A stretch of 64,000 nucleotides of DNA from Herbiconiux ginsengi (GTDB taxonomy: Bacteria > Actinomycetota > Actinomycetes > Actinomycetales > Microbacteriaceae). Below are positions 1 to 64,000 of the stretch, one piece after another; positions within the stretch are counted from its first letter, which is position 1, and each line of letters starts with the position of its first letter. The DNA is taken from assembly GCF_900107435.1 (NCBI RefSeq), contig NZ_FNPZ01000001.1:1460960-1524959 (forward strand), in the 5' to 3' direction. Both the position numbers and the translations under genes were made by a program. The notes beneath the pieces were generated by a model. That model was not told where the DNA came from and did not search any database. It was given only the letters and a program-made list of their open reading frames with translations.

Positions 1-1
1 C

Positions 2-688
2 GGCGGCGACGGGCGCGGACCGGCCTTTCTCGACCGGATCACCCAGAACGGCCTGTTCGTGGGCATGACGGCTCTCGTCGTCTCGATCCCGCTGTTCCTG
101 CCACTCACCGTGGGAGTGGTGGCCGGCGACTCGATCGCGGGCGAGGCGAACACCGGCACCCTGCGCTACTTACTGGTGTCGCCGGTGGGGCGCATCCGTC
201 TGCTCGTCGTGAAATACGCCGCGGCCGCGGTGTTCTGCCTCACGGCCACCGTGACCGTGTCGCTCGCCGGCATCCTCATCGGCATCGCCCTGTTTCCGGT
301 CGGTCCGGTCACCCTGCTCTCGGGCGACAGCGTGAGCGTCGGCGAGTCGCTGCTGCGCTCGCTGCTGATCGCCGTCTACGTCACGCTGGGGCTCGTCGGC
401 CTCAGCGCCATCGGCCTGTTCATCTCCACCCTCACCGATGCGCCGGTGGGCGCGATGGCGGCCACGGTGGTCATCTCGATCGTGTCGCAGGTTCTCGGCC
501 AGCTCTCGCAGACCGAGTGGCTGCATCCGTGGCTCTTCAGCTACTACTGGCTCGACTTCGCCGACCTGCTGCGGCAGCCGATCGAATGGTCGTCGTTCGG
601 CGGCAACGCCCTGCTGCAGCTGGGCTACGTGGCGGTGTTCGGCGCGCTCGCCTACGGGCGCTTCGCGTCGAAAGACGTGCTCTCCTAA
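2..688 (+). CDS. ABC-2 type transporter permease, 5'-truncated by the window edge
   Basis: The reading frame is open from base 2, so the true start lies outside the window; 228 C-terminal residues are visible. The segment GDSIAGEANTGTLRYLLVSP is typical of the cytoplasmic coupling region of ABC-2 permeases, which form the membrane channel of ATP-driven exporters. About five hydrophobic segments follow, and the protein ends in a short basic tail. The ATPase partner is expected just upstream, outside the window. The transported substrate cannot be told. An ATG at 59 exists but is an internal methionine, because homology-like sequence continues upstream of it. Confidence 0.85.
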   Translation, partial: GGDGRGPAFLDRITQNGLFVGMTALVVSIPLFLPLTVGVVAGDSIAGEANTGTLRYLLVSPVGRIRLLVVKYAAAAVFCLTATVTVSLAGILIGIALFPVGPVTLLSGDSVSVGESLLRSLLIAVYVTLGLVGLSAIGLFISTLTDAPVGAMAATVVISIVSQVLGQLSQTEWLHPWLFSYYWLDFADLLRQPIEWSSFGGNALLQLGYVAVFGALAYGRFASKDVLS

Positions 689-727
689 GAAGACGCACGT
701 CGACAGCCTGGCCCGGCCGGGCGCTCC

Positions 728-940
728 TTACGCGTCGTCGAGCCGGAAACCGACCTTGAGGGTCACCTGGAAATGCGCGATCTCGCCGTTCTCCAGCTCT
801 CCCCGCGTCGACACGACCTCGAACCAGTCGACGTTGCGCAGGGTCTTCGTGGCGCGGGCGAGTCCGTTGCGGATCGCGGCATCCGTGCCCTCGGGCGAGG
901 TGCCGACGATCTCGGTGACGCGGTAGGTGTGGCTGCTCAT
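728..940 (-). CDS. Dodecin family flavin-binding protein
   Basis: A 70-residue protein of the usual dodecin length. It begins MSSHTYRVTEIVGTSPEG and contains TRGELENGEIAHFQVTLKVGF, whose central part resembles the dodecin strand that stacks flavin dimers. Dodecins form small hollow dodecamers that store or buffer riboflavin/FMN in the cytoplasm. The ATG at 940 is preceded on the minus strand by GGAGG seven bases away. A TAGGCT -10-like hexamer (complement of 977-982) would give a leader of about 30 nt. The gene stands alone, convergent with the permease fragment. Confidence 0.9.
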   Translation of the reverse strand: MSSHTYRVTEIVGTSPEGTDAAIRNGLARATKTLRNVDWFEVVSTRGELENGEIAHFQVTLKVGFRLDDA

Positions 941-1221
941 GGTCGACCTCCAGTGGTGCGATGGGCTGAGATTCCGAGCCTATGCGGATGCACTCCCCAC
1001 GAACAGGGGCCGTGCGGCTCCATGAAAGCCAAAGATTTGCGCAGCTTCGGATCAAGATCATGCCAAGGCCACCTCAACATCCGTGGTGATTCTGCTGAGC
1101 GAAAGGCTCGATCCGACGCATCCTGTGCGACAAAAGGCCTGATCAGTTGTAGTGATTCGAGGTCGGTGACCCCCGCCCGGGGGAGGGGCCGATCCGAAGC
1201 TGGGAGCGACGGAAACACCCC
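941..1221. other. Intergenic region between dodecin and the GT2 leader promoter
   Basis: No coding sequence is supported here. It should contain the dodecin promoter near its left end (TAGGCT on the minus strand at 977-982). The rest shows no repeat, RNA gene or conserved motif that I can recognise. It ends at the putative promoter of the glycosyltransferase operon. Confidence 0.5.
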
Positions 1222-1258
1222 TGAAACAGAGCGGGATTCGAGAGTAGTGTCGCTCTCG
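1222..1258 (+). promoter_or_regulatory. Putative promoter and overlapping palindrome for the GT2 operon
   Basis: TGAAAC at 1222-1227 and TAGTGT at 1245-1250 are 17 bp apart and would start transcription near 1257. The -10 hexamer is flanked by inverted arms CGAGAG (1239-1244) and CTCTCG (1253-1258), an arrangement expected for a repressor site. The assignment is by eye. It matters because it places all four downstream hairpins inside the transcript. Confidence 0.45.
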
Positions 1259-1423
1259 GATCGGTGGTCACCCGCCACCGGTCCCAAGAACCCGGACGGC
1301 AGTGGTCACCCCCCACCCGCCGTCCGCGGCATCACCACAGCGTCCCCAACGCTCGATGCCGCGGTGGTGTGTGCAGCTCACCCCCAGCGTCCCCAACGCT
1401 CGGCTGCGCACACCACCCCTTTT
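1258..1423 (+). promoter_or_regulatory. Structured leader with four tandem hairpins
   Basis: Hairpin A: arms 1258-1267/1275-1284, 10 pairs with one G-U, loop TCACCCG. Hairpin B: arms 1294-1300/1319-1325 plus inner GTGG/CCAC, loop TCACCCC. Hairpin C: arms 1326-1333/1355-1362, topped by AGCGT-CCCCA-ACGCT. Hairpin D: 15-pair arms 1363-1377/1403-1417 with one G-U, topped by the same AGCGT-CCCCA-ACGCT. D is followed by TTTT at 1420-1423, so it resembles an intrinsic terminator. CACCAC inside hairpin C (1333-1338) can pair with GTGGTG (1364-1369), which would compete with D. I do not recognise a known riboswitch class. An attenuator for the downstream polysaccharide genes is an inference. Confidence 0.6.
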
Positions 1424-1457
1424 CTCACCCGAACATCGTCTTCGACCCGAGGAACAC

Positions 1458-3866
1458 ATGTCTACGAAGTCCCTGGCTTCGCCTGCCCGAAAACGACAAC
1501 TGGGCGCCGAGCGCAACACCGAGCCACTGTCCACCGTCCACGCGATTCCGAGCGATGCGAAGATCACCTGGGGCCGGCTGGCCATCGTGATCACGGTGGC
1601 CGCCTGGGTCACCTACGTCGTCTACACCGTCGTCCGGCAGTTCCTGAACAACGGAACCGAGAGCTTCCGCTTCACCACCGAGGCCATCTCCTACCTCGTG
1701 GTCGTCACGTTCCTCACCTTCTCGGCCCTCATGTACCTCGTGGCTCGCCAAGGCGCGCTGCAGCGCTTTCGCGACCACGTTCGGGTGCCGCGGGCCGAGC
1801 TCGACAAGCACTTCTCCGCGGCGCACCAGGACATGACGGTGCTCGTGCCCTCCTACAGCGAAGAGCCCTCCGTCGTGCGCAAGACCCTCTGGTCGGCCGC
1901 GCTGCAGGAGTACCCCTCGCTCCGGGTCGTGCTGCTGCTCGACGACCCGCCCTTCCCCTCCGACCCCGCCGTCGCGGCCCGGCTCGAGATCTCGCGGCAC
2001 ATCGCCGACGACATCGCCGCCGCCCTGCGAGCACCCCGCGATCGCGCCGTCGACGCCCTGCTCAGCTTCGAAGGCGAGTGGTTGCTGCACGGTGGGGTGC
2101 AGGCATCCGACGTCCGCCGTCTCGCCCACGCCTACACCGAGGCGGCGAGCTGGCTGCTGGCCTTCGCCGACGACGAGGAGCGCACCGACCACGTCGACAC
2201 CTTCTTCGTGGAGCAGGTGCTCGGCGCCCTCGCCTACGACCTCAGCGTCACGGCCGATGCCCTCGACGTGGCGCTGCTGGCCGGCGAGTCGCCGACGGCC
2301 GAGCGGATGCTCGAACTGCACCGCCGGCTGATCTGGATCTTCTCCGCCGAACTCGAGACCTTCGAGCGCAAGAAGTTCGCGTCGCTGTCGCACGAGGCCA
2401 ACAAGGCCATGAACCTCAACTCCTACATCGGCTTGATGGGCGGACGCTTCCGTCGCGAGCAGAGCCCCGACGGCATCATCCTGCGCCCCGTCGAGGCTTA
2501 CGAGGCAGCCGACTACGAAGTGCCGGATGCCGGCTACCTCCTCACCCTCGACGCCGACTCCTTGCTGCTGCGCGAGTACTGCCTGCGGCTCGTCTACTTC
2601 CTCGAGCAGCCGAACAACGAGCGGGTCGCCGTGACGCAGACCCCGTACTCCTCGTTCCGCGGCGCCCCGACCCGCATCGAGCGCCTGGCCGGCGCCACCA
2701 CCGACCTGCAGCACATCCAGCACCAGGGCATGACGCACTACGGGGCGACGTTCTGGGTGGGCGCGAACGCGGTCATCCGCAAGCCTGCGCTCGAAGACAT
2801 CGTCGAGACCGAGATGGTGGGCGGATTCGAGGTGCGGCGCTACGTGCAAGACCGCACGGTCATCGAAGACACCGAGTCGAGCGTCGACCTGGGCCTGCAC
2901 GGCTGGACCCTCGTCAACTACCCCGAGCGCCTCAGCTACAGCGCCACCCCGCCCGACTTCGGCTCGCTGATCGTGCAGCGCCGGCGCTGGGCCAACGGCG
3001 GCCTGCTCATCCTGCCGAAGTTCTGGCGGCAGATCCGCGCCCGCAAGCGCGCGGGGCATCCGGTGGGCATCGGCGAGATCCTGCTGCGCGTGAACTACAT
3101 GGCCTCGATCACCTGGGCCAGCTTCGGCCTGGTGTTCCTGCTCGCCTACCCCTACGACAGCCGGCTGCTCAGCCCGGTCGTGCTGATCGCGGCGCTGCCG
3201 TACTTCATCGCGATGGGCAGCGACCTGCGCTACAGCGGCTACAAGTTCACCGACATCTTCCGGATCTACGGGTTCAACCTCATCCTTCTTCCGGTGAACC
3301 TGGCGGGCGTGTTCAAGTCGCTCGAGCAGGCCGTGTCCAGCAAGAAGATCCCGTTCGCCCGCACCCCGAAGGTGCGCAACCGCACCGCGGCACCGCTGCT
3401 CTACGTGGTGGCGCCCTACGCCATCGTCGTGTTCTCGGCCTTCACCTTCTGGCGCGACTTCGGCGCCCAGAACTGGGGCAACGCGGCCTTCGCGGCGCTC
3501 AACGCCTCACTCGCCAGCTGGGCCATCCTCGCCAACATCGGCATCGGGCCGTCGCTGGTGGATGTCTGGCTCGGCCTCACCAAGTGGCTCTACGTCGAGC
3601 GCAAGCCGGCGGTGGCAGCCACCTCGGTCGCGCCCGTCGCCGCGGGACTCGTCGCCACGCAGACCGCCGACCCGGCGGAGCTCGCCGTCGAGGACGAGTC
3701 CGTCGACTGGCGCTCGGTGCTCTACCACGGCAACCCGGCCGATCCGGAGACCACGGATGCGAGCGCCACCCGGCGTCGCGCCTCCGGAACCCGCGGCAGG
3801 GTGCGCCGCAGCGCGCGCAGCACCCGTCGTCGCGAGAGCGTCGGCGCCGAGCGGAGTGCAGCATGA
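1458..3866 (+). CDS. Processive family 2 glycosyltransferase (cellulose/chitin/hyaluronan synthase-like)
   Basis: An 802-residue inner-membrane synthase that should polymerise a beta-linked polysaccharide from a nucleotide sugar and export it. Two N-terminal membrane segments (about 40-62 and 76-98) precede the catalytic domain. Key motifs are D162-D163, DAD at 365-367, EDTE with D471, and QRRRW at 507-511, matching the D,D,D,QxxRW pattern of processive GT2 enzymes. Several hydrophobic segments follow, then a basic Arg/Ser-rich tail. I chose ATG 1458, with GAGGA five bases upstream, over the earlier in-frame GTG because upstream sequence is the hairpin leader. Its stop overlaps the start of the GH18-like gene (ATGA), so the two are translationally coupled. 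The product polymer is not identifiable from sequence; chitin or a related amino-sugar polymer is suggested by the neighbour. Confidence 0.85.
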   Translation: MSTKSLASPARKRQLGAERNTEPLSTVHAIPSDAKITWGRLAIVITVAAWVTYVVYTVVRQFLNNGTESFRFTTEAISYLVVVTFLTFSALMYLVARQGALQRFRDHVRVPRAELDKHFSAAHQDMTVLVPSYSEEPSVVRKTLWSAALQEYPSLRVVLLLDDPPFPSDPAVAARLEISRHIADDIAAALRAPRDRAVDALLSFEGEWLLHGGVQASDVRRLAHAYTEAASWLLAFADDEERTDHVDTFFVEQVLGALAYDLSVTADALDVALLAGESPTAERMLELHRRLIWIFSAELETFERKKFASLSHEANKAMNLNSYIGLMGGRFRREQSPDGIILRPVEAYEAADYEVPDAGYLLTLDADSLLLREYCLRLVYFLEQPNNERVAVTQTPYSSFRGAPTRIERLAGATTDLQHIQHQGMTHYGATFWVGANAVIRKPALEDIVETEMVGGFEVRRYVQDRTVIEDTESSVDLGLHGWTLVNYPERLSYSATPPDFGSLIVQRRRWANGGLLILPKFWRQIRARKRAGHPVGIGEILLRVNYMASITWASFGLVFLLAYPYDSRLLSPVVLIAALPYFIAMGSDLRYSGYKFTDIFRIYGFNLILLPVNLAGVFKSLEQAVSSKKIPFARTPKVRNRTAAPLLYVVAPYAIVVFSAFTFWRDFGAQNWGNAAFAALNASLASWAILANIGIGPSLVDVWLGLTKWLYVERKPAVAATSVAPVAAGLVATQTADPAELAVEDESVDWRSVLYHGNPADPETTDASATRRRASGTRGRVRRSARSTRRRESVGAERSAA

Positions 3867-5455
3867 GCGGCATCGCCCCGGCCACTCCGAAGGCCGCCGC
3901 GGCATCCGGCCCGCACGACGGCAAGCGCCTCTCGCCGCTGCGCGTCATCATCGCCGCCGGCGCCATCGCGGCCCTCTCGCTCGGCGCCTTCGTGGCCGTG
4001 CAGAGCTTCGACTCGGCCCAGGCCGACGGCGTGAGCCCCTGGTTCGCCGGCTACGTCGACGTCACCGCCACGCCCACCTACGCGTTCGAGACACCGGCCT
4101 CGCCCGAGGACGCGGACGTGGTGCTCTCGTTCGTCGTGGCCTCCACCGACGACCCCTGCGTTCCAACCTGGGGCACCGCCTACACGCTCGACGGAGCGTC
4201 GAAAGACCTCGACCTCGACCGTCGTCTCGCCCGACTCCGCCAGGCCGGCGGCGACGCGGTGGTCTCGTTCGGCGGGCAGTTGAACGACGAGCTGGCCACC
4301 GGATGCTCCGACCCCGCTGCGCTCCAAGCCGCCTACGCCTCCGTCGTCGACCGCTACCAGCTCTCCACCATCGACCTCGACATCGAGGGCTCTGCGCTCG
4401 CCGACTCGGCGGCCGGGGAGCGCCGGGCCACCGCGATCGCGGCGCTGCAACAGGCCAAGCGCGACGCCGGTGAGGAACTCGCCGTCTGGCTCACTCTGCC
4501 GGTCGCCCCTTCGGGACTGACCGAAGACGCCACCGACACCGTGGCGCAGATGCTCAAGGCGGGGGTCGATCTCGCCGGCGTCAACGTGATGACCATGAAC
4601 TACGGCACCAGCCGCGGCACGGATTCGATGGCCGATGCCTCGATCGACGCCCTGGAAGCCACACACCGCCAACTCGACGCGCTGTACTCGAAGGCCGACA
4701 TCCAGCTCTCCGATGCGACGCTCTGGTCGAAGATCGGGGCCACCCCGATGGCCGGGCAGAACGACGTGAAGGGCGACGTGTTCGGCCTCGCCGACGCGCA
4801 GGCGCTGAACGCCTTCGCGCAGAAGCAGGGCCTCGGCCGCATGTCGCTCTGGTCACTGAACCGCGACACCACCTGCGGGCCGAACTACGTCGACCTCAAG
4901 CGGGTCTCGGATGCCTGCAGCGGCATCGCCCAGGGCGACCAGACCTTCGCCGGACTGCTCTCGGCGGGCTTGCCCGGGCATCCGGATCTCTCGGCCTCGT
5001 CGGTGACGACGCCCGATGCCGACCAGCCGGTGGTCGACAACCCGGCCACCAGCCCGTACCCGATCTGGGCGGAGGAGTCGTCGTACCTCAAGGGCACGAA
5101 GATCGTCTGGCACGGCAACGTCTACCAGGCCAAGTGGTGGACCCGCGGCGACATCCCCGACGACCCGGTGCTCAACGACTGGGAGACGCCGTGGACCCTC
5201 GTGGGGCCCGTGCTGCCGGGCGAGACGCCTTACAAGGCGCTCACCCTGCCCGAGGGCACCTATCCCGACTGGGCCGGTGCCGCAGCCTACGAGAAGGGCG
5301 CTCGGGTGCTGTTCGACGGCGTGCCTTATGAGTCGAAGTGGTGGAACCAGGGTGCGAGCCCCGAGGCCTCCAGCGCCGACCCCGACAGCTCGCCCTGGGT
5401 GCCGCTCACCGAAGACGAGATCTCCGCCGCTCTGGCCACCCCGGCTGCTTCCTGA
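3863..5455 (+). CDS. Membrane-anchored GH18-like protein with two CBM5/12 chitin-binding modules
   Basis: A 530-residue protein with a short cytoplasmic N-terminus and one hydrophobic segment (about residues 28-48), so the bulk is extracellular. The GH18-like barrel carries the strand-4 motif as STIDLDIE: D171, D173 and catalytic E175 are present but the first Asp of DxxDxDxE is Ser168. Two repeats, starting around W402 and W470, each contain a KWW core (QAKWWTRG and ESKWWNQG) typical of chitin-binding type 3 modules. It probably trims, binds or releases the polymer made by the overlapping GT2 upstream. The acid residue is intact, so hydrolysis is possible, but a binding-only role is not excluded. 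No terminator is obvious before the convergent gene 5 bp away. Confidence 0.85.
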   Translation: MSGIAPATPKAAAASGPHDGKRLSPLRVIIAAGAIAALSLGAFVAVQSFDSAQADGVSPWFAGYVDVTATPTYAFETPASPEDADVVLSFVVASTDDPCVPTWGTAYTLDGASKDLDLDRRLARLRQAGGDAVVSFGGQLNDELATGCSDPAALQAAYASVVDRYQLSTIDLDIEGSALADSAAGERRATAIAALQQAKRDAGEELAVWLTLPVAPSGLTEDATDTVAQMLKAGVDLAGVNVMTMNYGTSRGTDSMADASIDALEATHRQLDALYSKADIQLSDATLWSKIGATPMAGQNDVKGDVFGLADAQALNAFAQKQGLGRMSLWSLNRDTTCGPNYVDLKRVSDACSGIAQGDQTFAGLLSAGLPGHPDLSASSVTTPDADQPVVDNPATSPYPIWAEESSYLKGTKIVWHGNVYQAKWWTRGDIPDDPVLNDWETPWTLVGPVLPGETPYKALTLPEGTYPDWAGAAAYEKGARVLFDGVPYESKWWNQGASPEASSADPDSSPWVPLTEDEISAALATPAAS

Positions 5456-5459
5456 CCCG

Positions 5460-6158
5460 TCAGACCTCGATGGCGCCACCGCGCTCGGCGAGGTGGCGGC
5501 GGAGCGTGAGCGTCGGGTCGGCCGCCTGGCCGGCGCGGTAGGCGGCGAAGTCGAGCTGGGTGCGCAGCGACGTGCCGGCGTGCATCCGCTCGGCCTGGGC
5601 CGACTCGGTGGCCTGGATGGCGAGCGCGGCCTCCACCACCTCGTCGAGCCGGTCGGGCGTGAGCACGAGGATGCCGTCGTCGTCGCCGAACAGGTAGTCG
5701 CCCGGCGCGACCGCGACGCCGCCGAGCACGGCGACCGCCATGGGTGCGCCCGCCGGCGGCACCCGGCGCGGGCCGAAGGGGAAAGCGCCGAGACTGTGCA
5801 GTGGGAGACCGATCTGCCGCAGCTGCGCGGTGTCGCGGTGGCGGCCCCACACCACCATGCCCGACATGCCCGCGGTCAGTGCCTCGAGCACCATGAGGTC
5901 GCCGACGCAGGCTTCGTCGTCGCGACCGGCGTTGTCGACCACGACGACCGCACCGGTGGGAGCGTCGTCGATGGTCTGCAGAATGACGTCGACGCTGCCG
6001 AGGTGCGTGATCGGCGCCGCCGGGCCGGAGAAGGATGCGCCGGGGAGCAGGGGCACAAGGGTCGGCGGCGCTGGGCGGGCGAGCACGCCGATGCGCAGCG
6101 ACGCGTCGGCGATCGCGGCGGTGGACAGGGTGCGGTGGGCGGGATCGGCGTGGGGCAT
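5460..6158 (-). CDS. RraA family protein (aldolase/demethylase-like fold)
   Basis: A 232-residue protein with the RraA-family core GDLMVLEALTAGMSG followed by VVWGRHRDT, where family members carry the metal/keto-acid binding GD and RD residues. Family members include regulators of RNase E and oxaloacetate decarboxylase/HMG aldolase-like enzymes; in actinobacteria the enzymatic role is more likely. ATG 6158 is preceded by TTGGAT six bases upstream, a weak leaderless-type box. The 80-bp gap after the CHY gene suggests a separate unit from the biotin operon. Substrate unknown. Confidence 0.75.
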   Translation of the reverse strand: MPHADPAHRTLSTAAIADASLRIGVLARPAPPTLVPLLPGASFSGPAAPITHLGSVDVILQTIDDAPTGAVVVVDNAGRDDEACVGDLMVLEALTAGMSGMVVWGRHRDTAQLRQIGLPLHSLGAFPFGPRRVPPAGAPMAVAVLGGVAVAPGDYLFGDDDGILVLTPDRLDEVVEAALAIQATESAQAERMHAGTSLRTQLDFAAYRAGQAADPTLTLRRHLAERGGAIEV

Positions 6159-6237
6159 GCGGCCATCCAAGCGTCCGTCGGTGCGATGCGGCAAGATGCC
6201 GCCACCGGGCCGGCGGACTGGTCGGGCGGCGTCACGC

Positions 6238-6606
6238 CTAGGCGCGCGGCTCGCCCTCGAAGCCCGGTCCCGTTTCGAAATACAGGTGGCTGTGCAGGCG
6301 GCAGCCCTCGTTGAAGGCCGATCCGCAGGAAGGACAGGCGGTGATCTCGAGGTAGTCGGCGATCCGGATCTCGGCCTTGCAGTCGCCGCAGAGGATGGCG
6401 CGCTCGTGCCACTGCGCACGCGGCCATTGCGCGGTGGCATGCCCGGCCGTCTCGGCGTGGCAGAGGTGGCACGGGTAGTAGCGGTCGCAGCAGAAGAACT
6501 TGATGGCCACGATGTCGAGCTCGGTGCCGTAGTGGATGCAGCGGGTGTGGTCGTCGATCGTCGGCCCGTAGACAGGAGGGCCGGCCGGTGCCACGGGGCC
6601 CGTCAT
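6238..6606 (-). CDS. CHY zinc finger protein
   Basis: A 122-residue protein with the CHY-finger pattern: CIHYGTELD, then FFCCDRYYPCHLCH, later LCGDC and CPSCGSAFNEGC. These Cys/His clusters should bind three zinc ions. Similar short bacterial CHY proteins are known, but their function is not established. Its start overlaps the bioN stop by 4 bp, so it is the last gene of the bioY-bioM-bioN operon and is probably translated with it. Role in biotin uptake is unproven. Confidence 0.85.
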   Translation of the reverse strand: MTGPVAPAGPPVYGPTIDDHTRCIHYGTELDIVAIKFFCCDRYYPCHLCHAETAGHATAQWPRAQWHERAILCGDCKAEIRIADYLEITACPSCGSAFNEGCRLHSHLYFETGPGFEGEPRA

Positions 6607-7199
6607 TCCGCGCCCCGCGCGACCAGGGCGTCGCCGAGTTCGTCGGCGTGCTTCAGCGACATCACGAGCAGCGGCATGACCAGGATGCGCAACCGCGGCT
6701 TGGCTCCGCGGGCGCGCTGGGCGTCGCGGATGCTTGCGGCGTAGCCGGCGATCACGGGAACGACGGTGATCGTCATCGCCATCACCAGCCCCACCCGGGC
6801 GGGGTCGACGCCGATCCGCCGCAGGGGTCCCAGCCCACGTTCCACCGCGTCGAGGAGCGCGCTGGTGCGGGTGGTCAGCGTCACGAGGGTCGCGAGCATC
6901 ACCACGGTCACCACGCGGCCGGTGTTGGTGGCCGCGACCGGCAGGGGGAGGAAGATGACCTGGGTGATCAGGGTGACGGCCACGATCCAGCGCAGCGTCC
7001 AGAGCTGGCGCAGGATCTCGAGCGGACCGAATCCGGCGGCGAAGTAGCCTGCGACGACGAGTGCCGAGGCGCCGGCGATGTACCAGGCGTTGCTCGCGAA
7101 GACGGTGATCGCGATGGCCAGCAGCATCAGCGCGATCAGCTTCGGCCCGGCCGGCAGCCGGTGGAGGGGGCTCGTGCCCGGGCGGTAGAGGGCGATCAT
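6603..7199 (-). CDS. bioN: ECF transporter transmembrane (T) component, BioN-like
   Basis: A 198-residue CbiQ/EcfT-family protein with about five membrane segments. It carries the coupling-helix pattern ARGAKPRLRIL (family motif A-R-G), which docks into the ATPase. In ECF uptake systems it links the substrate-binding BioY to the ATPase. It overlaps bioM by 4 bp upstream and the CHY gene by 4 bp downstream. Assignment to biotin follows from bioY in the same operon. Confidence 0.88.
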   Translation of the reverse strand: MIALYRPGTSPLHRLPAGPKLIALMLLAIAITVFASNAWYIAGASALVVAGYFAAGFGPLEILRQLWTLRWIVAVTLITQVIFLPLPVAATNTGRVVTVVMLATLVTLTTRTSALLDAVERGLGPLRRIGVDPARVGLVMAMTITVVPVIAGYAASIRDAQRARGAKPRLRILVMPLLVMSLKHADELGDALVARGAE

Positions 7200-7930
7200 C
7201 CGAGGTCCCGTCGATAGCGCGCGATGACGGGGGCCGGATCGTCGACCTCGAACAGCCGACCGTCTTCGAAGCGCACGGCCACGTCGCAGCGCGCCGCGAG
7301 CTCGAGGTCGTGGGTCACCAGCACGAGCTGCTGCGGGATCTCGTCGAGCAGCAGCGCACTGATCAGCCGGCTGTTGCGGCCATCGAGCAGGGCGGTCGGC
7401 TCGTCGGCCACGATCAGGGCCGGCTCGGTGATGAGCACGGCGCTCAGGGCGAGCAGCTGCTTCTGGCCTCCCGAGAGGCTGTGGGCGGGGGCATCCGCGC
7501 GCTCGGCCAATCCGTAGCGCTCGAGTGTGGCGGTCACGCGCCGGGCGACCTCCTCGCGGGTGAGCCCGCGCCGGCGCAGCGAGAACGCCACGTCTTCGGC
7601 CACGGTGGGCATGATGATCTGCGCATCGGGATTGCTGAACACCGAACCGACCATCCGCAGCACCTGCTTGCGTTCGGCCACGAGATCGTGGCCGTGCACG
7701 GCCACCCGGCCACGACTCGGCGCGACCAGGCCGCCGAGGAGGCGCGCGAAGGTCGACTTGCCGGAGCCGTTCGATCCGATCACGGCGATGCGACGCTGCG
7801 GCAGCGTGACCGTGACGTCGCGCAGCACGGTCACTCCCGCGAGGTCGACGCCCACGCCCTCGAACGCGAGCTCCCGCGACGGTGGAGTGCCGTCGGGGGA
7901 GGCCGGGATCGAGGGGAGCGGGGTGGTCAT
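7196..7930 (-). CDS. bioM: ECF transporter ATPase, BioM-like
   Basis: A 244-residue ABC ATPase. Walker A is IGSNGSGKST at 51-60, the signature is LSGGQKQLLAL, and Walker B ends in IVADEPT. It powers BioY-BioN biotin import on the cytoplasmic face. ATG 7930 overlaps the bioY stop by 4 bp; the longer in-frame extension would run inside bioY and was rejected. No second ATPase gene is present, as in BioMNY systems, which use one ATPase. Confidence 0.9.
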   Translation of the reverse strand: MTTPLPSIPASPDGTPPSRELAFEGVGVDLAGVTVLRDVTVTLPQRRIAVIGSNGSGKSTFARLLGGLVAPSRGRVAVHGHDLVAERKQVLRMVGSVFSNPDAQIIMPTVAEDVAFSLRRRGLTREEVARRVTATLERYGLAERADAPAHSLSGGQKQLLALSAVLITEPALIVADEPTALLDGRNSRLISALLLDEIPQQLVLVTHDLELAARCDVAVRFEDGRLFEVDDPAPVIARYRRDLG

Positions 7931-8523
7931 CGAACGGTCGCGTCGACCTTCGCCGCGGGCGTCACACGCACCTGGTCGCCGAAAGCCCGCGGGTAGGCCC
8001 GCCACAGCCCCATCGTGATGAGTGTCGCCACGACCGCCTTGATCAGGTCACCCGGCAGGAAGACCGTGCTGGAGAGCGCGGTCGCGCCCAGCGGCAGGTG
8101 GGTGACGAAGGCCTGAACGGGCACTCCGACAGCGTAGATCACGAGGATGCCGCCCACCACGCAGCCGAGCGCCGTGCGCCACCAGGTGGGCCGGCGATGC
8201 CCGGCGTGCACGATCGCACCGGTGACGAAGGCACCGAGGATCCAGCCGAACAGGTAGCCCGCGCTCGGGCCCACGAACACTCCGGCACCGCCGTGGCCGC
8301 CGGAGAGCAGCGGCAGGCCCACGAGCACGAGCAGCAGGAACACGACGACGGCGGCTGCACCGCGCCAGGCGCCGAGCACGGCGCCGGCCAGCATGATGCC
8401 GAGGGTCTGCGCCGTGATGGGAACGGCGTTGCCGAAGATGGGGATGGCGCCGGGGATGCCGAGCACCGCGATGATCGCGGCGAAGACGGCGATCCTCGCC
8501 AGATCGCGGACGTCGAATTTCAT
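7927..8523 (-). CDS. bioY: Biotin transporter substrate-specific component BioY
   Basis: A 198-residue membrane protein with six hydrophobic segments and BioY family sequence such as PITAQTLGIMLAGAVLG and GPSAGYLFGWI. It is the biotin-binding S component. First gene of the operon; ATG 8523 faces the divergent TetR gene across 60 bp that hold two TGAAC-N3-GTTCA palindromes. Repression by the TetR product when biotin is sufficient is inferred from this arrangement and from the known BioQ system of corynebacteria and mycobacteria. Confidence 0.93.
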   Translation of the reverse strand: MKFDVRDLARIAVFAAIIAVLGIPGAIPIFGNAVPITAQTLGIMLAGAVLGAWRGAAAVVVFLLLVLVGLPLLSGGHGGAGVFVGPSAGYLFGWILGAFVTGAIVHAGHRRPTWWRTALGCVVGGILVIYAVGVPVQAFVTHLPLGATALSSTVFLPGDLIKAVVATLITMGLWRAYPRAFGDQVRVTPAAKVDATVR

Positions 8524-8538
8524 GGGGTTGCTCCATCC

Positions 8539-8568
8539 TGAACACTGTTCACCTGAACGGCGTTCAGG
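8539..8568. promoter_or_regulatory. Two tandem BioQ-type operators
   Basis: TGAACACTGTTCA (8539-8551) and CCTGAACGGCGTTCAGG (8552-8568) are perfect palindromes sharing TGAAC-N3-GTTCA, with centres 15 bp apart. This matches the actinobacterial BioQ operator (TGAAC-N3-GTTAC/GTTCA). The pair lies between bioY and the TetR gene, and the second overlaps the region just upstream of the TetR -10 box. Confidence 0.85.
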
Positions 8569-8583
8569 TTATAGGATGGCACG

Positions 8584-9216
8584 GTGATGGTGAAATCGGA
8601 AAGGCCTGAGCCTCGCACCCCCCGCCGCTCCAGCCGCGATGTCGTGGCGGCGGCCCTGGCCATCCTCGACCGGCAGGGCCTGCCCGAGCTCACCATGCGC
8701 AACCTCGCCGAGAGCCTCGGCGTGCAGGCGAGCGCCCTCTACTGGCACTTCCCGAACAAGCAGACCCTGCTCGCGGCGGTGGCCGACGAGATCGTGTCGC
8801 GCACACGCACTCGCCCGGCGCCTGCCGACGACTGGCAGGATGCGGTGCTCTTCGACGCGCTCGCCCTGCACGATGCGCTGCTGGCGTTCAAAGACGGCGC
8901 CGAGGTGGTCTCCAGCGCCCTCGCCCTCGGGCTCGGAGCCGCCGAGGCCGGCCGACGGCTCGCGGCCGGGATCGAGCGCGGAGGATTCGACCGGATGATC
9001 GCCGAGCGTGCCGCCGAAGCCCTGCTGCACTTCGTGATCGGCCAGACCTGGCACGAGCAGCAGCGGCTGCAGGCCGACAGCCTCGGCGTTGTGGTGGAGC
9101 CCTTCGCCACCGATCCCGCCGCCGTCGACGCAACCCAGGAGGGCCCCGCCGTGTTCGAGCTCGGTGTCGCGCTCTTCCTGTCCGGCCTCGAGGCCCGCGA
9201 GCCCGCCGAGCGTTGA
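8584..9216 (+). CDS. bioQ: TetR family repressor, BioQ-type
   Basis: A 210-residue TetR protein: N-terminal helix-turn-helix LTMRNLAESLGVQASALYWH at about 33-52, then a helical ligand/dimer domain. Divergent from bioY with tandem BioQ boxes in between, so it most likely represses both itself and the biotin uptake operon. The start is GTG 8584, immediately followed by ATG 8587. TAGGAT at 8572-8577 lies exactly six bases before the GTG, which argues for a leaderless mRNA and for the GTG. The gene symbol rests on context and operator match, not on detailed homology. Confidence 0.82.
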   Translation: MMVKSERPEPRTPRRSSRDVVAAALAILDRQGLPELTMRNLAESLGVQASALYWHFPNKQTLLAAVADEIVSRTRTRPAPADDWQDAVLFDALALHDALLAFKDGAEVVSSALALGLGAAEAGRRLAAGIERGGFDRMIAERAAEALLHFVIGQTWHEQQRLQADSLGVVVEPFATDPAAVDATQEGPAVFELGVALFLSGLEAREPAER

Positions 9217-9303
9217 GGCCGCGCCCGCCTCGATGAATCGCGCGCCGGAGCTCGGCGACGCGCACGCGCCGGGGGAGGCCTTCGGCCGAACTACTGTGGA
9301 GGG

Positions 9304-10515
9304 GTGGGCCGCGCATCCGATGTTCTCCGCCGCGTGGCCTGGGGTCGCGGGGCCGGGTTGCCACGCGACGTCGTGGTGCTCGGGGTGGTCGCGTTCTTCG
9401 TGATGCTCGGCTTCGGCGTGGTGGTGCCGGTGCTTCCGGTCTACGTGCGCAGTTTCGGCGTCGGGTACTTCGAGGTCGGCGCCGTGGTGTCGGCATTCGC
9501 GGTGATGCGGCTGGTGGCCAATCCCTTCGTGGGCAAGCTCATCGACGTCGGCGGCGAACGGATCATTCTCGCCACGGGCATCGGCATCGTCGCCCTCTCG
9601 AGCGCCCTCGTCGGCCTGGCCGACACCTACTGGCAGGTACTGCTGCTGCGCGGCGCGGGCGGCATCGGATCGGCCATGTTCTCCGTCTCGGCGATGACCC
9701 TGCTGCTCGCCTCCGTCGATCCGACGCTGCGCGGCCGCGCGGTCGGCTTCTACCAGGGCGGCTTCTTGATCGGCGGGATGGCCGGCCCCGCGGTCGGCGG
9801 CCTGCTCGCCGGCATCTCCCTGCACGCCCCGTTCTTCTTCTACGCCGGCACCCTCGTGATCGCCGGTGGCGTGGGGCTCGCCCTGCTCGGCCGTCACCAC
9901 CGCGACCCCACGGCTGCAGCCGAGCCGGTGCGGCCGTTCCGCGAGGTGCTGCGCGACAAGGGCTATCAGACGGCCCTGCTCGCGAATCTCGCGCAGGGCT
10001 GGTCGGCGATGGGGGTGCGGAGCGCGCTCATCCCCGTGCTCGTGGTCGAGGTGCTGCACGGCCAACCGGCCTGGACGGGCATCGCCTTCGCGATCGCGGC
10101 CGTCGCCCAGACTCTGACGCTGCTGCCGGCAGGCCGTTTCGTCGACACGGTGGGGCGTCGGCCGGCCATCATCGGCTCGTTCGCGGTGGGCGCCGCGATC
10201 ATGCTGGCCATCCCGTTCGTCGCCGAACTCTGGATGCTCGTGGTTCTGCTCTGCGTCTACGGTGTCGCGGCCGCGTTCATGGGCACCGCCCCGGCGGCCG
10301 CGGTCGGCGACGCAGCGGGCGCGCGCGGCGGGCAGCCGGTCGCGGTCTTCCAAGCGTTCTCCGACGTGGGCGCGATCGCCGGCCCCCTCGTCGCAGGCCT
10401 GCTCGTCGACGCCTTCTCGTTCCCCGCGGCCTTCGGGTCGGCCGTGGTGCTGATGGGTGCGGCATCCCTCTTCGCGCTCCGGATGCCGCGCCGCGGCGTC
10501 CCCGCGCTCGCCTGA
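9304..10515 (+). CDS. MFS transporter (drug exporter-like)
   Basis: A 403-residue protein with twelve predicted membrane segments. The loop between TM2 and TM3 is GKLIDVGGERIIL, a variant of the MFS motif A. Probably a proton-driven exporter; substrate unknown. GTG 9304 follows a GGAGG that is too close (one base) to act as a normal ribosome site, whereas TACTGT at 9292-9297 lies six bases before it, so a leaderless mRNA is the better explanation. A conserved-loop hairpin follows the stop. Confidence 0.8.
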   Translation: MGRASDVLRRVAWGRGAGLPRDVVVLGVVAFFVMLGFGVVVPVLPVYVRSFGVGYFEVGAVVSAFAVMRLVANPFVGKLIDVGGERIILATGIGIVALSSALVGLADTYWQVLLLRGAGGIGSAMFSVSAMTLLLASVDPTLRGRAVGFYQGGFLIGGMAGPAVGGLLAGISLHAPFFFYAGTLVIAGGVGLALLGRHHRDPTAAAEPVRPFREVLRDKGYQTALLANLAQGWSAMGVRSALIPVLVVEVLHGQPAWTGIAFAIAAVAQTLTLLPAGRFVDTVGRRPAIIGSFAVGAAIMLAIPFVAELWMLVVLLCVYGVAAAFMGTAPAAAVGDAAGARGGQPVAVFQAFSDVGAIAGPLVAGLLVDAFSFPAAFGSAVVLMGAASLFALRMPRRGVPALA

Positions 10516-10520
10516 TCTGT

Positions 10521-10584
10521 TTCGGGCGAACGAGAAGCTCACCGAGGCCGTATTCGGGGTCGCGTGCGCTCAGGTTCGCCCGAA
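10521..10584. terminator. Intergenic hairpin with shared loop, copy 1
   Basis: Arms TTCGGGCGAAC (10521-10531) and GTTCGCCCGAA (10574-10584) enclose a 42-nt loop that contains ACCGAGGCCGTATTCGG at 10541-10557. It begins 6 bp after the MFS stop. Two other intergenic hairpins in the window have different stems but the same loop core. There is no T-run, so termination would not be classical. Confidence 0.65.
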
Positions 10585-10719
10585 CTGACGCCACGCCTTA
10601 GGAGGCGGATGCTCAGTGGCCCGAGAATACGGCGATCGCCCGATGAAGCGCCCCCACCTCAGCGAGCACCGTGGTTCATGCGCATCGACCGAGCGCATCC
10701 CCACCCCTTGGAGACCACC

Positions 10720-10854
10720 ATGTTCTTCCTCCTCCTGCTCGCGGCCCTCGCCCTCTGGATCGCGGTTCTCGTCGCCCTCGCGGCCACCAGCCCCGGTCGC
10801 GGACGCGACGAGCAAACGCGCCCCACCGCCCACGGCTTCTTCACCCGCGTCTGA
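10720..10854 (+). CDS. Small single-span membrane protein
   Basis: A 44-residue candidate: MFFLLLLAALALWIAVLVAL forms one membrane helix, followed by a polar, basic tail ending FFTRV. GGAG lies seven to ten bases before the ATG. It fits the gap between the MFS gene and the convergent ATP-grasp fusion. The composition and ribosome site look genuine, but no family is recognised. Confidence 0.55.
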   Translation: MFFLLLLAALALWIAVLVALAATSPGRGRDEQTRPTAHGFFTRV

Positions 10855-10886
10855 GGCGACGCGCCAACCTCCACGGCGAGCCGCCG

Positions 10887-13490
10887 TCAGCCGTGGAGGA
10901 TCCAGGTGTCTTTGGCGCCCCCGCCCTGCGACGCGCTCACCACCATGCTGCCCGCCGGCGCCACCCGCGTGAGGGCGAAGCGCGCGACCTCGAAGTCCGC
11001 CTCCGCGCCTGTCGCCGCCCCGGTGGCGAACACGAAGACGCGCAGGTCGACGCGGCGCGGTTCCAGCACGGCTCCGAGGTCGCCGATCCGCGCATCCACC
11101 TCGACGAGGGTCGGATGCGACGACAACGGCACCACCTCCTGCGCCACCCACTCGGCGGGCGCGGCCGCGATGGCCGATCGTCGCTCGGCCACGGCTGCGG
11201 CCGGCACCGATGGACCCACCAGCACACCGGCTCCGCCGTCGCCGCCCACCGGCTTGGTCACCAGCTCGCCCACGCGCTCGAGCACGGTGAGCAGTTCGGC
11301 GTCGTCGCCCGTGCGATAGGTCGGCACCTGTTCGAGCAGGGGGCGCTCGCCGAGGTAGTAGGCGATCAAGGCGGGCACGTCGCAGTACATCGCCTTGTCG
11401 TCGCCCACCCCATTGCCCGGGGCGTTCGCGAGCACGACGCCGCCGGATGCCGCGACCTCCATGATCTCGCGGCCGATCGCGCGCCCGGCGCTGTCGACCG
11501 CCTCCGGGAGCTCGACGTCGAGCCGCAGGTAGAGCGCATCGAGCGGCGCTGCCGACGTCTCCGCGCCGGCGGCGCTTCGCGCGAACACCCGTCCGTTGTC
11601 CACCGTCACGTCGTCGAGACCGAGCAGCACGAGCCCGGCGCCCTCCGCGATCGCGCGGTGCTCGAACCACTCCGCGCTGGCCGGTCCGCTCGAGAGCAGG
11701 CCCACGTTGTCGCCGCGCGTCACCTCCGCGCCCGCTGCTGCGACTCCGCCGGCGCCGAGCACGGCCCGCCGCAGGAGCGCGAACCCGTCCGACGGTGAGA
11801 ACAGTCCCTCGGGCCGCGGAACGTCGGGTGCCACCTCGTCCATCAGCTCGCGGATCGCGATGGCGTATCCGGCACCGACCGGGTTGCGCAGGTTGTCTTC
11901 GAGCACGCGCCAGTCGCCGAACTCGTTGCGCACGAGGTCGAAGGCCATGATCGGGGCGCGCACGCCGCCGCGGGGCAGCAGGCGTGCCGCCTCGACCCAG
12001 CCGGGTGACTGCTCGAGCGCCGCACGGGGCACGGCTCCGTCGTAGACGATGCGCTGCTCGCCGTACACGTCGTTCAAGAAGGCCTCGAGCGCGCGGGCGC
12101 GTTGCGTGACGCCGTCGACGATCCGCACCCACTCGTGAGCGGTGATGACGCGCGGCACGAGGTCGACCTCGAAGTCGCGTTGCCCGCCGGATGCGCTGCC
12201 GACCGTCATCCCGTGCGTGGCCACCCACTCGCGCCCCGCGCGCATCCGGGCGGTCAGCTGCTCGGGGGTCAGCTCCTCGTAGTGGCGCGCGATCCGTTCG
12301 TAGGCGGGCCGGGGCCGCGCTCCCGGGCCGACGGCCTCGTCGCCCGCGCGGGTGCGGTAGCTGCGCAGCGCCGCGACCGCGGGCGGTGGTCCGCCGGCCG
12401 GCCCGTGCGTCTCCTCCACCACGAGCCGCACCACGGCGTCGAGCGATCCGGACTCGGCGAACGCCGCGCGCTGCCGGTCGGCGGAGTTGCCGCGGGCGAG
12501 CAGGGTCTCGGCGAGGTCGGCCACTTCCTCGTGGTCGCCCAGCTCCTCGAGTTGCGGGCGCAAGCGCGCGACCAGCCGCCGCACCACCTGGGCGGCGGGC
12601 AGGGGCCGCGGATGCGCGGTGTCGTCGAGCAGGTCGCCCGTGAGTCCGGCGCGGGCCGCCTGCCACATCGCGGCCCGGTGGACGGGTGGTGCGGCCACGA
12701 CGGCGGGGCGCCCGGCCTCGATGTCGAGCTCGGCGGCGCGCACCGCCGCACGGAAGAGTCCGGCGATGAGCACCGCGTCGTCGACGATCGGGCACGCGTC
12801 GCACACCCGCAGCTCCAGCGTGGGGGCGTGCGCCGAGGGCCGCACCTCGAAGTAGGCCATCTTCGAATCGGCGATCACCCCGGTGGCGATCAGGTCGCCG
12901 AGCAGCTGGTCGTATTCGGCGGCCGAGCCCAGCTCGCCGGTGGCTCCGGCGCTCGGCCAGCGCTGCCAGATGATCGAGCGGATGCTCGAATACCCGGTGT
13001 CGTGCCCGTTCCAGTAGGGCGAGCTGGCCGAGAGGGCGAGCAGCACCGGGAGGTCGCGCGCGACGCGCTGGGCGATCTCGACGGCGAGGTCGCGATCGGA
13101 GACGCCGACGTGCACCTGGGTTCCGCAGATGAGCTGTTCGTCGACCAGCAGCCGGTACTGCTCCTGCATCCGGGCGAAGCGGCCCGAGGAGGTGAGCTCG
13201 AAGTCGGCGAACTCCGAGCGCGGCGCCGTTCCGACGCAGGCGATGCCCACGCCCTCCGGAGCGGCGGCCTCGACGAGGCCCGCCCGCAGCTTCAGGATGT
13301 CGGCGCGGAATCCGCCGAGCGTCGTCTGCACCGCGGTGTTCGTCTCGATGGTGGTGCGCTGCAATTCGGCGGAGTAGCTCTCGCCGGGCAGCCGGGACAG
13401 GATCTGCGGCGCGCGCGCCGACAGCTTTCCGCTCCGGAGGTCAATGAGGTGCAACTCCTCCTCGGCGCCCAGCGTCAGCTCCGCGGCCAT
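10887..13490 (-). CDS. Carboxylate-amine ligase (GCS2/YbdK) fused to circularly permuted ATP-grasp
   Basis: An 867-residue fusion. Residues 1 to about 375 match the YbdK/GCS2 glutamate-cysteine-ligase-like family (LGAEEELHLID near the N-terminus, CGTQVHVGVSD, YWNGHDTGYSS). Residues about 385-867 are a circularly permuted type 2 ATP-grasp (MTVGSASGGQRDFEVDL, later GNGVGDDKAMYCDVP, and the terminal GGGAKDTWIL). Both halves make amide or peptide bonds using ATP, so a small peptide or modified amino acid is the likely product. The usual partners of this ATP-grasp family (alpha-E and transglutaminase-like genes) are absent. ATG 13490 was chosen because TAGGGT lies exactly six bases upstream; the GTG at 13496 would fall directly after that box. 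Confidence 0.85.
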   Translation of the reverse strand: MAAELTLGAEEELHLIDLRSGKLSARAPQILSRLPGESYSAELQRTTIETNTAVQTTLGGFRADILKLRAGLVEAAAPEGVGIACVGTAPRSEFADFELTSSGRFARMQEQYRLLVDEQLICGTQVHVGVSDRDLAVEIAQRVARDLPVLLALSASSPYWNGHDTGYSSIRSIIWQRWPSAGATGELGSAAEYDQLLGDLIATGVIADSKMAYFEVRPSAHAPTLELRVCDACPIVDDAVLIAGLFRAAVRAAELDIEAGRPAVVAAPPVHRAAMWQAARAGLTGDLLDDTAHPRPLPAAQVVRRLVARLRPQLEELGDHEEVADLAETLLARGNSADRQRAAFAESGSLDAVVRLVVEETHGPAGGPPPAVAALRSYRTRAGDEAVGPGARPRPAYERIARHYEELTPEQLTARMRAGREWVATHGMTVGSASGGQRDFEVDLVPRVITAHEWVRIVDGVTQRARALEAFLNDVYGEQRIVYDGAVPRAALEQSPGWVEAARLLPRGGVRAPIMAFDLVRNEFGDWRVLEDNLRNPVGAGYAIAIRELMDEVAPDVPRPEGLFSPSDGFALLRRAVLGAGGVAAAGAEVTRGDNVGLLSSGPASAEWFEHRAIAEGAGLVLLGLDDVTVDNGRVFARSAAGAETSAAPLDALYLRLDVELPEAVDSAGRAIGREIMEVAASGGVVLANAPGNGVGDDKAMYCDVPALIAYYLGERPLLEQVPTYRTGDDAELLTVLERVGELVTKPVGGDGGAGVLVGPSVPAAAVAERRSAIAAAPAEWVAQEVVPLSSHPTLVEVDARIGDLGAVLEPRRVDLRVFVFATGAATGAEADFEVARFALTRVAPAGSMVVSASQGGGAKDTWILHG

Positions 13491-13559
13491 GTGCACACCC
13501 TACGGCCACGGCCCTCCGCGCGTCTCGACTCCCGGCGGATCCCCGGCCGGCGACACGGC

Positions 13560-13712
13560 CGGGCCGGCGCCCAGAAACCTCGGCGGGTGGTCGGTCGTTC
13601 GGGAGGCCAGGAGGTCGGGATCGACGTTCGGGAGGCCGGTGTGGCCTCCCGAACGGTCATCGGCCTCCCGGGCGGCTGGAGAGAGCCGCTCGGGAGCTGC
13701 CCGGGAGCCGCC
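13560..13712. repeat. Cluster of palindromes between hydrolase and ligase genes
   Basis: CGTTCGGGAGGCC occurs directly at 13596-13608 and 13625-13637; the second copy pairs perfectly with GGCCTCCCGAACG at 13643-13655, giving a 13-bp stem with a 5-nt loop. A further pair GGGCGGCT/AGCCGCCC brackets about 13671-13712. The strong hairpin probably terminates the upstream hydrolase transcript on the minus strand. Confidence 0.6.
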
Positions 13713-13726
13713 CGTGCGGGTCGGGG

Positions 13727-14437
13727 TCAGGAGACCGCGCGCACCGCCGCGATGATCACGTCGGCCACCTCGCGCGAGCGGGAGACGGCGATCGAGTGCG
13801 ACCCGCCGTCGAGCTCGGTGACGGATGCGCCCACGCGCGCCGCCGCCGCCCGCTGCGAATCCGGGTTGATCGCGTTGTCGGCACCGGAGAGCACCCACCA
13901 GCTGGGCAGACGCTTCCACGCGGGCTCCACCGCGAGCGGCTCGCCGAGGGCGACCGTCGCGGCCGGGCGCTGGTTGGCCGCGCCGAAGACGGCCTCCTCG
14001 TCGGTCACGTCGGCGGCGAAGGCCGAGCGGTACTTGTCCTGCTGGATCGTGAACTCGGGCAGCTCGCTGCCGGGGAAGGTCCACGGCTGCAGCGAGCTCG
14101 CCAGCTCGGAGTCGGGGAAGCCCGCCGTCGAATCCTGCACGCTCATGCCCGTGTCGAGACCGAACGACGCCACGTAGACGAGGCCCTTCACGTTCTCGGC
14201 GCTGCTGCCGGCATAGGTGATGACGGGTCCGCCGTAGCTGTGGCCGACGAGCACCACGTCGCCCGGAGTCTGCGCCACGACGCTCGCGACGTATTCGCCG
14301 TCGAAGCTCAGGCCGCGCAGGGGGTTCGCGACGGTGCGCGAGTCGATGCCGGCCTCGCGGAGGTGGGCGGCGACCTTCGACCAGCTGGAGCCGTCGGCGA
14401 AGGCACCGTGGACGAGGAGGACGGTGGGAGTGGACAT
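13727..14437 (-). CDS. Alpha/beta hydrolase (esterase-like)
   Basis: A 236-residue alpha/beta hydrolase. The oxyanion/strand motif LLVHGAFADGSSW is at 7-19 and the nucleophile elbow GHSYGG at 65-70 (Ser67). A C-terminal GGSHSIA supplies the His, and SGADNAINPDSQ the likely acid. The family resembles the EstC/methyl-esterase-like group. ATG 14437 has AAGGA eight bases upstream. A palindrome 18 bp upstream of the start suggests TetR-type control by a regulator encoded elsewhere. Substrate unknown. Confidence 0.82.
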   Translation of the reverse strand: MSTPTVLLVHGAFADGSSWSKVAAHLREAGIDSRTVANPLRGLSFDGEYVASVVAQTPGDVVLVGHSYGGPVITYAGSSAENVKGLVYVASFGLDTGMSVQDSTAGFPDSELASSLQPWTFPGSELPEFTIQQDKYRSAFAADVTDEEAVFGAANQRPAATVALGEPLAVEPAWKRLPSWWVLSGADNAINPDSQRAAAARVGASVTELDGGSHSIAVSRSREVADVIIAAVRAVS

Positions 14438-14454
14438 GAGCAGATCCTTTCCAG

Positions 14455-14479
14455 AAGACAGAACGTTCGTTCTTGTCTT
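14455..14479. promoter_or_regulatory. Palindromic operator of the alpha/beta hydrolase gene
   Basis: The core GAACG-TT-CGTTC (14461-14472) is a perfect palindrome, extended by AAGACA on the left and TTGTCTT on the right with a one-base offset. It lies 18-42 bp upstream of the hydrolase start, in the promoter region. The design fits a TetR dimer. No regulator gene adjoins it. Confidence 0.55.
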
Positions 14480-14578
14480 GAGTGTGCCACACATCCCACC
14501 GGAGCGCCAGCCGGTTCCGGTTCTGTTCCTGTTCCGGTTCCGGGGACGCTCCGACCCGAGAGCCCCCGGAACGGAGGC

Positions 14579-15904
14579 TCAGGGGTAGAGGCCCCGAAGG
14601 CGATGCGCCTCGGTCACCCGCGCCACCGCCAGGCTCGTGGCCGCCGCGCGGAGCGTGATGTCGAGCTCCGCGGCGTGCGTGGTGACCCCGGCCCAGGCGG
14701 CGAGCATCCGTTCGCCCAGGCGCGCTTCGACGTCGCGGGCCTCCCAGCGGTAGGACTGGTTGGCCTGCACCCATTCGAAGTACGACACGATGACGCCGCC
14801 GGCGTTGGCGAGGATGTCGGGCACCACGAGCACGTCGTTCTGCTGCAGGATGCGGTCGGCCTCGCGCGTGGTGGGGCCGTTGGCGCCCTCCACCACGATG
14901 CGTGCCCGCACCCGGGCGGCGTTGCCCTCGTGCAGCACGCCCTCGACCGCCGCGGGCACCAGGAGGTCGACCTCGAGTTCGAGCACCTCTGCAGGGTCGA
15001 GCGGATCGGCGCCGGCGAAGCCGACGACGGTCCCTTCCTCGTCGACGTGGCGGGCGAGCGCCTCGACGTCGATCCCCGCGGGTGCGGAGGAGTGCACCGC
15101 ACCGTACTGATCGGCGATCGCGACCACCCGCACCCCGCGCTCGGCCAGGAACCGCGCCGCATCCCGTCCCACCTTGCCGAAGCCCTGCACCGCCGCCGTC
15201 GCGCCGTGCGCCGAGATGCCGGCTCGCTCGAGGGCGGCGCCGGCGATGTGAACGACTCCGCGCGAGGTGGCGCTCGGCCGCCCGAGCGATCCGCCCAGAC
15301 TGAGCGGCTTGCCCGTGACGACGCCGGGGACGGTATGGCCCTGCGTCACCGAGTAGGTGTCCATGATCCACGCCATCGTCTGCTCGTCGGTGCCGATGTC
15401 GGGGGCCGGGATGTCTTGCTGCGGTCCGATGATGGGCAGGATCTCGCTGGTGTAGCGCCGGGTCACGCGCTCGAGCTCGGCCAGGCTGTACTGCCGAGGG
15501 TCGATCGCGATCCCGCCCTTGGCCCCGCCGTAGGGAACGTCGAGGAGGGCGCACTTCCAGGTCATCCACATCGCCAGGGCACGCACCTCGTCGAGGGTGA
15601 CCGACGGGCTGTAGCGCAGGCCGCCCTTCGCCGGGCCCCGGGAGATGTTGTGCTGCACCCGGTAACCGGTGAGCACCTGGGTGGAGCCGTCGTCGCGCCG
15701 GAGCGGAACGCTCACGGTGAGCTCTCGGCGGGCGGCGGCGAGCATCGCGTGGATGCCCGCGTCGTAGCCGAGGAGTGCGATGGCGTCGGCGAGCTGGGCC
15801 TGCGCATCCGCCAGCGTGTTGTCGCGGGTGGAGGCGGGGGCGGGGGATGCCGCGGCCGTGCCGGTCTCGGCGTGGATCACGGGCAGGGGAGAGGCGAGTG
15901 TCAT
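14579..15904 (-). CDS. Glu/Leu/Phe/Val dehydrogenase (glutamate dehydrogenase)
   Basis: A 441-residue enzyme for reversible oxidative deamination of glutamate (or a branched amino acid). Substrate-binding NISRGPAKGGLRYSP is at 86-100 with K93, and the catalytic Lys is K129 in PYGGAKGG. The Rossmann dinucleotide motif is VQGFGKVGRDAARF. The length and motifs fit NAD-type hexameric GDH. The start overlaps the gabT stop by 4 bp (ATGA), so both are made from one mRNA. GabT converts 2-oxoglutarate to glutamate, and this enzyme can regenerate 2-oxoglutarate, which gives the pairing a clear logic. Confidence 0.88.
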   Translation of the reverse strand: MTLASPLPVIHAETGTAAASPAPASTRDNTLADAQAQLADAIALLGYDAGIHAMLAAARRELTVSVPLRRDDGSTQVLTGYRVQHNISRGPAKGGLRYSPSVTLDEVRALAMWMTWKCALLDVPYGGAKGGIAIDPRQYSLAELERVTRRYTSEILPIIGPQQDIPAPDIGTDEQTMAWIMDTYSVTQGHTVPGVVTGKPLSLGGSLGRPSATSRGVVHIAGAALERAGISAHGATAAVQGFGKVGRDAARFLAERGVRVVAIADQYGAVHSSAPAGIDVEALARHVDEEGTVVGFAGADPLDPAEVLELEVDLLVPAAVEGVLHEGNAARVRARIVVEGANGPTTREADRILQQNDVLVVPDILANAGGVIVSYFEWVQANQSYRWEARDVEARLGERMLAAWAGVTTHAAELDITLRAAATSLAVARVTEAHRLRGLYP

Positions 15905-17280
15905 GATGCGGCCAGAGCCTTCCGCACCACGGCGAGGCCGTCGCGGAGCAGGTCGTCGGAGATGGTGAGCGGCGGGAGGAAGCGGATCACGTTGCCGTAG
16001 GTTCCGCAGGTGAGGAGGATCACGCCCTCGGCGTGGGCGGCGTGGGCCACAGCGGCGGTGAGCGCGGCATCCGGTTCGCCCGTCGACGGGTCGACGAGTT
16101 CGATCGCGATCATCGCGCCCCGGCCCCGCACGTCTCCGACCCGGTCGTCGGCGGCGCGGATGGCGTTCAGCCCGCCCCGCAGCACCGTCTCGATCTCCCG
16201 GGCGCGGCCGGCCAGGTCGTCGTCGAGGTAGCTCTGGATCGTGGCGAGCGCGGCCGCACAGGCGAGCGGATTGCCGCCGTAGGTGCCGCCGAGGCCGCCG
16301 ACGTGCGAGGAGTCCATGATGTCGGCGCGCCCGGTGACCGCCGAGAGGGGCAGGCCGCCCGCGATGCCTTTCGCGGTGACGACGAGATCGGGCACGATGC
16401 CCTCGTGCTCGGAGGCGAACATCGCTCCCGTGCGCGCGAATCCGGTCTGCACCTCGTCGGCGATGAACACGACGTCGTTCGCGCGGGCCCAGTCGGCGAG
16501 GGCCGGCAAGAACCCGTCGGCGGGCACGATGAACCCGCCCTCGCCCTGGATCGGCTCGATGATGAGCGCGGCGAGGTTGGCGGCCCCGATCTGCTTCTCG
16601 ATCTGCGTGATCGCACGGGCGGCCGCCTCGGCGCCGGAGAGGCCGCCGTCGCGGAACGGATACGACAGCGGGGCTCGGTAGATCTCCGGGGCGAACGGCC
16701 CGAATCCGCTCTTGTAGGGCATCGACTTCGCCGTGAGGCCCATGGTGAGGTTCGTGCGGCCGTGGTAGGCGTGGTCGAACGCCACGACGGCCTGCCTGCG
16801 GGTGAAGTGCCGGGCGATCTTGATCGCGTTCTCCACCGCTTCGGCGCCGGAGTTGAACAGGGCGGTGCGCTTCTCGTGGTCGCCGGGGGTGAGGCGGTTG
16901 AGGGACTCGGCCACCTCGACGTAGCCCTCGTAGCCGGTGATCGAGAAGCAGGTGTGGGTGAACTGCGCCACCTGGCGCGTCACGGCATCGACCACCGCCG
17001 GTGCGGAGTTGCCGACGCCGGTGACGGCGATGCCGGAGCCGAAGTCGATCAGCGAGTTGCCGTCGACGTCGAGCACGATGCCGCCGCCGGCCGCCTGAAC
17101 GAACACCGGCAGCGCGACGCCGACGCCGTTCGCCACGGCCGCGGACTTGCGCTGCTGCAGGGCGATCGAGCGCGGGCCGGGGATCGCGGTGACCAGCTCG
17201 CGACGCTGCGGCAGGGTCGGACCGCCGAGCTGCGGCGGGGGTGTCGAGGTCGCGGACGTGGAGGGTTCGGTGAGTGTCAT
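15901..17280 (-). CDS. gabT: 4-aminobutyrate--2-oxoglutarate aminotransferase
   Basis: A 459-residue class III aminotransferase. It has FNSGAEAVENAIKIAR at 142-157, HAYHGRTNLTMGLT, the PLP-ring Asp in FIADEVQTG (D275), and the PLP Lys K304 in TAKGIAGG. It transfers the amino group of GABA to 2-oxoglutarate. First gene of a two-gene operon with glutamate dehydrogenase, divergent from a PucR regulator. No succinate-semialdehyde dehydrogenase is in the window, so the pathway must be completed elsewhere. Confidence 0.9.
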   Translation of the reverse strand: MTLTEPSTSATSTPPPQLGGPTLPQRRELVTAIPGPRSIALQQRKSAAVANGVGVALPVFVQAAGGGIVLDVDGNSLIDFGSGIAVTGVGNSAPAVVDAVTRQVAQFTHTCFSITGYEGYVEVAESLNRLTPGDHEKRTALFNSGAEAVENAIKIARHFTRRQAVVAFDHAYHGRTNLTMGLTAKSMPYKSGFGPFAPEIYRAPLSYPFRDGGLSGAEAAARAITQIEKQIGAANLAALIIEPIQGEGGFIVPADGFLPALADWARANDVVFIADEVQTGFARTGAMFASEHEGIVPDLVVTAKGIAGGLPLSAVTGRADIMDSSHVGGLGGTYGGNPLACAAALATIQSYLDDDLAGRAREIETVLRGGLNAIRAADDRVGDVRGRGAMIAIELVDPSTGEPDAALTAAVAHAAHAEGVILLTCGTYGNVIRFLPPLTISDDLLRDGLAVVRKALAAS

Positions 17281-17380
17281 GGGTGTCCGTTCTCAGAGAT
17301 CGAGGCGAGGGAAGTACCCCGACGGTAGGCACGACGTGGGGCTGCCGTCAGAGACACTCCGTCCTGATCTGTGCCGTGAA

Positions 17381-17414
17381 CTGCCGAAGTGGCAGGATGT
17401 ACGCGGCGTACGCT
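17381..17414. promoter_or_regulatory. Divergent control region of gabT and the PucR gene
   Basis: Two palindromes lie side by side: CTGCC-GAAGT-GGCAG (17381-17395) and GTACGC-G-GCGTAC (17399-17411). The second overlaps TACGCT (17409-17414), the -10-like box six bases before the PucR start. An activator or autorepressor bound here could control both directions. The binding protein is inferred to be the adjacent PucR product. Confidence 0.6.
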
Positions 17415-17420
17415 GGGTGC

Positions 17421-18965
17421 ATGCCCGCCACCCTCTCGGCGCTCCTCGCCCATCGGCCGTTCCTGCTCCGGCGGCTCACGGCCGCGCCCGAGAATCCCGT
17501 GGTGATCGCGTGGGCGCACAGCTCCGATCTCGCCGATCCGTCGCCTTTCCTGGTGGAGGGGCAGATGCTGCTCACCACCGGGGGACAGTTCTCCGCCGAC
17601 GGATCGGCCGCCTTCGCCTCGCAGTACGTCGCGCGACTGCAGGCGGCCGGCGTGGTGGCCCTCGGTTTCGGCACCGAGGTGGTGCGGGAGGGCACGCCGG
17701 GCGAACTCGTCGAGGCCTGCACCCGGCTCGGGATGCCCTTGGTCGAAGTGCCCTACCAGACCCCCTTCATCGCGATCGCCCGCTGGGTGGCCGAGGTGCA
17801 GTCGACGGAGGCGCGCTCCCGCGTCGACTGGGCGCTCACCACGCAGCGCTCGGTCTCGCTGGCGGCACTGGCCGGCGGCGGCCTGGCGGCTGCGGTGCGC
17901 ACCACCGCGAGCGGGCTGGGCTGCGACATCGCGGTCTTCGATCCCGATGCCGAGGTGTCGACGGCCGACTCGGCGCTGTCGGCGGCGTCGCGCCGGGCCT
18001 TCGCGAGCATCCGGCCCGATGTGCAGAGTCTGCTGCAGAATCAACGGCGGGCCCGCGTCGACATGGAGATCGGCGGCATGCACGTCTCGTTGCAGACGCT
18101 GGGCGGGAGCCGGCGCCTGCGCGGGGTGTTGGCCTTGGCGAAGGCGGGCCCGTTCGATGCGGCCGAGCTCTCGGTGGTGACCACCTTGATCGCGCTGGCC
18201 GAGGTCTCGCTCGAACGCAGCCAGGATCAGCGGATGAGCCTGCGAGCCCTGATGGTGCAGCTGTTCGAGCTGTTGCGCGACGGGCGGGTGGCCGCCGTGC
18301 GCAAGGCGCTCGGCGACATCCCGACCGGCCTGCCGGAGAAGCGTTTCGTGGTGGTGTCGCTGCGCGCGGAGGAGACCGACCCGGCACTTCGCGACACGCT
18401 CGAGCGACGCGCCTCCGATCGTCGCAACCGCCTGTTCGTGGTGGAGCACGGCGACGCCTTCGTGCTGCTCGCCGACGAGCGCCGTTGGCCCGAGTTGCGC
18501 CGGCTGCTCACCGCGCGGCAGGTGCGGGCGGGGGTCTCGGGGGTGGTGGACTGGGACAGCCTGGATGCCGGACTCGTGCAGGCCGCCCGCTCGCTCGACC
18601 GGGCCGGCGAGCACGAGATCGTCGACTTCGCCACGCTCGTGTCGTCGAGCTTCTTCGGCCTGCTCTCCGCGACGGCGGTGGCGGATGTCGCGCGCTCGCG
18701 TCTGCATTCCCTGCTGTCGACTGCGGAGGGGCGGCAGCGCCTGTTCGAGGCCACCGTCTGGCTGCGGCACAACGGGCAGTGGGAGCCGGCGGCGCGGGAG
18801 CTCGGCATCCATCGCCACAGCCTGAGGTCTCGGCTGGAGGGGGTCGAGCGGGCGCTCGGCCTCTCGCTCGACCGGTTCCAAGACCGCGCCGAGCTCTGGG
18901 CCCTGCTCGCCGCGATCGACATGGCCTCGGGCGACGTGCCCGCACCGGCGCCGGGATCGCCTTAG
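17421..18965 (+). CDS. PucR family transcriptional regulator
   Basis: A 514-residue regulator. The N-terminal part (about 5-125) is a PucR purine/catabolite-type sensor domain with SDLADPSPFLVEGQMLLTTG. The C-terminal HTH (about 445-505) contains LRHNGQWEPAARELGIHRHS, typical of PucR HTH_30. Adjacent PucR regulators often control gabT, so activation of the divergent gabT-gdh operon in response to GABA is likely. ATG 17421 is six bases after TACGCT, so a leaderless start is likely. Confidence 0.87.
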   Translation: MPATLSALLAHRPFLLRRLTAAPENPVVIAWAHSSDLADPSPFLVEGQMLLTTGGQFSADGSAAFASQYVARLQAAGVVALGFGTEVVREGTPGELVEACTRLGMPLVEVPYQTPFIAIARWVAEVQSTEARSRVDWALTTQRSVSLAALAGGGLAAAVRTTASGLGCDIAVFDPDAEVSTADSALSAASRRAFASIRPDVQSLLQNQRRARVDMEIGGMHVSLQTLGGSRRLRGVLALAKAGPFDAAELSVVTTLIALAEVSLERSQDQRMSLRALMVQLFELLRDGRVAAVRKALGDIPTGLPEKRFVVVSLRAEETDPALRDTLERRASDRRNRLFVVEHGDAFVLLADERRWPELRRLLTARQVRAGVSGVVDWDSLDAGLVQAARSLDRAGEHEIVDFATLVSSSFFGLLSATAVADVARSRLHSLLSTAEGRQRLFEATVWLRHNGQWEPAARELGIHRHSLRSRLEGVERALGLSLDRFQDRAELWALLAAIDMASGDVPAPAPGSP

Positions 18966-18997
18966 CTGCGCGCCCCCCACCCGTCCCGGCCCCTCAT

Positions 18998-19046
18998 CCG
19001 CACGTATTCGCGCTGGCGGGGGGCGTCATTCCGCCAAGACGTGCGG
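18998..19046. terminator. Nested hairpin between convergent genes
   Basis: CCGCACGT (18998-19005) pairs with ACGTGCGG (19039-19046), and inside it TGGCGG (19014-19019) pairs with CCGCCA (19031-19036). It lies between the PucR stop and the stop of the convergent nuclease-like gene, so it could serve both strands. It lacks a T-run. Confidence 0.55.
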
Positions 19047-19061
19047 CTGAGCGCGCGTCGG

Positions 19062-20114
19062 TCAGGGGCGGAGGTAGGCGTTCACGATGAGGTCGCCGCG
19101 GAGGGTGCGGAGGGTGTCGAGGAGGCGCGCGATCAGGCGGTCGGTGACCTTCGCCGGCGCGGGCACGTCGTGCGGGCCGAGCAAGGGGAGTGGGGCGCAG
19201 CGGATGCGCACCACCTCCCAACCGGCGGCGCGCAGCAGGCGGTCTTTGCTGCGGTCGGAGTCCTCGCGCGGGCCCACGTGTTCGAGGCCGAAGCGGCCGA
19301 CCGTGTCGTATTCGAGCGCCACGCGCAACTCCGCGATCACGATGTCGGGCCACACTTCGAGTCGGCCGTGGAACGGGCGGGCCACGGCGACGGCGTTGGG
19401 CGCGGGATCGAACTCGAGGCGCGCCGCGAGCTTCTGCTGCAGCAGCGCCTCGGCGGCCGACGCGGTGGGTGGGGCGTGCGCGCTGCGGAACGCCTCGCCG
19501 GCCGGCCGGGTCGGCAGGGCGCGCGCGGACGGCGGGCGTCGGCGCCCACCCTCGCCGCGGGGAGGAGGAGCGGGCGCTGCCCGGCGGTGCGGGGTGGGCG
19601 TGGCGTCCGGGGGAGGGGCGGGCGTGGCCCGGCGGTGCGAGGTGGGCGTGGCGTCCGGGGGAGGGGCGGGCGTGGCCCGGCGGTGCGAGGTGGGCGCCGC
19701 GTCCGAAACAGGAGCGGGCGCTGCCCGGCGGTGCTGGGTGTGCGCGGCATCCGGGGCAGAGGTGGGCCCGGCCTCCGCGGGCCAGAGCGCGGCAGGACGG
19801 ATGCGGCGGGGCGCGGCCAGATCGGCGCACACGGGGCACCAGGCCGAGCGGCGCCGAACCCGCCCGGGGCGGGACCGCTGCTCCTCGGGAGTGGCGACGA
19901 ACAGGTGCCCGCTGTCGCACTGCCAGGTGAGGTACACGTCGGCGGCGGGTGGGATCTGGGTGAGCGTGATCTCGCGATTGAGGTCGGGATGGTACTGCCG
20001 CACCAGCATCGGATATTTCGCCCACTCGGTGCGATAGGTGCCGACCGCATACGGCACCGCGGCCCCCTTCGACCACTGCCGGCGCTCCCACCACGCCTCG
20101 ATGTTCTCGGGCAC
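19062..20114 (-). CDS. Zinc-ribbon protein with C-terminal PD-(D/E)XK-like nuclease domain
   Basis: A 350-residue protein in three parts. Residues 40-100 form a treble-clef/zinc-ribbon-like domain (C66 and H70, then C93-PVC96). Residues 122-185 are four 16-residue Pro/Ala/Arg-rich repeats. Residues about 220-345 resemble DUF559/very-short-patch-repair-like endonucleases: WPD at 255-257, and E268-Y-D270 in RVALEYD, then GWEVVRIR. A DNA or nucleic-acid endonuclease is inferred. GTG 20114 has GGAGG about eight bases upstream. It is divergent from a GIY-YIG-like gene that also carries zinc ribbons. The biological role is unknown. Confidence 0.7.
   Translation of the reverse strand: MPENIEAWWERRQWSKGAAVPYAVGTYRTEWAKYPMLVRQYHPDLNREITLTQIPPAADVYLTWQCDSGHLFVATPEEQRSRPGRVRRRSAWCPVCADLAAPRRIRPAALWPAEAGPTSAPDAAHTQHRRAAPAPVSDAAPTSHRRATPAPPPDATPTSHRRATPAPPPDATPTPHRRAAPAPPPRGEGGRRRPPSARALPTRPAGEAFRSAHAPPTASAAEALLQQKLAARLEFDPAPNAVAVARPFHGRLEVWPDIVIAELRVALEYDTVGRFGLEHVGPREDSDRSKDRLLRAAGWEVVRIRCAPLPLLGPHDVPAPAKVTDRLIARLLDTLRTLRGDLIVNAYLRP
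19560..19751 (-). repeat. Four 48-bp in-frame repeats in the nuclease linker
   Basis: The linker of the zinc-ribbon nuclease is four 16-residue units beginning at D122, D138, D154 and D170. The consensus is DATPTSHRRATPAPPP. The two middle units are nearly identical at DNA level, so copy number may vary between strains without breaking the frame. The basic HRR and Pro-rich pattern suggests a flexible nucleic-acid-binding tether. Confidence 0.85.
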
Positions 20115-20251
20115 CGCGCATCCTCCCTCCGTGGTTCGACCGTGTTTCGGCAGCGGCCGCTCGTGGCGCTCGTGTCGTTGGGCGAGACGCTATCCCGCAC
20201 CCCCGACATCCGGTTCGCGGCGATGTCGGCGGTGGCGGCTAGGGTCGCCGC

Positions 20252-20863
20252 ATGGCGGAACGAGAACGCACGTGCGGCATCCGCGACCCTGACGCCGGTG
20301 CGGCGTGCAGGGCGCCGGCCGACGCATCCGCTCCGCTCGAGATCTGCACCCGGCACCTGCTTGCGGCCTACGAATGGGTGGCCGGCGAGGTGGGCGTGAC
20401 GGATGCGCTGCCGTCGCCGTGCCTGGCGTGCGGGTCGCGACTCGGGGTGCGGTATCCCTCGGGCTGGCTCTGCGCCGTGTGCGAGTGGCGCCTGGGCGAA
20501 CGGCCCGACGACGAGGCCGAGCCGGTGCGCGTCGACGTGGTCTACTACGTGCGTTTCGGCGACCGCATCAAGATCGGCACCTCGGCGAACCCGCGTGGCC
20601 GGTTCGCGCAACTGCACGTCGAGGAACTGCTCGCCCTCGAACGCGGCACTCGCCTGCTCGAGCAGCGCCGGCACGCGCAGTTCGCGGCGCACCGCCTCGG
20701 CGGCGAGTGGTTCGCGCCGCACGCCGCCCTCGACGCGCACATCGCCGCCCTCGCGGCGGGCGTCGACGACCCCTGGGCCCTCTACGACCGCTGGCGCAGC
20801 GAGGCCCTCGCGCTCGCCGGCGCCCGCCGCCCTGACCTCCCCCGTCGAGTCGTCAAAATCTGA
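20252..20863 (+). CDS. GIY-YIG family (T5orf172/Mug113-like) nuclease-like protein with zinc ribbons
   Basis: A 203-residue protein. The N-terminus has a Cys cluster (CGIRDP, CRAP, ICTRH), followed by a zinc ribbon CLACGSRL...CAVCEWRLG. The C-terminal half has VYYVRFGDRIKIGTS, then NPRGRF, LERG, and GEWF, the pattern of the GIY-YIG-like T5orf172/Mug113 domain. These domains resemble GIY-YIG nucleases, but catalysis is unproven. TAGGGT at 20240-20245 lies six bases before ATG 20252, so a leaderless mRNA is likely. Divergent from the zinc-ribbon nuclease gene, with 137 bp between starts. Confidence 0.75.
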   Translation: MAERERTCGIRDPDAGAACRAPADASAPLEICTRHLLAAYEWVAGEVGVTDALPSPCLACGSRLGVRYPSGWLCAVCEWRLGERPDDEAEPVRVDVVYYVRFGDRIKIGTSANPRGRFAQLHVEELLALERGTRLLEQRRHAQFAAHRLGGEWFAPHAALDAHIAALAAGVDDPWALYDRWRSEALALAGARRPDLPRRVVKI

Positions 20864-20919
20864 CGGAATGGCGCGCGCCGTAGCGGCGTGTCTTGGTGAT
20901 TCGATGCGGTCCGTCCCTG

Positions 20920-23799
20920 TCAGCGCGAGGGAGCGCGGGTCGCCTCCGCCAGCAGTTCGAGCACGTGCTGGTACTCGGCGCCGGTGGCTCGGGTCATGCC
21001 GAGTTCGCAGGTGCGGTTGCAGCTGGCGTGGGCGGTGGCCCCGGATGCGCGCACCTCGGCCGCCTGGGAGCGGGTCGCCGACGCGGTGAGCTCGGGATGC
21101 AGCATCCCTCGGTCTCCGGCGAAGGCGCAGCAGCCCCAGTCGTCGGGCACCACGACCGTCTCGGCCACGGCGTTCGCCACGGCGGTGAGCTGAGGGTTGA
21201 TGCCGAGCCGGGTCGACGAGCACGTGGGGTGCAACGCGAGCCTCTCGATGCGGTCGTGTTCGGGCAGGGCCGGCAGGATGCGCGTGGCGACGAAGTCGAC
21301 CACGTCGATCACGCGCATCCGTCGGGCGCCCGTCGCGTCAGGTGCCGGATCGGCCTCGATCGTGTGGAGCAGGCCCTCGGTGCACGAAGAGGCGTCGCAG
21401 ACGATCGGCAGCTCGCCGTCGCGCGTGGCCTCCCGGAGGCTCGCCAGCACGCGGTCACGCATGATCGCCGCGCCGTCGGGCAGGCCCTTCGACGACCACG
21501 GGGTGCCGCAGCAGAGCGAGTCGATGTCGCTCGGCACGAATACGGCGACGCCGGCCTGCTCGCAGAGCTGCTCGAAGCTGCGCTGCACGCCCGAGCCGGT
21601 GGCGCCGTCCGCGGCATCCGCCGGACCGAACATCGCGTTGACGCAGGCCGGAACGTAGACGGCCTCGGGCACGGCATTCGGCGGCGGTGCCGGGCGGGAC
21701 CGGCGCGCTCCACCCGCCGGCAACTCACCCGACCACATCGGCAGCACGTCGTCACCCACGACGGCGCGGCCGAGACGGTTCGGGATCGTGATGACGGGCG
21801 ATGGCACCTTCTCGGCCACGGTGAGCGCCGTGCTCGCGATCCGGGTGGTCGCGCCCCAGTGCTGCGCGGCCGTCTTCCACACCGCCTTCTCCACGCCGCC
21901 GTGCTCGGTCTTGCGGAGGCGCCGCACCAGGTCGCCCGTGTTGATGAGCACGGGACACGCGGTCTGGCACATGCCGTCGACCGCGCAGGTCTGCACGCCC
22001 TGGTACTCGTAGTCCTGCTCCAGCGACGCGGCGAGGGCGGTGTCGCCGTCGGCGGTCGCGCTCGCGATGGCGCGCTTCACCACGATCCGCTGGCGGGGCG
22101 TGAGGGTGAGGTCGCGGCTCGGGCACACCGGTTCGCAGTAGCCGCACTCGACACAGCGATCGGCTTCGACCTCGATCGTGGGGGTGCGCTTGATGTCCTT
22201 GAGGTGCACCGTTGGGTCGTCGGTGATGATGACTCCCGGGTTGAGCATCCCGCTCGGGTCGCAGAGCGACTTGAGTTCGCGCATCACGGCGTAGAGCTCG
22301 TCGCCGTACTGGCGCCGCACGTACGGGGCCATGACGCGACCTGTGCCGTGCTCGGCCTTGAGCGAGCCGCCCTCGCCCAGGATGAGGTCGACCATGTCGT
22401 CGGTGAAGGCGGCGTAGCGGTCGAGCCCGGCGCCTTCGAAGAGGTCGGTGAGCATGAAGTGGATGTTGCCGTCTTTGGCGTGGCCGAAGATGACGTTGTT
22501 CTCATACTCGTAGCGGCCGAAGAGGTCGATCAGGCGCTCGCAGGTGCGGGCGAGCGATTCGACCGGAACCACGACGTCTTCGAGCAGCGCCGTGGTTCCG
22601 GAGGGGCGGGCACCGGCGACGGTGGCGTAGAGGCCCTTGCGCAGGTGCCAGAGCGAGGCGCGGGTGGTGGCGTCGGTCGAGAGCACGGTGGGGGTGCTCG
22701 TGCGCAGGCCGTCGAGGGTGCGCTGGCCCACGGCCTGGGCGTCGAGCAGCTCGTCGGCGGTGGATGCCTGGTACTCCACCAGCAGGGCGGCCTGCTTGTC
22801 GACGGCGAGATCGCGGATCAGGGGATGCGCATCCGCTTCGGCCTTGCCCACGCGCAGCGATTGCGCATCCATCAGTTCGACGGCGGCGGCGCCGCTCGCG
22901 ACGATGCCGGGCAGAGCCTCGTTGGCCGCCAGCAGGTCGTCGAAGATGAGCAGGCCGGTCGCGGCCTGGGACAGCAGGGGGAGGGTGCGGAACACCGCTT
23001 CGGCCACGAAACCGAGGGTGCCTTCGCTGCCGATCACGAGATGGGCGAGCAGCTCGGCCGGGGTGTCGTGGTCGAGGAAGGCGTTGAGGCCGTAGCCCAT
23101 GGTGTTCTTCATCGAGAACTGGTGCTGCAAGATGCGCACCGACTCGGGGTTGCCGCGGATGCGGTCGCGGAGGCGTAGGAGGCCCGCGGTGAGGGTCGGT
23201 TCGTCGTGGGCGAGGCGGGAGTCGGCATCCGGTGCCCCGGTGTCGACCACGGTGCCGCTCGGGAGAACGACGGTCATCGACTCGAGCGTGCGGTAGGTGT
23301 TGCCCGTGATGCCGCAGGCCATGCCGCTGGAGTTGTTGGCGACGACGCCGCCGATGGTGCACGCCGACTCGCTCGCCGGATCGGGTCCGAGTTTGCGGCC
23401 GTGCCGGGCCAGGCGGGCGTTGACCTGGCGCACGGTTGCGCCGGGTTGAACGCGCACGCGCCGGCCGTCGTCTTCGATCTCGATGCGGCGGAAGTTGCGC
23501 CGCACGTCGACGAGCACGCCGTCGGTGACGCCCTGGCCGCTGAGGCTCGTGCCGCCGGAGCGCAGGGTGACCGGGGTGCCGGAGCGGGCGCCGGCGCGGA
23601 GCAGACGCCCGACGTCGGCGGCGTCTCTCGCGATCACCAGGGCCTCGGGCACGAGCAGGAAGTGCGAGGCGTCATGCGCGTTGGCGTGCAGGTCGATGGC
23701 GCGCGTGGAGATGTCGGCGGTGGCGCCGGATGCGGCCACCTCGGCTCCGAAGCGGGCGGCGGTGGCGGATGTCGTCGGCGACAGCGGGCGGGCGCTCAT
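20920..23799 (-). CDS. FAD-binding and (Fe-S)-binding oxidoreductase (D-lactate dehydrogenase-like)
   Basis: A 959-residue fusion of a GlcD-type flavoprotein and a GlpC-type Fe-S protein. The N-terminal half has the FAD segment TLRSGGTSLSGQGVTDG and IGGVVANNSSGMACG. Two 4Fe-4S motifs follow: CVECGYCEPVCP and CAVDGMCQTACP. The C-terminal half has Cys-rich domains (DSLCCGTPW, DWGCCAFAGD). It should oxidise a 2-hydroxy acid such as D-lactate and pass electrons to the quinone pool. ATG 23799 is chosen over the TTG 18 bp upstream, which lies within the palindrome. Promoter palindromes and a nearby GntR/FCD gene suggest ligand-controlled expression. It belongs to a different subtype from the paralogue at 29882-32773. 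Confidence 0.85.
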   Translation of the reverse strand: MSARPLSPTTSATAARFGAEVAASGATADISTRAIDLHANAHDASHFLLVPEALVIARDAADVGRLLRAGARSGTPVTLRSGGTSLSGQGVTDGVLVDVRRNFRRIEIEDDGRRVRVQPGATVRQVNARLARHGRKLGPDPASESACTIGGVVANNSSGMACGITGNTYRTLESMTVVLPSGTVVDTGAPDADSRLAHDEPTLTAGLLRLRDRIRGNPESVRILQHQFSMKNTMGYGLNAFLDHDTPAELLAHLVIGSEGTLGFVAEAVFRTLPLLSQAATGLLIFDDLLAANEALPGIVASGAAAVELMDAQSLRVGKAEADAHPLIRDLAVDKQAALLVEYQASTADELLDAQAVGQRTLDGLRTSTPTVLSTDATTRASLWHLRKGLYATVAGARPSGTTALLEDVVVPVESLARTCERLIDLFGRYEYENNVIFGHAKDGNIHFMLTDLFEGAGLDRYAAFTDDMVDLILGEGGSLKAEHGTGRVMAPYVRRQYGDELYAVMRELKSLCDPSGMLNPGVIITDDPTVHLKDIKRTPTIEVEADRCVECGYCEPVCPSRDLTLTPRQRIVVKRAIASATADGDTALAASLEQDYEYQGVQTCAVDGMCQTACPVLINTGDLVRRLRKTEHGGVEKAVWKTAAQHWGATTRIASTALTVAEKVPSPVITIPNRLGRAVVGDDVLPMWSGELPAGGARRSRPAPPPNAVPEAVYVPACVNAMFGPADAADGATGSGVQRSFEQLCEQAGVAVFVPSDIDSLCCGTPWSSKGLPDGAAIMRDRVLASLREATRDGELPIVCDASSCTEGLLHTIEADPAPDATGARRMRVIDVVDFVATRILPALPEHDRIERLALHPTCSSTRLGINPQLTAVANAVAETVVVPDDWGCCAFAGDRGMLHPELTASATRSQAAEVRASGATAHASCNRTCELGMTRATGAEYQHVLELLAEATRAPSR

Positions 23800-23806
23800 C
23801 CGTACA

Positions 23807-23834
23807 TTGTTCAACAAGTCGACTGTTTGAACAA
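23807..23834. promoter_or_regulatory. Inverted-repeat operator of the first FAD/Fe-S gene
   Basis: TTGTTCAA (23807-23814) and TTGAACAA (23827-23834) are perfect inverted repeats with a 12-bp spacer containing GTCGAC. The left half is also part of TTGTTCAACAA, a palindrome itself. It lies 8-35 bp upstream of the start. GntR/FCD or similar dimers are candidate binders. Confidence 0.6.
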
Positions 23835-23900
23835 GTCACACTCCGGCGCCCGCTCGCAGATCGGCTGCCCGGTCGGGCCGCCCTGCCGCAAAGGCTGCGA

Positions 23901-24419
23901 TCAGCTGCCGCTGCAGAGCACCAGCGTCGAGTTCACCGAGCCGGTGGTCTTCGCTCCCTGGGCCGTGTAGCCCGTCGGAACCTGGGTGGAGGCATTCAGA
24001 GTGAACGAGACCGAGGTGGACAGGGTCGTGCGGAACGCCATCGTCGCGCCGGCGGGAAGAGCCGCCGTGAGAGTGAACAGGCGCGCCGTTCCGGAGAGGA
24101 TCTGCTGGCTGGCCGTGCCGCCGGTCACGGAGAACACCCCGGCGTTCGCGACGCCGGAGGCGACGATCATGACGGTCGTGCCGACCGGGAGCGCGGCTGA
24201 CGAGCTGGCGGTGAGGAGGAAGCCGGGGCCTTGCACGCCCTGGATGCCGCAGGTTCCGACGACCTGATAGGCCCCCACCTCGATGTCGGACGCCGCCGCC
24301 GCAGGCGTGGCGACCGCGAGCGCGACGACGGGCACCGACCAGGCGGCACCTCGCAGCAGGGTTCGACGATCCAGGCTACGGCTGGATCGGTTGGTCGTCG
24401 TCTGCTCGGTCGTGGTCAT
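23901..24419 (-). CDS. Tat-exported hypothetical protein
   Basis: A 172-residue protein with a twin-arginine signal peptide: SLDRRTLLRGAAWSVPVVAL then ATPAAA, so cleavage is expected near residue 40. The mature part is Ser/Thr/Val-rich with predicted beta structure and two Cys (CGIQG and the terminal LCSGS) that could form a disulfide. It resembles small secreted proteins of Microbacteriaceae, but no domain is recognised. ATG 24419 has GGGGGAAG upstream. The gene stands alone between the dehydrogenase and the divergent GntR gene. Confidence 0.7.
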   Translation of the reverse strand: MTTTEQTTTNRSSRSLDRRTLLRGAAWSVPVVALAVATPAAAASDIEVGAYQVVGTCGIQGVQGPGFLLTASSSAALPVGTTVMIVASGVANAGVFSVTGGTASQQILSGTARLFTLTAALPAGATMAFRTTLSTSVSFTLNASTQVPTGYTAQGAKTTGSVNSTLVLCSGS

Positions 24420-24582
24420 GCTTCCCCCAATGTCGTTTTTTGATCGTCGAATGTCGCTCAGATCATCTTGGCAGCGGCCGTTCACCGCCATCAGATCGGC
24501 TCGGGCAGGCGCGGTTCGACCTGTCGACGGCGCCAGCGAGTCAGGCGTCGATACACTGGACGCCCACGCCGAGAGGAGCCGC

Positions 24583-25236
24583 ATGCCCCGCACGATCACC
24601 GCGGTCTCGGTCGTCGACGCTGCAGCCGACGACCTCCGGCGTCGGCTGTTCGCCGGCGAGCTCTCCGGCGCCACCCTCACCGAGGTGGCCATCGCCACCG
24701 AGTACGGCATCTCGCGATCGACGGGCAAGGCGGCCGTGGAGAAGCTCGTCACCGAGGGCCTCCTGGAGCGGGGCACCCACAAGACGCCGCGCGTGCCCGA
24801 ACTCGGCCCCGACGACGTGCGCGACATCTACGGCACCCGGCTCCGGCTCGAGGGCGAGGCGCTGCGCGAACTCGCGGCGGAGAAGCGGGTGCCCGAGGCG
24901 GCGGTCGAGGCGAACAGCCGCGTGCGCGCATCCGGAAGCGGTGCGGCACTCGACTCGGTCGAGCCGGACATGCGTTTCCACGCGGCGCTCGTGCAGGCCG
25001 TCGGCAGTCCGCGGCTCGAGCGGATGTATCGCTCGCTCGTCGACGAGGTGCGCCTGTGCATGGCGCAGGTGCAGGGCCGCAGCCTGCTCTCCGTCGATCA
25101 GATCGCCGCCGAGCACCAGGAGATCCTCGAGAGCATCGCGGCAGGCGACGCCGAGCAGGCCGTCACCCATCTGCGTGGTCACCTGGGCCGCGCCAGCGAC
25201 CGCCTCGCCGAGGCGATCGGCGCGCTCGAGCGCTGA
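24583..25236 (+). CDS. GntR family regulator with FCD domain
   Basis: A 217-residue FadR-type regulator. The winged helix includes TLTEVAIATEYGISRSTGKA with the following EKLVTEGLLERG. The C-terminal FCD domain contains the metal-ligand pattern around DMRFHAALV and EHQEILESI, later HLRGHLGRA. Such regulators sense carboxylic acids. GAGAGGAG precedes ATG 24583, and TACACT at 24552-24557 may be the -10 box. It could control the ABC transporter 216 bp downstream, the dehydrogenase at 20920-23799, or both. Confidence 0.85.
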   Translation: MPRTITAVSVVDAAADDLRRRLFAGELSGATLTEVAIATEYGISRSTGKAAVEKLVTEGLLERGTHKTPRVPELGPDDVRDIYGTRLRLEGEALRELAAEKRVPEAAVEANSRVRASGSGAALDSVEPDMRFHAALVQAVGSPRLERMYRSLVDEVRLCMAQVQGRSLLSVDQIAAEHQEILESIAAGDAEQAVTHLRGHLGRASDRLAEAIGALER

Positions 25237-25287
25237 TCCCTTTCGTGGCGGCCGGCTGAGCCGTTGCGCCAGGCGTGGGATGCCCGT

Positions 25288-25317
25288 CACGGGGCACGTA
25301 CGAGGCCGCGCCCCGTG
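25288..25317. terminator. Hairpin after the GntR gene, related loop
   Basis: CACGGGGC (25288-25295) pairs with GCCCCGTG (25310-25317) around a 14-nt loop that includes CGAGGCCG. It lies 52 bp after the GntR stop. The loop shares only half of the core seen in the three stronger hairpins, so membership in that family is tentative. Confidence 0.5.
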
Positions 25318-25452
25318 CGCGCCCGATATTACGGCCGTGTTTCAACCGTGCTAAATCTCCCCGAAAGGGTTGTGGGCATCCGTCTCAGTCGACATCCTAT
25401 CTTTAGGCGATAAAACGTCCTCAACATGTAATAAATTCGACAGGGGTGGCGA

Positions 25453-26220
25453 ATGACGGTCTCAGGCATATCCGCGCGGGGAATCGGGATGGCCTTCGGG
25501 TCGACGGTGGTGCTCGACCAGCTCGACATCGACGTTCCGGCCGGGAGTTTCGTGACCCTGCTGGGCCCGTCGGGCTGCGGCAAGAGCACGCTCTTGAAGA
25601 TCCTGGGCGGCATCCTGACCCCCACCGTCGGTGAGGTGATGATCGGCGACGCCCCGGCCCGGCAGGCGGTGGCGGCCAAGCAGATCGGCCTCGTGCTGCA
25701 ACGGCCGGCGCTCGTGCCCTGGAAGACGGCGCGCGAGAACGTGGCCATGCTCCGCTCGATCGCCGGCAAGGGCAAAGCGCGCGATCAGGCCGTCGACGAC
25801 GCCCTGGACCTCGTCGGTCTGGCCCACGCCGCAGACCGCTATCCGCACCAGCTCTCGGGCGGCATGGCGCAGCGCGTCTCGATCGCCCGGGCCCTCGCGA
25901 TGGACCCCGCCATCCTCCTGATGGACGAGCCCTTCGGCGCCCTGGATGCGATCACCCGCGATTCCATGAACGAGACGCTGGCGTCGATCTGGGCTGCCAC
26001 CGGCAAGACCATCGTGTTCGTCACGCACTCCATCGGTGAGGCGGTGTTCCTCTCCGACACGGTGAACGTCATGGGCGTGAATCCCGGCCGCATCATCGAC
26101 CGGATGACCATCGACATCGACCGGCCGCGGCGCGCCGACCTGCTCGACAGCGCGGAGTTCACCGGGTACTCGACCCGGCTCCGCGAACAGCTGGTCGTTC
26201 CCCAGCAGGCAGGGGTGTGA
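25453..26220 (+). CDS. ABC transporter ATP-binding protein (SsuB/TauB/ThiZ-like)
   Basis: A 255-residue ATPase with Walker A GPSGCGKST, Q-loop LQRPALVPW, signature LSGGMAQRVSIARAL and Walker B ILLMDEPFGALD. It belongs to the nitrate/sulfonate/taurine group that works with NMT1-type binding proteins. GGGG at about 25443-25446 precedes ATG 25453. The upstream gap is unusually AT-rich near 25325-25440 and should hold the promoter. First gene of a three-gene importer. The substrate is not defined by sequence. Confidence 0.87.
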   Translation: MTVSGISARGIGMAFGSTVVLDQLDIDVPAGSFVTLLGPSGCGKSTLLKILGGILTPTVGEVMIGDAPARQAVAAKQIGLVLQRPALVPWKTARENVAMLRSIAGKGKARDQAVDDALDLVGLAHAADRYPHQLSGGMAQRVSIARALAMDPAILLMDEPFGALDAITRDSMNETLASIWAATGKTIVFVTHSIGEAVFLSDTVNVMGVNPGRIIDRMTIDIDRPRRADLLDSAEFTGYSTRLREQLVVPQQAGV

Positions 26221-26222
26221 CG

Positions 26223-27053
26223 ATGACGGCAACCGCTCCGGCCCGCCCGGCTCCCCTCACCTCCAGTGCGCCGACATCATCGTGGCGCCTCCGCTGGTCG
26301 AAGCTCTGGCCACCGCTCCTCGTAGCCGTCATCGTGGTGGTGGCCTGGGAGCTCGCGGTCGACGTCTTCGACGTCTCGAGCTACATCATCGCGACGCCCA
26401 GCGAGATCGCTGCCGAGATCGTCGCCAACTGGCAGCTCCTGCTCACGAACACCTGGGTCACCACTCAAGAGGTGGTGTACGGGTTCCTCATCAGCATCGT
26501 GGTGGGCGTCGCGCTCGCGCTCGCGGTGGTGCGCTTCCGCTTCCTCGATCGGGCGATCTATCCGCTCATCGTGCTCTTCCAAGTGGTGCCGAAAGTCGCC
26601 CTCGCGCCGATCTTCATCCTCTGGTTCGGCTACTCGATGACGCCGAAGCTCGTGCTCATCGTCGTGATCGCCTTCTTCCCGATCACCCTCAACATGGTGC
26701 TCGGGCTTCGGCGTACGGATGAAGACCTGCTGCTGCTGATGAACTCCGTGGGCTCGAGCAAGAACGAGATCCTGGCCCGTATCCAGGTGCCGACCTCGCT
26801 GCCCTATCTCTTCGCGGGCCTCCGGATCGCCATCACGCTCGCCGTCATCGGCGCGGTGGTGGCCGAGTTCGCCGGGTCGCAGAACGGGCTCGGGCACCAG
26901 ATCCAGTTCGCCTCGACCCAGCTCGACACGGCCCAGATGTTCGCGGCCCTCATCTTCGTCTCCGTGCTCGGACTCGTCCTCTACTACCTGGTCGGCTTCG
27001 TCGAGTACCTCTTCAAGCGGCGGTTCCCGCACCTCGCCCTCGCCGACGTCTGA
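26223..27053 (+). CDS. ABC transporter permease (SsuC/TauC/ThiX-like)
   Basis: A 276-residue BPD_transp_1 permease with about six membrane segments. The EAA-type coupling loop is LMNSVGSSKNEILARIQVPTS split around the conserved Gly. ATG 26223 lies two bases after the ATPase stop, with AGGGG upstream; the GTG 6 bp earlier overlaps that stop and is less likely. It forms the membrane channel of the importer with the flanking ATPase and binding protein. Confidence 0.87.
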   Translation: MTATAPARPAPLTSSAPTSSWRLRWSKLWPPLLVAVIVVVAWELAVDVFDVSSYIIATPSEIAAEIVANWQLLLTNTWVTTQEVVYGFLISIVVGVALALAVVRFRFLDRAIYPLIVLFQVVPKVALAPIFILWFGYSMTPKLVLIVVIAFFPITLNMVLGLRRTDEDLLLLMNSVGSSKNEILARIQVPTSLPYLFAGLRIAITLAVIGAVVAEFAGSQNGLGHQIQFASTQLDTAQMFAALIFVSVLGLVLYYLVGFVEYLFKRRFPHLALADV

Positions 27054-27103
27054 CGTCGGCGAGCCCACTCGTCACACCCCATCCACCCTTCCGAAGGAGA
27101 ACC

Positions 27104-29661
<2,558 letters not shown>

Positions 29662-29715
29662 GGTCGCCCGGCTCTGCTTGCTACGCTTGCATCACCCACA
29701 GAACTGGAGAGGCAC

Positions 29716-29820
29716 ATGGCCGAAATACTGCTCGGCGTCGTCGGACTGCTCACCCTCGTCGGCGGCGTGCTCGGCGTCATGGCGATCGTCGAGATGGTGC
29801 GTTCGCCCTACAAGAGCTGA
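29716..29820 (+). CDS. Very small single-span membrane protein
   Basis: A 34-residue candidate beginning MAEILLGVVGLLTLVGGVLG, one hydrophobic helix then EMVRSPYKS. GGAGAGG lies four bases before the ATG's preceding CAC and fits a good ribosome site. TACGCT near 29682 could be its -10 box. Codon use resembles the neighbours. No family is recognised; it could be a membrane-protein modulator. Confidence 0.55.
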   Translation: MAEILLGVVGLLTLVGGVLGVMAIVEMVRSPYKS

Positions 29821-29881
29821 TCGGCGGCTGCAGCGGCCGACGCGCCCCTGCGACTGCTGACCGGTGCGGGCCGGATGCGCG

Positions 29882-32773
29882 TCAGTCGCGCCGCGCCCCC
29901 GCCAGCAGCTCGGCCAGGTGGATGCCCTTGGCTCCCGCGAGCTGATCGGCCTGGGTTCGGCAGGAGAGCCCGTCGGCGAGCAGGATGCTGCCCTCGGGCG
30001 CCGCGCGCAAGCCCGGCAGCAGCGAGTTCTCGGCCACCGCGACCGAGACGTCGTAGTGGCCCCGCTCCATCCCGAAGTTGCCGGCCAGGCCGCAGCATCC
30101 GCTCAGCACCGTCGTCTCGGCGCCGAGGGTCGTCAGCAGCTTCTCGTCGGGCCCGAATCCCATCACCGAGTGATGGTGGCAGTGCGGTTGCACGACGACC
30201 GTGCGGCCGCTGAGGTCGGGCGCCACCCAGTCCGGGCCCGGCCCCACCGGCTCGGGCGCTGCGAGCAGCTCGGCGAGCGTGTAGGCCGCGGCGGCGACAT
30301 CCTGCGCACGTGCATCTCCGGGCAGCAGTTCGAGCAGGTCGGAACGCAGCACGGCGGTGCACGAGGGCTCGAGCCCGAGAATCGGGATGCCCGCGGCGAC
30401 ATACGGATGGAACACCTCGACCAGCTGCGCCAGCTTCGCGCGTGCGGCGGTGAGCTGACCGGTGGTGATCCAGGTGAGCCCGCAGCACACGGCCTGGTTC
30501 GGCACCACGACCTCGTAACCGGCCGACTCGAGCACGGCGACGGCGGCGCGGCCGACGGTGGGGGAGAAGGTGTCGGAGAACGTGTCGACCCAGAGCAGCA
30601 CCCGCTTGCGAGTCGTGGCCTGCACGGGGGCCCGCCCCGGCGCCGCCCCGCCCCGGCGCCGCCACCAGGCCCGGAACGACCGCCGCGCGAACCGCGGGAT
30701 CGAGCGCCGCGCATCCATCCCGCCCGCGCGCAGCACGAGCTTCTCGAGCGCCCGCACCGAGAGCACCGCGTTCGCCAGGCCCGACACGCGGGTCGCGAGT
30801 CGAGCCCAGCGCGGTAGCCAGCCGAGCGTGTAGTGCGTGACCGGGCGAAGGCGTCCGCGATAGGTGCGATGCAGCACCTCCGACTTGTAAGCGGCCATGT
30901 CGACGCCGGCGGGGCAGTCGCTCGAGCAGGCCTTGCAGGAGAGGCAGAGGTCGAGCGACTCGTGCACTTCGGGGGCCGCCCAGCCGCCCTCGACGAGGGA
31001 GCCGTTGATCATCTCCTGCAGCACGCGGGCCCGGCCGCGCGTGGAGTCCTTCTCGTCTTTCGTGGCGAGGTAGCTCGGGCACATGAACCCGCCCGACGCC
31101 GAATTGTCTGCGCGGCACTTGCCGACCCCGACGCAGCGGTGCACGGCCTTCGTGACGTCGCCGTCGTCGTGCACGAAGGCCAGACCATTGCTCGCGGCGA
31201 TCGGCAGAGCGTGCGGGCGGCGCAGATCGGTGTTGACGGATGCCGGTCGCACGATCACCCCCGGATTCAGCACGTCTTCCGGGTCGAACAGGTTCTTGAA
31301 CCCGGCGAAGAGATCGAGCATTCGGGGTGAGTACATGTGGCGCAGCAGGTCGCTGCGGGCGCGGCCGTCGCCGTGCTCGCCCGAGAGCGAGCCGCCGTGC
31401 GAGGCGATCAGGATCGCGGCATCCTCCAGGAACGAGCGCAGCACGTCGCCGTCGGTGTCGAGCGGGATGTCGAGACGCACGTGCACGCATCCGTCGCCGA
31501 AGTGGCCGTAGGGCATGCCGTGCAGCTCGTAGCGGCGGAGCAGGTCATCGAAGTCGCGGAGGTAGGCACCGAGATGCTCGGGCGGCACCGCGGCGTCTTC
31601 CACCCCGGGCCAGGCCTGCCGGTTCGCCGCGGTGCGGCCCGCGAGGCCCGCGCCGTCTTCGCGGATGCGCCAGAGTGCGCGGGCCTCGGGCCCGGCGGGA
31701 AGGATGCGCACGGCGCTCGTTCCGGCGTCGCGGGCGAGACGCTCGGCCCGCGACCAGGCGTCGCCGGGTTCGCGGTCGGCGACCTCGACGAGCAGCCAGC
31801 CTCGGCCTGCAGGCAGGTCAGGCGCGGCCGCGGGTCCGCTGTGCCGCACGACCGCGTCGATCAGCCGCGAATCCATTCCCTCGATCGCCATCGGGTGGTG
31901 CGCCAGCAGGGCGGGAACCGCATCCGCCGCCGAGGGCATGTCGGGGTAGCCGAGCACCACGAGCACGGGATCGCGGGGGAGGTCGACCAGCCGCACGGTG
32001 GCGCCGAGCACCGCCACGAGGGTGCCCTCGGTGCCGACGAGCGCCTTCGCGAGGTCACGGCCATTCTCGGGAAGCAGGTGCTCGAGCGAGTAGCCGGAGA
32101 TCTGGCGGCCGAACGAGCCGAGCTCGGTGCGGATGACGTCGAGGTTCGCGGAGACGAGGGCGTCGAGGCCGTCGATCCGGTCGATTCCGGATGTGCCGGT
32201 GCCGGTGCCGCTTCCGCCGCCCGCGCCGCCGCGCCCCGCGGTGAAGCGCCGCCCGCGCCCGTCGGCCACGTCGAGCGCGACCACGTTGTCGGCGGTGCGC
32301 CCGAAGGCGAGCGCCCGTGGACCGCAGGCGTTGTTGCCGATCATGCCGCCGAGCGTCGCCCGCGCCCAGGTGGAGGGGTCGGGCCCGAAGCGCAGCCCGA
32401 ACGGTGCCGCGGCGCGTTGCAGGCTGCCCAGGGTCGCGCCCGGTTCGACCACGGCGGTGCGGGCATCCGGGTCGATGCCCGTCACTCGGTCAAGGTGGCG
32501 CGAGAGATCCATCACGATGCCCGGACCGATCGCGTTGCCCGCCACCGAGGTGCCACCGCCCCGCGCGGTGAGAGGCACCCTGTTCGTGCGGGCGAACTCC
32601 ACCAGCCCGGCCACCTCGTCGACGGCGCGCGGGAACACGACGACCTCGGGCACGACGCGGTAGTTCGACGCGTCGCTGGAGTACTCGGCGCGACGGCGGC
32701 GGCTGTCGTCGACCTCGGTGAATCCGCTCTCGCGGAGTCGGGCGGCGAGGTCGCGGGCGATCGCCGTCGTCAT
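29882..32773 (-). CDS. FAD-binding and (Fe-S)-binding oxidoreductase, YdiJ-like
   Basis: A 963-residue protein of the YdiJ-type D-2-hydroxyacid dehydrogenase group. FAD binding: LTARGGGTSVAGNAIGPG and LGGMIGNNACGPRAL. Fe-S region: CVGVGKCRADNS, GGFMCPSYLATKDEKDSTRG and CLSCKACSSDCPAGVD. C-terminal CCG-type sequence includes CCGLTWI and GCCGLAGNFG. It should oxidise D-2-hydroxyglutarate or D-lactate into the quinone pool. TAGCAT (complement of 32780-32785) lies six bases before ATG 32773, so it is probably leaderless, and a heptanucleotide array occupies the -35 region. A glycine-rich insert lies in the FAD domain around residue 188. Confidence 0.87.
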   Translation of the reverse strand: MTTAIARDLAARLRESGFTEVDDSRRRRAEYSSDASNYRVVPEVVVFPRAVDEVAGLVEFARTNRVPLTARGGGTSVAGNAIGPGIVMDLSRHLDRVTGIDPDARTAVVEPGATLGSLQRAAAPFGLRFGPDPSTWARATLGGMIGNNACGPRALAFGRTADNVVALDVADGRGRRFTAGRGGAGGGSGTGTGTSGIDRIDGLDALVSANLDVIRTELGSFGRQISGYSLEHLLPENGRDLAKALVGTEGTLVAVLGATVRLVDLPRDPVLVVLGYPDMPSAADAVPALLAHHPMAIEGMDSRLIDAVVRHSGPAAAPDLPAGRGWLLVEVADREPGDAWSRAERLARDAGTSAVRILPAGPEARALWRIREDGAGLAGRTAANRQAWPGVEDAAVPPEHLGAYLRDFDDLLRRYELHGMPYGHFGDGCVHVRLDIPLDTDGDVLRSFLEDAAILIASHGGSLSGEHGDGRARSDLLRHMYSPRMLDLFAGFKNLFDPEDVLNPGVIVRPASVNTDLRRPHALPIAASNGLAFVHDDGDVTKAVHRCVGVGKCRADNSASGGFMCPSYLATKDEKDSTRGRARVLQEMINGSLVEGGWAAPEVHESLDLCLSCKACSSDCPAGVDMAAYKSEVLHRTYRGRLRPVTHYTLGWLPRWARLATRVSGLANAVLSVRALEKLVLRAGGMDARRSIPRFARRSFRAWWRRRGGAAPGRAPVQATTRKRVLLWVDTFSDTFSPTVGRAAVAVLESAGYEVVVPNQAVCCGLTWITTGQLTAARAKLAQLVEVFHPYVAAGIPILGLEPSCTAVLRSDLLELLPGDARAQDVAAAAYTLAELLAAPEPVGPGPDWVAPDLSGRTVVVQPHCHHHSVMGFGPDEKLLTTLGAETTVLSGCCGLAGNFGMERGHYDVSVAVAENSLLPGLRAAPEGSILLADGLSCRTQADQLAGAKGIHLAELLAGARRD

Positions 32774-32790
32774 GAGAGCATGCTACGCCG

Positions 32791-32881
32791 TGCCGGGTGC
32801 CGGGTGCCGGGTGCCGGGTGCCGGGTGCCGGGTGCCGGGTGCCGGGTGCCGGGTGTGGGGTGCGGGGTGCGGGGTGCCGGG
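32791..32881. repeat. Heptanucleotide tandem array in a promoter region
   Basis: Thirteen 7-bp units: nine TGCCGGG, one TGTGGGG, two TGCGGGG, one TGCCGGG. The array starts 5 bp upstream of the -10 box (32780-32785) of the FAD/Fe-S gene, so the -35 position lies inside it. Nine identical units suggest recent slippage. Confidence 0.95.
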
Positions 32882-32904
32882 TGCCGCGGGCGGGGCAGCG
32901 CCGG

Positions 32905-33744
32905 TCAGCGGGAGCCGATGACGACCGTGGCGTCGAGCTCGTCGTCGTGCACGATCCGCGGGTGCAGGCCCGCGGCTGCGAAGAGCGCCGCCGTCGCGGG
33001 CGCCTGGCGCTCGCTCGTCTCGATGAGGAGGTGCCCGGTGGGCGAGAGCCAGCGCGGCGCATCCGTCGTCACCCGGCGCTGCACGTCGAGCCCGTCGTCA
33101 CCGCCGTCGAGGGCGACGCGCGCTTCGTGCAAGCGGGCCTCGGGCGGCATGGTGGCGATGGCGTCGGTGGGAACGTAGGGGGCGTTGACGACGAGGAGGT
33201 CGATGCGTCCGCGGAGCTCCCCGGGCAGGGCTGCGTAGAGGTCGCCCTCGAACACGCGGTCCGCACCGGGGAGGTTGCGCCGGGCGCTGCGCACGGCGGC
33301 GGGGTCGATGTCGGCGGCGTACACCGCGACGTCCGGCGCTCGCTCGGCGTCAGCGACAGCGGCGCCGGCACCGGTGCCGGATGCAGCGCCGGCGGCAGGG
33401 GCAGCGGCAGCAGCGATCGCAGCGCCCACCGCGGCGGAGCCGCAGCAGAGATCGAGCACCACGGCGCCGGGCTGCAGCAGCGCCAGCGCCTCGGTGACGA
33501 GCAGCTCCGTGCGGCGGCGGGGAACGAAGACGCCGGGATCGACCGTGATCCGGAGCCCCGCGAACTCGGCCCAGCCGAGGATGTGCTCGAGCGGCAGCCC
33601 CTCCACCCGGCGCGCAACCATCCGCTCGAGATCGTCGCCGTCCGCCGCCGCCTCGATCAGCAGCGCCGCTTCGTCTTCCGCGAAGACGCATCCGGCGGTC
33701 CGCAGCCGCACGACCACCCCGCCGACCTCGTTCGAATCACTCAT
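32905..33744 (-). CDS. PrmC-related protein N5-glutamine methyltransferase
   Basis: A 279-residue SAM-dependent methyltransferase. The N-terminal helical part is followed by EHILGWAEFAGLRITVDPGVFVPRRRTELL, typical of PrmC-like enzymes, then LDLCCGSAAVG for SAM binding and a motif NAPY in place of the canonical NPPY. The NAPY variant fits the actinobacterial PrmC-related subfamily, whose substrate is unknown, rather than release-factor-specific PrmC. An Ala/Gly-rich insertion follows the SAM motif. ATG 33744 is preceded by TAGAGT nine bases upstream. No prfA gene is adjacent. Confidence 0.8.
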   Translation of the reverse strand: MSDSNEVGGVVVRLRTAGCVFAEDEAALLIEAAADGDDLERMVARRVEGLPLEHILGWAEFAGLRITVDPGVFVPRRRTELLVTEALALLQPGAVVLDLCCGSAAVGAAIAAAAAPAAGAASGTGAGAAVADAERAPDVAVYAADIDPAAVRSARRNLPGADRVFEGDLYAALPGELRGRIDLLVVNAPYVPTDAIATMPPEARLHEARVALDGGDDGLDVQRRVTTDAPRWLSPTGHLLIETSERQAPATAALFAAAGLHPRIVHDDELDATVVIGSR

Positions 33745-33792
33745 GCGAGCGCCACTCTACGCCCGTGCGGGGGCGCCCGGCCGGTGACGTCA

Positions 33793-33858
33793 TTTCGGGA
33801 GGAGGAGAAGCGAACCGAGGCCGAATACGGGCCAGCTTCGCTTCTCCTCCTCCCGAAA
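33793..33858. terminator. Intergenic hairpin with shared loop, copy 2
   Basis: Perfect 22-bp arms at 33793-33814 and 33837-33858 enclose a 22-nt loop; CCGAGGCCGAATACGG lies at 33815-33830. It follows the glutathione peroxidase stop on the minus strand. The stem is unrelated to those at 10521 and 55437, but the loop core is shared. Confidence 0.75.
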
Positions 33859-33877
33859 CGAACGGAAGGCGACCCGA

Positions 33878-34369
33878 CTACGCCTGGGCTGGGAGCGACG
33901 ACTCGATCAGCGCCACGATCTCCGGCGCATCCGGCTCGACCGTCGGGCGGAAGCGGTGCACCTGGCCGTCGGGCGTGATCACGAACTTCTCGAAGTTCCA
34001 CTTCACCCGCCCGGCCTTGCCCGCGGCATCCGGCGTCTTCGTCAGCTCGCCGTAGAGCGGATGCGCCGACTTGCCGTTCACCTTCACCTTGTCGAACATC
34101 GGGAAGGTCACGCCCCAAGTGGTGGAGCAGTACTCCTTGATCTTGTCCGTGTCGGAGAGCTCCTGCAGGAACTGGTTGCTCGGGAAGCCGAGCACCGTGA
34201 ACCCGCGGTCGCCGTAGGTCTTCTGCAGCTGCTCGAGCTTCTCGTACTGCGGCGCCAGGCCGCAGCGCGAGGCCACGTTGACGATGAGTTTCACCGGGGC
34301 GTAGTCGGCCAGGGTGGTGGTGGCTCCGTCGATGGTGGTGAGGGGGATCTGGTTGAGGTTCTCGGTCAC
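33878..34369 (-). CDS. Glutathione peroxidase family (thiol peroxidase)
   Basis: A 163-residue peroxidase with Cys rather than selenocysteine at the active site: C36 in NVASRCGLAPQY. The FPSNQF motif places Q66, and WNFEKF gives W124-N125. C81 in EYCSTTWGVTFP is the usual resolving Cys, so it probably uses thioredoxin rather than glutathione. It reduces peroxides in the cytoplasm. Divergent from a TetR gene with a palindrome between them, suggesting shared control. Confidence 0.9.
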   Translation of the reverse strand: MTENLNQIPLTTIDGATTTLADYAPVKLIVNVASRCGLAPQYEKLEQLQKTYGDRGFTVLGFPSNQFLQELSDTDKIKEYCSTTWGVTFPMFDKVKVNGKSAHPLYGELTKTPDAAGKAGRVKWNFEKFVITPDGQVHRFRPTVEPDAPEIVALIESSLPAQA

Positions 34370-34400
34370 GAGCTCTTCTTTCGATCGGGTGGTTCGTCCG

Positions 34401-34422
34401 GTAGACTTACCAGTAACTCTAC
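34401..34422. promoter_or_regulatory. Palindrome between glutathione peroxidase and TetR genes
   Basis: The 22-bp site has the form GTAGA-N-TTAC-N2-GTAA-N-TCTAC, a perfect palindrome in its fixed positions. It is 32-53 bp upstream of the peroxidase start and 34-55 bp upstream of the TetR start. The adjacent TetR product is the expected binder. Confidence 0.7.
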
Positions 34423-34455
34423 TGCTGTCGAACCGGCTCGAGAAAGGGGGTTCCG

Positions 34456-35016
34456 ATGCGCGAACGAATACTCGAAGCAGCCTCGGAGCTTTTCTACGCC
34501 GAGGGGTTCCGGGCGGTCAGCGCCGAGAAGATCATCGCCCGGGTGGGCACCACCAAGGTCACCTTCTACCGGCACTTCCGCTCGAAAGACGACCTGATGG
34601 TGGCCTACCTCGAGCGCCGCGCCGCCGAGGAGCGTGCGGCGATCGAGCAGGTGCTCGCCGCCGCCGGGGGAGATGCGCAGAAGGCGCTCGCCCGCGCCAT
34701 CGACACCCTGATGGCCGCGGCCTGCCGGCCGGGATACCGTGGGTGTCCCTTTATCAATGCCGCAGCCGAATACGCCGATCCGGAGCATCCGGTGCGGCTC
34801 GTCGTGGCCGCGCACCGGCGCTGGCAGCTGCACGCCTTCGAGCAGCTCCTCCGGTCGATCGGGGTCGACGACCCCGCCGCCGCTGCGGGTGAGCTGATGC
34901 TGCTGCGCGACGGTGCGGCCGTGGGCGGCTACCTCGACGAGCCGGATGCGGTGGGTCGCGCGCTCGCGACGGCCGGCCTGGCGATCGTGCGGGCGCGCTC
35001 GGCCGCCTTCGCCTGA
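34456..35016 (+). CDS. TetR family regulator
   Basis: A 186-residue repressor. The N-terminal HTH is SAEKIIARVGTTKVTFYRHF at about 25-44. The C-terminal domain contains PGYRGCPFINAAAEY, a pattern seen in TetR_C_16-like regulators; the Cys there might sense oxidants, which would fit the divergent peroxidase. AAAGGGGG precedes ATG 34456. It likely controls itself and the peroxidase through the 34401-34422 palindrome. Confidence 0.82.
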   Translation: MRERILEAASELFYAEGFRAVSAEKIIARVGTTKVTFYRHFRSKDDLMVAYLERRAAEERAAIEQVLAAAGGDAQKALARAIDTLMAAACRPGYRGCPFINAAAEYADPEHPVRLVVAAHRRWQLHAFEQLLRSIGVDDPAAAAGELMLLRDGAAVGGYLDEPDAVGRALATAGLAIVRARSAAFA

Positions 35017-35039
35017 GCTCGGCGCTCCCTGATCCGCGC

Positions 35040-35438
35040 TCAGCCGAGGCCGGCGACGCCGCCGAGGTAGGCGAACTCGATCTCGGTCACCATTCCGCCG
35101 AACGCGAAGAACAGGAGCACCCCGGCCACCACGATTCCGGCGATCGCGAGTCCGCGGCCGCGAATCGCTCCGGTGGCCGTTTCGCGCAACCCCTTCACGC
35201 CGAAGACGAGTGCGAAGGAGAACAGCGCCAACGCGATCGCCAGGTGGACGCCCGCGACGACCCAGCCCGCTGAGGGTGTGGTGCCCGGGCCCAGGGTGTA
35301 CGCGGCGACCATCGTCATCAGCAGGTTGGCGAAGAGGATGGACAGCGCGAACCAGAGCGATCCCGCCGCGGCCTTGCTCGCCGGTGTGCGTCGAGGGGCG
35401 GGGTATGAGGTGCTCTTCGGCGTGACGTATCCGGACAT
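35040..35438 (-). CDS. Small membrane protein (DUF4190-like)
   Basis: A 132-residue protein with a polar N-terminus (about 1-25) and three membrane segments (about 27-47, 60-83, 95-118). The middle part FALVFGVKGLRETATGAIRGRGLAIAGIVV follows the DUF4190 pattern in which a glycine/charged loop sits between two helices. Function unknown. TAGGCT (complement of 35445-35450) is exactly six bases before ATG 35438, so it is probably leaderless. Confidence 0.7.
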   Translation of the reverse strand: MSGYVTPKSTSYPAPRRTPASKAAAGSLWFALSILFANLLMTMVAAYTLGPGTTPSAGWVVAGVHLAIALALFSFALVFGVKGLRETATGAIRGRGLAIAGIVVAGVLLFFAFGGMVTEIEFAYLGGVAGLG

Positions 35439-35571
35439 GGCGTCAGCCTATCGACGGGTGACGAATCCTCCGCAGGCGAATGGCGCCGATGGATGGCGCC
35501 GACGTCGCGTCTCCTGATTGACTGAGGCGAGGGGATGCGCCGACGCATCCGTGTCGAGGGGAAGGTGCACG

Positions 35572-36255
35572 ATGACGCAGCCACCGGTGCAGGAAGATGG
35601 CGCCGATCGCGGCGGAAACGGCGGAAGCGTCGGCAAAGGGTGGCGCACCGGGTTCATCGTGCTCGCCATCGTGCTCGGCCTGGCCGTCGTGGGCGCGATC
35701 GTCTGGGGCGTGATCGCCGCGACCAGCTCACCCGCACCGACCCCCACCACCTCGGCGCCGACTCCCACGGCCTCGCCGACCCCGACGCCCACACCCACTC
35801 CGACCCCGACGCCCACACCTCCGCCGGTGGCCGCCCCGGCCTGCACGGCCGACGGTCTGAGCGTCACGCTCGGTGAGGCACAAGGCGCTGCCGGAACGAC
35901 GGGGCAACCGCTGATCTTCACGAACACCGGTGCGGAAACCTGCACCATCCAGGGGTTCCCCCAGGTGGCGTTCGTGGGCGACGACAACGGCACCCAGCTC
36001 GGCGCGGCCGCCGAACCCGACGGATCGACCACCGTCGCCACCCTCGAACTCGCGCCCGGCGACTCCGCTCAGTCGATGCTGCTCATCGCCACGGCGTCGA
36101 ACTTCCCGAACTGCACGGTGCAGCCGGCGAACGGGTTCCGGGTCTTCCCCCCGAACGACTCCGGTGCCGTCTTCGTGCCCACCACGGCCTATCAGGCCTG
36201 CTCGAACACGGATGTCGCACTGCTCCGTGTCGGCGCGGTGGGCGCTCCCGACTGA
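35572..36255 (+). CDS. Membrane-anchored DUF4232 protein
   Basis: A 227-residue protein: basic N-terminus, one membrane helix (about 26-47, FIVLAIVLGLAVVGAIVWGV), a Pro/Thr linker of TPTPTP repeats (about 60-85), then an extracellular DUF4232 domain starting at ACTADGLSVTLG. DUF4232 proteins are beta-rich surface proteins of actinobacteria without known function. GAGGGGAAGG precedes ATG 35572. Cys pairs in the domain suggest disulfides. Confidence 0.82.
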   Translation: MTQPPVQEDGADRGGNGGSVGKGWRTGFIVLAIVLGLAVVGAIVWGVIAATSSPAPTPTTSAPTPTASPTPTPTPTPTPTPTPPPVAAPACTADGLSVTLGEAQGAAGTTGQPLIFTNTGAETCTIQGFPQVAFVGDDNGTQLGAAAEPDGSTTVATLELAPGDSAQSMLLIATASNFPNCTVQPANGFRVFPPNDSGAVFVPTTAYQACSNTDVALLRVGAVGAPD

Positions 36256-36273
36256 GCGCCCACCGCGGGCCCG

Positions 36274-36566
36274 CTACCGCGCCCTGTCTTCGCTGTACGG
36301 GCCGCGGGCCGGATCAGCGCCTTCGGGCGTGGCCCCGTCGTCGGGATCGGTCGCCCCGATCGCATCGCCGAGATCGCGCACGGCGCCGCCGATGAGGCTG
36401 CCGGGTTCGCTGGGCTCGTCGGGGTCGACCGTTCCGCGTCGTCTCCGTGCAGGCCTTCGACCAGTCCGTTCGTCTGATCGAAGGGTTCACCCGCGGAGGC
36501 GACGGCGACGGGCCTGTCGACGCGTGTCTCCCAGGTGCGCTGAATAGCATGTGCGGCAATGGACAT
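36274..36566 (-). pseudogene. Frameshifted small acidic protein gene
   Basis: Two adjacent minus-strand segments look coding but are in different frames. The first, from ATG 36566, reads MSIAAHAIQRTWETRVDRPV and ends about GLHGDDAER; the second reads VDPDEPSEPGSLIGGAVRDL and ends YSEDRAR before TAG at 36274-36276. One missing base around 36425-36440 would join them into a roughly 97-residue acidic protein. Third-position GC is high in each segment. It could be a pseudogene, a sequencing error or, less likely, programmed frameshifting. The start overlaps the divergent protease start by 8 bp, so the true start is uncertain. Confidence 0.42.
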
Positions 36567-37752
36567 CATCGTCGACATCGTGCTGATCGTGATCGCCCTG
36601 CTGGCCGTGCTGGGCGGGTGGCGGCGCGGCGCGCTAGTGACCGCCGCATCGCTCGCGGGCATCATCGGAGGTGCGCTCCTGGCCACCGTGGTCGCCCCTC
36701 CGGCGGTCGAGTGGCTGGCCGGGCTCGGCTGGAGCACCGCCCTGCAGCGCACGGTCGCCGCCGGCGTGCTGCTGCTCCTGTGCATGGCCGCGGCGGTCGG
36801 CGTGCTCACCCTCGTGGCAGGCCTCCTCCGACGCGTGATCGGCTCGGTGAAGGTCGGCCGGGGACTGGACGCGATCGGCGGCGCCGCGCTCGGACTCCTC
36901 ACCTGGGGCGTGGTGGTCTGGCTGCTCGCGGGCTTCCTGCAGACCACCGGCATCCTGCCCGTGACCCAGGTCGTGGCCTCCTCGCGTGTGGTCTCGACCC
37001 TCAACACGCTCTCACCGGTGCCCTCGTCGACGGCGCTCGGCACACTGAACGCCGCGCTCAGCGACTCCGGCTTCCCGCAGGTGTTCGCCTTCGGCGGCGA
37101 GACCATCCAGGCCGCGCAACCGCCCGACCCCGGCGTCTCGGATGCGGTGAACGCCGCGGCCGGAAGCGTGGTGCGGGTGCTCTCCTCCGCCCCGGGCTGC
37201 GGTTCCGACGCCGAGGGCAGCGGATGGGCGGTGGCCGCCGACCGCATCGTCACGAACGCGCACGTCGTGGCGGGGTCGCAGGACCTGTTCGTGCAGGTCG
37301 GCGGAGTCGGCGAACTGCTGCCCGCCGAACTGGTCGTGTTCGACCCGGTGCGTGACCTCGCGGTGCTCGAGGTGCCGGGTCTGCCCGTCGCGCCGCTGCC
37401 GCTCGGAACCGAGCTCGGCGCATCCGATTCCGCTGTCGTCGCCGGCTACCCCGAGAACGGCGGCTACTCCGTGGTGCCCGCCCGGGTGCGCGAGGTGGTG
37501 GATGCGGTGGGCCGCGACATCTACGAACAGGGCGAGGTGACGCGGGAGATCTACTCGCTGCGCGGCACCGTGCGGCCGGGCAATTCCGGCGGGCCGCTCT
37601 TCGACGAGGCCGGCAACGTGGTGGGCGTGGTGTTCGCGCGGTCGACCATCGATGCGGACACCGGCTACGCCATGACGCTCGACGAGATCGCTCCCGTCGT
37701 GGCGGCGGCGGGGGCATCCGATCCGGTGGCGTCGGGAGCCTGCGCGGCCTGA
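36559..37752 (+). CDS. MarP-like membrane serine protease (CvpA domain plus trypsin-like protease)
   Basis: A 397-residue protein with four N-terminal membrane helices of CvpA type (about 1-130) and an extracytoplasmic trypsin-like domain. The catalytic triad is H235 (TNAHVV), D266 (RDLAVL) and S343 (GNSGGP). In mycobacteria MarP acts in acid and oxidative stress resistance by processing peptidoglycan hydrolases. No ribosome site is clear; TAGCAT at 36545-36550 lies eight bases upstream. Alone in its transcription unit. Confidence 0.9.
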   Translation: MDIIVDIVLIVIALLAVLGGWRRGALVTAASLAGIIGGALLATVVAPPAVEWLAGLGWSTALQRTVAAGVLLLLCMAAAVGVLTLVAGLLRRVIGSVKVGRGLDAIGGAALGLLTWGVVVWLLAGFLQTTGILPVTQVVASSRVVSTLNTLSPVPSSTALGTLNAALSDSGFPQVFAFGGETIQAAQPPDPGVSDAVNAAAGSVVRVLSSAPGCGSDAEGSGWAVAADRIVTNAHVVAGSQDLFVQVGGVGELLPAELVVFDPVRDLAVLEVPGLPVAPLPLGTELGASDSAVVAGYPENGGYSVVPARVREVVDAVGRDIYEQGEVTREIYSLRGTVRPGNSGGPLFDEAGNVVGVVFARSTIDADTGYAMTLDEIAPVVAAAGASDPVASGACAA

Positions 37753-37785
37753 GCGGTGCGACCTTCATCCACGGTTCACGAAAAC

Positions 37786-37804
37786 ATGTGTACGGCGTAC
37801 ACAT
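37786..37804. promoter_or_regulatory. Palindrome upstream of the VOC protein gene
   Basis: ATGTGTACGGCGTACACAT has perfect 8-bp arms around GGC. It lies 64-82 bp upstream of the VOC gene and 34 bp after the protease stop. TTATCG near 37811 may be part of the promoter. Typical of a TetR-family operator; no regulator gene adjoins it. Confidence 0.6.
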
Positions 37805-37867
37805 TCTCTGTTATCGTGCTCTCGTCGGCGCCTGATCGGGTGCCCGCGACACCCTGGAGGAGACGCC

Positions 37868-38281
37868 ATGAGCACTGTTCTGAACCCGTACATCAACTTC
37901 CGAGGCCAGGCGAAGGAGGCGGGCGAGTTCTACCAGTCGGTCTTCGGCGGCGAGCTCACGCAGAGCACCTTCGACGACTTCCAGATGGCACACGACCCGA
38001 GCGAGGGCGGGCTGATCATGCACTCCCAGCTCACCACCGCCGGCGGCCTGGTGCTGATGATCTCGGATGTGCCGAGCAACATGGAGTACAACCCCGGCAA
38101 CAACATCAGCGTCTCGTTGAGCGGTGAAGACGAAGAGGAGCTGCGTGGCTACTTCGACAAGCTCGCCGAGGGCGGAACCCTCGGGGTGCCTCTCGAGAAG
38201 GCGCCGTGGGGAGACAGCTTCGGCCAGCTCGTCGACAAGTTCGGCATCGGCTGGCTGGTGAACATCGCCGGCGCGAAGTAG
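37868..38281 (+). CDS. VOC family protein (PhnB-like)
   Basis: A 137-residue protein of the glyoxalase/bleomycin-resistance/PhnB-like group: YINFRGQAKEAGEFYQSVFGGE at the start, and EDEEELRGYFDKLAEGG and PWGDSFGQLVDKFGIGWLVN later. Members of this PhnB-like group often lack the metal ligands of glyoxalase, and here the usual His at the strand 1 position is Asn. Function unknown. GGAGGAG precedes ATG 37868. Confidence 0.82.
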   Translation: MSTVLNPYINFRGQAKEAGEFYQSVFGGELTQSTFDDFQMAHDPSEGGLIMHSQLTTAGGLVLMISDVPSNMEYNPGNNISVSLSGEDEEELRGYFDKLAEGGTLGVPLEKAPWGDSFGQLVDKFGIGWLVNIAGAK

Positions 38282-38336
38282 CGCGACGTCCGCGCGGGGC
38301 GGGGGAAGGCGAGGCGCCGCTCGCTAATCTGGGGCT

Positions 38337-38792
38337 ATGGAAACTCTCTTCTCCGTCTTGCACGTCGTCGGCGCCGTCTTCATCGTCGGGCCCATGGCCA
38401 TCCTGCCGATGACCGCACTCCGCGCCATCCGCTCGGGCAACGCCGCCCAGGTGCGCACGCTGGCGAAGTCGACCATGATCTTCAGCTACCTCTCGCTGAT
38501 CGTCTTCGTGCTGGGCTTCGGGCTGGTCGGAATGGCCGACCCGAAGTACGCACTGTCGGTCACCACGCCCTGGGTGCTGTGGTCGATCATCGCCTACGTG
38601 GTGGCGATCGTGCTGAACCTGGTGGTGGTGGTGCCCGCGATGCGGCGCGCCGGAGCGGAGGTGCAGCCCGCTGCGGCGACGCCGACTGGTGAGGGCGCGA
38701 CCCGTGCCGGGTACCCCGTGATCAGCGCGGGTTCCGGCATCGTGAGCCTGCTCCTCGTGCTCGTCGTGGTGCTGATGGTCTGGAAGCCGTGA
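38337..38792 (+). CDS. DUF2269-like integral membrane protein
   Basis: A 151-residue protein with four membrane helices (about 3-27, 45-65, 78-102, 128-149). FSVLHVVGAVFIVGPMA places the His typical of DUF2269-type membrane proteins in helix 1. Function unknown. TAATCT (38325-38330) lies six bases before ATG 38337 with no ribosome site, so it is likely leaderless. Confidence 0.7.
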   Translation: METLFSVLHVVGAVFIVGPMAILPMTALRAIRSGNAAQVRTLAKSTMIFSYLSLIVFVLGFGLVGMADPKYALSVTTPWVLWSIIAYVVAIVLNLVVVVPAMRRAGAEVQPAAATPTGEGATRAGYPVISAGSGIVSLLLVLVVVLMVWKP

Positions 38793-38830
38793 CCGATCGC
38801 CGTGTGCTCGCTCCTGACGCACGGATCCGA

Positions 38831-40006
38831 TCAGGCGATTCCGTGGGTGAGCACCAGCCCGACGGCACCCAGTGCGGCAGCGTCGCGTCCGAGTGAGCCG
38901 ACCTCGATGACGACCCCCGCGTTGGCGGCGAGGGTGTGCCGCTTGAAGCTCTCTTCGACCGAGAGCTCGACTCCCTCGCGCGCCCTGCTCAACGCTCCAC
39001 CGAGGATGATCGCTTCCGGGTTGAAGATGTTCGCGAGGGAGCCGGCCGCTCGCCCCACGGTTCGGTAGGCGTCGTCGAACGCGCGGACCACAGCGGATTC
39101 ACCCCTGCCGAGTCGAGCCACCACATCGCTCCAGGTGAGACCTCCCGGAAACGGCGGTGCCAGCGTGGCGAGAATGGCCGGAACGCCCACCACCGTCTCG
39201 AGGCAGCCCCGGCTTCCGCAACGACAGATGTTGCCGGGTGACTCGACCACCATGTGACCGAGTTCACCGGCTGCACCGATGGCCCCTGTCACGATCTTGC
39301 GATTGAGCACGAGGCAGCCTCCCGTGCCCGAGTGGAGTTTCATGTAGATGAAGCTCGCGTACCCGCGGCCTGCTCCCCACATCATCTCCGAGTAGCACGC
39401 CAGGCGAGAATCGTTGCCGAGATAGACGGCGCAGGGAAAGTAGGAGGCCGCGACGTCGAGCAGATCGCCGGACCAGCGCCGTCGTAAGCTCTCGTGGGCC
39501 ACGGAATTGGATGTCTCGTTCACGGGCCCACCGAGGGCGACGCCCACGCCGACGATCTGCTCCCATCCGAGAGAGCGCTGACTCAGAAGCAGATCGGCCA
39601 TCTGGCGTGCGGAGTCGAAACCGGCATCCGATCCGTATTCCGGATCGAGGACACGCTCATCCGCGGCCAGGACCGCATGGTCGACGGTCGCCAGGATCAC
39701 CCGGATCGAGCGATATCCGAAGTCGACTCCGATGACGATCCCCGCGGAAGCATCCAGATGGAGCGCTGCGGTCGGCCGGCCCCGCGCACCGGTCGCATCG
39801 ATGGCCTCGACGAGGATCCCGCGGTCGATCAGGGCGGTGACCGCGCGGGAGATGGTGGTCCTCGACCACCCCAGTGAGCTCATCAGATCGGCACGGGTCT
39901 GAGCGCCGTTCACGGCGATGTGGTTGACGAGCGTCGTGGCCTGATGACGTGCGTTTTCGGGGAGGGCCGCGAGAGCGGGTATCCCTTTTTGTGCATTGGT
40001 GTACAT
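38831..40006 (-). CDS. ROK family transcriptional regulator
   Basis: A 391-residue NagC/XylR-type regulator. N-terminal winged helix with TRADLMSSLGWSRTTISRAV (about 35-54), then the ROK sugar-kinase fold: GVDFGYRSIRVIL, GVGVALGGPVNE, and zinc motif CRCGSRGCLE. I chose ATG 40006 with AGAAGG nine bases upstream rather than the ATG 54 bp further out. Divergent from the serine hydrolase-sugar transporter genes, which it probably represses until the imported sugar binds. Confidence 0.88.
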   Translation of the reverse strand: MYTNAQKGIPALAALPENARHQATTLVNHIAVNGAQTRADLMSSLGWSRTTISRAVTALIDRGILVEAIDATGARGRPTAALHLDASAGIVIGVDFGYRSIRVILATVDHAVLAADERVLDPEYGSDAGFDSARQMADLLLSQRSLGWEQIVGVGVALGGPVNETSNSVAHESLRRRWSGDLLDVAASYFPCAVYLGNDSRLACYSEMMWGAGRGYASFIYMKLHSGTGGCLVLNRKIVTGAIGAAGELGHMVVESPGNICRCGSRGCLETVVGVPAILATLAPPFPGGLTWSDVVARLGRGESAVVRAFDDAYRTVGRAAGSLANIFNPEAIILGGALSRAREGVELSVEESFKRHTLAANAGVVIEVGSLGRDAAALGAVGLVLTHGIA

Positions 40007-40107
40007 ATATTGCCGCCTTCTCGGCCTACGGTTCGGCCTGTTTCGATTAATTCTGCTCATTGATGCGCATAAAAAGCGATCCTAGGGTGACATTTGTGTC
40101 AACGACG
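40007..40107. promoter_or_regulatory. Divergent promoter region of the ROK locus
   Basis: A candidate promoter for the rightward genes is TTGATG (40060-40065) and TAGGGT (40083-40088), 17 bp apart, starting near 40095. The region is AT-richer than its flanks. It supports the start at 40108 and not the in-frame TTG at 40060, which coincides with the -35 box. Confidence 0.5.
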
Positions 40108-41274
40108 ATGAATGTGAACGCGCTCGCATCCCAGGATGGTGTCGACGTCTTCGGGCAGGTCGGCCCCGGCTTCGAGTCCATGGTCGGTGCGGCGCTCGCC
40201 AATCTCACGACCGGCGAAGACATCGGGTTGCAGATCGCCGCATTCCGCGATGGCGATCTCCTCTTCGACCTGCATGGCGGGTATGCCGACGCCGCCCGCA
40301 GCCGCGTCTATCCGAGTGGGGCGCTCCACCTCACCTTCTCGGCGTCGAAAGCGATGCTCGCGCTGTGTGCTGCTCTTCTCGTGGATGATCGAAGACTCGT
40401 GCTCGACGCGCCGGTTGCGACGTACTGGCCCGAGTTCGCCCAAGCCGGGAAGAGCGAGATCACGGTGCGGCAACTGCTCAACCATCAGGCCGGCATCCCG
40501 GCTTTCCAGCACCAGATGTCCGTGGCCGACCTGGCGAACTGGCAGCTGTGCGTAGACGCGCTCGCGGCCCAGCCGCCGACGTGGGCGGCGGGGCGGGCCC
40601 AGGGATATCACGCCGTGACCATCGGGTATCTGGTGGGCGAGCTCGTGAACCGCGTGAGTGGTCTCCGCCCACGGGAGTTCTTTGCGCGCGAGATTGCAGG
40701 CCCGTTGAGCGCCGATGCGTGGTTCGGCGTTCCCGATGGACGTCTGACGGATGTACTCCCGCACGTTGCCGGCAGTGGGGCAGGGGACATCGCTCGATGG
40801 CAGCAGGAACGGCTCGATGCCGCACCGGGCTTCGTCACCCAGGCCTTCTCGAACCCTCCGGTGAGTGTGGCGACGATGGATGTTCCCGCGGTGTGGCAGG
40901 CGGAGATCCCGGCCGTATCCCTGGTCGCGAACGCGCGTGCGCTGGCGCTGTGCATGTCGGTCGCCCTGCCCGGGCCGACTCAGCTCATCTCGGGATCGAC
41001 CCTCGCAGCGCTCACCACGCAAAGCGCCCAGGGGGCGGATCTCGTTCTGATCGAGCAGCCTTCGCGCTACGCATCCCTGTTCATGCTGAGTTCGCCGCGT
41101 GAGCCGATGCTCAGCCCATCGAGCTTCGGTCACAACGGACTCTCGGGCTCACTGGTCTTCGCCGACCGTGACTCGGGGATCTCGTTCGCCTACCTCGGCA
41201 ACCGCGCCGAGCCGGCCTCCACGCCTCATTCCCGAGTGTCCAGGCTCATGGCCGCGCTGCGGGAGTGTGTCTGA
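40108..41274 (+). CDS. Serine hydrolase of the beta-lactamase/EstB family
   Basis: A 388-residue class C beta-lactamase-like hydrolase. The catalytic Ser-x-x-Lys is SASK at 78-81. YHAVT provides the Tyr of the second motif and GHNG the HxG third motif. EstB-type esterases and related transesterases share this fold. No signal peptide, so it is cytoplasmic. In the ROK locus it may remove an acyl or ester group from an imported carbohydrate. ATG 40108 is supported by the promoter position; no strong ribosome site is visible. Confidence 0.8.
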   Translation: MNVNALASQDGVDVFGQVGPGFESMVGAALANLTTGEDIGLQIAAFRDGDLLFDLHGGYADAARSRVYPSGALHLTFSASKAMLALCAALLVDDRRLVLDAPVATYWPEFAQAGKSEITVRQLLNHQAGIPAFQHQMSVADLANWQLCVDALAAQPPTWAAGRAQGYHAVTIGYLVGELVNRVSGLRPREFFAREIAGPLSADAWFGVPDGRLTDVLPHVAGSGAGDIARWQQERLDAAPGFVTQAFSNPPVSVATMDVPAVWQAEIPAVSLVANARALALCMSVALPGPTQLISGSTLAALTTQSAQGADLVLIEQPSRYASLFMLSSPREPMLSPSSFGHNGLSGSLVFADRDSGISFAYLGNRAEPASTPHSRVSRLMAALRECV

Positions 41275-41275
41275 A

Positions 41276-41308
41276 AGCACCACCGATTCCACGAGCACCA
41301 CCGATTCC
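41276..41308 (+). repeat. Direct repeat between hydrolase and transporter genes
   Basis: AGCACCACCGATTCC occurs at 41276-41290 and 41294-41308, an 18-bp period. It lies in the 57-bp gap before the binding-protein gene, upstream of AAAGGAG. It looks like a small duplication; a regulator site is possible. Confidence 0.75.
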
Positions 41309-41331
41309 CCGCAGCACCTCAAAGGAGAGCT

Positions 41332-42339
41332 ATGAACATCACCAGGAAGACCGCTGTCGCCGCAGCACTACTCAGCGCATCCGCGCTGGTGCTGAGCGGC
41401 TGCGCAGCCGGAAGCACCAGCGAGACCTCCGCGTCGAACGCGGAGAAGTTCGACATCATCAACATCTCGGGACCCGTGTCCGATCCGTTCTTCGGATCGT
41501 TCAAACAGGGCAGCGACGCGGCTGCCGAGGACCTCGGCGTCGACTACGAATACAGCGCATCGAAGGACAACACCGACCTCGTCTCGACCTACGCCAAGCT
41601 CACGGAAGCGGCGATCGCGAAGAACCCCGATGCGATCGTGATCGGAGACTACTTCCCCGACGCTCTGGAGCCCCTGATCGAGAAGGCGATCGCGGCCGGC
41701 ATCCCGGTCTTCGTCACCAACTCCGGCCGCGCCTCCTGGCGCGACATCGGAGCTCTCGGCTTCGTGGGCGAGAATCCGGATGCGATGGGTGCCGCGGCTG
41801 GCAAAGCGGCCGTCGAGGCGGGTGCGACCAACGCGGTCTGCGTGAATCAGATCGCCGGCAACCCGGTGGCCGAGCAGCGATGCAAGGGATTCTCCGACGA
41901 GATCGTCGCCGGTGGCGGGAAAGTCCAGGATCTCGTGATCCCTTCCGAAGACGCGAGCAACGACCAGAAGGTGCAGCAAGCCATCGCGGGTGCGCTCAAC
42001 GCCGACCCCGGCATCGACATGATCTTCACCTTGGGTTCCTCGATCGCCACCGACGCGATCCAGGCGAAGGCGCAGGCAGGATCGGACGCCATGATCGGCA
42101 CGACCGATGTGTCGACGAACGTGCTGAAGTCGATCCAGTCGGGCGACCTGCTCTTCTCCCTCGATCAGCAGCCCTACCTCCAGGGCTACTACGGGATGCT
42201 CATGGCCTACCAGTACCTGAAGTACGGCGTGCTTCCCGCCAACGAGATCGACTCGGGGCCGTTCCTGATCACGAAGGACAACGTCGACGGCGTTCTCGAG
42301 GTCAACACCACCTACCCGGGCATTCGCGGCGCATCCTGA
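41332..42339 (+). CDS. Ribose-type sugar ABC substrate-binding lipoprotein
   Basis: A 335-residue lipoprotein with lipobox LSGC (Cys24) and a periplasmic-binding-protein type I fold: FDIINISGPVSDPFFGSFKQ, then DAIVIGDYFPDALEPLIEKA. It captures a carbohydrate outside the cell. AAAGGAG precedes ATG 41332. It is followed by permease and ATPase genes on the same strand, so it is the first gene of the importer. Confidence 0.88.
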   Translation: MNITRKTAVAAALLSASALVLSGCAAGSTSETSASNAEKFDIINISGPVSDPFFGSFKQGSDAAAEDLGVDYEYSASKDNTDLVSTYAKLTEAAIAKNPDAIVIGDYFPDALEPLIEKAIAAGIPVFVTNSGRASWRDIGALGFVGENPDAMGAAAGKAAVEAGATNAVCVNQIAGNPVAEQRCKGFSDEIVAGGGKVQDLVIPSEDASNDQKVQQAIAGALNADPGIDMIFTLGSSIATDAIQAKAQAGSDAMIGTTDVSTNVLKSIQSGDLLFSLDQQPYLQGYYGMLMAYQYLKYGVLPANEIDSGPFLITKDNVDGVLEVNTTYPGIRGAS

Positions 42340-42367
42340 GCCGCGCCCGACTTCTAAGGAATCACTC

Positions 42368-43443
42368 ATGACTGACACCCCGATCGCTCACGTGAACACC
42401 GCCCGACGGAGTTCTCTCGCCGGCGCATTCGTGCCGACCAAGATCTATCGCTCCCCACAGTTCGGGGCACTCATCGCCGCGGTCGGGGTGTACGTCTTCT
42501 TCGCCGTCGTCGCCGGGCCGAACGGCTTCCTGACTCCCGCCGCCACGGCGGGCTGGGTCAATGCGACAGCAGAGCTGGCCCTGATCGCGATTCCCGTCGG
42601 CGTGCTCATGATCTCCGGGGAATTCGACCTCTCCGTCGGATCCGTCGTGGGCGCCTCGAGCATCACCGTCGCACTCGGATCCACCGTGCTCGGCTTGCCG
42701 CTTCCGCTGGTGATCATCGCCGCCCTCGGCGTCGGCGCCCTCACCGGTCTGGTCAACGGTCTGATCGTGAATGCCACCCGTCTGCCCTCCTTCATCGTGA
42801 CCCTGGCATCGAACTTCATCCTGCTCGGTCTCGCCCTCGGGCTCTCCCGCGTTCTCGCCGGTGTCAGCACGGTGTCCGTCACGTTCGACGAACCGTGGTC
42901 GACGCTCTTCGCCTCGACCTTCTTCGACCTGAACGTCACCGTCGTGTGGTGCCTGGTGGTGGGACTCGTCGCCTACTGGGTGCTCGCCCACACCCGCATG
43001 GGCAGCTGGATCTACGCCACGGGTGGCAATCTCGACGGCGCGATCAAAGCGGGCGTTCCGACCAACCGCGTCAGACTCACTCTGTTCATCGCGTCGGGGC
43101 TGGGCGCGGCGCTCGTCGGGGTGCTCCAAGCGGGCCTCTACCATTCGGGCAACGCCGTTCAGGGCCAGGGATTCGTCTTCCAGGCGCCGATCGTCGCCGT
43201 CATCGGCGGCGTGCTGCTCGTCGGAGGGTACGGATCCGTTCAAGGGATCGTCCTCGGCGCGATCACCTACGGCGTGGTGAGCATCGGCTTGTTCTACACC
43301 GGCTGGACGTCCGACTGGCTCTCGGCCTTCATCGGGGGCCTCCTGATCATCGCCGTGCTCGCCAATGACGCGATCCGCAAGTCCGCACTCAAATCCGGGG
43401 GACGCACTCGAGCACCTCGCGCACGCACGAAAGAAGGGCTCTG

Positions 43444-43444
<1 letters not shown>
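42368..43444 (+). CDS. Ribose-type ABC transporter permease (RbsC-like)
   Basis: A 358-residue permease with about nine membrane helices. Family sequences include GVLMISGEFDLSVGSV, GLVNGLIVNATRLPSFIVTL and the terminal ILANDAIRKSA-like tail. It forms the channel of a monosaccharide importer. AAGGA lies before ATG 42368. Its stop overlaps the ATPase start (TGATG). Confidence 0.88.
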
Positions 43445-44241
<797 letters not shown>

Positions 44242-44310
44242 ATCAGCCGAGCCGTCCGACCGACCGACCGACGGATCTCGACGATGTGATCCGTGAGAAA
44301 GGAAAGACCG

Positions 44311-45804
44311 ATGAAACTCACCATCAGGCGCCGGGCTTCTTCCATCGCCGTCGTCCTCAGCGCCAGTCTGGCCATGGGGCTCGGGGTGGCCTCGCCGGCA
44401 TTCGCCGTCGACAACCAGGTCGTCCCCATCGCATCGAATCTGATCACGACCAATCCGACCGATGCCCTCACGCTGCAGGTCAAGCAGATCCTGGCCAACT
44501 CCACCAGGTTCGCCGTGACGACCTGGTGGAACACGACGAAAGACTTCGACAGCCAGGCCGCGAACCCGTACTTGAGCTTCGGTGGGACGGATGAGCTGAG
44601 CATCCGCGGTCCTGCTGCTGAGGCGATGGCACTCGCCACCGCATTGCGGTTCGGCGCCTACGACCCCGTGGCCACCGGGGTGACGACCGCAGACGCGACG
44701 GCGATCACGGTGAAGCTGGCAACCTCGGTGGCCAAGAGCCACTTCTCGAACACCTCCGGTGGCTGGGGGACGAGTTCTGCGCCGACCAGCTGGGGCGGGA
44801 ACGGGTGGCAGTCCTCCCTGTGGGCGAACGCCGCAGGAACCGCCGCGTGGCTGATGTGGGACTCCCTGTCGACCACGGATCGCACGTACGTGCGCACCAT
44901 GATCGAGGCAGAGGCCAACCGCTATCTCACCTTCACCCCGTACTACTACCGCAACCTCGCGGGCACGGTGCTCATCCCCGGCGACACCAAGGCCGAGGAG
45001 ATGGCGTGGGACGGGAACATCCTGCAACTGGCCACAGCCATGATGCCCAACCATGCGAACTATTCGGCATGGATGAACAAGAGACTCCAGATGTCTCTGG
45101 CGGCGGTCTCGCGCCCCGCGGATGTCGACGCGACCAACGGTCCGAAGGTCATCAACGGCAAGCGGCTCGACGTCTGGCTCACCGGCTCCAACGCGTTCGA
45201 CGACGGAACCGTGGTCAACCACGGAATCGTCCATCCGGAGTATCAGACCTTCCCGGCGATCATCCTGTACGGCGCGGTTGATCAGGCTTTGGCTGGACGC
45301 CCTGTCCCCTACGCCGACCTGCGAGGCTTCCCGGCGTTCTACAACTCGATCGTGAGCCAGACCTGGACGGCGGGGCCGAAGCCCGCGCAGTACAACGTGG
45401 ATTCGAGCGTCACGCACGGGATCAACGCGCCGGGTGGCAAGGTCTACGCGGGCACGGCGACGGGTGCAACCGACATCACCGACATCTACTACCCGATGGG
45501 CAATGACTGGGGCAACGGGAACCGCGTCAACTTCTTGCAGATGGATGTCTTCGCGGCATCGATCCCGTCGCTCTACGGGGCACTCGACGCGGGCCTCCCG
45601 CAGGGCGGCGCGTACTGGGCTTCCGTACACGCCCAGAAGATCCTCAACCAACAGGCACGTTTCGCGGACGGCCACACCTACGCCGCGGGGGAGAACAGCT
45701 ACCTCGGGCGGGAAGAGATGGTGGGACAGATCGCCGCGTACACCTACCTCGCGCGGCTACTCAACGCCAACTCGCGATTCTCTGTCACGAACGCCGGATA
45801 CTGA
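44311..45804 (+). CDS. Secreted protein of unknown family, possibly polysaccharide-active
   Basis: A 497-residue exported protein with a Sec signal peptide (MKLTIRRRASSIAVVLSASL... ending SPAFA near residue 33). The mature protein is Trp-rich, with motifs TWWNTTKDFD, GDTKAEEMAWDG, NHGIVHPEYQTFPA and ENSYLGREEMVGQ. The spacing of amphipathic helices with Trp and acidic residues suggests an alpha/alpha-toroid, as in several polysaccharide lyases and hydrolases, but I cannot place it in a family. GAAAGGAAAG precedes ATG 44311. Position between a sugar importer and a dehydrogenase supports a role in generating the imported substrate. Confidence 0.7.
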   Translation: MKLTIRRRASSIAVVLSASLAMGLGVASPAFAVDNQVVPIASNLITTNPTDALTLQVKQILANSTRFAVTTWWNTTKDFDSQAANPYLSFGGTDELSIRGPAAEAMALATALRFGAYDPVATGVTTADATAITVKLATSVAKSHFSNTSGGWGTSSAPTSWGGNGWQSSLWANAAGTAAWLMWDSLSTTDRTYVRTMIEAEANRYLTFTPYYYRNLAGTVLIPGDTKAEEMAWDGNILQLATAMMPNHANYSAWMNKRLQMSLAAVSRPADVDATNGPKVINGKRLDVWLTGSNAFDDGTVVNHGIVHPEYQTFPAIILYGAVDQALAGRPVPYADLRGFPAFYNSIVSQTWTAGPKPAQYNVDSSVTHGINAPGGKVYAGTATGATDITDIYYPMGNDWGNGNRVNFLQMDVFAASIPSLYGALDAGLPQGGAYWASVHAQKILNQQARFADGHTYAAGENSYLGREEMVGQIAAYTYLARLLNANSRFSVTNAGY

Positions 45805-45824
45805 CGCCGAAAGGAACCGAACAC

Positions 45825-46574
45825 ATGACCGGTGAACTGACCGGACGGCGGGCGATCGTCACCGGAGGGGCGAGCGGAATCGGCGAGGCGATCGCGCGCG
45901 AGCTCGCTGCACGGGGCGCGCACGTCACGATCGCAGACAGGGACGGTGAAGCGGCGACACGCGTCGCGGCATCCATCGACGCCGAGACGTGGCAGGTGGA
46001 TCTCTCCGACACCGCGGCTCTGGCCGGCCTGACCCTGTCCACGGACATTCTCGTGAACAATGCCGGCATCCAGCACGTGAGCGCGATCGAGGACTTCGAT
46101 GTCGCTCGCTGGCGTCTGATCATGACCCTCATGCTCGACGCACCGTTCCTGCTCATCCGAGCGGCACTGCCCGGAATGTACGAGCGAGGGTTCGGCAGGA
46201 TCATCAACGTGTCCTCGGTGCACGGGCTGCGCGCCTCCCCCTACAAGTCGGCGTACGTCGCGGCCAAGCATGGCCTCGAGGGCCTGTCCAAAGTCACGGC
46301 ACTCGAGGGTGCAGCACGCAATGTCACGAGCAACTGTCTCAATCCCGGGTACGTCCTGACGCCACTCGTGCAGAAACAGATCGCCGATCAGGCGGCCGTG
46401 CACTCGATTCCGGAAGCCGAGGTCGTCGAGCGGGTGTTGCTCGCCCACAATCCGATCAAACGGATGGTGGACCCCGAAGACGTGGCGAGCCTCGCGGCCT
46501 GGCTCGCAGGCTCGCACGCCTCCATGGTCACCGGAGCGTCGTACACGATGGATGGCGGCTGGACGTCACGCTGA
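45825..46574 (+). CDS. 3-hydroxybutyrate dehydrogenase-like SDR
   Basis: A 249-residue short-chain dehydrogenase. NAD-binding TGGASGIG at 13-20, NNAG at 78-81, and catalytic Tyr144-x3-Lys148 with upstream Ser. CLNPGYVLTPLVQKQI matches the lid region of 3-hydroxybutyrate dehydrogenases. In this sugar locus it could instead oxidise a hydroxy-acid or sugar derivative, so the substrate is uncertain. AAAGGA precedes ATG 45825, 20 bp after the secreted protein gene. Confidence 0.83.
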   Translation: MTGELTGRRAIVTGGASGIGEAIARELAARGAHVTIADRDGEAATRVAASIDAETWQVDLSDTAALAGLTLSTDILVNNAGIQHVSAIEDFDVARWRLIMTLMLDAPFLLIRAALPGMYERGFGRIINVSSVHGLRASPYKSAYVAAKHGLEGLSKVTALEGAARNVTSNCLNPGYVLTPLVQKQIADQAAVHSIPEAEVVERVLLAHNPIKRMVDPEDVASLAAWLAGSHASMVTGASYTMDGGWTSR

Positions 46575-46578
46575 CCAC

Positions 46579-46616
46579 GGTCGAGACGGACGGCCACCCC
46601 CTGATCCGTCTCGGCC
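46579..46616 (+). terminator. Hairpin after the SDR gene
   Basis: Arms 46579-46590 and 46605-46616 form a 12-pair stem with one G-U, around a 14-nt loop, starting 5 bp after the SDR stop. It is well placed to end the ROK-controlled operon. No T-run follows. Confidence 0.6.
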
Positions 46617-46680
46617 GCCCGGGTCAGGCGGGGGCTGTGCGGAAAGAGCCGTAGACCCGATTCGGGGGCATGCTGGGGGC

Positions 46681-48138
46681 ATGACGACGACAGCGCAGTC
46701 GACCGGTCGGCCGGAGACGCAGCCAGAACTCAAGAAGGTGATGGGGCCGAAGCTCCTGTTGCTGTTCATCATCGGCGACATCCTCGGCACCGGGATCTAC
46801 GCCCTCACCGGGCAGGTGGCTGCGGAAGTGGGCGGCGCGGCCTGGGTGCCGTTCCTGATCGCCTTCGCGGTGGCGACCATCACGGCCTGCTCCTATCTCG
46901 AGCTCGTCACGAAGTATCCGCAGGCGGCGGGCGCCGCGCTGTACGCGCACAAGGCCTTCGGCATCCACTTCGTGACCTTCCTGATCTGCTTCACGGTGAT
47001 GTCCTCGGGCATCACCTCGGCGTCGGCTGCGGCCGGGGCGTTCGCGAGCAACTTCGCGATCGGGTTCGGGCTCGGCGACGGACCCGGGCTGGGGCTCGTC
47101 GTCGCGCTGGCGTTCATGATCCTCATCGCCGCGGTCAACCTGCGAGGAGTGGCCGAGAGCGTCGGGCTCAACGTCGTGCTGACGCTGGTGGAACTGTCGG
47201 GGCTGCTGCTGGTGATCTTCATCAGCTTCTTCGCGATCTTCGGAGGACAGGCCGACTTCTCGCGGGTCGTCGCCTTCGCCTCGCCCGAGGACAAGAGCGT
47301 GTTCCTGGCCATCTCGACGGCGACCTCGCTGGCCTTCTTCGCGATGGTCGGGTTCGAGGACTCCGTCAACATGGCCGAGGAGACGAAGAACCCCTCCAAG
47401 ATCTTCCCGAAGGTGATGCTCACCGGTCTCGGCATCACGGCGGTGGTCTACGTGCTGGTGTCGATCGTCGCCGTCGCGATCGTACCGGTGGGGGAGCTGG
47501 CGGGCAACGACACCCCGCTCGTGACCGTCGTGCAGACGGCGGCGCCCGACTTCCCGATCTCCGCGCTCATCCCGTTCATCTCGCTGTTCGCGGTGGCCAA
47601 CTCGGCGCTCATCAACATGATGATGGCGAGCCGCCTGCTCTACGGTATGAGCAAGCAGGGCGTGCTCCCACCGTTCCTGTCGAAGGTGCTGCCGGGCCGG
47701 CGCACCCCGTGGGCCGCCATCCTCTTCACCACGGTGATCGCGCTGGGACTCACCTCCTATGTGTCGATCGACCCCGCGAATCCGATCGCCGTGCTGCTCG
47801 GAGGCACCACCTCGCTGCTGTTGCTCGCCGTGTTCTCGGTGGTGAACGTGTGCGTGCTGGTGCTGCGTCGCAACCGCGTCGAGCACAAGCACTTCCGCAC
47901 CCCGACGGTGCTGCCGGTGATCGGATCGGTCGTCTGCATCGCGCTGGTGCTGCCGTGGACATCCGGCCGGCCGCTGGAGCAGTACGTCATCGCGGGCATC
48001 CTGCTGGTGCTCGGCATCGTGCTCTGGCTCATCACCTATCTGCACCGCCGCGCGAGCGGCTACGGAGCCGCCGAACTCGACACGAAGGCACTCGCCGCGG
48101 TCGAGAAGGACCCGAGCGAGGCCGAACGCGACGCCTGA
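46681..48138 (+). CDS. APC family amino acid permease
   Basis: A 485-residue transporter with twelve or more membrane segments. TM1 contains IGDILGTGIYALTG, the APC unwound-helix substrate site, and TM6 AFFAMVGFEDSVNMAEETKNPS. It is likely a cationic or neutral amino-acid/polyamine importer. ATG 46681 was chosen over a start 129 bp upstream, which falls in non-coding sequence after the hairpin. A CATGCT sequence six bases upstream is a poor leaderless-type box. Confidence 0.87.
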   Translation: MTTTAQSTGRPETQPELKKVMGPKLLLLFIIGDILGTGIYALTGQVAAEVGGAAWVPFLIAFAVATITACSYLELVTKYPQAAGAALYAHKAFGIHFVTFLICFTVMSSGITSASAAAGAFASNFAIGFGLGDGPGLGLVVALAFMILIAAVNLRGVAESVGLNVVLTLVELSGLLLVIFISFFAIFGGQADFSRVVAFASPEDKSVFLAISTATSLAFFAMVGFEDSVNMAEETKNPSKIFPKVMLTGLGITAVVYVLVSIVAVAIVPVGELAGNDTPLVTVVQTAAPDFPISALIPFISLFAVANSALINMMMASRLLYGMSKQGVLPPFLSKVLPGRRTPWAAILFTTVIALGLTSYVSIDPANPIAVLLGGTTSLLLLAVFSVVNVCVLVLRRNRVEHKHFRTPTVLPVIGSVVCIALVLPWTSGRPLEQYVIAGILLVLGIVLWLITYLHRRASGYGAAELDTKALAAVEKDPSEAERDA

Positions 48139-48139
48139 C

Positions 48140-48212
48140 GTTCAAAACGGCAAACCTCCGGCCCTCCGGCCGCCTATTCGGCTCGGAATCCCTCAGGTTT
48201 GCGGTTCTGAAC
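48140..48212. terminator. Imperfect hairpin spanning two convergent gene ends
   Basis: Arms 48140-48157 and 48195-48212 pair with two mismatches. The loop contains GGCCGCCTATTCGG, resembling but not equal to the shared loop core. The right arm lies inside the 3' end of the macro-domain gene. Confidence 0.45.
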
Positions 48213-48719
48213 GGCGAGCGCGCTGCGGAACGAGCCGAGCATGGCGTCGCTGAAGAGCGCGAAGCTCACGGCGCCGTCGAATCCTGAGCCGAGCACGGTC
48301 TCCACGGCGATGCGGGCCGCGTCGTCGGCCGGCCAGCCGTAGACGCCGGCGCTGACCGCCGGGAAGACGACGGATGCCGCGCCGAGCTCCCCCGCCACCT
48401 CGAGTGAACGGCGGTACGCCGACTCGAGCACCGCCGACCGGTCGTCGCGCGTGCTCCATACCGGTCCGACGGTGTGGATGACCCACTGCGCCGGCAGCAG
48501 ACCGGCGGTGGTGGCCACGGCATCCCCCGCCGGCATCCCGTCGGGGAAGCGCGTGCGGCGGATCTCCCGGCACTCCTCGAGGAGGCTCGGTCCGCCCGCG
48601 CGGTGGATCGCCCCGTCCACGCCGCCTCCGCCCAGCAGCGAACTGTTGGCGGCGTTGACGATGGCGTCGGCGGCCACCTTCGTGATGTCGGCCCGGAGCA
48701 GGGTGATGTCGGCGATCAT
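48174..48719 (-). CDS. Macro-domain O-acetyl-ADP-ribose deacetylase
   Basis: A 181-residue MacroD-type domain. ADP-ribose binding: DAIVNAANSSLLGGGGVDGAIHR; phosphate loop: AVSAGVYGWP. It removes ADP-ribose or acetyl groups from metabolites, proteins or nucleic acids. ATG 48719 was chosen because TAGGGT (complement of 48727-48732) is seven bases upstream, within the 22-bp gap after purQ. It may be read both from its own promoter and from purSQ. Confidence 0.9.
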   Translation of the reverse strand: MIADITLLRADITKVAADAIVNAANSSLLGGGGVDGAIHRAGGPSLLEECREIRRTRFPDGMPAGDAVATTAGLLPAQWVIHTVGPVWSTRDDRSAVLESAYRRSLEVAGELGAASVVFPAVSAGVYGWPADDAARIAVETVLGSGFDGAVSFALFSDAMLGSFRSALAVQNRKPEGFRAE

Positions 48720-48741
48720 GCGGCCGACCCTACGCCCGATT

Positions 48742-49436
<695 letters not shown>

Positions 49437-49440
<4 letters not shown>

Positions 49441-49727
49441 GCCAGGGCTCCGGATGCCGCCGCGCTGTGTGCTCCGTTGCCGTCGACGACGGTGATGCCC
49501 ACCACGTCTTCGATCACCGAGTTCGACAGCAGTTCGTCGGCGATCTCGCGTACGGAGGCGAGCACCGCCTCGTCGACCGGGCCGTCGACGGTGAGTTCGA
49601 AGCGCTTGCCGACGCGCACGCCGGAGAAGGTGTCGTTGCCCAGGCGGGCGAGGGCGCCGGCCACGGCCTTGCCCTGGGGGTCGAGAAGTTCGGCCTTCGG
49701 CATGACGTCGACGACGATTTTCGGCAC
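49437..49727 (-). CDS. purS: Phosphoribosylformylglycinamidine synthase subunit PurS
   Basis: A 96-residue Pur[47 protein letters not shown]. It bridges PurQ and PurL in the FGAM synthase complex. GTG 49727 has AGGAG seven bases upstream; longer in-frame extensions run into non-coding sequence. First gene of the purSQ operon. Confidence 0.92.
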
Positions 49728-50034
49728 GGGGTGCTCCTGCGGATCGGGCGGGAAGAAGTGCTCCCAGTCTACCGGTGGCGATCGCGCCCCGGCCTCGATC
49801 GGCCATGAGGGTGAAATTTCGGGATTCGACCCCAGCTCGAGGGTGAAATCCACCGGATCAGGGTGTCGACGACTTGTCATCCACGGCGTCGGCCAATAAC
49901 CTTTTGCCCCCCGAGGGGGTGACAAAACGTCAGTTCTTCTGAATTAACCTCCGCGAAATGTTTACTCTTTCTTTCATTACGGTCGGGCTCTTAGCATGAC
50001 GGAATCCCTGTGATCCGCGAGCTCTAGGAGATCC
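49728..50034. promoter_or_regulatory. Divergent control region of purSQ and the surface nuclease
   Basis: A 307-bp region without a gene. GAGGGTGAAAT occurs twice, at 49807-49817 and 49839-49849, a direct repeat 32 bp apart, on the purS side. CCCCC-CGA-GGGGG hairpin lies at 49907-49919. The right part (about 49920-49998) is AT-rich for this genome; TAGCAT at 49992-49997 could be the -10 box for the nuclease gene, whose ribosome site is AGGAG at 50027. Purine control of both genes is possible but unproven. Confidence 0.5.
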
Positions 50035-53000
50035 ATGTCAAAGTCAGCGTCGAGGTCCGTCAAAGCGGCCCTCGCGACGATCCTCGGGGGCGCGCTCTTC
50101 GCCGCACCCCTCATCGGGGTCGCGTCATCCGCATCCGCCAGCGTCGACGGAACCGGTGTCGTGATCAACGAGGCCTACCTCAAGGGCGGCAGCGCAGGCG
50201 CCCCCTTCAACAAGAAGTTCATCGAGCTCTACAACCCCGGAGACACCGCCGTCTCCCTCGACGGGTGGTCGCTGCAGTACCGGTCGGCCACCAAGTCCGA
50301 CGCCGCCAACGTCGCACCGCTGTCGGGAAGCATCGCCGCCGACGGCTACTTCCTGGTGCAGGTGAACGGCAACGGCGCCACCGGTGCCGCACTGCCCACG
50401 CCCGATCTCGACCTGGCGGGCGCGATCAACCCCTCCGGCACGACCGGAACCCTCTTCCTCGCCGACACCGCGGAGGCGCTCACGCCGCCGACCGGATCGG
50501 TCACCGCGGGCGACGACGACATCGTCGATCTGCTCGGCTACGGCGCTTCGAACACCTTCGAGGGCGCGGTCGTGCCCGTCGACGGCCCGAACGGCACGCC
50601 GAACTCGCTCGCCCGCACCGGCTTCGCCGATTCCGACGACAACGCGGCCGACTTCGCCTCGGCCACCGATGTGACACCACAGAACTCGGCGGGCACCGAT
50701 CCGACGGATCCGACCGACCCGACCGATCCGACAGACCCCACCGACCCGGCGACCCACACCATCGCGGAGCTCCAGGGCACCACCGACACCTCGCCGTTCG
50801 CCACCACTCCGGCGCCCACGGTCACCACCACCGGTGTCGTCACGGCGGCCTACGCCACGGGCGGCTTCAACGGCTACTACGTGCAGACCCCGGGCACCGG
50901 CGGAGCCGTCGACCTCGGCACGCACACCGCCTCCGACGCGATCTTCGTCTACTCGGCCAGCACCGCCGGTTCCGTCGCCGTGGGCGACTACGTGCAGCTC
51001 ACCGGAACGGTCTCGGAGTTCCAGGGCCTCACCGAGCTCACCGTCGCCTCGGCCGACGGCCTGGTGAAGCTCGACGCCTCCACGGTGACCGCACCGGCGC
51101 CGGCCACGGTCTCCCTTCCCGGCGACACCGCCCAGCGCGAATCGCTCGAAGGCATGCTGCTCGCCCCGCAGGGCGCGTTCACGGTGAGCAACACCTACTC
51201 CACGAACCAGTACGCCGAGATCGGTCTCGCCTCGGGCACGTCCCCGCTGCTGACCCCCACCGAGATCGCTCGTCCGGGCAGTGCCGAGTACGCCGCAGCC
51301 GTGGCCGACAACGCCGCCCGCGCCGTGACGCTCGACGACGGTGCCAGCATCAACTTCCTCGGCGCCGACGCGAACAAGGACATCCCGCTGCCGTACCTCA
51401 CCGCGAACCCCGCGATCACGGTCGGCTCCGCGGTGACCTTCACCGCACCGGTCGTGCTCGACTTCCGCAACAGCATCTGGAAGTTCCAGCCCACGACACC
51501 GCTCATGGCCGAGGGCACGGCTCCCGCCACGTTCTCGAACGTGCGGGCCGCAGCCCCGGGCGAGGTGGGTGGCGACATCCAGATCGCCGGCTTCAACGTG
51601 CTCAACTACTTCACCACCACCGGTGACGAGCTCTCCGGATGCACCTACTACACCGACCGCGACGGCGATCCCGTGACGGTCAACACGGGCTGCGACGCCC
51701 GCGGCGCTGCGGAGGACGAGGATCTCGCCCGCCAGCAGGCCAAGATCGTCGCCGCCATCAACGGCCTCGGCGCTGAAGTGGTGTCGCTCGAGGAGATCGA
51801 GAACTCGGTGAAGTTCGGCCTCGACCGCGACGACGCGCTCAGCACGCTGACGGATGCACTGAACGCCGCCCTGCCCGACGGCGAGAGCGAGTGGAGCTTC
51901 GTGCCCTCGCCCGCCGCCTCCGCGCTGCCGCCCGTCGCTCAGCAGGACGTCATCCGCACCGCCTTCATCTACAAGGCGGATGCGGTGGAGCCCGTCGGCG
52001 ACTCGCACGTGCTGGTCGACCCGGCGTTCGCGAACGCCCGCCAGCCGCTGGCGCAGGAGTTCGAGCCCGTCGACGGGGATGCCGGCGACGCGTTCATAGC
52101 CATCGTCAACCACTTCAAGTCGAAGGGCTCCGGATCGGGCGCCGACGCCGACCAGGGCGACGGTCAGGGCGCCTCCAACGCCTCCCGGGTCGCTCAGGCC
52201 AACGCGCTGCTCGCCTTCTCGAACCAGCTGCAGACCGACCTCGGCACGAGCGACGTGTTCTTGATCGGCGACTTCAACGCCTACTCGAGGGAAGACCCGG
52301 CCGTCGCCATCACCGACGCGGGCTACGTCGACCAGGGTACGAAGACGGGCAAGTACAGCTACTCGTTCGACGGCGCATCGGGATCGCTCGACCACGTGTT
52401 CGCCTCGGCCTCGGCCGACGCGAAGGTGTCGGGCGTCGACATCTGGAACATCAACTCGGGTGAGTCGATCGCACTGGAGTACAGCCGCTACAACTACAAC
52501 GCGACGAACTTCTACGAGGAGAGCGTCTACCGCTCGAGCGATCACGACCCGGTCGTGGTGGGGTATTCGTTCGGAGAAGCGGCACCGTCGACCGTCGATC
52601 TCAACCTGCTCGACATCAACGACTTCCACGGACGCATCGACGCCAACACGGTGAAGTTCGCCGGAACGGTGGAGCAGTTGCGGGCGGCCGGTGGCGACGA
52701 CCACACGCTGTTCGTCTCCTCGGGCGACAACGTGGGCGCATCGCTGTTCGAGTCGGCCGTGCAGCAGGACCAGCCGACCATCGACGTGCTCAACGCGCTC
52801 GAGCTCGACGCGAGCGCCGTGGGCAACCACGAGTTCGACCAGGGCTTCGCCGACCTGACCGACCGCATCGTGGGTCCGGACGACGACCCGAACGCACTCT
52901 GGGACTACCTGGGTGCCAACGTCTACGACAAGGGCACCACGACCCCGGCCCTGCCGGAGTACGCCCTCTACGACAAGGCAGGCCTCACCGTCGCGGTGAT

Positions 53001-55422
53001 CGGTGCGGTCACCCAGGAGACGCCGACGCTCGTCACGCCGACCGGCGTGGCCGACCTCGACTTCGGCGACCCGGTCGAGGCGGTCAACCGGGTGGCGGCG
53101 GAGCTCACCGACGGCGACGAGTCGAACGGCGAGGCCGACGTCATCGTGGCGAACTACCACGAGGGCGCGCCGGACAGCGAGTCCGCCACCGTCGACCTCG
53201 AGACCGAGCTCGCCAAGAGCACGGTGTTCGCGAAGATCGTGAACGACACCGCGGCATCCGTCGACGCGATCTTCACCGGGCACACCCACCAGAGCTACGT
53301 CTGGGACGGCGCGATCCCCGGTGAGACCGGTAAGACCCGCCCCGTGCTGCAGACCGGCAGCTACGGCGCGAACATCGGTCACGTGGTGCTGACGCTGGAT
53401 GCCGAGAACGGCGACCTCGAGTCGTACACCGCCGAGAACGTGGCGCGCACCACGGTCGACGACGCCACCCTGGTCTCGACCTACCCGCGGGTGGCCGAGG
53501 TCAAGACGATCGTCGACGCGGCCCTCGCCAAGGCGGCCGAGGTGGGCAACCAGCCGGTCGGCTCGGTCACGGCCGACATCACCACGGCGTTCACCGGCGG
53601 CTCCTACGTCGACGGAAAGTACACCGGCGGAACCCGCGACGACCGGGCGTCCGAGTCGGCTCTGGGCAACCTGGTGGCCAACTCGCTCGTCGACTCGCTC
53701 TCGCCCGCCGACCGCGGCGGTGCGACGATCGGCGTGGTGAACCCCGGCGGCCTGCGAGCCGAGCTGCGGTTCGCGGCGGGCGACACGGTGGCGAACCCGG
53801 CGAACACCGACGGGGTGATCACCTACTCCGAGGCGAACGCCGTGCTGCCGTTCGTCAACAACCTCTGGACCACGAGCCTCACCGGAGCGCAGTTCAAGAC
53901 CGTTCTCGAGCAGCAGTGGCAGACGAACCCCGACGGCAGTATTCCGTCGCGGGCCTTCCTGAAGCTGGGGCTGAGCGACAACGTGCGCTACACCTACGAC
54001 GACACCCGCGCCGCGGGCGATCGCGTCACGGGCATCTGGATCAGCGGCCAGCCGATCGATCCGGCAGCTGCCTACCGCATCGGTTCGTTCAACTTCCTGC
54101 TCACCGGAGGCGACAACTTCCGGGAGTTCAAGAACGGCACCGACACGCGCGACTCGGGTCTGGTCGACCGCGACGCCTGGATCGCGTACCTCGGCGCGCA
54201 CCAGGGTCTCACGCCGAGCTTCGAGCGCAACGCGGCCAAGGTCACGAACGCTCCGGCCGATCCGGTGGAGCCCGGCTCGACGGTGTCGTTCGACGTGGCG
54301 AACCTCGACCTCACGTCGCTCGGCAGCCCGCAGAACACGCAGCTGACGGCATCCTGGACCGGTTCGGCGGCGACGTTCGACCCGATCGCGGTCACGAACG
54401 GGGCGGCGACCGTGTCGCTGACCGTTCCGGCCGACGCGCCGGTCGGCGCCGGCGAGCTCCTGCTCACCGCGCAGCCGAGCGGCACGGAGGTTCGGGTGCC
54501 GATCACGGTGGTCGCGCTGCCCACCATCGACACCGACCGGATCACGGGAGCCGACCGCTATGAGGTCGCCGTCAATACCTCGAAGGAGGGCTGGCCGACG
54601 GGATCCGACACGGTCTACGTGGTGTCGGGCGAGGTGTTCCCGGATGCGCTGTCCGCGGCTCCGGCCGCGGCCGAGGCGGGGGCCCCGGTGCTGCTCACGA
54701 TGGCGAAAGGTCTGCCCGACGGCGTGAAGGCGGAGCTCCAGCGGCTCGACCCGTCGAAGATCGTGGTCGTCGGTGGCCCGAACTCGGTGAGTGCGGCCGT
54801 CGAGACGACGCTCAAGGCGATCGCCGACGACGTGACCCGCATCGCCGGTGCCGACCGCTTCGAGGTGTCGCGCAACGTCGCCGAGGCGGCGTTCCCCGAC
54901 GGCGCCCCGTTCGCGGTGCTCGCCACGGGCGCGACCTTCGCCGACGCCCTGTCGGCGGGAGCCGCCGTCGACGGCGCCGGCCCGGTCATCCTGGTCGACG
55001 GCTCGAAGCAATCGCTCGATTCCGCCACCTCGGCTCTGCTGGCCGACCTCGATGTCGCCGACATCGTGATCGCGGGCGGCCCGGCGTCGGTCTCCTCGGG
55101 CATCTACGAGGACTCGTGGTCGATCACCCACACGGTGCGACTGGGCGGAGCCGATCGCTACGCGGTGTCGCGCACGGTGAACGCGCACTTCTTCGAGCAG
55201 GCCGACCGGGTGCTCATCGCGACCGGTGTCACCTTCCCGGATGCGCTCGCCGGCTCGGCCTTCGGACCGAAGATCGACGCGCCGCTGTTCACGGTGCCCG
55301 GCACCTGCATCCCGGCCGACACGCTGGCGCAGATCCGCGACCTGGGTGCCGAGCGCGCGACTCTGCTCGGCGGCCCGAACTCGCTCACCGAAGCGGTGGC
55401 CGACCTCACGGTCTGCTCGTAA
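50035..55422 (+). CDS. Surface-anchored ExeM/NucH-type DNase fused to 5'-nucleotidase and cell-wall-binding repeats
   Basis: A 1795-residue exported protein. Signal peptide about 1-35; lamin-tail-like domain about 38-200; TDP repeat linker about 222-239; OB-like region about 245-510; endonuclease/exonuclease/phosphatase domain about 515-845 with LIGDFNAY (D746, N748) and SSDHDP (D836-H837-D838); metallophosphoesterase from NDFHG (D863), GNHE (930-933) and GHTH (H1083); 5'-nucleotidase C domain about 1160-1400; three cell-wall-binding repeat type 2 modules starting exactly 100 residues apart (1503, 1603, 1703: GADRYEV, GADRFEV, GADRYAV). The fusion would cut extracellular DNA and dephosphorylate the nucleotides at the cell surface. 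AGGAG precedes ATG 50035. Confidence 0.9.
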   Translation: MSKSASRSVKAALATILGGALFAAPLIGVASSASASVDGTGVVINEAYLKGGSAGAPFNKKFIELYNPGDTAVSLDGWSLQYRSATKSDAANVAPLSGSIAADGYFLVQVNGNGATGAALPTPDLDLAGAINPSGTTGTLFLADTAEALTPPTGSVTAGDDDIVDLLGYGASNTFEGAVVPVDGPNGTPNSLARTGFADSDDNAADFASATDVTPQNSAGTDPTDPTDPTDPTDPTDPATHTIAELQGTTDTSPFATTPAPTVTTTGVVTAAYATGGFNGYYVQTPGTGGAVDLGTHTASDAIFVYSASTAGSVAVGDYVQLTGTVSEFQGLTELTVASADGLVKLDASTVTAPAPATVSLPGDTAQRESLEGMLLAPQGAFTVSNTYSTNQYAEIGLASGTSPLLTPTEIARPGSAEYAAAVADNAARAVTLDDGASINFLGADANKDIPLPYLTANPAITVGSAVTFTAPVVLDFRNSIWKFQPTTPLMAEGTAPATFSNVRAAAPGEVGGDIQIAGFNVLNYFTTTGDELSGCTYYTDRDGDPVTVNTGCDARGAAEDEDLARQQAKIVAAINGLGAEVVSLEEIENSVKFGLDRDDALSTLTDALNAALPDGESEWSFVPSPAASALPPVAQQDVIRTAFIYKADAVEPVGDSHVLVDPAFANARQPLAQEFEPVDGDAGDAFIAIVNHFKSKGSGSGADADQGDGQGASNASRVAQANALLAFSNQLQTDLGTSDVFLIGDFNAYSREDPAVAITDAGYVDQGTKTGKYSYSFDGASGSLDHVFASASADAKVSGVDIWNINSGESIALEYSRYNYNATNFYEESVYRSSDHDPVVVGYSFGEAAPSTVDLNLLDINDFHGRIDANTVKFAGTVEQLRAAGGDDHTLFVSSGDNVGASLFESAVQQDQPTIDVLNALELDASAVGNHEFDQGFADLTDRIVGPDDDPNALWDYLGANVYDKGTTTPALPEYALYDKAGLTVAVIGAVTQETPTLVTPTGVADLDFGDPVEAVNRVAAELTDGDESNGEADVIVANYHEGAPDSESATVDLETELAKSTVFAKIVNDTAASVDAIFTGHTHQSYVWDGAIPGETGKTRPVLQTGSYGANIGHVVLTLDAENGDLESYTAENVARTTVDDATLVSTYPRVAEVKTIVDAALAKAAEVGNQPVGSVTADITTAFTGGSYVDGKYTGGTRDDRASESALGNLVANSLVDSLSPADRGGATIGVVNPGGLRAELRFAAGDTVANPANTDGVITYSEANAVLPFVNNLWTTSLTGAQFKTVLEQQWQTNPDGSIPSRAFLKLGLSDNVRYTYDDTRAAGDRVTGIWISGQPIDPAAAYRIGSFNFLLTGGDNFREFKNGTDTRDSGLVDRDAWIAYLGAHQGLTPSFERNAAKVTNAPADPVEPGSTVSFDVANLDLTSLGSPQNTQLTASWTGSAATFDPIAVTNGAATVSLTVPADAPVGAGELLLTAQPSGTEVRVPITVVALPTIDTDRITGADRYEVAVNTSKEGWPTGSDTVYVVSGEVFPDALSAAPAAAEAGAPVLLTMAKGLPDGVKAELQRLDPSKIVVVGGPNSVSAAVETTLKAIADDVTRIAGADRFEVSRNVAEAAFPDGAPFAVLATGATFADALSAGAAVDGAGPVILVDGSKQSLDSATSALLADLDVADIVIAGGPASVSSGIYEDSWSITHTVRLGGADRYAVSRTVNAHFFEQADRVLIATGVTFPDALAGSAFGPKIDAPLFTVPGTCIPADTLAQIRDLGAERATLLGGPNSLTEAVADLTVCS

Positions 55423-55436
55423 CGCCGTAACGCACA

Positions 55437-55482
55437 GAATCCGGGGCACCGAGGCCGTATACGGCACCGGTGCCCCGGATTC
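55437..55482. terminator. Intergenic hairpin with shared loop, copy 3
   Basis: Perfect 14-bp arms at 55437-55450 and 55469-55482 enclose GAGGCCGTATACGGCACC; the wider ACCGAGGCCGTATACGG is at 55448-55464. It lies between the nuclease stop and the convergent VOC stop, an expected site for a bidirectional terminator. The loop core is shared with the hairpins at 10521 and 33793. Confidence 0.75.
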
Positions 55483-55495
55483 CGTCAATAACTCA

Positions 55496-56368
55496 TCACT
55501 CGCCGGCTGGGCGCAGCAGGATCGTGTTGTTCCAGGGGTCGCTCACCGTCACCGAGCGGCCGTCGTTCGCGGTCTGGAGGCCGCGATGCCGCAACCGCTC
55601 GTCGGTGGCGGCGACATCCTCGGCATCCGGCAGCACGATCTCCACCTGACCGAGCCCGAGCGTCTGCTGCCGGCGCCCGGCGCCGCGCGAGTTCCAGACG
55701 TTCATGGCCATGTGGTGGTGGTAGCCGCCGGCCGACACGAACAAGGCCTGCGGACCGAACGCCGTGGTCACCTCGAAGCCGAGGGAGTCGACGTAGAAGT
55801 CGCGCGCCTGCGGCACGTCGCCCACCGAGAGGTGCACGTGCCCCACGCCGGCCGCTCCGATGCGCGGGTCGGCGACGAGCTCGGGCGTCAGGTTCTGCTG
55901 CAGGAACGCGTTCGGATCGAGGAAGAGGGTCGACATCTCGATCTGGCCGTGCGTCCAGCTCCACTGCGTGCGGTCGCGGTCCCAGTAGAGCTCCACGCCG
56001 TTGCCCTCGGGGTCGTCGAAGTAGAACGCCTTCGAGACGAGATGGTCGCTCGATCCGGTGAAGGAGTTCGGAAAGCGGGTCGCCACCGAATAGACGGCGG
56101 CGGCGAGCGCCTGCTCCGAGTCGAAGAGGATGGCGGTGTGGAAGAGTCCGGCCGAGCGCGGCTCGGGGTTCTTCAGCTCGGGCGCGTGCTGCAGCACGAC
56201 CGCCGGCACGCCGCCCCGGCCGAGCACTGCACTGTCGCCCTCCTGGGCGATCACGTCGAGGGTGACGGCGTCGCGGTAGTAGGCGATCATCGCGTCGAGG
56301 TCGCCGACGCGCAGCGTCACGGCGCCCATGGTGGTGTCGGCTGCGAGCAGTTCGGATGCGTTCGTCAT
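55496..56368 (-). CDS. Two-domain VOC protein (catechol 2,3-dioxygenase-like)
   Basis: A 290-residue protein with two VOC repeats; LRVGDLDAMIAYYRDAV opens domain 1 and GHVHLSVGDVPQARDFYVDSLG domain 2. The metal-binding His of domain 2 strand 1 is present (GHVHL), and VELYWDRDR and GYHHHMAMN resemble the CatE-type site. An extradiol ring-cleaving or related oxygenase is possible. ATG 56368 chosen; a longer start would lie within the divergent promoter. A palindrome 16-31 bp upstream suggests MarR- or TetR-type control. Confidence 0.78.
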   Translation of the reverse strand: MTNASELLAADTTMGAVTLRVGDLDAMIAYYRDAVTLDVIAQEGDSAVLGRGGVPAVVLQHAPELKNPEPRSAGLFHTAILFDSEQALAAAVYSVATRFPNSFTGSSDHLVSKAFYFDDPEGNGVELYWDRDRTQWSWTHGQIEMSTLFLDPNAFLQQNLTPELVADPRIGAAGVGHVHLSVGDVPQARDFYVDSLGFEVTTAFGPQALFVSAGGYHHHMAMNVWNSRGAGRRQQTLGLGQVEIVLPDAEDVAATDERLRHRGLQTANDGRSVTVSDPWNNTILLRPAGE

Positions 56369-56383
56369 AGTGATCAGTAAAAC

Positions 56384-56399
56384 ACTTGTAGCCACAACT
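56384..56399. promoter_or_regulatory. Palindrome between VOC and AI-2E genes
   Basis: ACTTGTAGCCACAACT contains perfect TTGT-AGCC-ACAA arms with flanking A and T. It lies 16-31 bp upstream of the VOC start. The surrounding sequence is AT-rich. A MarR-type repressor of aromatic or quinone metabolism would fit, but no such gene is adjacent. Confidence 0.45.
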
Positions 56400-56447
56400 A
56401 AATTCCGGATGCGCCGCCCGGCCGTCCGCAACCCCTATCCTGAGCGC

Positions 56448-57503
56448 ATGGCGATCCCGAAGCTCCTCACCGGCGGCCCCTTCCGATTCGGGTTCGTGGC
56501 AACCCTCGGCGTGCTGCTCGCACTGCTGCTCGGCCTCGCGATCTCGTCGCTCGCGACGGCGCTCACCCTGATCTTCGTGGCGCTGTTCGTGTGCCTCGGG
56601 CTCTATCCCGTGGTGCAGTGGCTCGAGGCGCGCAAGTTCTCGCGCACGCTCGCGGTGCTCACCGTGATGGCCGGCTTCGTGCTGCTGATGGCTCTGCTCC
56701 TGTGGCTCATCATCCCGGTCGTCGTGGAGCAGCTCACCGAGCTCTTCACCTACCTGCCCAAGGGCTTCGACCAGATCGAGACGCAGGACTGGTTCATCAC
56801 CGTCAACGAGTCGTTCGGCGGGGCGCTCACCCCCGCGGTGGAGTGGCTGCAGAAGACCGCGAGCGATCCGAACACCTGGCTCGCGATCGGCGGCGGAGCC
56901 TTCCGGGTGGGCGTGAACATCCTGAACGGCACGTTCAACGTCATCTTCGTCGCCGTGCTGACCCTGTATTTCGTGGCGGGTCTCGAGTCGATCAAGGCGA
57001 GCGTCTACTCGCTCGTGCCGGCGTCGAAGCGGGAGGGCTTCATCAGCCTCTCCGAGGAGATCACGAAATCGGTCGGCTCCTACCTCGGTGGCATGGTCAT
57101 CCTCGCGGCGATGAACGCGGCCTTCACCTTCATCCTGCTGAGCATCTGCGGTGTCCGCTACGCCGGGATCATGGCGGCCCTCGCCTTTCCGATCACGCTC
57201 ATCCCGCTGGTCGGCAGCGTCATCAACCTCGTGCTGGTGACCTTCGTGTCGCTGTTCACCTCGCCGGGCACGGCGCTCATCGTCGGCATCGTGATGCTCG
57301 TCTACGTGCAGGTCGAGGCCTACGTGCTGACGCCGCGGATCGTGGGCAAGGCGATCAGCATCCCGGGCTCTCTCGTGCTCATCGGTGCGATGGTGGGCGG
57401 CACCTTGCTCGGGCTGCTCGGGGCGTTGATCGCCTGTCCGGTGACGGCGTCGATCCTGCTCATCATCAAGAAGGTCGTGGTGCCACGGCAGAACCTGGTG
57501 TGA
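56448..57503 (+). CDS. AI-2E family transporter (PerM/YdiK-like)
   Basis: A 351-residue membrane protein of the AI-2 exporter superfamily with seven to eight membrane helices and a large central extracytoplasmic/cytoplasmic segment (about 100-180). FPITLIPLVGSVINLV and the C-terminal LGLLGALIACPVTASI match the family. Substrate in actinobacteria is not established. TATCCT (56436-56441) is six bases before ATG 56448, so it is likely leaderless. Confidence 0.85.
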   Translation: MAIPKLLTGGPFRFGFVATLGVLLALLLGLAISSLATALTLIFVALFVCLGLYPVVQWLEARKFSRTLAVLTVMAGFVLLMALLLWLIIPVVVEQLTELFTYLPKGFDQIETQDWFITVNESFGGALTPAVEWLQKTASDPNTWLAIGGGAFRVGVNILNGTFNVIFVAVLTLYFVAGLESIKASVYSLVPASKREGFISLSEEITKSVGSYLGGMVILAAMNAAFTFILLSICGVRYAGIMAALAFPITLIPLVGSVINLVLVTFVSLFTSPGTALIVGIVMLVYVQVEAYVLTPRIVGKAISIPGSLVLIGAMVGGTLLGLLGALIACPVTASILLIIKKVVVPRQNLV

Positions 57504-57530
57504 GCCGGGTGATCCAACCGAATTCCTCCA

Positions 57531-57571
57531 AAAGCTATTGCCAATAGCTTTAAAGCTAGCTACAGTAGCTT
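57531..57571. promoter_or_regulatory. Twin palindromes upstream of the hydrolase-TetR operon
   Basis: AAAGCTATTG-CC-AATAGCTTT lies at 57531-57551, and AAGCTA...TAGCTT at 57553-57571. Both share AAGCTA half-sites. The second overlaps TACAGT (57561-57566), the -10-like box seven bases before the hydrolase start. Autorepression by the co-transcribed TetR protein is the natural reading. Confidence 0.75.
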
Positions 57572-57573
57572 CT

Positions 57574-58440
57574 ATGAACGCAACCGATCGCACCAGCATC
57601 CTCCGTCACCTCGATCGCGGGGAAGGGCGGCTGGCCTACGGGCTCGCCGGTTCCGGACCGCTCGTCGTCACCTCGCCCGGCATGGGCGACCTCCGCTCCA
57701 CCTGGCGTGCGCTCTCGCCGCAGCTCGTGGCTGCCGGCTACCGCGTCGCCGACGCCGAACTCCGTGGGCACGGCGACAGCGACGCCGGCTTCTCCTCCTA
57801 TGGCGACTCCGAGACCGCCGACGACCTGATCGCGCTGATCGACGAACTGGGCGGCCCCGCCGTCATCGTCGGCAACTCGATGAGCGCAGGCTCCGCGGTG
57901 CTCGTGGCCGCACGCCGGCCCGAGCTCGTGGCGGGCCTCGTGCTCGTGGGCCCGTTCGTGCGCAACCCGCCGATGAACCCGCTCCTGGCGGGCCTGTTCC
58001 GGGTCATGATGACACGGCCCTGGGCGGCTGCGATGTGGAACGCCTACCTGCCGAGCCTCTACGCCGGGCGGAAGCCGGCCGACTTCGCCGAGTACCGCGC
58101 ATCCGTTCGCGACGCGATGCGCCGCCCGGGCCACGCCGCCGCCTTCTCGCGCACCACACACACGAGTCACGCCGAGTCCGAGCAGCGCGTGGGCTCGGTC
58201 GTGGCGCCCGCGCTCGTGGTGATGGGCGATGGTGACCCCGACTTCCGCGACCCGGCGGGCGAGGCGCGCTGGATCGAAGAGCAGCTCGCGGGAGCCGGAC
58301 GCGGCGGTGCCGAGATCGTGATGGTTCCGGATGCCGGCCACTACCCCCACGCGCAGCACCCGGAGATCGTCACTCCCGCCGTGCTCGCCTTCGTCTCGGG
58401 TCTCCCGCTCGCGGCTGACGGCGGGTTCGAGCGTGGCTAG
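57574..58440 (+). CDS. Alpha/beta hydrolase
   Basis: A 288-residue alpha/beta hydrolase. AELRGHGDSD is the strand-4/loop region; the nucleophile elbow is GNSMSAG with Ser102, and GDGDPDFRDP plus DAGHYPHAQHP supply Asp and His. The elbow has Ser in place of the second Gly of GxSxG. It could be an esterase, haloperoxidase or ring-fission hydrolase. TACAGT lies seven bases before ATG 57574. The TetR gene overlaps its stop by 8 bp. Confidence 0.82.
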   Translation: MNATDRTSILRHLDRGEGRLAYGLAGSGPLVVTSPGMGDLRSTWRALSPQLVAAGYRVADAELRGHGDSDAGFSSYGDSETADDLIALIDELGGPAVIVGNSMSAGSAVLVAARRPELVAGLVLVGPFVRNPPMNPLLAGLFRVMMTRPWAAAMWNAYLPSLYAGRKPADFAEYRASVRDAMRRPGHAAAFSRTTHTSHAESEQRVGSVVAPALVVMGDGDPDFRDPAGEARWIEEQLAGAGRGGAEIVMVPDAGHYPHAQHPEIVTPAVLAFVSGLPLAADGGFERG

Positions 58441-59002
58441 GGCGGGCGTCACGAAAGACCGCGTCGCCGAGGAGGCCGAGCAGCTCGCCGACGAGGTGGG
58501 CCTCGAGTCCGTCACCCTCGCGGCCGTCGCGGGACGGCTCGGCATCAAGCTGCCGAGCCTCTACAAGCACATCGACTCGCTCGGCGGGCTCCGAGCCACG
58601 GTGGGGGAGCGCGCCACGCGCGAACTCACCGAGGTGATGGTGCGCGCGACAGCCGGCAAGGCCGGGCCCGACGCCGTGTCGGCGCTGGCTCACGCGCTGC
58701 GCGACTGGGCCCGCGCGCATCCGGGGCGCTACGCCGCCACCATCGCCGCACCGCGCGTGAGCGCAGGAGCCGAACCCGGCCAGGTGCAGGCCGCCGAAGA
58801 CGCCGTCGGGCTCATCTTCGACGTGCTCGCGGGATTCGGCCTGGGCGGCGACGACGCAGTCGATGCCACCCGAGGGCTCCGCGCCGTGCTCCACGGCTTC
58901 GTCGCCCTCGAAGCGGCGGGAGGATTCGGGATGCCGGCCGACGTCGACCGCAGCTTCGACCGGCTGGTCGCCTCGTACATCCGCTCCCTCCCCGCCTACT
59001 GA
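58433..59002 (+). CDS. TetR family regulator with WHG-type C-terminal domain
   Basis: A 189-residue repressor: HTH in VTLAAVAGRLGIKLPSLYKHI (about 25-45), then a C-terminal domain with RGLRAVLHGFVALEAAGGFG, typical of the WHG/TetR_C_13 type. GTG 58433 overlaps the hydrolase stop, so the pair is translationally coupled. Likely represses its own operon through the palindromes at 57531-57571. Confidence 0.85.
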   Translation: MARAGVTKDRVAEEAEQLADEVGLESVTLAAVAGRLGIKLPSLYKHIDSLGGLRATVGERATRELTEVMVRATAGKAGPDAVSALAHALRDWARAHPGRYAATIAAPRVSAGAEPGQVQAAEDAVGLIFDVLAGFGLGGDDAVDATRGLRAVLHGFVALEAAGGFGMPADVDRSFDRLVASYIRSLPAY

Positions 59003-59039
59003 GCTGTCGAGGTGCTCGACTCAACGAGGTGGGTGGGCG

Positions 59040-60383
59040 TCAGCGGCGGCCGAGGGGCGTGACCTCGGGAGGCACGCCGCCCGAGGTGAACGCCTGCCGC
59101 GGGGTCTGCGTCGTGGCGAGGCTCACGATGTCGCGACCGAAGAACACCGCGCTCAGCCACACCAACGCCACCCGCACCTTGCGCTCCCATGTGGGCACGG
59201 CGAGCATGTGGTAGCCGCGGTGCATCACCCAGCCGAGGAATCCGGTGATCACGAGCGACTTGTACTGGAAGATGCCGCGCCCGAGTCCGAGCGTCGCCAC
59301 CACCCCGAGGCTGTGGTGCACGTAGGGCTTCGGCTCCTCGCCGCGCAGGCTGGCCGCCAGGTTCTTGGCCAGCCGCTTGCCCTGCCGCACGGCATGCTGG
59401 GCGTTCGGCACCGTGCGCGCGCCCGCCCGGGGCGAGGCGAGGTCGGGAACGGAAGCGTTGTCTCCCGCGCCCCAGGCATCCGCGATCGCCGGCTCGCCCT
59501 CGACGCCCACCCGCAGATCGGCGTGCACCTGCAGCAGGCCGCGCTGGTCGACCGGCAGGTCGGTGTGCTTGGCCACGATCGGATTGGCGGCGTTGCCGGC
59601 CGTCCACACCAGCAGCTCCGTGTCGTACTCCTCTCCGGTGGAGAGCACGATGTGCCCGCCGGAAGCCGAGGTGAGCTGGGTGTTCAGGTGCACGTGTGCG
59701 CCGCGCTGTTCGAGGTGGCGCACCACCCAGCGGCCCGGTTCGTCGGTGACCTCGGGCAGGATGCGCCCCATCGCCTCCACCAGATGGAAGTCGAGCTCGT
59801 CGAAACCGAGCTGGGGATAGCGCTTCAGGAGCGCCGTGGCGAGGGCGAGCAGCTCGCCGAAGACCTCGACACCGGTGAAGCCGCCGCCCACGACGGTTGT
59901 GGTGAGCAGCCGCCGCCGCTCCGCCCCGGGCGGGAGGGTGGAGGCGCGTTCGAAGGCGGTGAGCAGCTGGTCGCGCACGGCGACCGCCTCCTCGACCTGC
60001 TTCATGCCGATCGCTTCCTCCGCGATGCCCGGGATAGGGAAGGTGCGCGTGACCGCGCCGGCCGTGACCACCACGATGTCGTACTCGACCGGGTGATCGG
60101 GCCCCTCGAGGGGCCGCACGATCGCCGTCTTGTCGGCGTGCCGGATCTCGACGACGCTCCCCGCCACCACGGTCGTGCGCTTCAGGTGCCGCCGCAACGA
60201 CACCGCTACGTGGCGGGCCTCCACCGATCCCGCCGTCACCTCGGGCAGGAACGGCTGATAGGTCATGTACGACCGCGGATCGACCAGCGTCACCTCCGCT
60301 TCGCCTCGTCTCAGCGTCTTCTCCAGCCGCCAAGCGGTGTAGAAGCCGGCGTAGCCGCCGCCGACGATGAGGATCCTGCGCAT
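59040..60383 (-). CDS. ndh: Type II NADH dehydrogenase
   Basis: A 447-residue non-pumping NADH:quinone oxidoreductase. FAD motif GGGYAGFYTAWRLE near the N-terminus, NADH motif GGGFTGVEVFGEL, and a C-terminal amphipathic region (ITGFLGWVMHRGYH) for membrane attachment. It passes electrons from NADH to menaquinone. GGAGGTCATC lies before ATG 60383. Possible redox partner of the neighbouring flavoproteins through the quinone pool. Confidence 0.92.
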   Translation of the reverse strand: MRRILIVGGGYAGFYTAWRLEKTLRRGEAEVTLVDPRSYMTYQPFLPEVTAGSVEARHVAVSLRRHLKRTTVVAGSVVEIRHADKTAIVRPLEGPDHPVEYDIVVVTAGAVTRTFPIPGIAEEAIGMKQVEEAVAVRDQLLTAFERASTLPPGAERRRLLTTTVVGGGFTGVEVFGELLALATALLKRYPQLGFDELDFHLVEAMGRILPEVTDEPGRWVVRHLEQRGAHVHLNTQLTSASGGHIVLSTGEEYDTELLVWTAGNAANPIVAKHTDLPVDQRGLLQVHADLRVGVEGEPAIADAWGAGDNASVPDLASPRAGARTVPNAQHAVRQGKRLAKNLAASLRGEEPKPYVHHSLGVVATLGLGRGIFQYKSLVITGFLGWVMHRGYHMLAVPTWERKVRVALVWLSAVFFGRDIVSLATTQTPRQAFTSGGVPPEVTPLGRR

Positions 60384-60478
60384 GATGACCTCCGTCTTCG
60401 TGTCACCTATTAAGACCGATCAGGGCGTGTTTTTGTGACCTTTTCGGCGACCCATCAGGTTGGCCTCGCCGAACACCT

Positions 60479-60551
60479 CCTCCTCGCGACCCGCCAATAT
60501 CCGCCCTGTCCCGAGGCTGGGGAGGGCGGATATTGGCGGGTCGCGAGGAGG
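60479..60551. terminator. Perfect 28-bp hairpin after the flavoprotein gene
   Basis: Arms 60479-60506 and 60524-60551 pair perfectly over 28 bp around a 17-nt loop whose ends (TCCC/GGGA) extend the pairing. The loop contains CCCGAGGC, a short match to the shared-loop hairpins. It lies in the 201-bp gap between the flavoprotein stop and the ndh start; termination of the flavoprotein transcript is likely. Confidence 0.75.
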
Positions 60552-60581
60552 GGGAGGGAGGGGAGGGGGAGGGGGAGGGGG
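60550..60581 (+). repeat. G-quadruplex-type G tract
   Basis: Six runs of 3-5 G are separated by single A bases, right next to the 28-bp hairpin and 3 bp from the stop codon of the flavoprotein gene. On the minus-strand transcript this would be C-rich. The plus strand has quadruplex-forming potential. Confidence 0.8.
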
Positions 60582-60584
60582 TGC

Positions 60585-62318
60585 CTATTCGACGAGCTTG
60601 CCTGTCGTGGAGACCTCGCGCATGAGGGCGGCGATCTCGTCGGGGACGGGCGGGATCGACTCGCGCACCACACCGGTCGCGGGGCTCCAGACCAAGTTGA
60701 CCTGCAGCTCGGGATCGATCTCGGGGTAGTCGCTGCGGTTGTGGCAGCCGCGCGTCTCGCGGCGCTCGAGGGCGGCGAGCAATGTCGCCCGGGCTGCGAG
60801 CGCCGCCGACTTGAGGTCGAAGGCGTGGGCGAGATCCTGATAGCCCGCGATGTCGGGGTGGATGCCCACGGCGGCGATGCGCGCCTCGATCTCGTCGAGC
60901 TCGGCGAGGCCCGCCTTGAGGCCGTGCTCGTCGCGCACCACGCCGGCGTGCTCGGTCATCGTGTTGCGGATGGCGCGCTGGAGGGCCCGCACGTTCTCCG
61001 GTCCGTCGGAGGCGAGCAGTGCGGCGATCTCGTCGCGCGCCACCTGCAGCGCGGCGGCCGACCGCTTCTGTGCCGGCAGTGCCGCGGAGTAGGCGGCGGC
61101 GGCCTGGCCCACGATGCGCCCGAACACGAGCAGCTCGATCAGCGAGTTGCCGCCCAGCCGGTTCGCGCCGTGCAGGCCGCTCGAGGCCTCGCCGATGGCA
61201 TAGAGCCCCGGAACGTCGGTGCCGTGATCCTCCGGCCGCACCCACACTCCGCCCATCGAGTAGTGCGCGGTGGGCGCGATCTCGATCGGCTCCTTCGTGA
61301 TGTCGAGCATCTGCAGCTCGAGCATCGTCTGGTAGACGCGCGGGAGCCTGGTCATGATCGTCTCGCGGGGCAGGTGCGAGACATCCAGCCAGACGCCGCC
61401 GTTGGGGGTGCCGCGACCCTCCTTGATCTCGGTGTAGCAGGCGAGCGCCACGCGGTCGCGCGTGGAGAGCTCCATCCGCTCGGGATCGTAGCGGGCCATG
61501 AAGCGCTCGCCGAGGGCGTTGGTGAGGATGCCGCCCTCGCCGCGCGCGGCCTCGGAGATGAGGGTGCCGGCCGCGTTCTCGGGCTCGATGATGCCCGAGG
61601 GGTGGAACTGCACGAGCTCCGGGTCGCGCAGCCGGCCCCCGGCTTCGACGGCCAGACGGAACGAGTCGCCGGTGTTCTCGTCGCGGCGCGACGACGTGCG
61701 GCGCCAGATGCGGTTGTGACCGCCGGCGGCGAGGATCACGGCGTCGGCGTGGATGAGGTAGCGGGTGCCGTCATCGAGGTCGAAGCCGTAGGCGCCGAAG
61801 ACCGCCCCGTCGTCGTTCACCAGGATGCGGGTGATGTACACGGTGTCGAGGATCGGGACGTCGAGCTGGGCAGCCCGGTTGATCAGCGTGCGCTGGATCT
61901 CGAGGCCCGTGTAGTCGCCCGCGAACGCGGTGCGGCGGAAGGTGTGGGCTCCGAAGAAGCGCTGCGAGATGCGCCCGTCGTCTTCGCGGGCGAAGGGCAT
62001 CCCGTAGCGCTCGAGATCCTCGATGCCGCGCGCGGCACCTTCCGTGACGATTTCGACGGTGTGCGGGTTGGCGAGCAGATACGACTCCTTGAGCGTGTCG
62101 GCGGCGTGCTGCTGCCAGCTGTCCTCGACGTCCATCGTGCCGAGGGCCGCGTTGATGCCGCCGGCCGCGAGCGAGGTGTGCGCATCCGACTTCGGGCGCT
62201 TGCCGACGGCGAGCACGTCGACGCCCTGCTCGGCGAGTTCGATCGAGGCGCGGAGGCCCGAGCCACCGGTGCCGATCACGAGCACGGTGGTGGAGAGCTG
62301 TCGTTCTGAATGACTCAT
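60585..62318 (-). CDS. Fumarate reductase/succinate dehydrogenase-type flavoprotein
   Basis: A 577-residue flavoprotein. FAD motif GTGGSGLRASIELAEQG (about 17-33), covalent-flavin-type His region HTFRRTAFAGDYTG, and the active-site sequences QFHPSGIIEP and APTAHYSMGGVWV. It is of SdhA/FrdA length and also resembles L-aspartate oxidase. No Fe-S or membrane-anchor subunit gene is adjacent, so it may work alone or with subunits encoded elsewhere. TACCGT (complement of 62326-62331) is seven bases before ATG 62318. Divergent from a LysR gene that probably controls it. Confidence 0.85.
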   Translation of the reverse strand: MSHSERQLSTTVLVIGTGGSGLRASIELAEQGVDVLAVGKRPKSDAHTSLAAGGINAALGTMDVEDSWQQHAADTLKESYLLANPHTVEIVTEGAARGIEDLERYGMPFAREDDGRISQRFFGAHTFRRTAFAGDYTGLEIQRTLINRAAQLDVPILDTVYITRILVNDDGAVFGAYGFDLDDGTRYLIHADAVILAAGGHNRIWRRTSSRRDENTGDSFRLAVEAGGRLRDPELVQFHPSGIIEPENAAGTLISEAARGEGGILTNALGERFMARYDPERMELSTRDRVALACYTEIKEGRGTPNGGVWLDVSHLPRETIMTRLPRVYQTMLELQMLDITKEPIEIAPTAHYSMGGVWVRPEDHGTDVPGLYAIGEASSGLHGANRLGGNSLIELLVFGRIVGQAAAAYSAALPAQKRSAAALQVARDEIAALLASDGPENVRALQRAIRNTMTEHAGVVRDEHGLKAGLAELDEIEARIAAVGIHPDIAGYQDLAHAFDLKSAALAARATLLAALERRETRGCHNRSDYPEIDPELQVNLVWSPATGVVRESIPPVPDEIAALMREVSTTGKLVE

Positions 62319-62361
62319 GCGTTCCACGGTAGGCAGCCACCTGGAATTACTCCAATGCATA

Positions 62362-62385
62362 TATCTGCTCATATCGATGCAGATA
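62362..62385. promoter_or_regulatory. LysR-type operator
   Basis: TATCTGC (62362-62368) and GCAGATA (62379-62385) are perfect inverted repeats with a 10-bp spacer, a T-N11-A-like LysR box. It lies between the flavoprotein and LysR genes and overlaps the LysR -10-like box (TAAGCT, 62384-62389), fitting autorepression. Confidence 0.75.
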
Positions 62386-62395
62386 AGCTATCGAT

Positions 62396-63337
62396 GTGAA
62401 CCTGGAACAGCTGCGGAGTTTCGTCGAGGTGGCCCGCGTGGGCAACTTCACCCAGGCCGCCGAACAGCTGCATCTCGCCCAACCGTCGCTGAGCCGCCAG
62501 ATCTCGTCGCTCGAACAGGATCTCGGGGCCGAACTCTTCCACCGCGCCCGCGCCGGGAGCACGCTCACCACGGCGGGCGAGTCGCTGCTGCCCCTGGCGC
62601 GACGGATGCTCGCCGACGCCGACTCGGTGCGCCGCGAGTTGAACGAACTGGCCGGCCTTCAGCGCGGGCGTGTGCGCCTGGGCGCCACCCCTACGCTCTG
62701 CATCAGCCTGGTGGCCGAGGTGCTGAGCACGTTCCGCGCCGCGCATCCGGCCATCGAGCTGCACCTCTCGGAGCAGGGATCGCGGCGGCTGCTCGATGAA
62801 CTGGCCGCCGGAGAACTCGACCTCGCCCTCATCACGACGTCGGACTCCTCGTCGGCCGAGCGGTTCACCGTGACGCCGCTCCTCGTCGAGGAACTCGTCG
62901 TGATCTCATCGGCCGGCGCGCAGCCCGTCACGAGCCGGGCGGCCATCGGTCTCGCGGATGTCGCGACCCTGCCGCAGATCGTCTTCAGTTCGACCTACGA
63001 CCTCCGCAGCACCACGGATGCCGCGTTCCAGGCGGCCGGTCTCACGCCCGAGGTGATCCTCGAGGGCGCGGAGATGGATGCCGTGCTGCGCTTCGTGGAA
63101 CGCGGGCTCGGCGTCGCGATCGTGCCCGCCATGGTGCTCATCGACCGCCCCGGCCTCCGCTCGGTGCGCCTGGACAGTCCCACCCTCACCCGCACGATCA
63201 GCCTGGCGCGCCCCTCTGACGTGGCGCCCACCGCGGCGGTGCAGGTCATGCAGCGCACCATCGCCACCACCGCCACCGCATTCGCGGCCCGCGCCGGCGC
63301 TACGATGCGCCTCGCCGCCGCGCGGCCTCCCTCCTGA
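62396..63337 (+). CDS. LysR family transcriptional regulator
   Basis: A 313-residue regulator: HTH (MNLEQLRSFVEVARVGNFTQ, then AAEQLHLAQPSLSRQISSLE), followed by a LysR substrate-binding domain from about residue 90. TAAGCT lies six bases before GTG 62396 and no ribosome site is visible, so it is likely leaderless. It should regulate the divergent flavoprotein and itself. Confidence 0.9.
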   Translation: MNLEQLRSFVEVARVGNFTQAAEQLHLAQPSLSRQISSLEQDLGAELFHRARAGSTLTTAGESLLPLARRMLADADSVRRELNELAGLQRGRVRLGATPTLCISLVAEVLSTFRAAHPAIELHLSEQGSRRLLDELAAGELDLALITTSDSSSAERFTVTPLLVEELVVISSAGAQPVTSRAAIGLADVATLPQIVFSSTYDLRSTTDAAFQAAGLTPEVILEGAEMDAVLRFVERGLGVAIVPAMVLIDRPGLRSVRLDSPTLTRTISLARPSDVAPTAAVQVMQRTIATTATAFAARAGATMRLAAARPPS

Positions 63338-63550
63338 CTCGCGCGAGGTCGCGCAAAGTGTTGCTTGCGGCTCCGCGAGAGGGCACTTCGTGCTACCTGG
63401 CGTGCACCCGCACGGGTTGGAGGGAGTGGAGGGTGCGCGGATGGCGTCCGGGCTGTGCGGTCTGGGGGTGGAACAAGAGGGGTGGAGCGGGGCCCGGCGC
63501 GCGGGCGGGGCTCGGCGCGCGAGAGGCGCGGCCCGTGCGGCGTGCCCGCC

Positions 63551-63961
63551 TCAGGCGCGGAGGGTGTGGCTGCGGCCGCGGAACTCGGCCACGACCTCGC
63601 CCGCCTCATCTGTGACCCGCACGTCGTAGAGGCCCGTGCGCCCGCTCCGGATGCGCCGCTCGGCCGTCGCGGTCAGCGTCTGCCCCAGTCGCACCGGCCG
63701 CAGGAAGCTGATCTCGGCGCCGGAGGCCAGCGTGGTCTCCGCCCCTTCGTTGCAGGCCACGGCGAAGGCCGTGTCGGCCACGCAGAAGATGATGCCTCCG
63801 TGCACCACATCGAAGCCGTTCAGCATGTCTTCGCGGATGCGCATGCTCACCACGCCGTGGCCCGGCCGGGACTCGTGCACGGTCATCCCGAGCGCGGCGG
63901 AGGCCCGGTCGCGCTCGATCATCGCCTCGGCGGCGGGGTTGGGCGCATCCGTCGTGTCCAT
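63551..63961 (-). CDS. PaaI-type hotdog thioesterase
   Basis: A 136-residue hotdog-fold acyl-CoA thioesterase. NGFDVVHGGIIFCVADTAFA contains the helix and the His-Gly-Gly of the PaaI family, and EISFLRPVRLGQTL the strand that follows. It resembles phenylacetic acid degradation thioesterase. ATG 63961 chosen because TACGTT (complement of 63968-63973) is six bases upstream. Beyond it the window has only promoter sequence. The 213 bp before it (63338-63550) show no gene. Confidence 0.85.
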   Translation of the reverse strand: MDTTDAPNPAAEAMIERDRASAALGMTVHESRPGHGVVSMRIREDMLNGFDVVHGGIIFCVADTAFAVACNEGAETTLASGAEISFLRPVRLGQTLTATAERRIRSGRTGLYDVRVTDEAGEVVAEFRGRSHTLRA

Positions 63962-64000
63962 GAACTGAACGTACGGTAAGTAATCCGGCACGGCAAGCCG

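Follow-up and report, generated by a model that had tools for sequence, protein, structure and literature searches.

In this study, we explored the leader of a polysaccharide synthase gene in Herbiconiux ginsengi together with its counterparts in other Microbacteriaceae. Our findings reveal a conserved, strand-specific and mostly single-stranded motif, ACCCGA, that recurs in several gene families and is set, in part of the leaders, within covarying hairpins. We hold it somewhat more probable than an even bet that the stretch studied in the window (the whole 64,000 nucleotides of DNA that were analysed) forms the 5' leader of the synthase mRNA and carries, in a Herbiconiux version, a post-transcriptional control element of Microbacteriaceae. 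Such leaders most likely serve as multi-site targets of an RNA-binding factor, in the manner of CsrA on glgC and pgaA but with another recognition sequence.

The synthase leader of Herbiconiux

The leader (1240-1457) is predicted to fold into four successive hairpins, A to D (table 1), with a minimum free energy of -107 kcal/mol against a mean of -70.25 kcal/mol (sd 4.86) in 200 dinucleotide shuffles (z -7.56). The four hairpins of the initial annotation are thus present where it had placed them and more stable than chance; the GTGG-TCACCC[G/C]-CCAC tops that it gave to A and B are confirmed by reading, and the top that it described as common to C and D, AGCGTCCCCAACGCT, recurs exactly at 1339 and 1386. 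C and D also have the same build, consisting of an outer stem, a left C-rich bulge, a 5-bp inner stem, a CCCCA loop and one right-side base. A bulged-hairpin rule (CC in the left bulge, CCC in the loop) applied to the window leader picks out these two, a best and second-best result that none of 500 shuffles matched. Taken as a class, hairpins with CCC in the loop are marginally above shuffles in the window (4 of 100 shuffles). The sites displayed by the hairpins (ACCCGC in A; ACCCCC in B and in the bulge of D; UCCCCA in C and D) have predicted unpaired probabilities of 0.67-0.92. Exact ACCCGA is found within the leader at 1427 and 1445 only, with unpaired probabilities of 0.71 and 0.57, respectively, against a leader mean of 0.35, and two near-matches lie outside the loops, at 1290 (0.62) and 1315 (0.32).

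Matches to the leader DNA were found in 2 of 148 other genomes, both of the same genus, at 92% and 82% identity. All four hairpins are kept in these relatives, where 98.8% of 166 pair cells are standard; among the 56 hairpin pairs of the three sequences, two have changed on both sides, three on one side and two include an unpaired cell. The covariation between the window and its relatives was equalled in 43 of 500 pair shuffles and, with only three sequences, is weak evidence. The ACCCGA copy at the ribosome-binding site (1445-1450) is retained in all three same-genus genomes that have this leader. In one relative (L003) the loop of hairpin C reads ACCCCAA, a single base away from ACCCGAA.

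The synthase itself falls far under the cut-off of the NCBIfam CelA model (68.5 vs 699.1 bits). The product of the overlapping downstream gene, probably exported as read by eye, matches PF02839 (E 5.3e-11) and, under that family's cut-off, PF00704 (E 2.2e-4). The promoter-like element upstream of the hairpins has equal spacing in both same-genus relatives, with TGAAAT/TAATGT in one of them, and would start the RNA at about 1257, just 5' of hairpin A; a scan for consensus promoters returned none.

Table 1. Features of the synthase leader and its surroundings in the window
Feature	Position	Strand	Remarks
G/C palindrome CCCCCG-CC-CGGGGG	1170..1183	.	upstream of leader
Promoter-like TGAAAC-N17-TAGTGT	1222..1250	+	putative, recognised by eye
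Hairpin A	1258..1284	+	loop with ACCCGC 1270-1275; identical across three genomes
Hairpin B	1294..1325	+	loop with ACCCCC 1308-1313; relatives differ by one U-A to C-G
Hairpin C	1326..1362	+	outer stem, left bulge ACCAC, inner stem AGCGT/ACGCT
Hairpin C loop	1343-1348	+	CCCCA (UCCCCA)
Hairpin D	1363..1417	+	long outer stem, left bulge with ACCCCC 1380-1385, inner stem
Hairpin D loop	1390-1395	+	UCCCCA; D has one U-A to C-G between relatives
Linker ACCCGA	1427..1432	+	canonical; in the window only, altered in both relatives
ACCCGA at Shine-Dalgarno	1445..1450	+	canonical; overlaps GAGGA, 13 nt before ATG; kept in three genomes
GT2 polysaccharide synthase, cellulose-synthase-like	1458..3866	+	Pfam PF13632, E 8.1e-35
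Downstream gene overlapping the synthase stop	3863..5455	+	CBM5/12 protein, weak GH18-like region

ACCCGA and bulged hairpins in Microbacteriaceae

The synthase leaders of our first set (89 homologous loci, L004-L092, with paralogues included and the G010 locus present twice) are mostly not alignable with each other. They nonetheless share ACCCGA, which occurs 115 times in 13,884 nt near the start versus 18 times in 57,562 nt further up, that is, at 8.28 per kb within 150 nt of the start and 0.31 per kb further upstream. Similarly, in a second set of 80 named loci, which overlaps the first, 91 copies in 12,267 nt compare with 25 in 96,834 nt (7.42 vs 0.26 per kb). When the two sets are pooled into 135 distinct leaders, ACCCGA is the top-scoring 6-mer, with 151 copies against 26 further upstream (7.46 vs 0.30 per kb); the reverse complement, TCGGGT, hardly departs from background, with 8 vs 25 copies (0.40 vs 0.29 per kb), which argues for a signal at the level of RNA. 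The copies are most frequent from -60 to -31 and from -20 to -1, and over 154 sites their mean unpaired probability is 0.77, versus 0.36 for other 6-mers of equal G+C. At least one copy is present in 75 of the 135 leaders, at least two in 47 and at least three in 25, with 60 leaders having none. Loci bearing the motif are titled Leifsonia, Salinibacterium, Cryobacterium, Curtobacterium, Compostimonas, Herbiconiux, Microcella, Frigoribacterium and others; none of the 16 Arthrobacter-titled loci has it. In one locus (L066, genome G186) the whole module, hairpin and CCCGAGGA site, has apparently been duplicated in tandem, giving seven CCCGA copies in the 150 nt before the start.

A search for asymmetric bulged hairpins that imposed no sequence constraint brought ACCCGA to the surface in the bulge and the loop of many leaders. 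When CCCG was required at both places, 24 of the 89 leaders yielded such a hairpin, against a mean of 1.6 and a maximum of 5 of 89 in 20 shuffles; 65 leaders fail this strict rule. We aligned 19 of the 24 hairpins (N-padded), leaving out L010, L020, L045, L052 and L070, four of them redundant or oddly spaced and one set aside for its right-side base. ACCCGA fills the left bulge and the apical loop of the aligned hairpins, and each of the 14 stem pairs has changed on both sides (covariation 0.997 vs 0.246; cells with double changes 96 vs 25.7 in the pair shuffle). Since these hairpins were chosen for pairing, their 100% pairing is not evidence, but the covariation around unchanged loops is. About 11-26 nt separate the end of the family hairpin from the start codon, beside which another copy of the motif often lies. 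The initial annotation had proposed, as a test, that pairing should be conserved where the synthase is; this holds across the family, but with stem sequences that differ and with another loop consensus, ACCCGA.

Model R1, which was built from canonical leaders, matched 11 of the 70 synthase loci on which it had not been trained at E < 0.1 (L052, L016, L010, L022, L045, L071, L055, L070, L056, L063 and L076). In 30 genomes it gave 28 matches at E <= 1. Of these, 20 fall in synthase leaders (14 in training genomes) and eight elsewhere; the latter we regard, judging by eye only, as chance. Two training genomes (G409 and G351) gave no match, so R1 lacks sensitivity and leaves the wider regulon unmapped. 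Run on the whole window at E <= 10, it did not report C or D; within the leader, C is the best match (7.1 bits) and D the second (5.9 bits), weak scores beside chance-like matches that reach 4.0. C and D do conform to the bulged-hairpin architecture, in which an outer and an inner stem are parted by a C-rich bulge on the left and by 0-1 nt on the right and are closed by a C-rich loop. Their bulges are ACCAC and CACCCCC and their loops CCCCA, canonical ACCCGA being absent from both. We place the window in the family on account of its homologous gene, its position and architecture and its ribosome-binding-site copy, and not on account of the model score. It is most likely a divergent member, that is, the Herbiconiux version of the Microbacteriaceae control element.

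The motif is not confined to synthase genes. For an exopolysaccharide sugar transferase (PF02397), ACCCGA lies within 350 nt in 17 of the 20 homologues that share at least 54% identity (12 of 15 when the five loci found by the motif are set aside), versus 1 of 15 homologues below 50% identity. Homologues of a TetR-type regulator (PF00440) carry it in 12 of 28 cases (3.30 vs 0.55 per kb), or in 8 of 24 without the four found by the motif. The TetR leaders L353-L359 hold two to four copies each, some within hairpins whose stems compensate, as in CATCACTGGG-ACCCGAA-CCTAGTGATG (L353) and CATCACCGGG-ACCCGAA-CCCGGTGATG (L355). The layout nearest to that of the window is seen in L357 and L358, whose tandem arrays contain both ACCCGA and CCCCC loops. 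Compared with shuffles, CCC-loop hairpins stand out clearly in L358 (0 of 100) and marginally in L357 (2 of 100) and L353 (3 of 100), but not in the remaining TetR loci tested. ACCCGA also occurs at three genes with a DUF2510 domain, at one that encodes SdrD-B and bacterial Ig domains, and at a gene for a small protein that is followed by a signal-peptidase-like gene. The genome of the window offers one further candidate, a 45-residue protein without a Pfam match (G000:C11, L326).

Searches by sequence pattern gave noisy results. A triple-ACCCGA pattern gave 92 matches in 25 genomes versus 47 when read backwards, many of them in coding repeats. The pattern ACCCGA-N6..36-ACCCGA-N0..10-ATG gave 144 matches in 26 genomes versus 17 for the reversed pattern, an imperfect control in that ATG is reversed as well; out of 40 of these 144 stretches, chosen by eye and read, about ten are leader-like, while a coding-like frame was flagged for 14. 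Some further loci may be mentioned here. In L125 (2408-3669, genome G054) a cluster of ACCCGA precedes a gene without a Pfam match, presumably resembling IniB, and R1 finds a match (22.3 bits, E 0.014) between this gene and the one that follows, which by eye encodes a dynamin-like GTPase. In L129 (2530-2569, G409) tandem AGGCCAGAACCCGAAACAGGCC-like repeats, each with ACCCGA, lie just past a stop codon by eye and could be a sponge or a repeat element. L132, L134 and L138, at unrelated genes, have ACCCGAAAGCAGT in common, with a second ACCCGA within a few bases.

How the leaders may act

In the model that we favour, a sequence-specific RNA-binding factor, probably a multimeric protein, would dock on the hairpin sites and from there reach across to the ACCCGA copy at the ribosome-binding site. 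The bridged factor would block initiation and keep matrix production low for as long as it stays in place. The tandem hairpins, with their variant C-rich loops, would provide the docking sites in the window, and the last site would be ACCCGAGGA itself. Repression is assumed here over activation; the factor, the direction in which it controls and its effect on translation are our inference.

ACCCGA and the C-rich loops could instead offer seed-pairing sites to a trans-acting small RNA, which would use UCGGGU or G-rich loops to block or open the ribosome-binding site. The ACCCGA sites tend to be unpaired and lie on the mRNA strand, and C-rich loops could pair with G-rich ones with no protein needed; yet the same six bases twice per hairpin, the recurring bulge and loop geometry and the unrelated genes concerned suit a protein better, and we regard a small RNA as unlikely. 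Rho would need neither a strict ACCCGA nor a copy at the start codon, which counts against a reading of slightly lower probability still, namely that the leader controls transcription elongation and that its C-rich unpaired sites are Rho entry points, hidden or exposed by the hairpins. On the other side, the window loops are unpaired, C-rich and G-poor, and the control of pgaA by CsrA is partly via Rho (PMC7652899).

The repeats might also be DNA sites for a transcription factor, the hairpins being by-products of palindromic operators. The window has a separate palindrome upstream of the leader (table 1), possibly a DNA operator. Of 136 synthase upstream regions, 22 have related palindromes at -420..-60, versus 2 such palindromes in 86,536 nt further upstream, under a rule (CCCC in the arm, gap 3-8) that leaves the window copy, with its gap of 2, outside the 22; palindromes precede TetR leaders too. 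Strand specificity, the unpaired state of ACCCGA between covarying arms and its highest frequency near the start codon all speak against this reading, which we find quite improbable. As to the palindromes themselves, those of L034, L053, L073 and L222 lie in the synthase promoter region as CCCCC/GGGGG or GTCCCC/GGGGAC and are perhaps operators, and those before the TetR leaders read GGACAGAC...GTCTG..GTCC.

A biosynthetic gene with a structured leader might suggest a metabolite-binding riboswitch, but the modules are short and repeated, vary in number and spacing and lack a single conserved core, and the Rfam 15 covariance models gave no family match in window 900-1600 and 11 loci (by E-value) or in 19 loci (at gathering score), the output being tRNAs and three sub-threshold matches taken as chance (RRE, Plastid-ycf2 and EAV_LTH); we consider a riboswitch very improbable. 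Slimmest of all are the chances of the self-acting attenuator of the initial annotation, in which rearrangement of C and D would switch an intrinsic terminator: D is a strong hairpin followed by CCCCTTTT, but no terminator-like site was found there, the T run is 4, 3 and 2 long in the three genomes, and one relative has CACCCA and the other CAGAGA in place of the CACCAC of C, with loss of the match to GTGGTG. We dropped this switch as the main mechanism, as it is not conserved and has no terminator-like site. What stands of that annotation, supported and widened, is the suggestion that the leader is a cis-regulatory RNA not described before or offers several target sites to an RNA-binding factor; C/D rearrangement and termination do not.

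Known systems and biological meaning

The RNA-binding factor that we favour invites comparison with CsrA/RsmA. The leaders of E. coli glgC and pgaABCD and of Pseudomonas psl are alike in carrying short single-stranded sites in loops and over the ribosome-binding site of polysaccharide genes. On glgC, the hairpin loop bound by CsrA lies immediately before the Shine-Dalgarno sequence, to which CsrA bridges; pgaA has six CsrA sites, two of them over the Shine-Dalgarno sequence and the start; and CsrA also represses NhaR, the pga transcription factor (PMC7652899). The core is GGA in those leaders, whereas here ACCCGA is enriched and the window loops are CCC variants, and here there are two sites per bulged hairpin. 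Several sites, one of them over the ribosome-binding site, are present here as well, which supports a similar way of working and not membership of CsrA/RsmA. CsrA (PF02599) found no match in G000 (the genome of the window), G002, G432 and G351, all of which have ACCCGA leaders. CsrA is unlikely to be the factor because it was not found in this genome, and as a candidate it was rejected on its absence from the matches in these four. The other 12 of 16 Microbacteriaceae genomes have CsrA over the cut-off (e.g. G054, G035, G042 and G450); a Csr protein thus exists beside the ACCCGA motif in many Microbacteriaceae.

Other known RNAs are similar in part. 6C RNA, in Actinobacteria, has hairpins with C-rich loops and is a separate small RNA with an Rfam family, which had no match in the leaders studied here. 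The ANTAR-target RNAs of Actinobacteria are alike in having hairpin loops with a short conserved sequence, some over the ribosome-binding site; they are described as dual stem-loops with six-base loops and fixed A1 and G4 (PMC8164766). Here, on the other hand, one hairpin has both a left bulge and a loop, of ACCCGAA or longer, the loops have 6-11 bases, and, compared by eye with that description, the G stands at position 5 of ACCCGA. In Beggiatoaceae, a repeated heptamer, TAACTGA, is found by start codons and was proposed as the site of a post-transcriptional regulator; it differs in sequence and phylum and forms direct repeats, and the abstract makes no mention of hairpins (PMC4679880). The epsC and wcaG candidate RNAs, likewise candidate structured leaders of exopolysaccharide genes (PMC2864571), belong to other taxa, and no Rfam model found a match here.

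Sequence-specific post-transcriptional regulators of the biofilm matrix are well known in Gammaproteobacteria (PMC7652899). In the open-licence literature we recognised no such regulator for actinobacterial matrix genes and no description of the ACCCGA motif. Overall, we put at about even the chances that Microbacteriaceae possess a hitherto undescribed global post-transcriptional system, in which an RNA-binding factor would read ACCCGA-type single-stranded sites in bulged or tandem hairpins and over start codons and so co-ordinate exopolysaccharide synthesis, surface proteins, DUF2510 proteins and a TetR regulator. Such a system would be a counterpart of Csr/Rsm, independently evolved and with a different code. 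A short RNA code common to many leaders gives a direct handle, through bait RNA and reporter mutations, for finding the factor, and annotators would learn that polysaccharide production in these soil- and plant-associated bacteria is controlled once transcription has begun.
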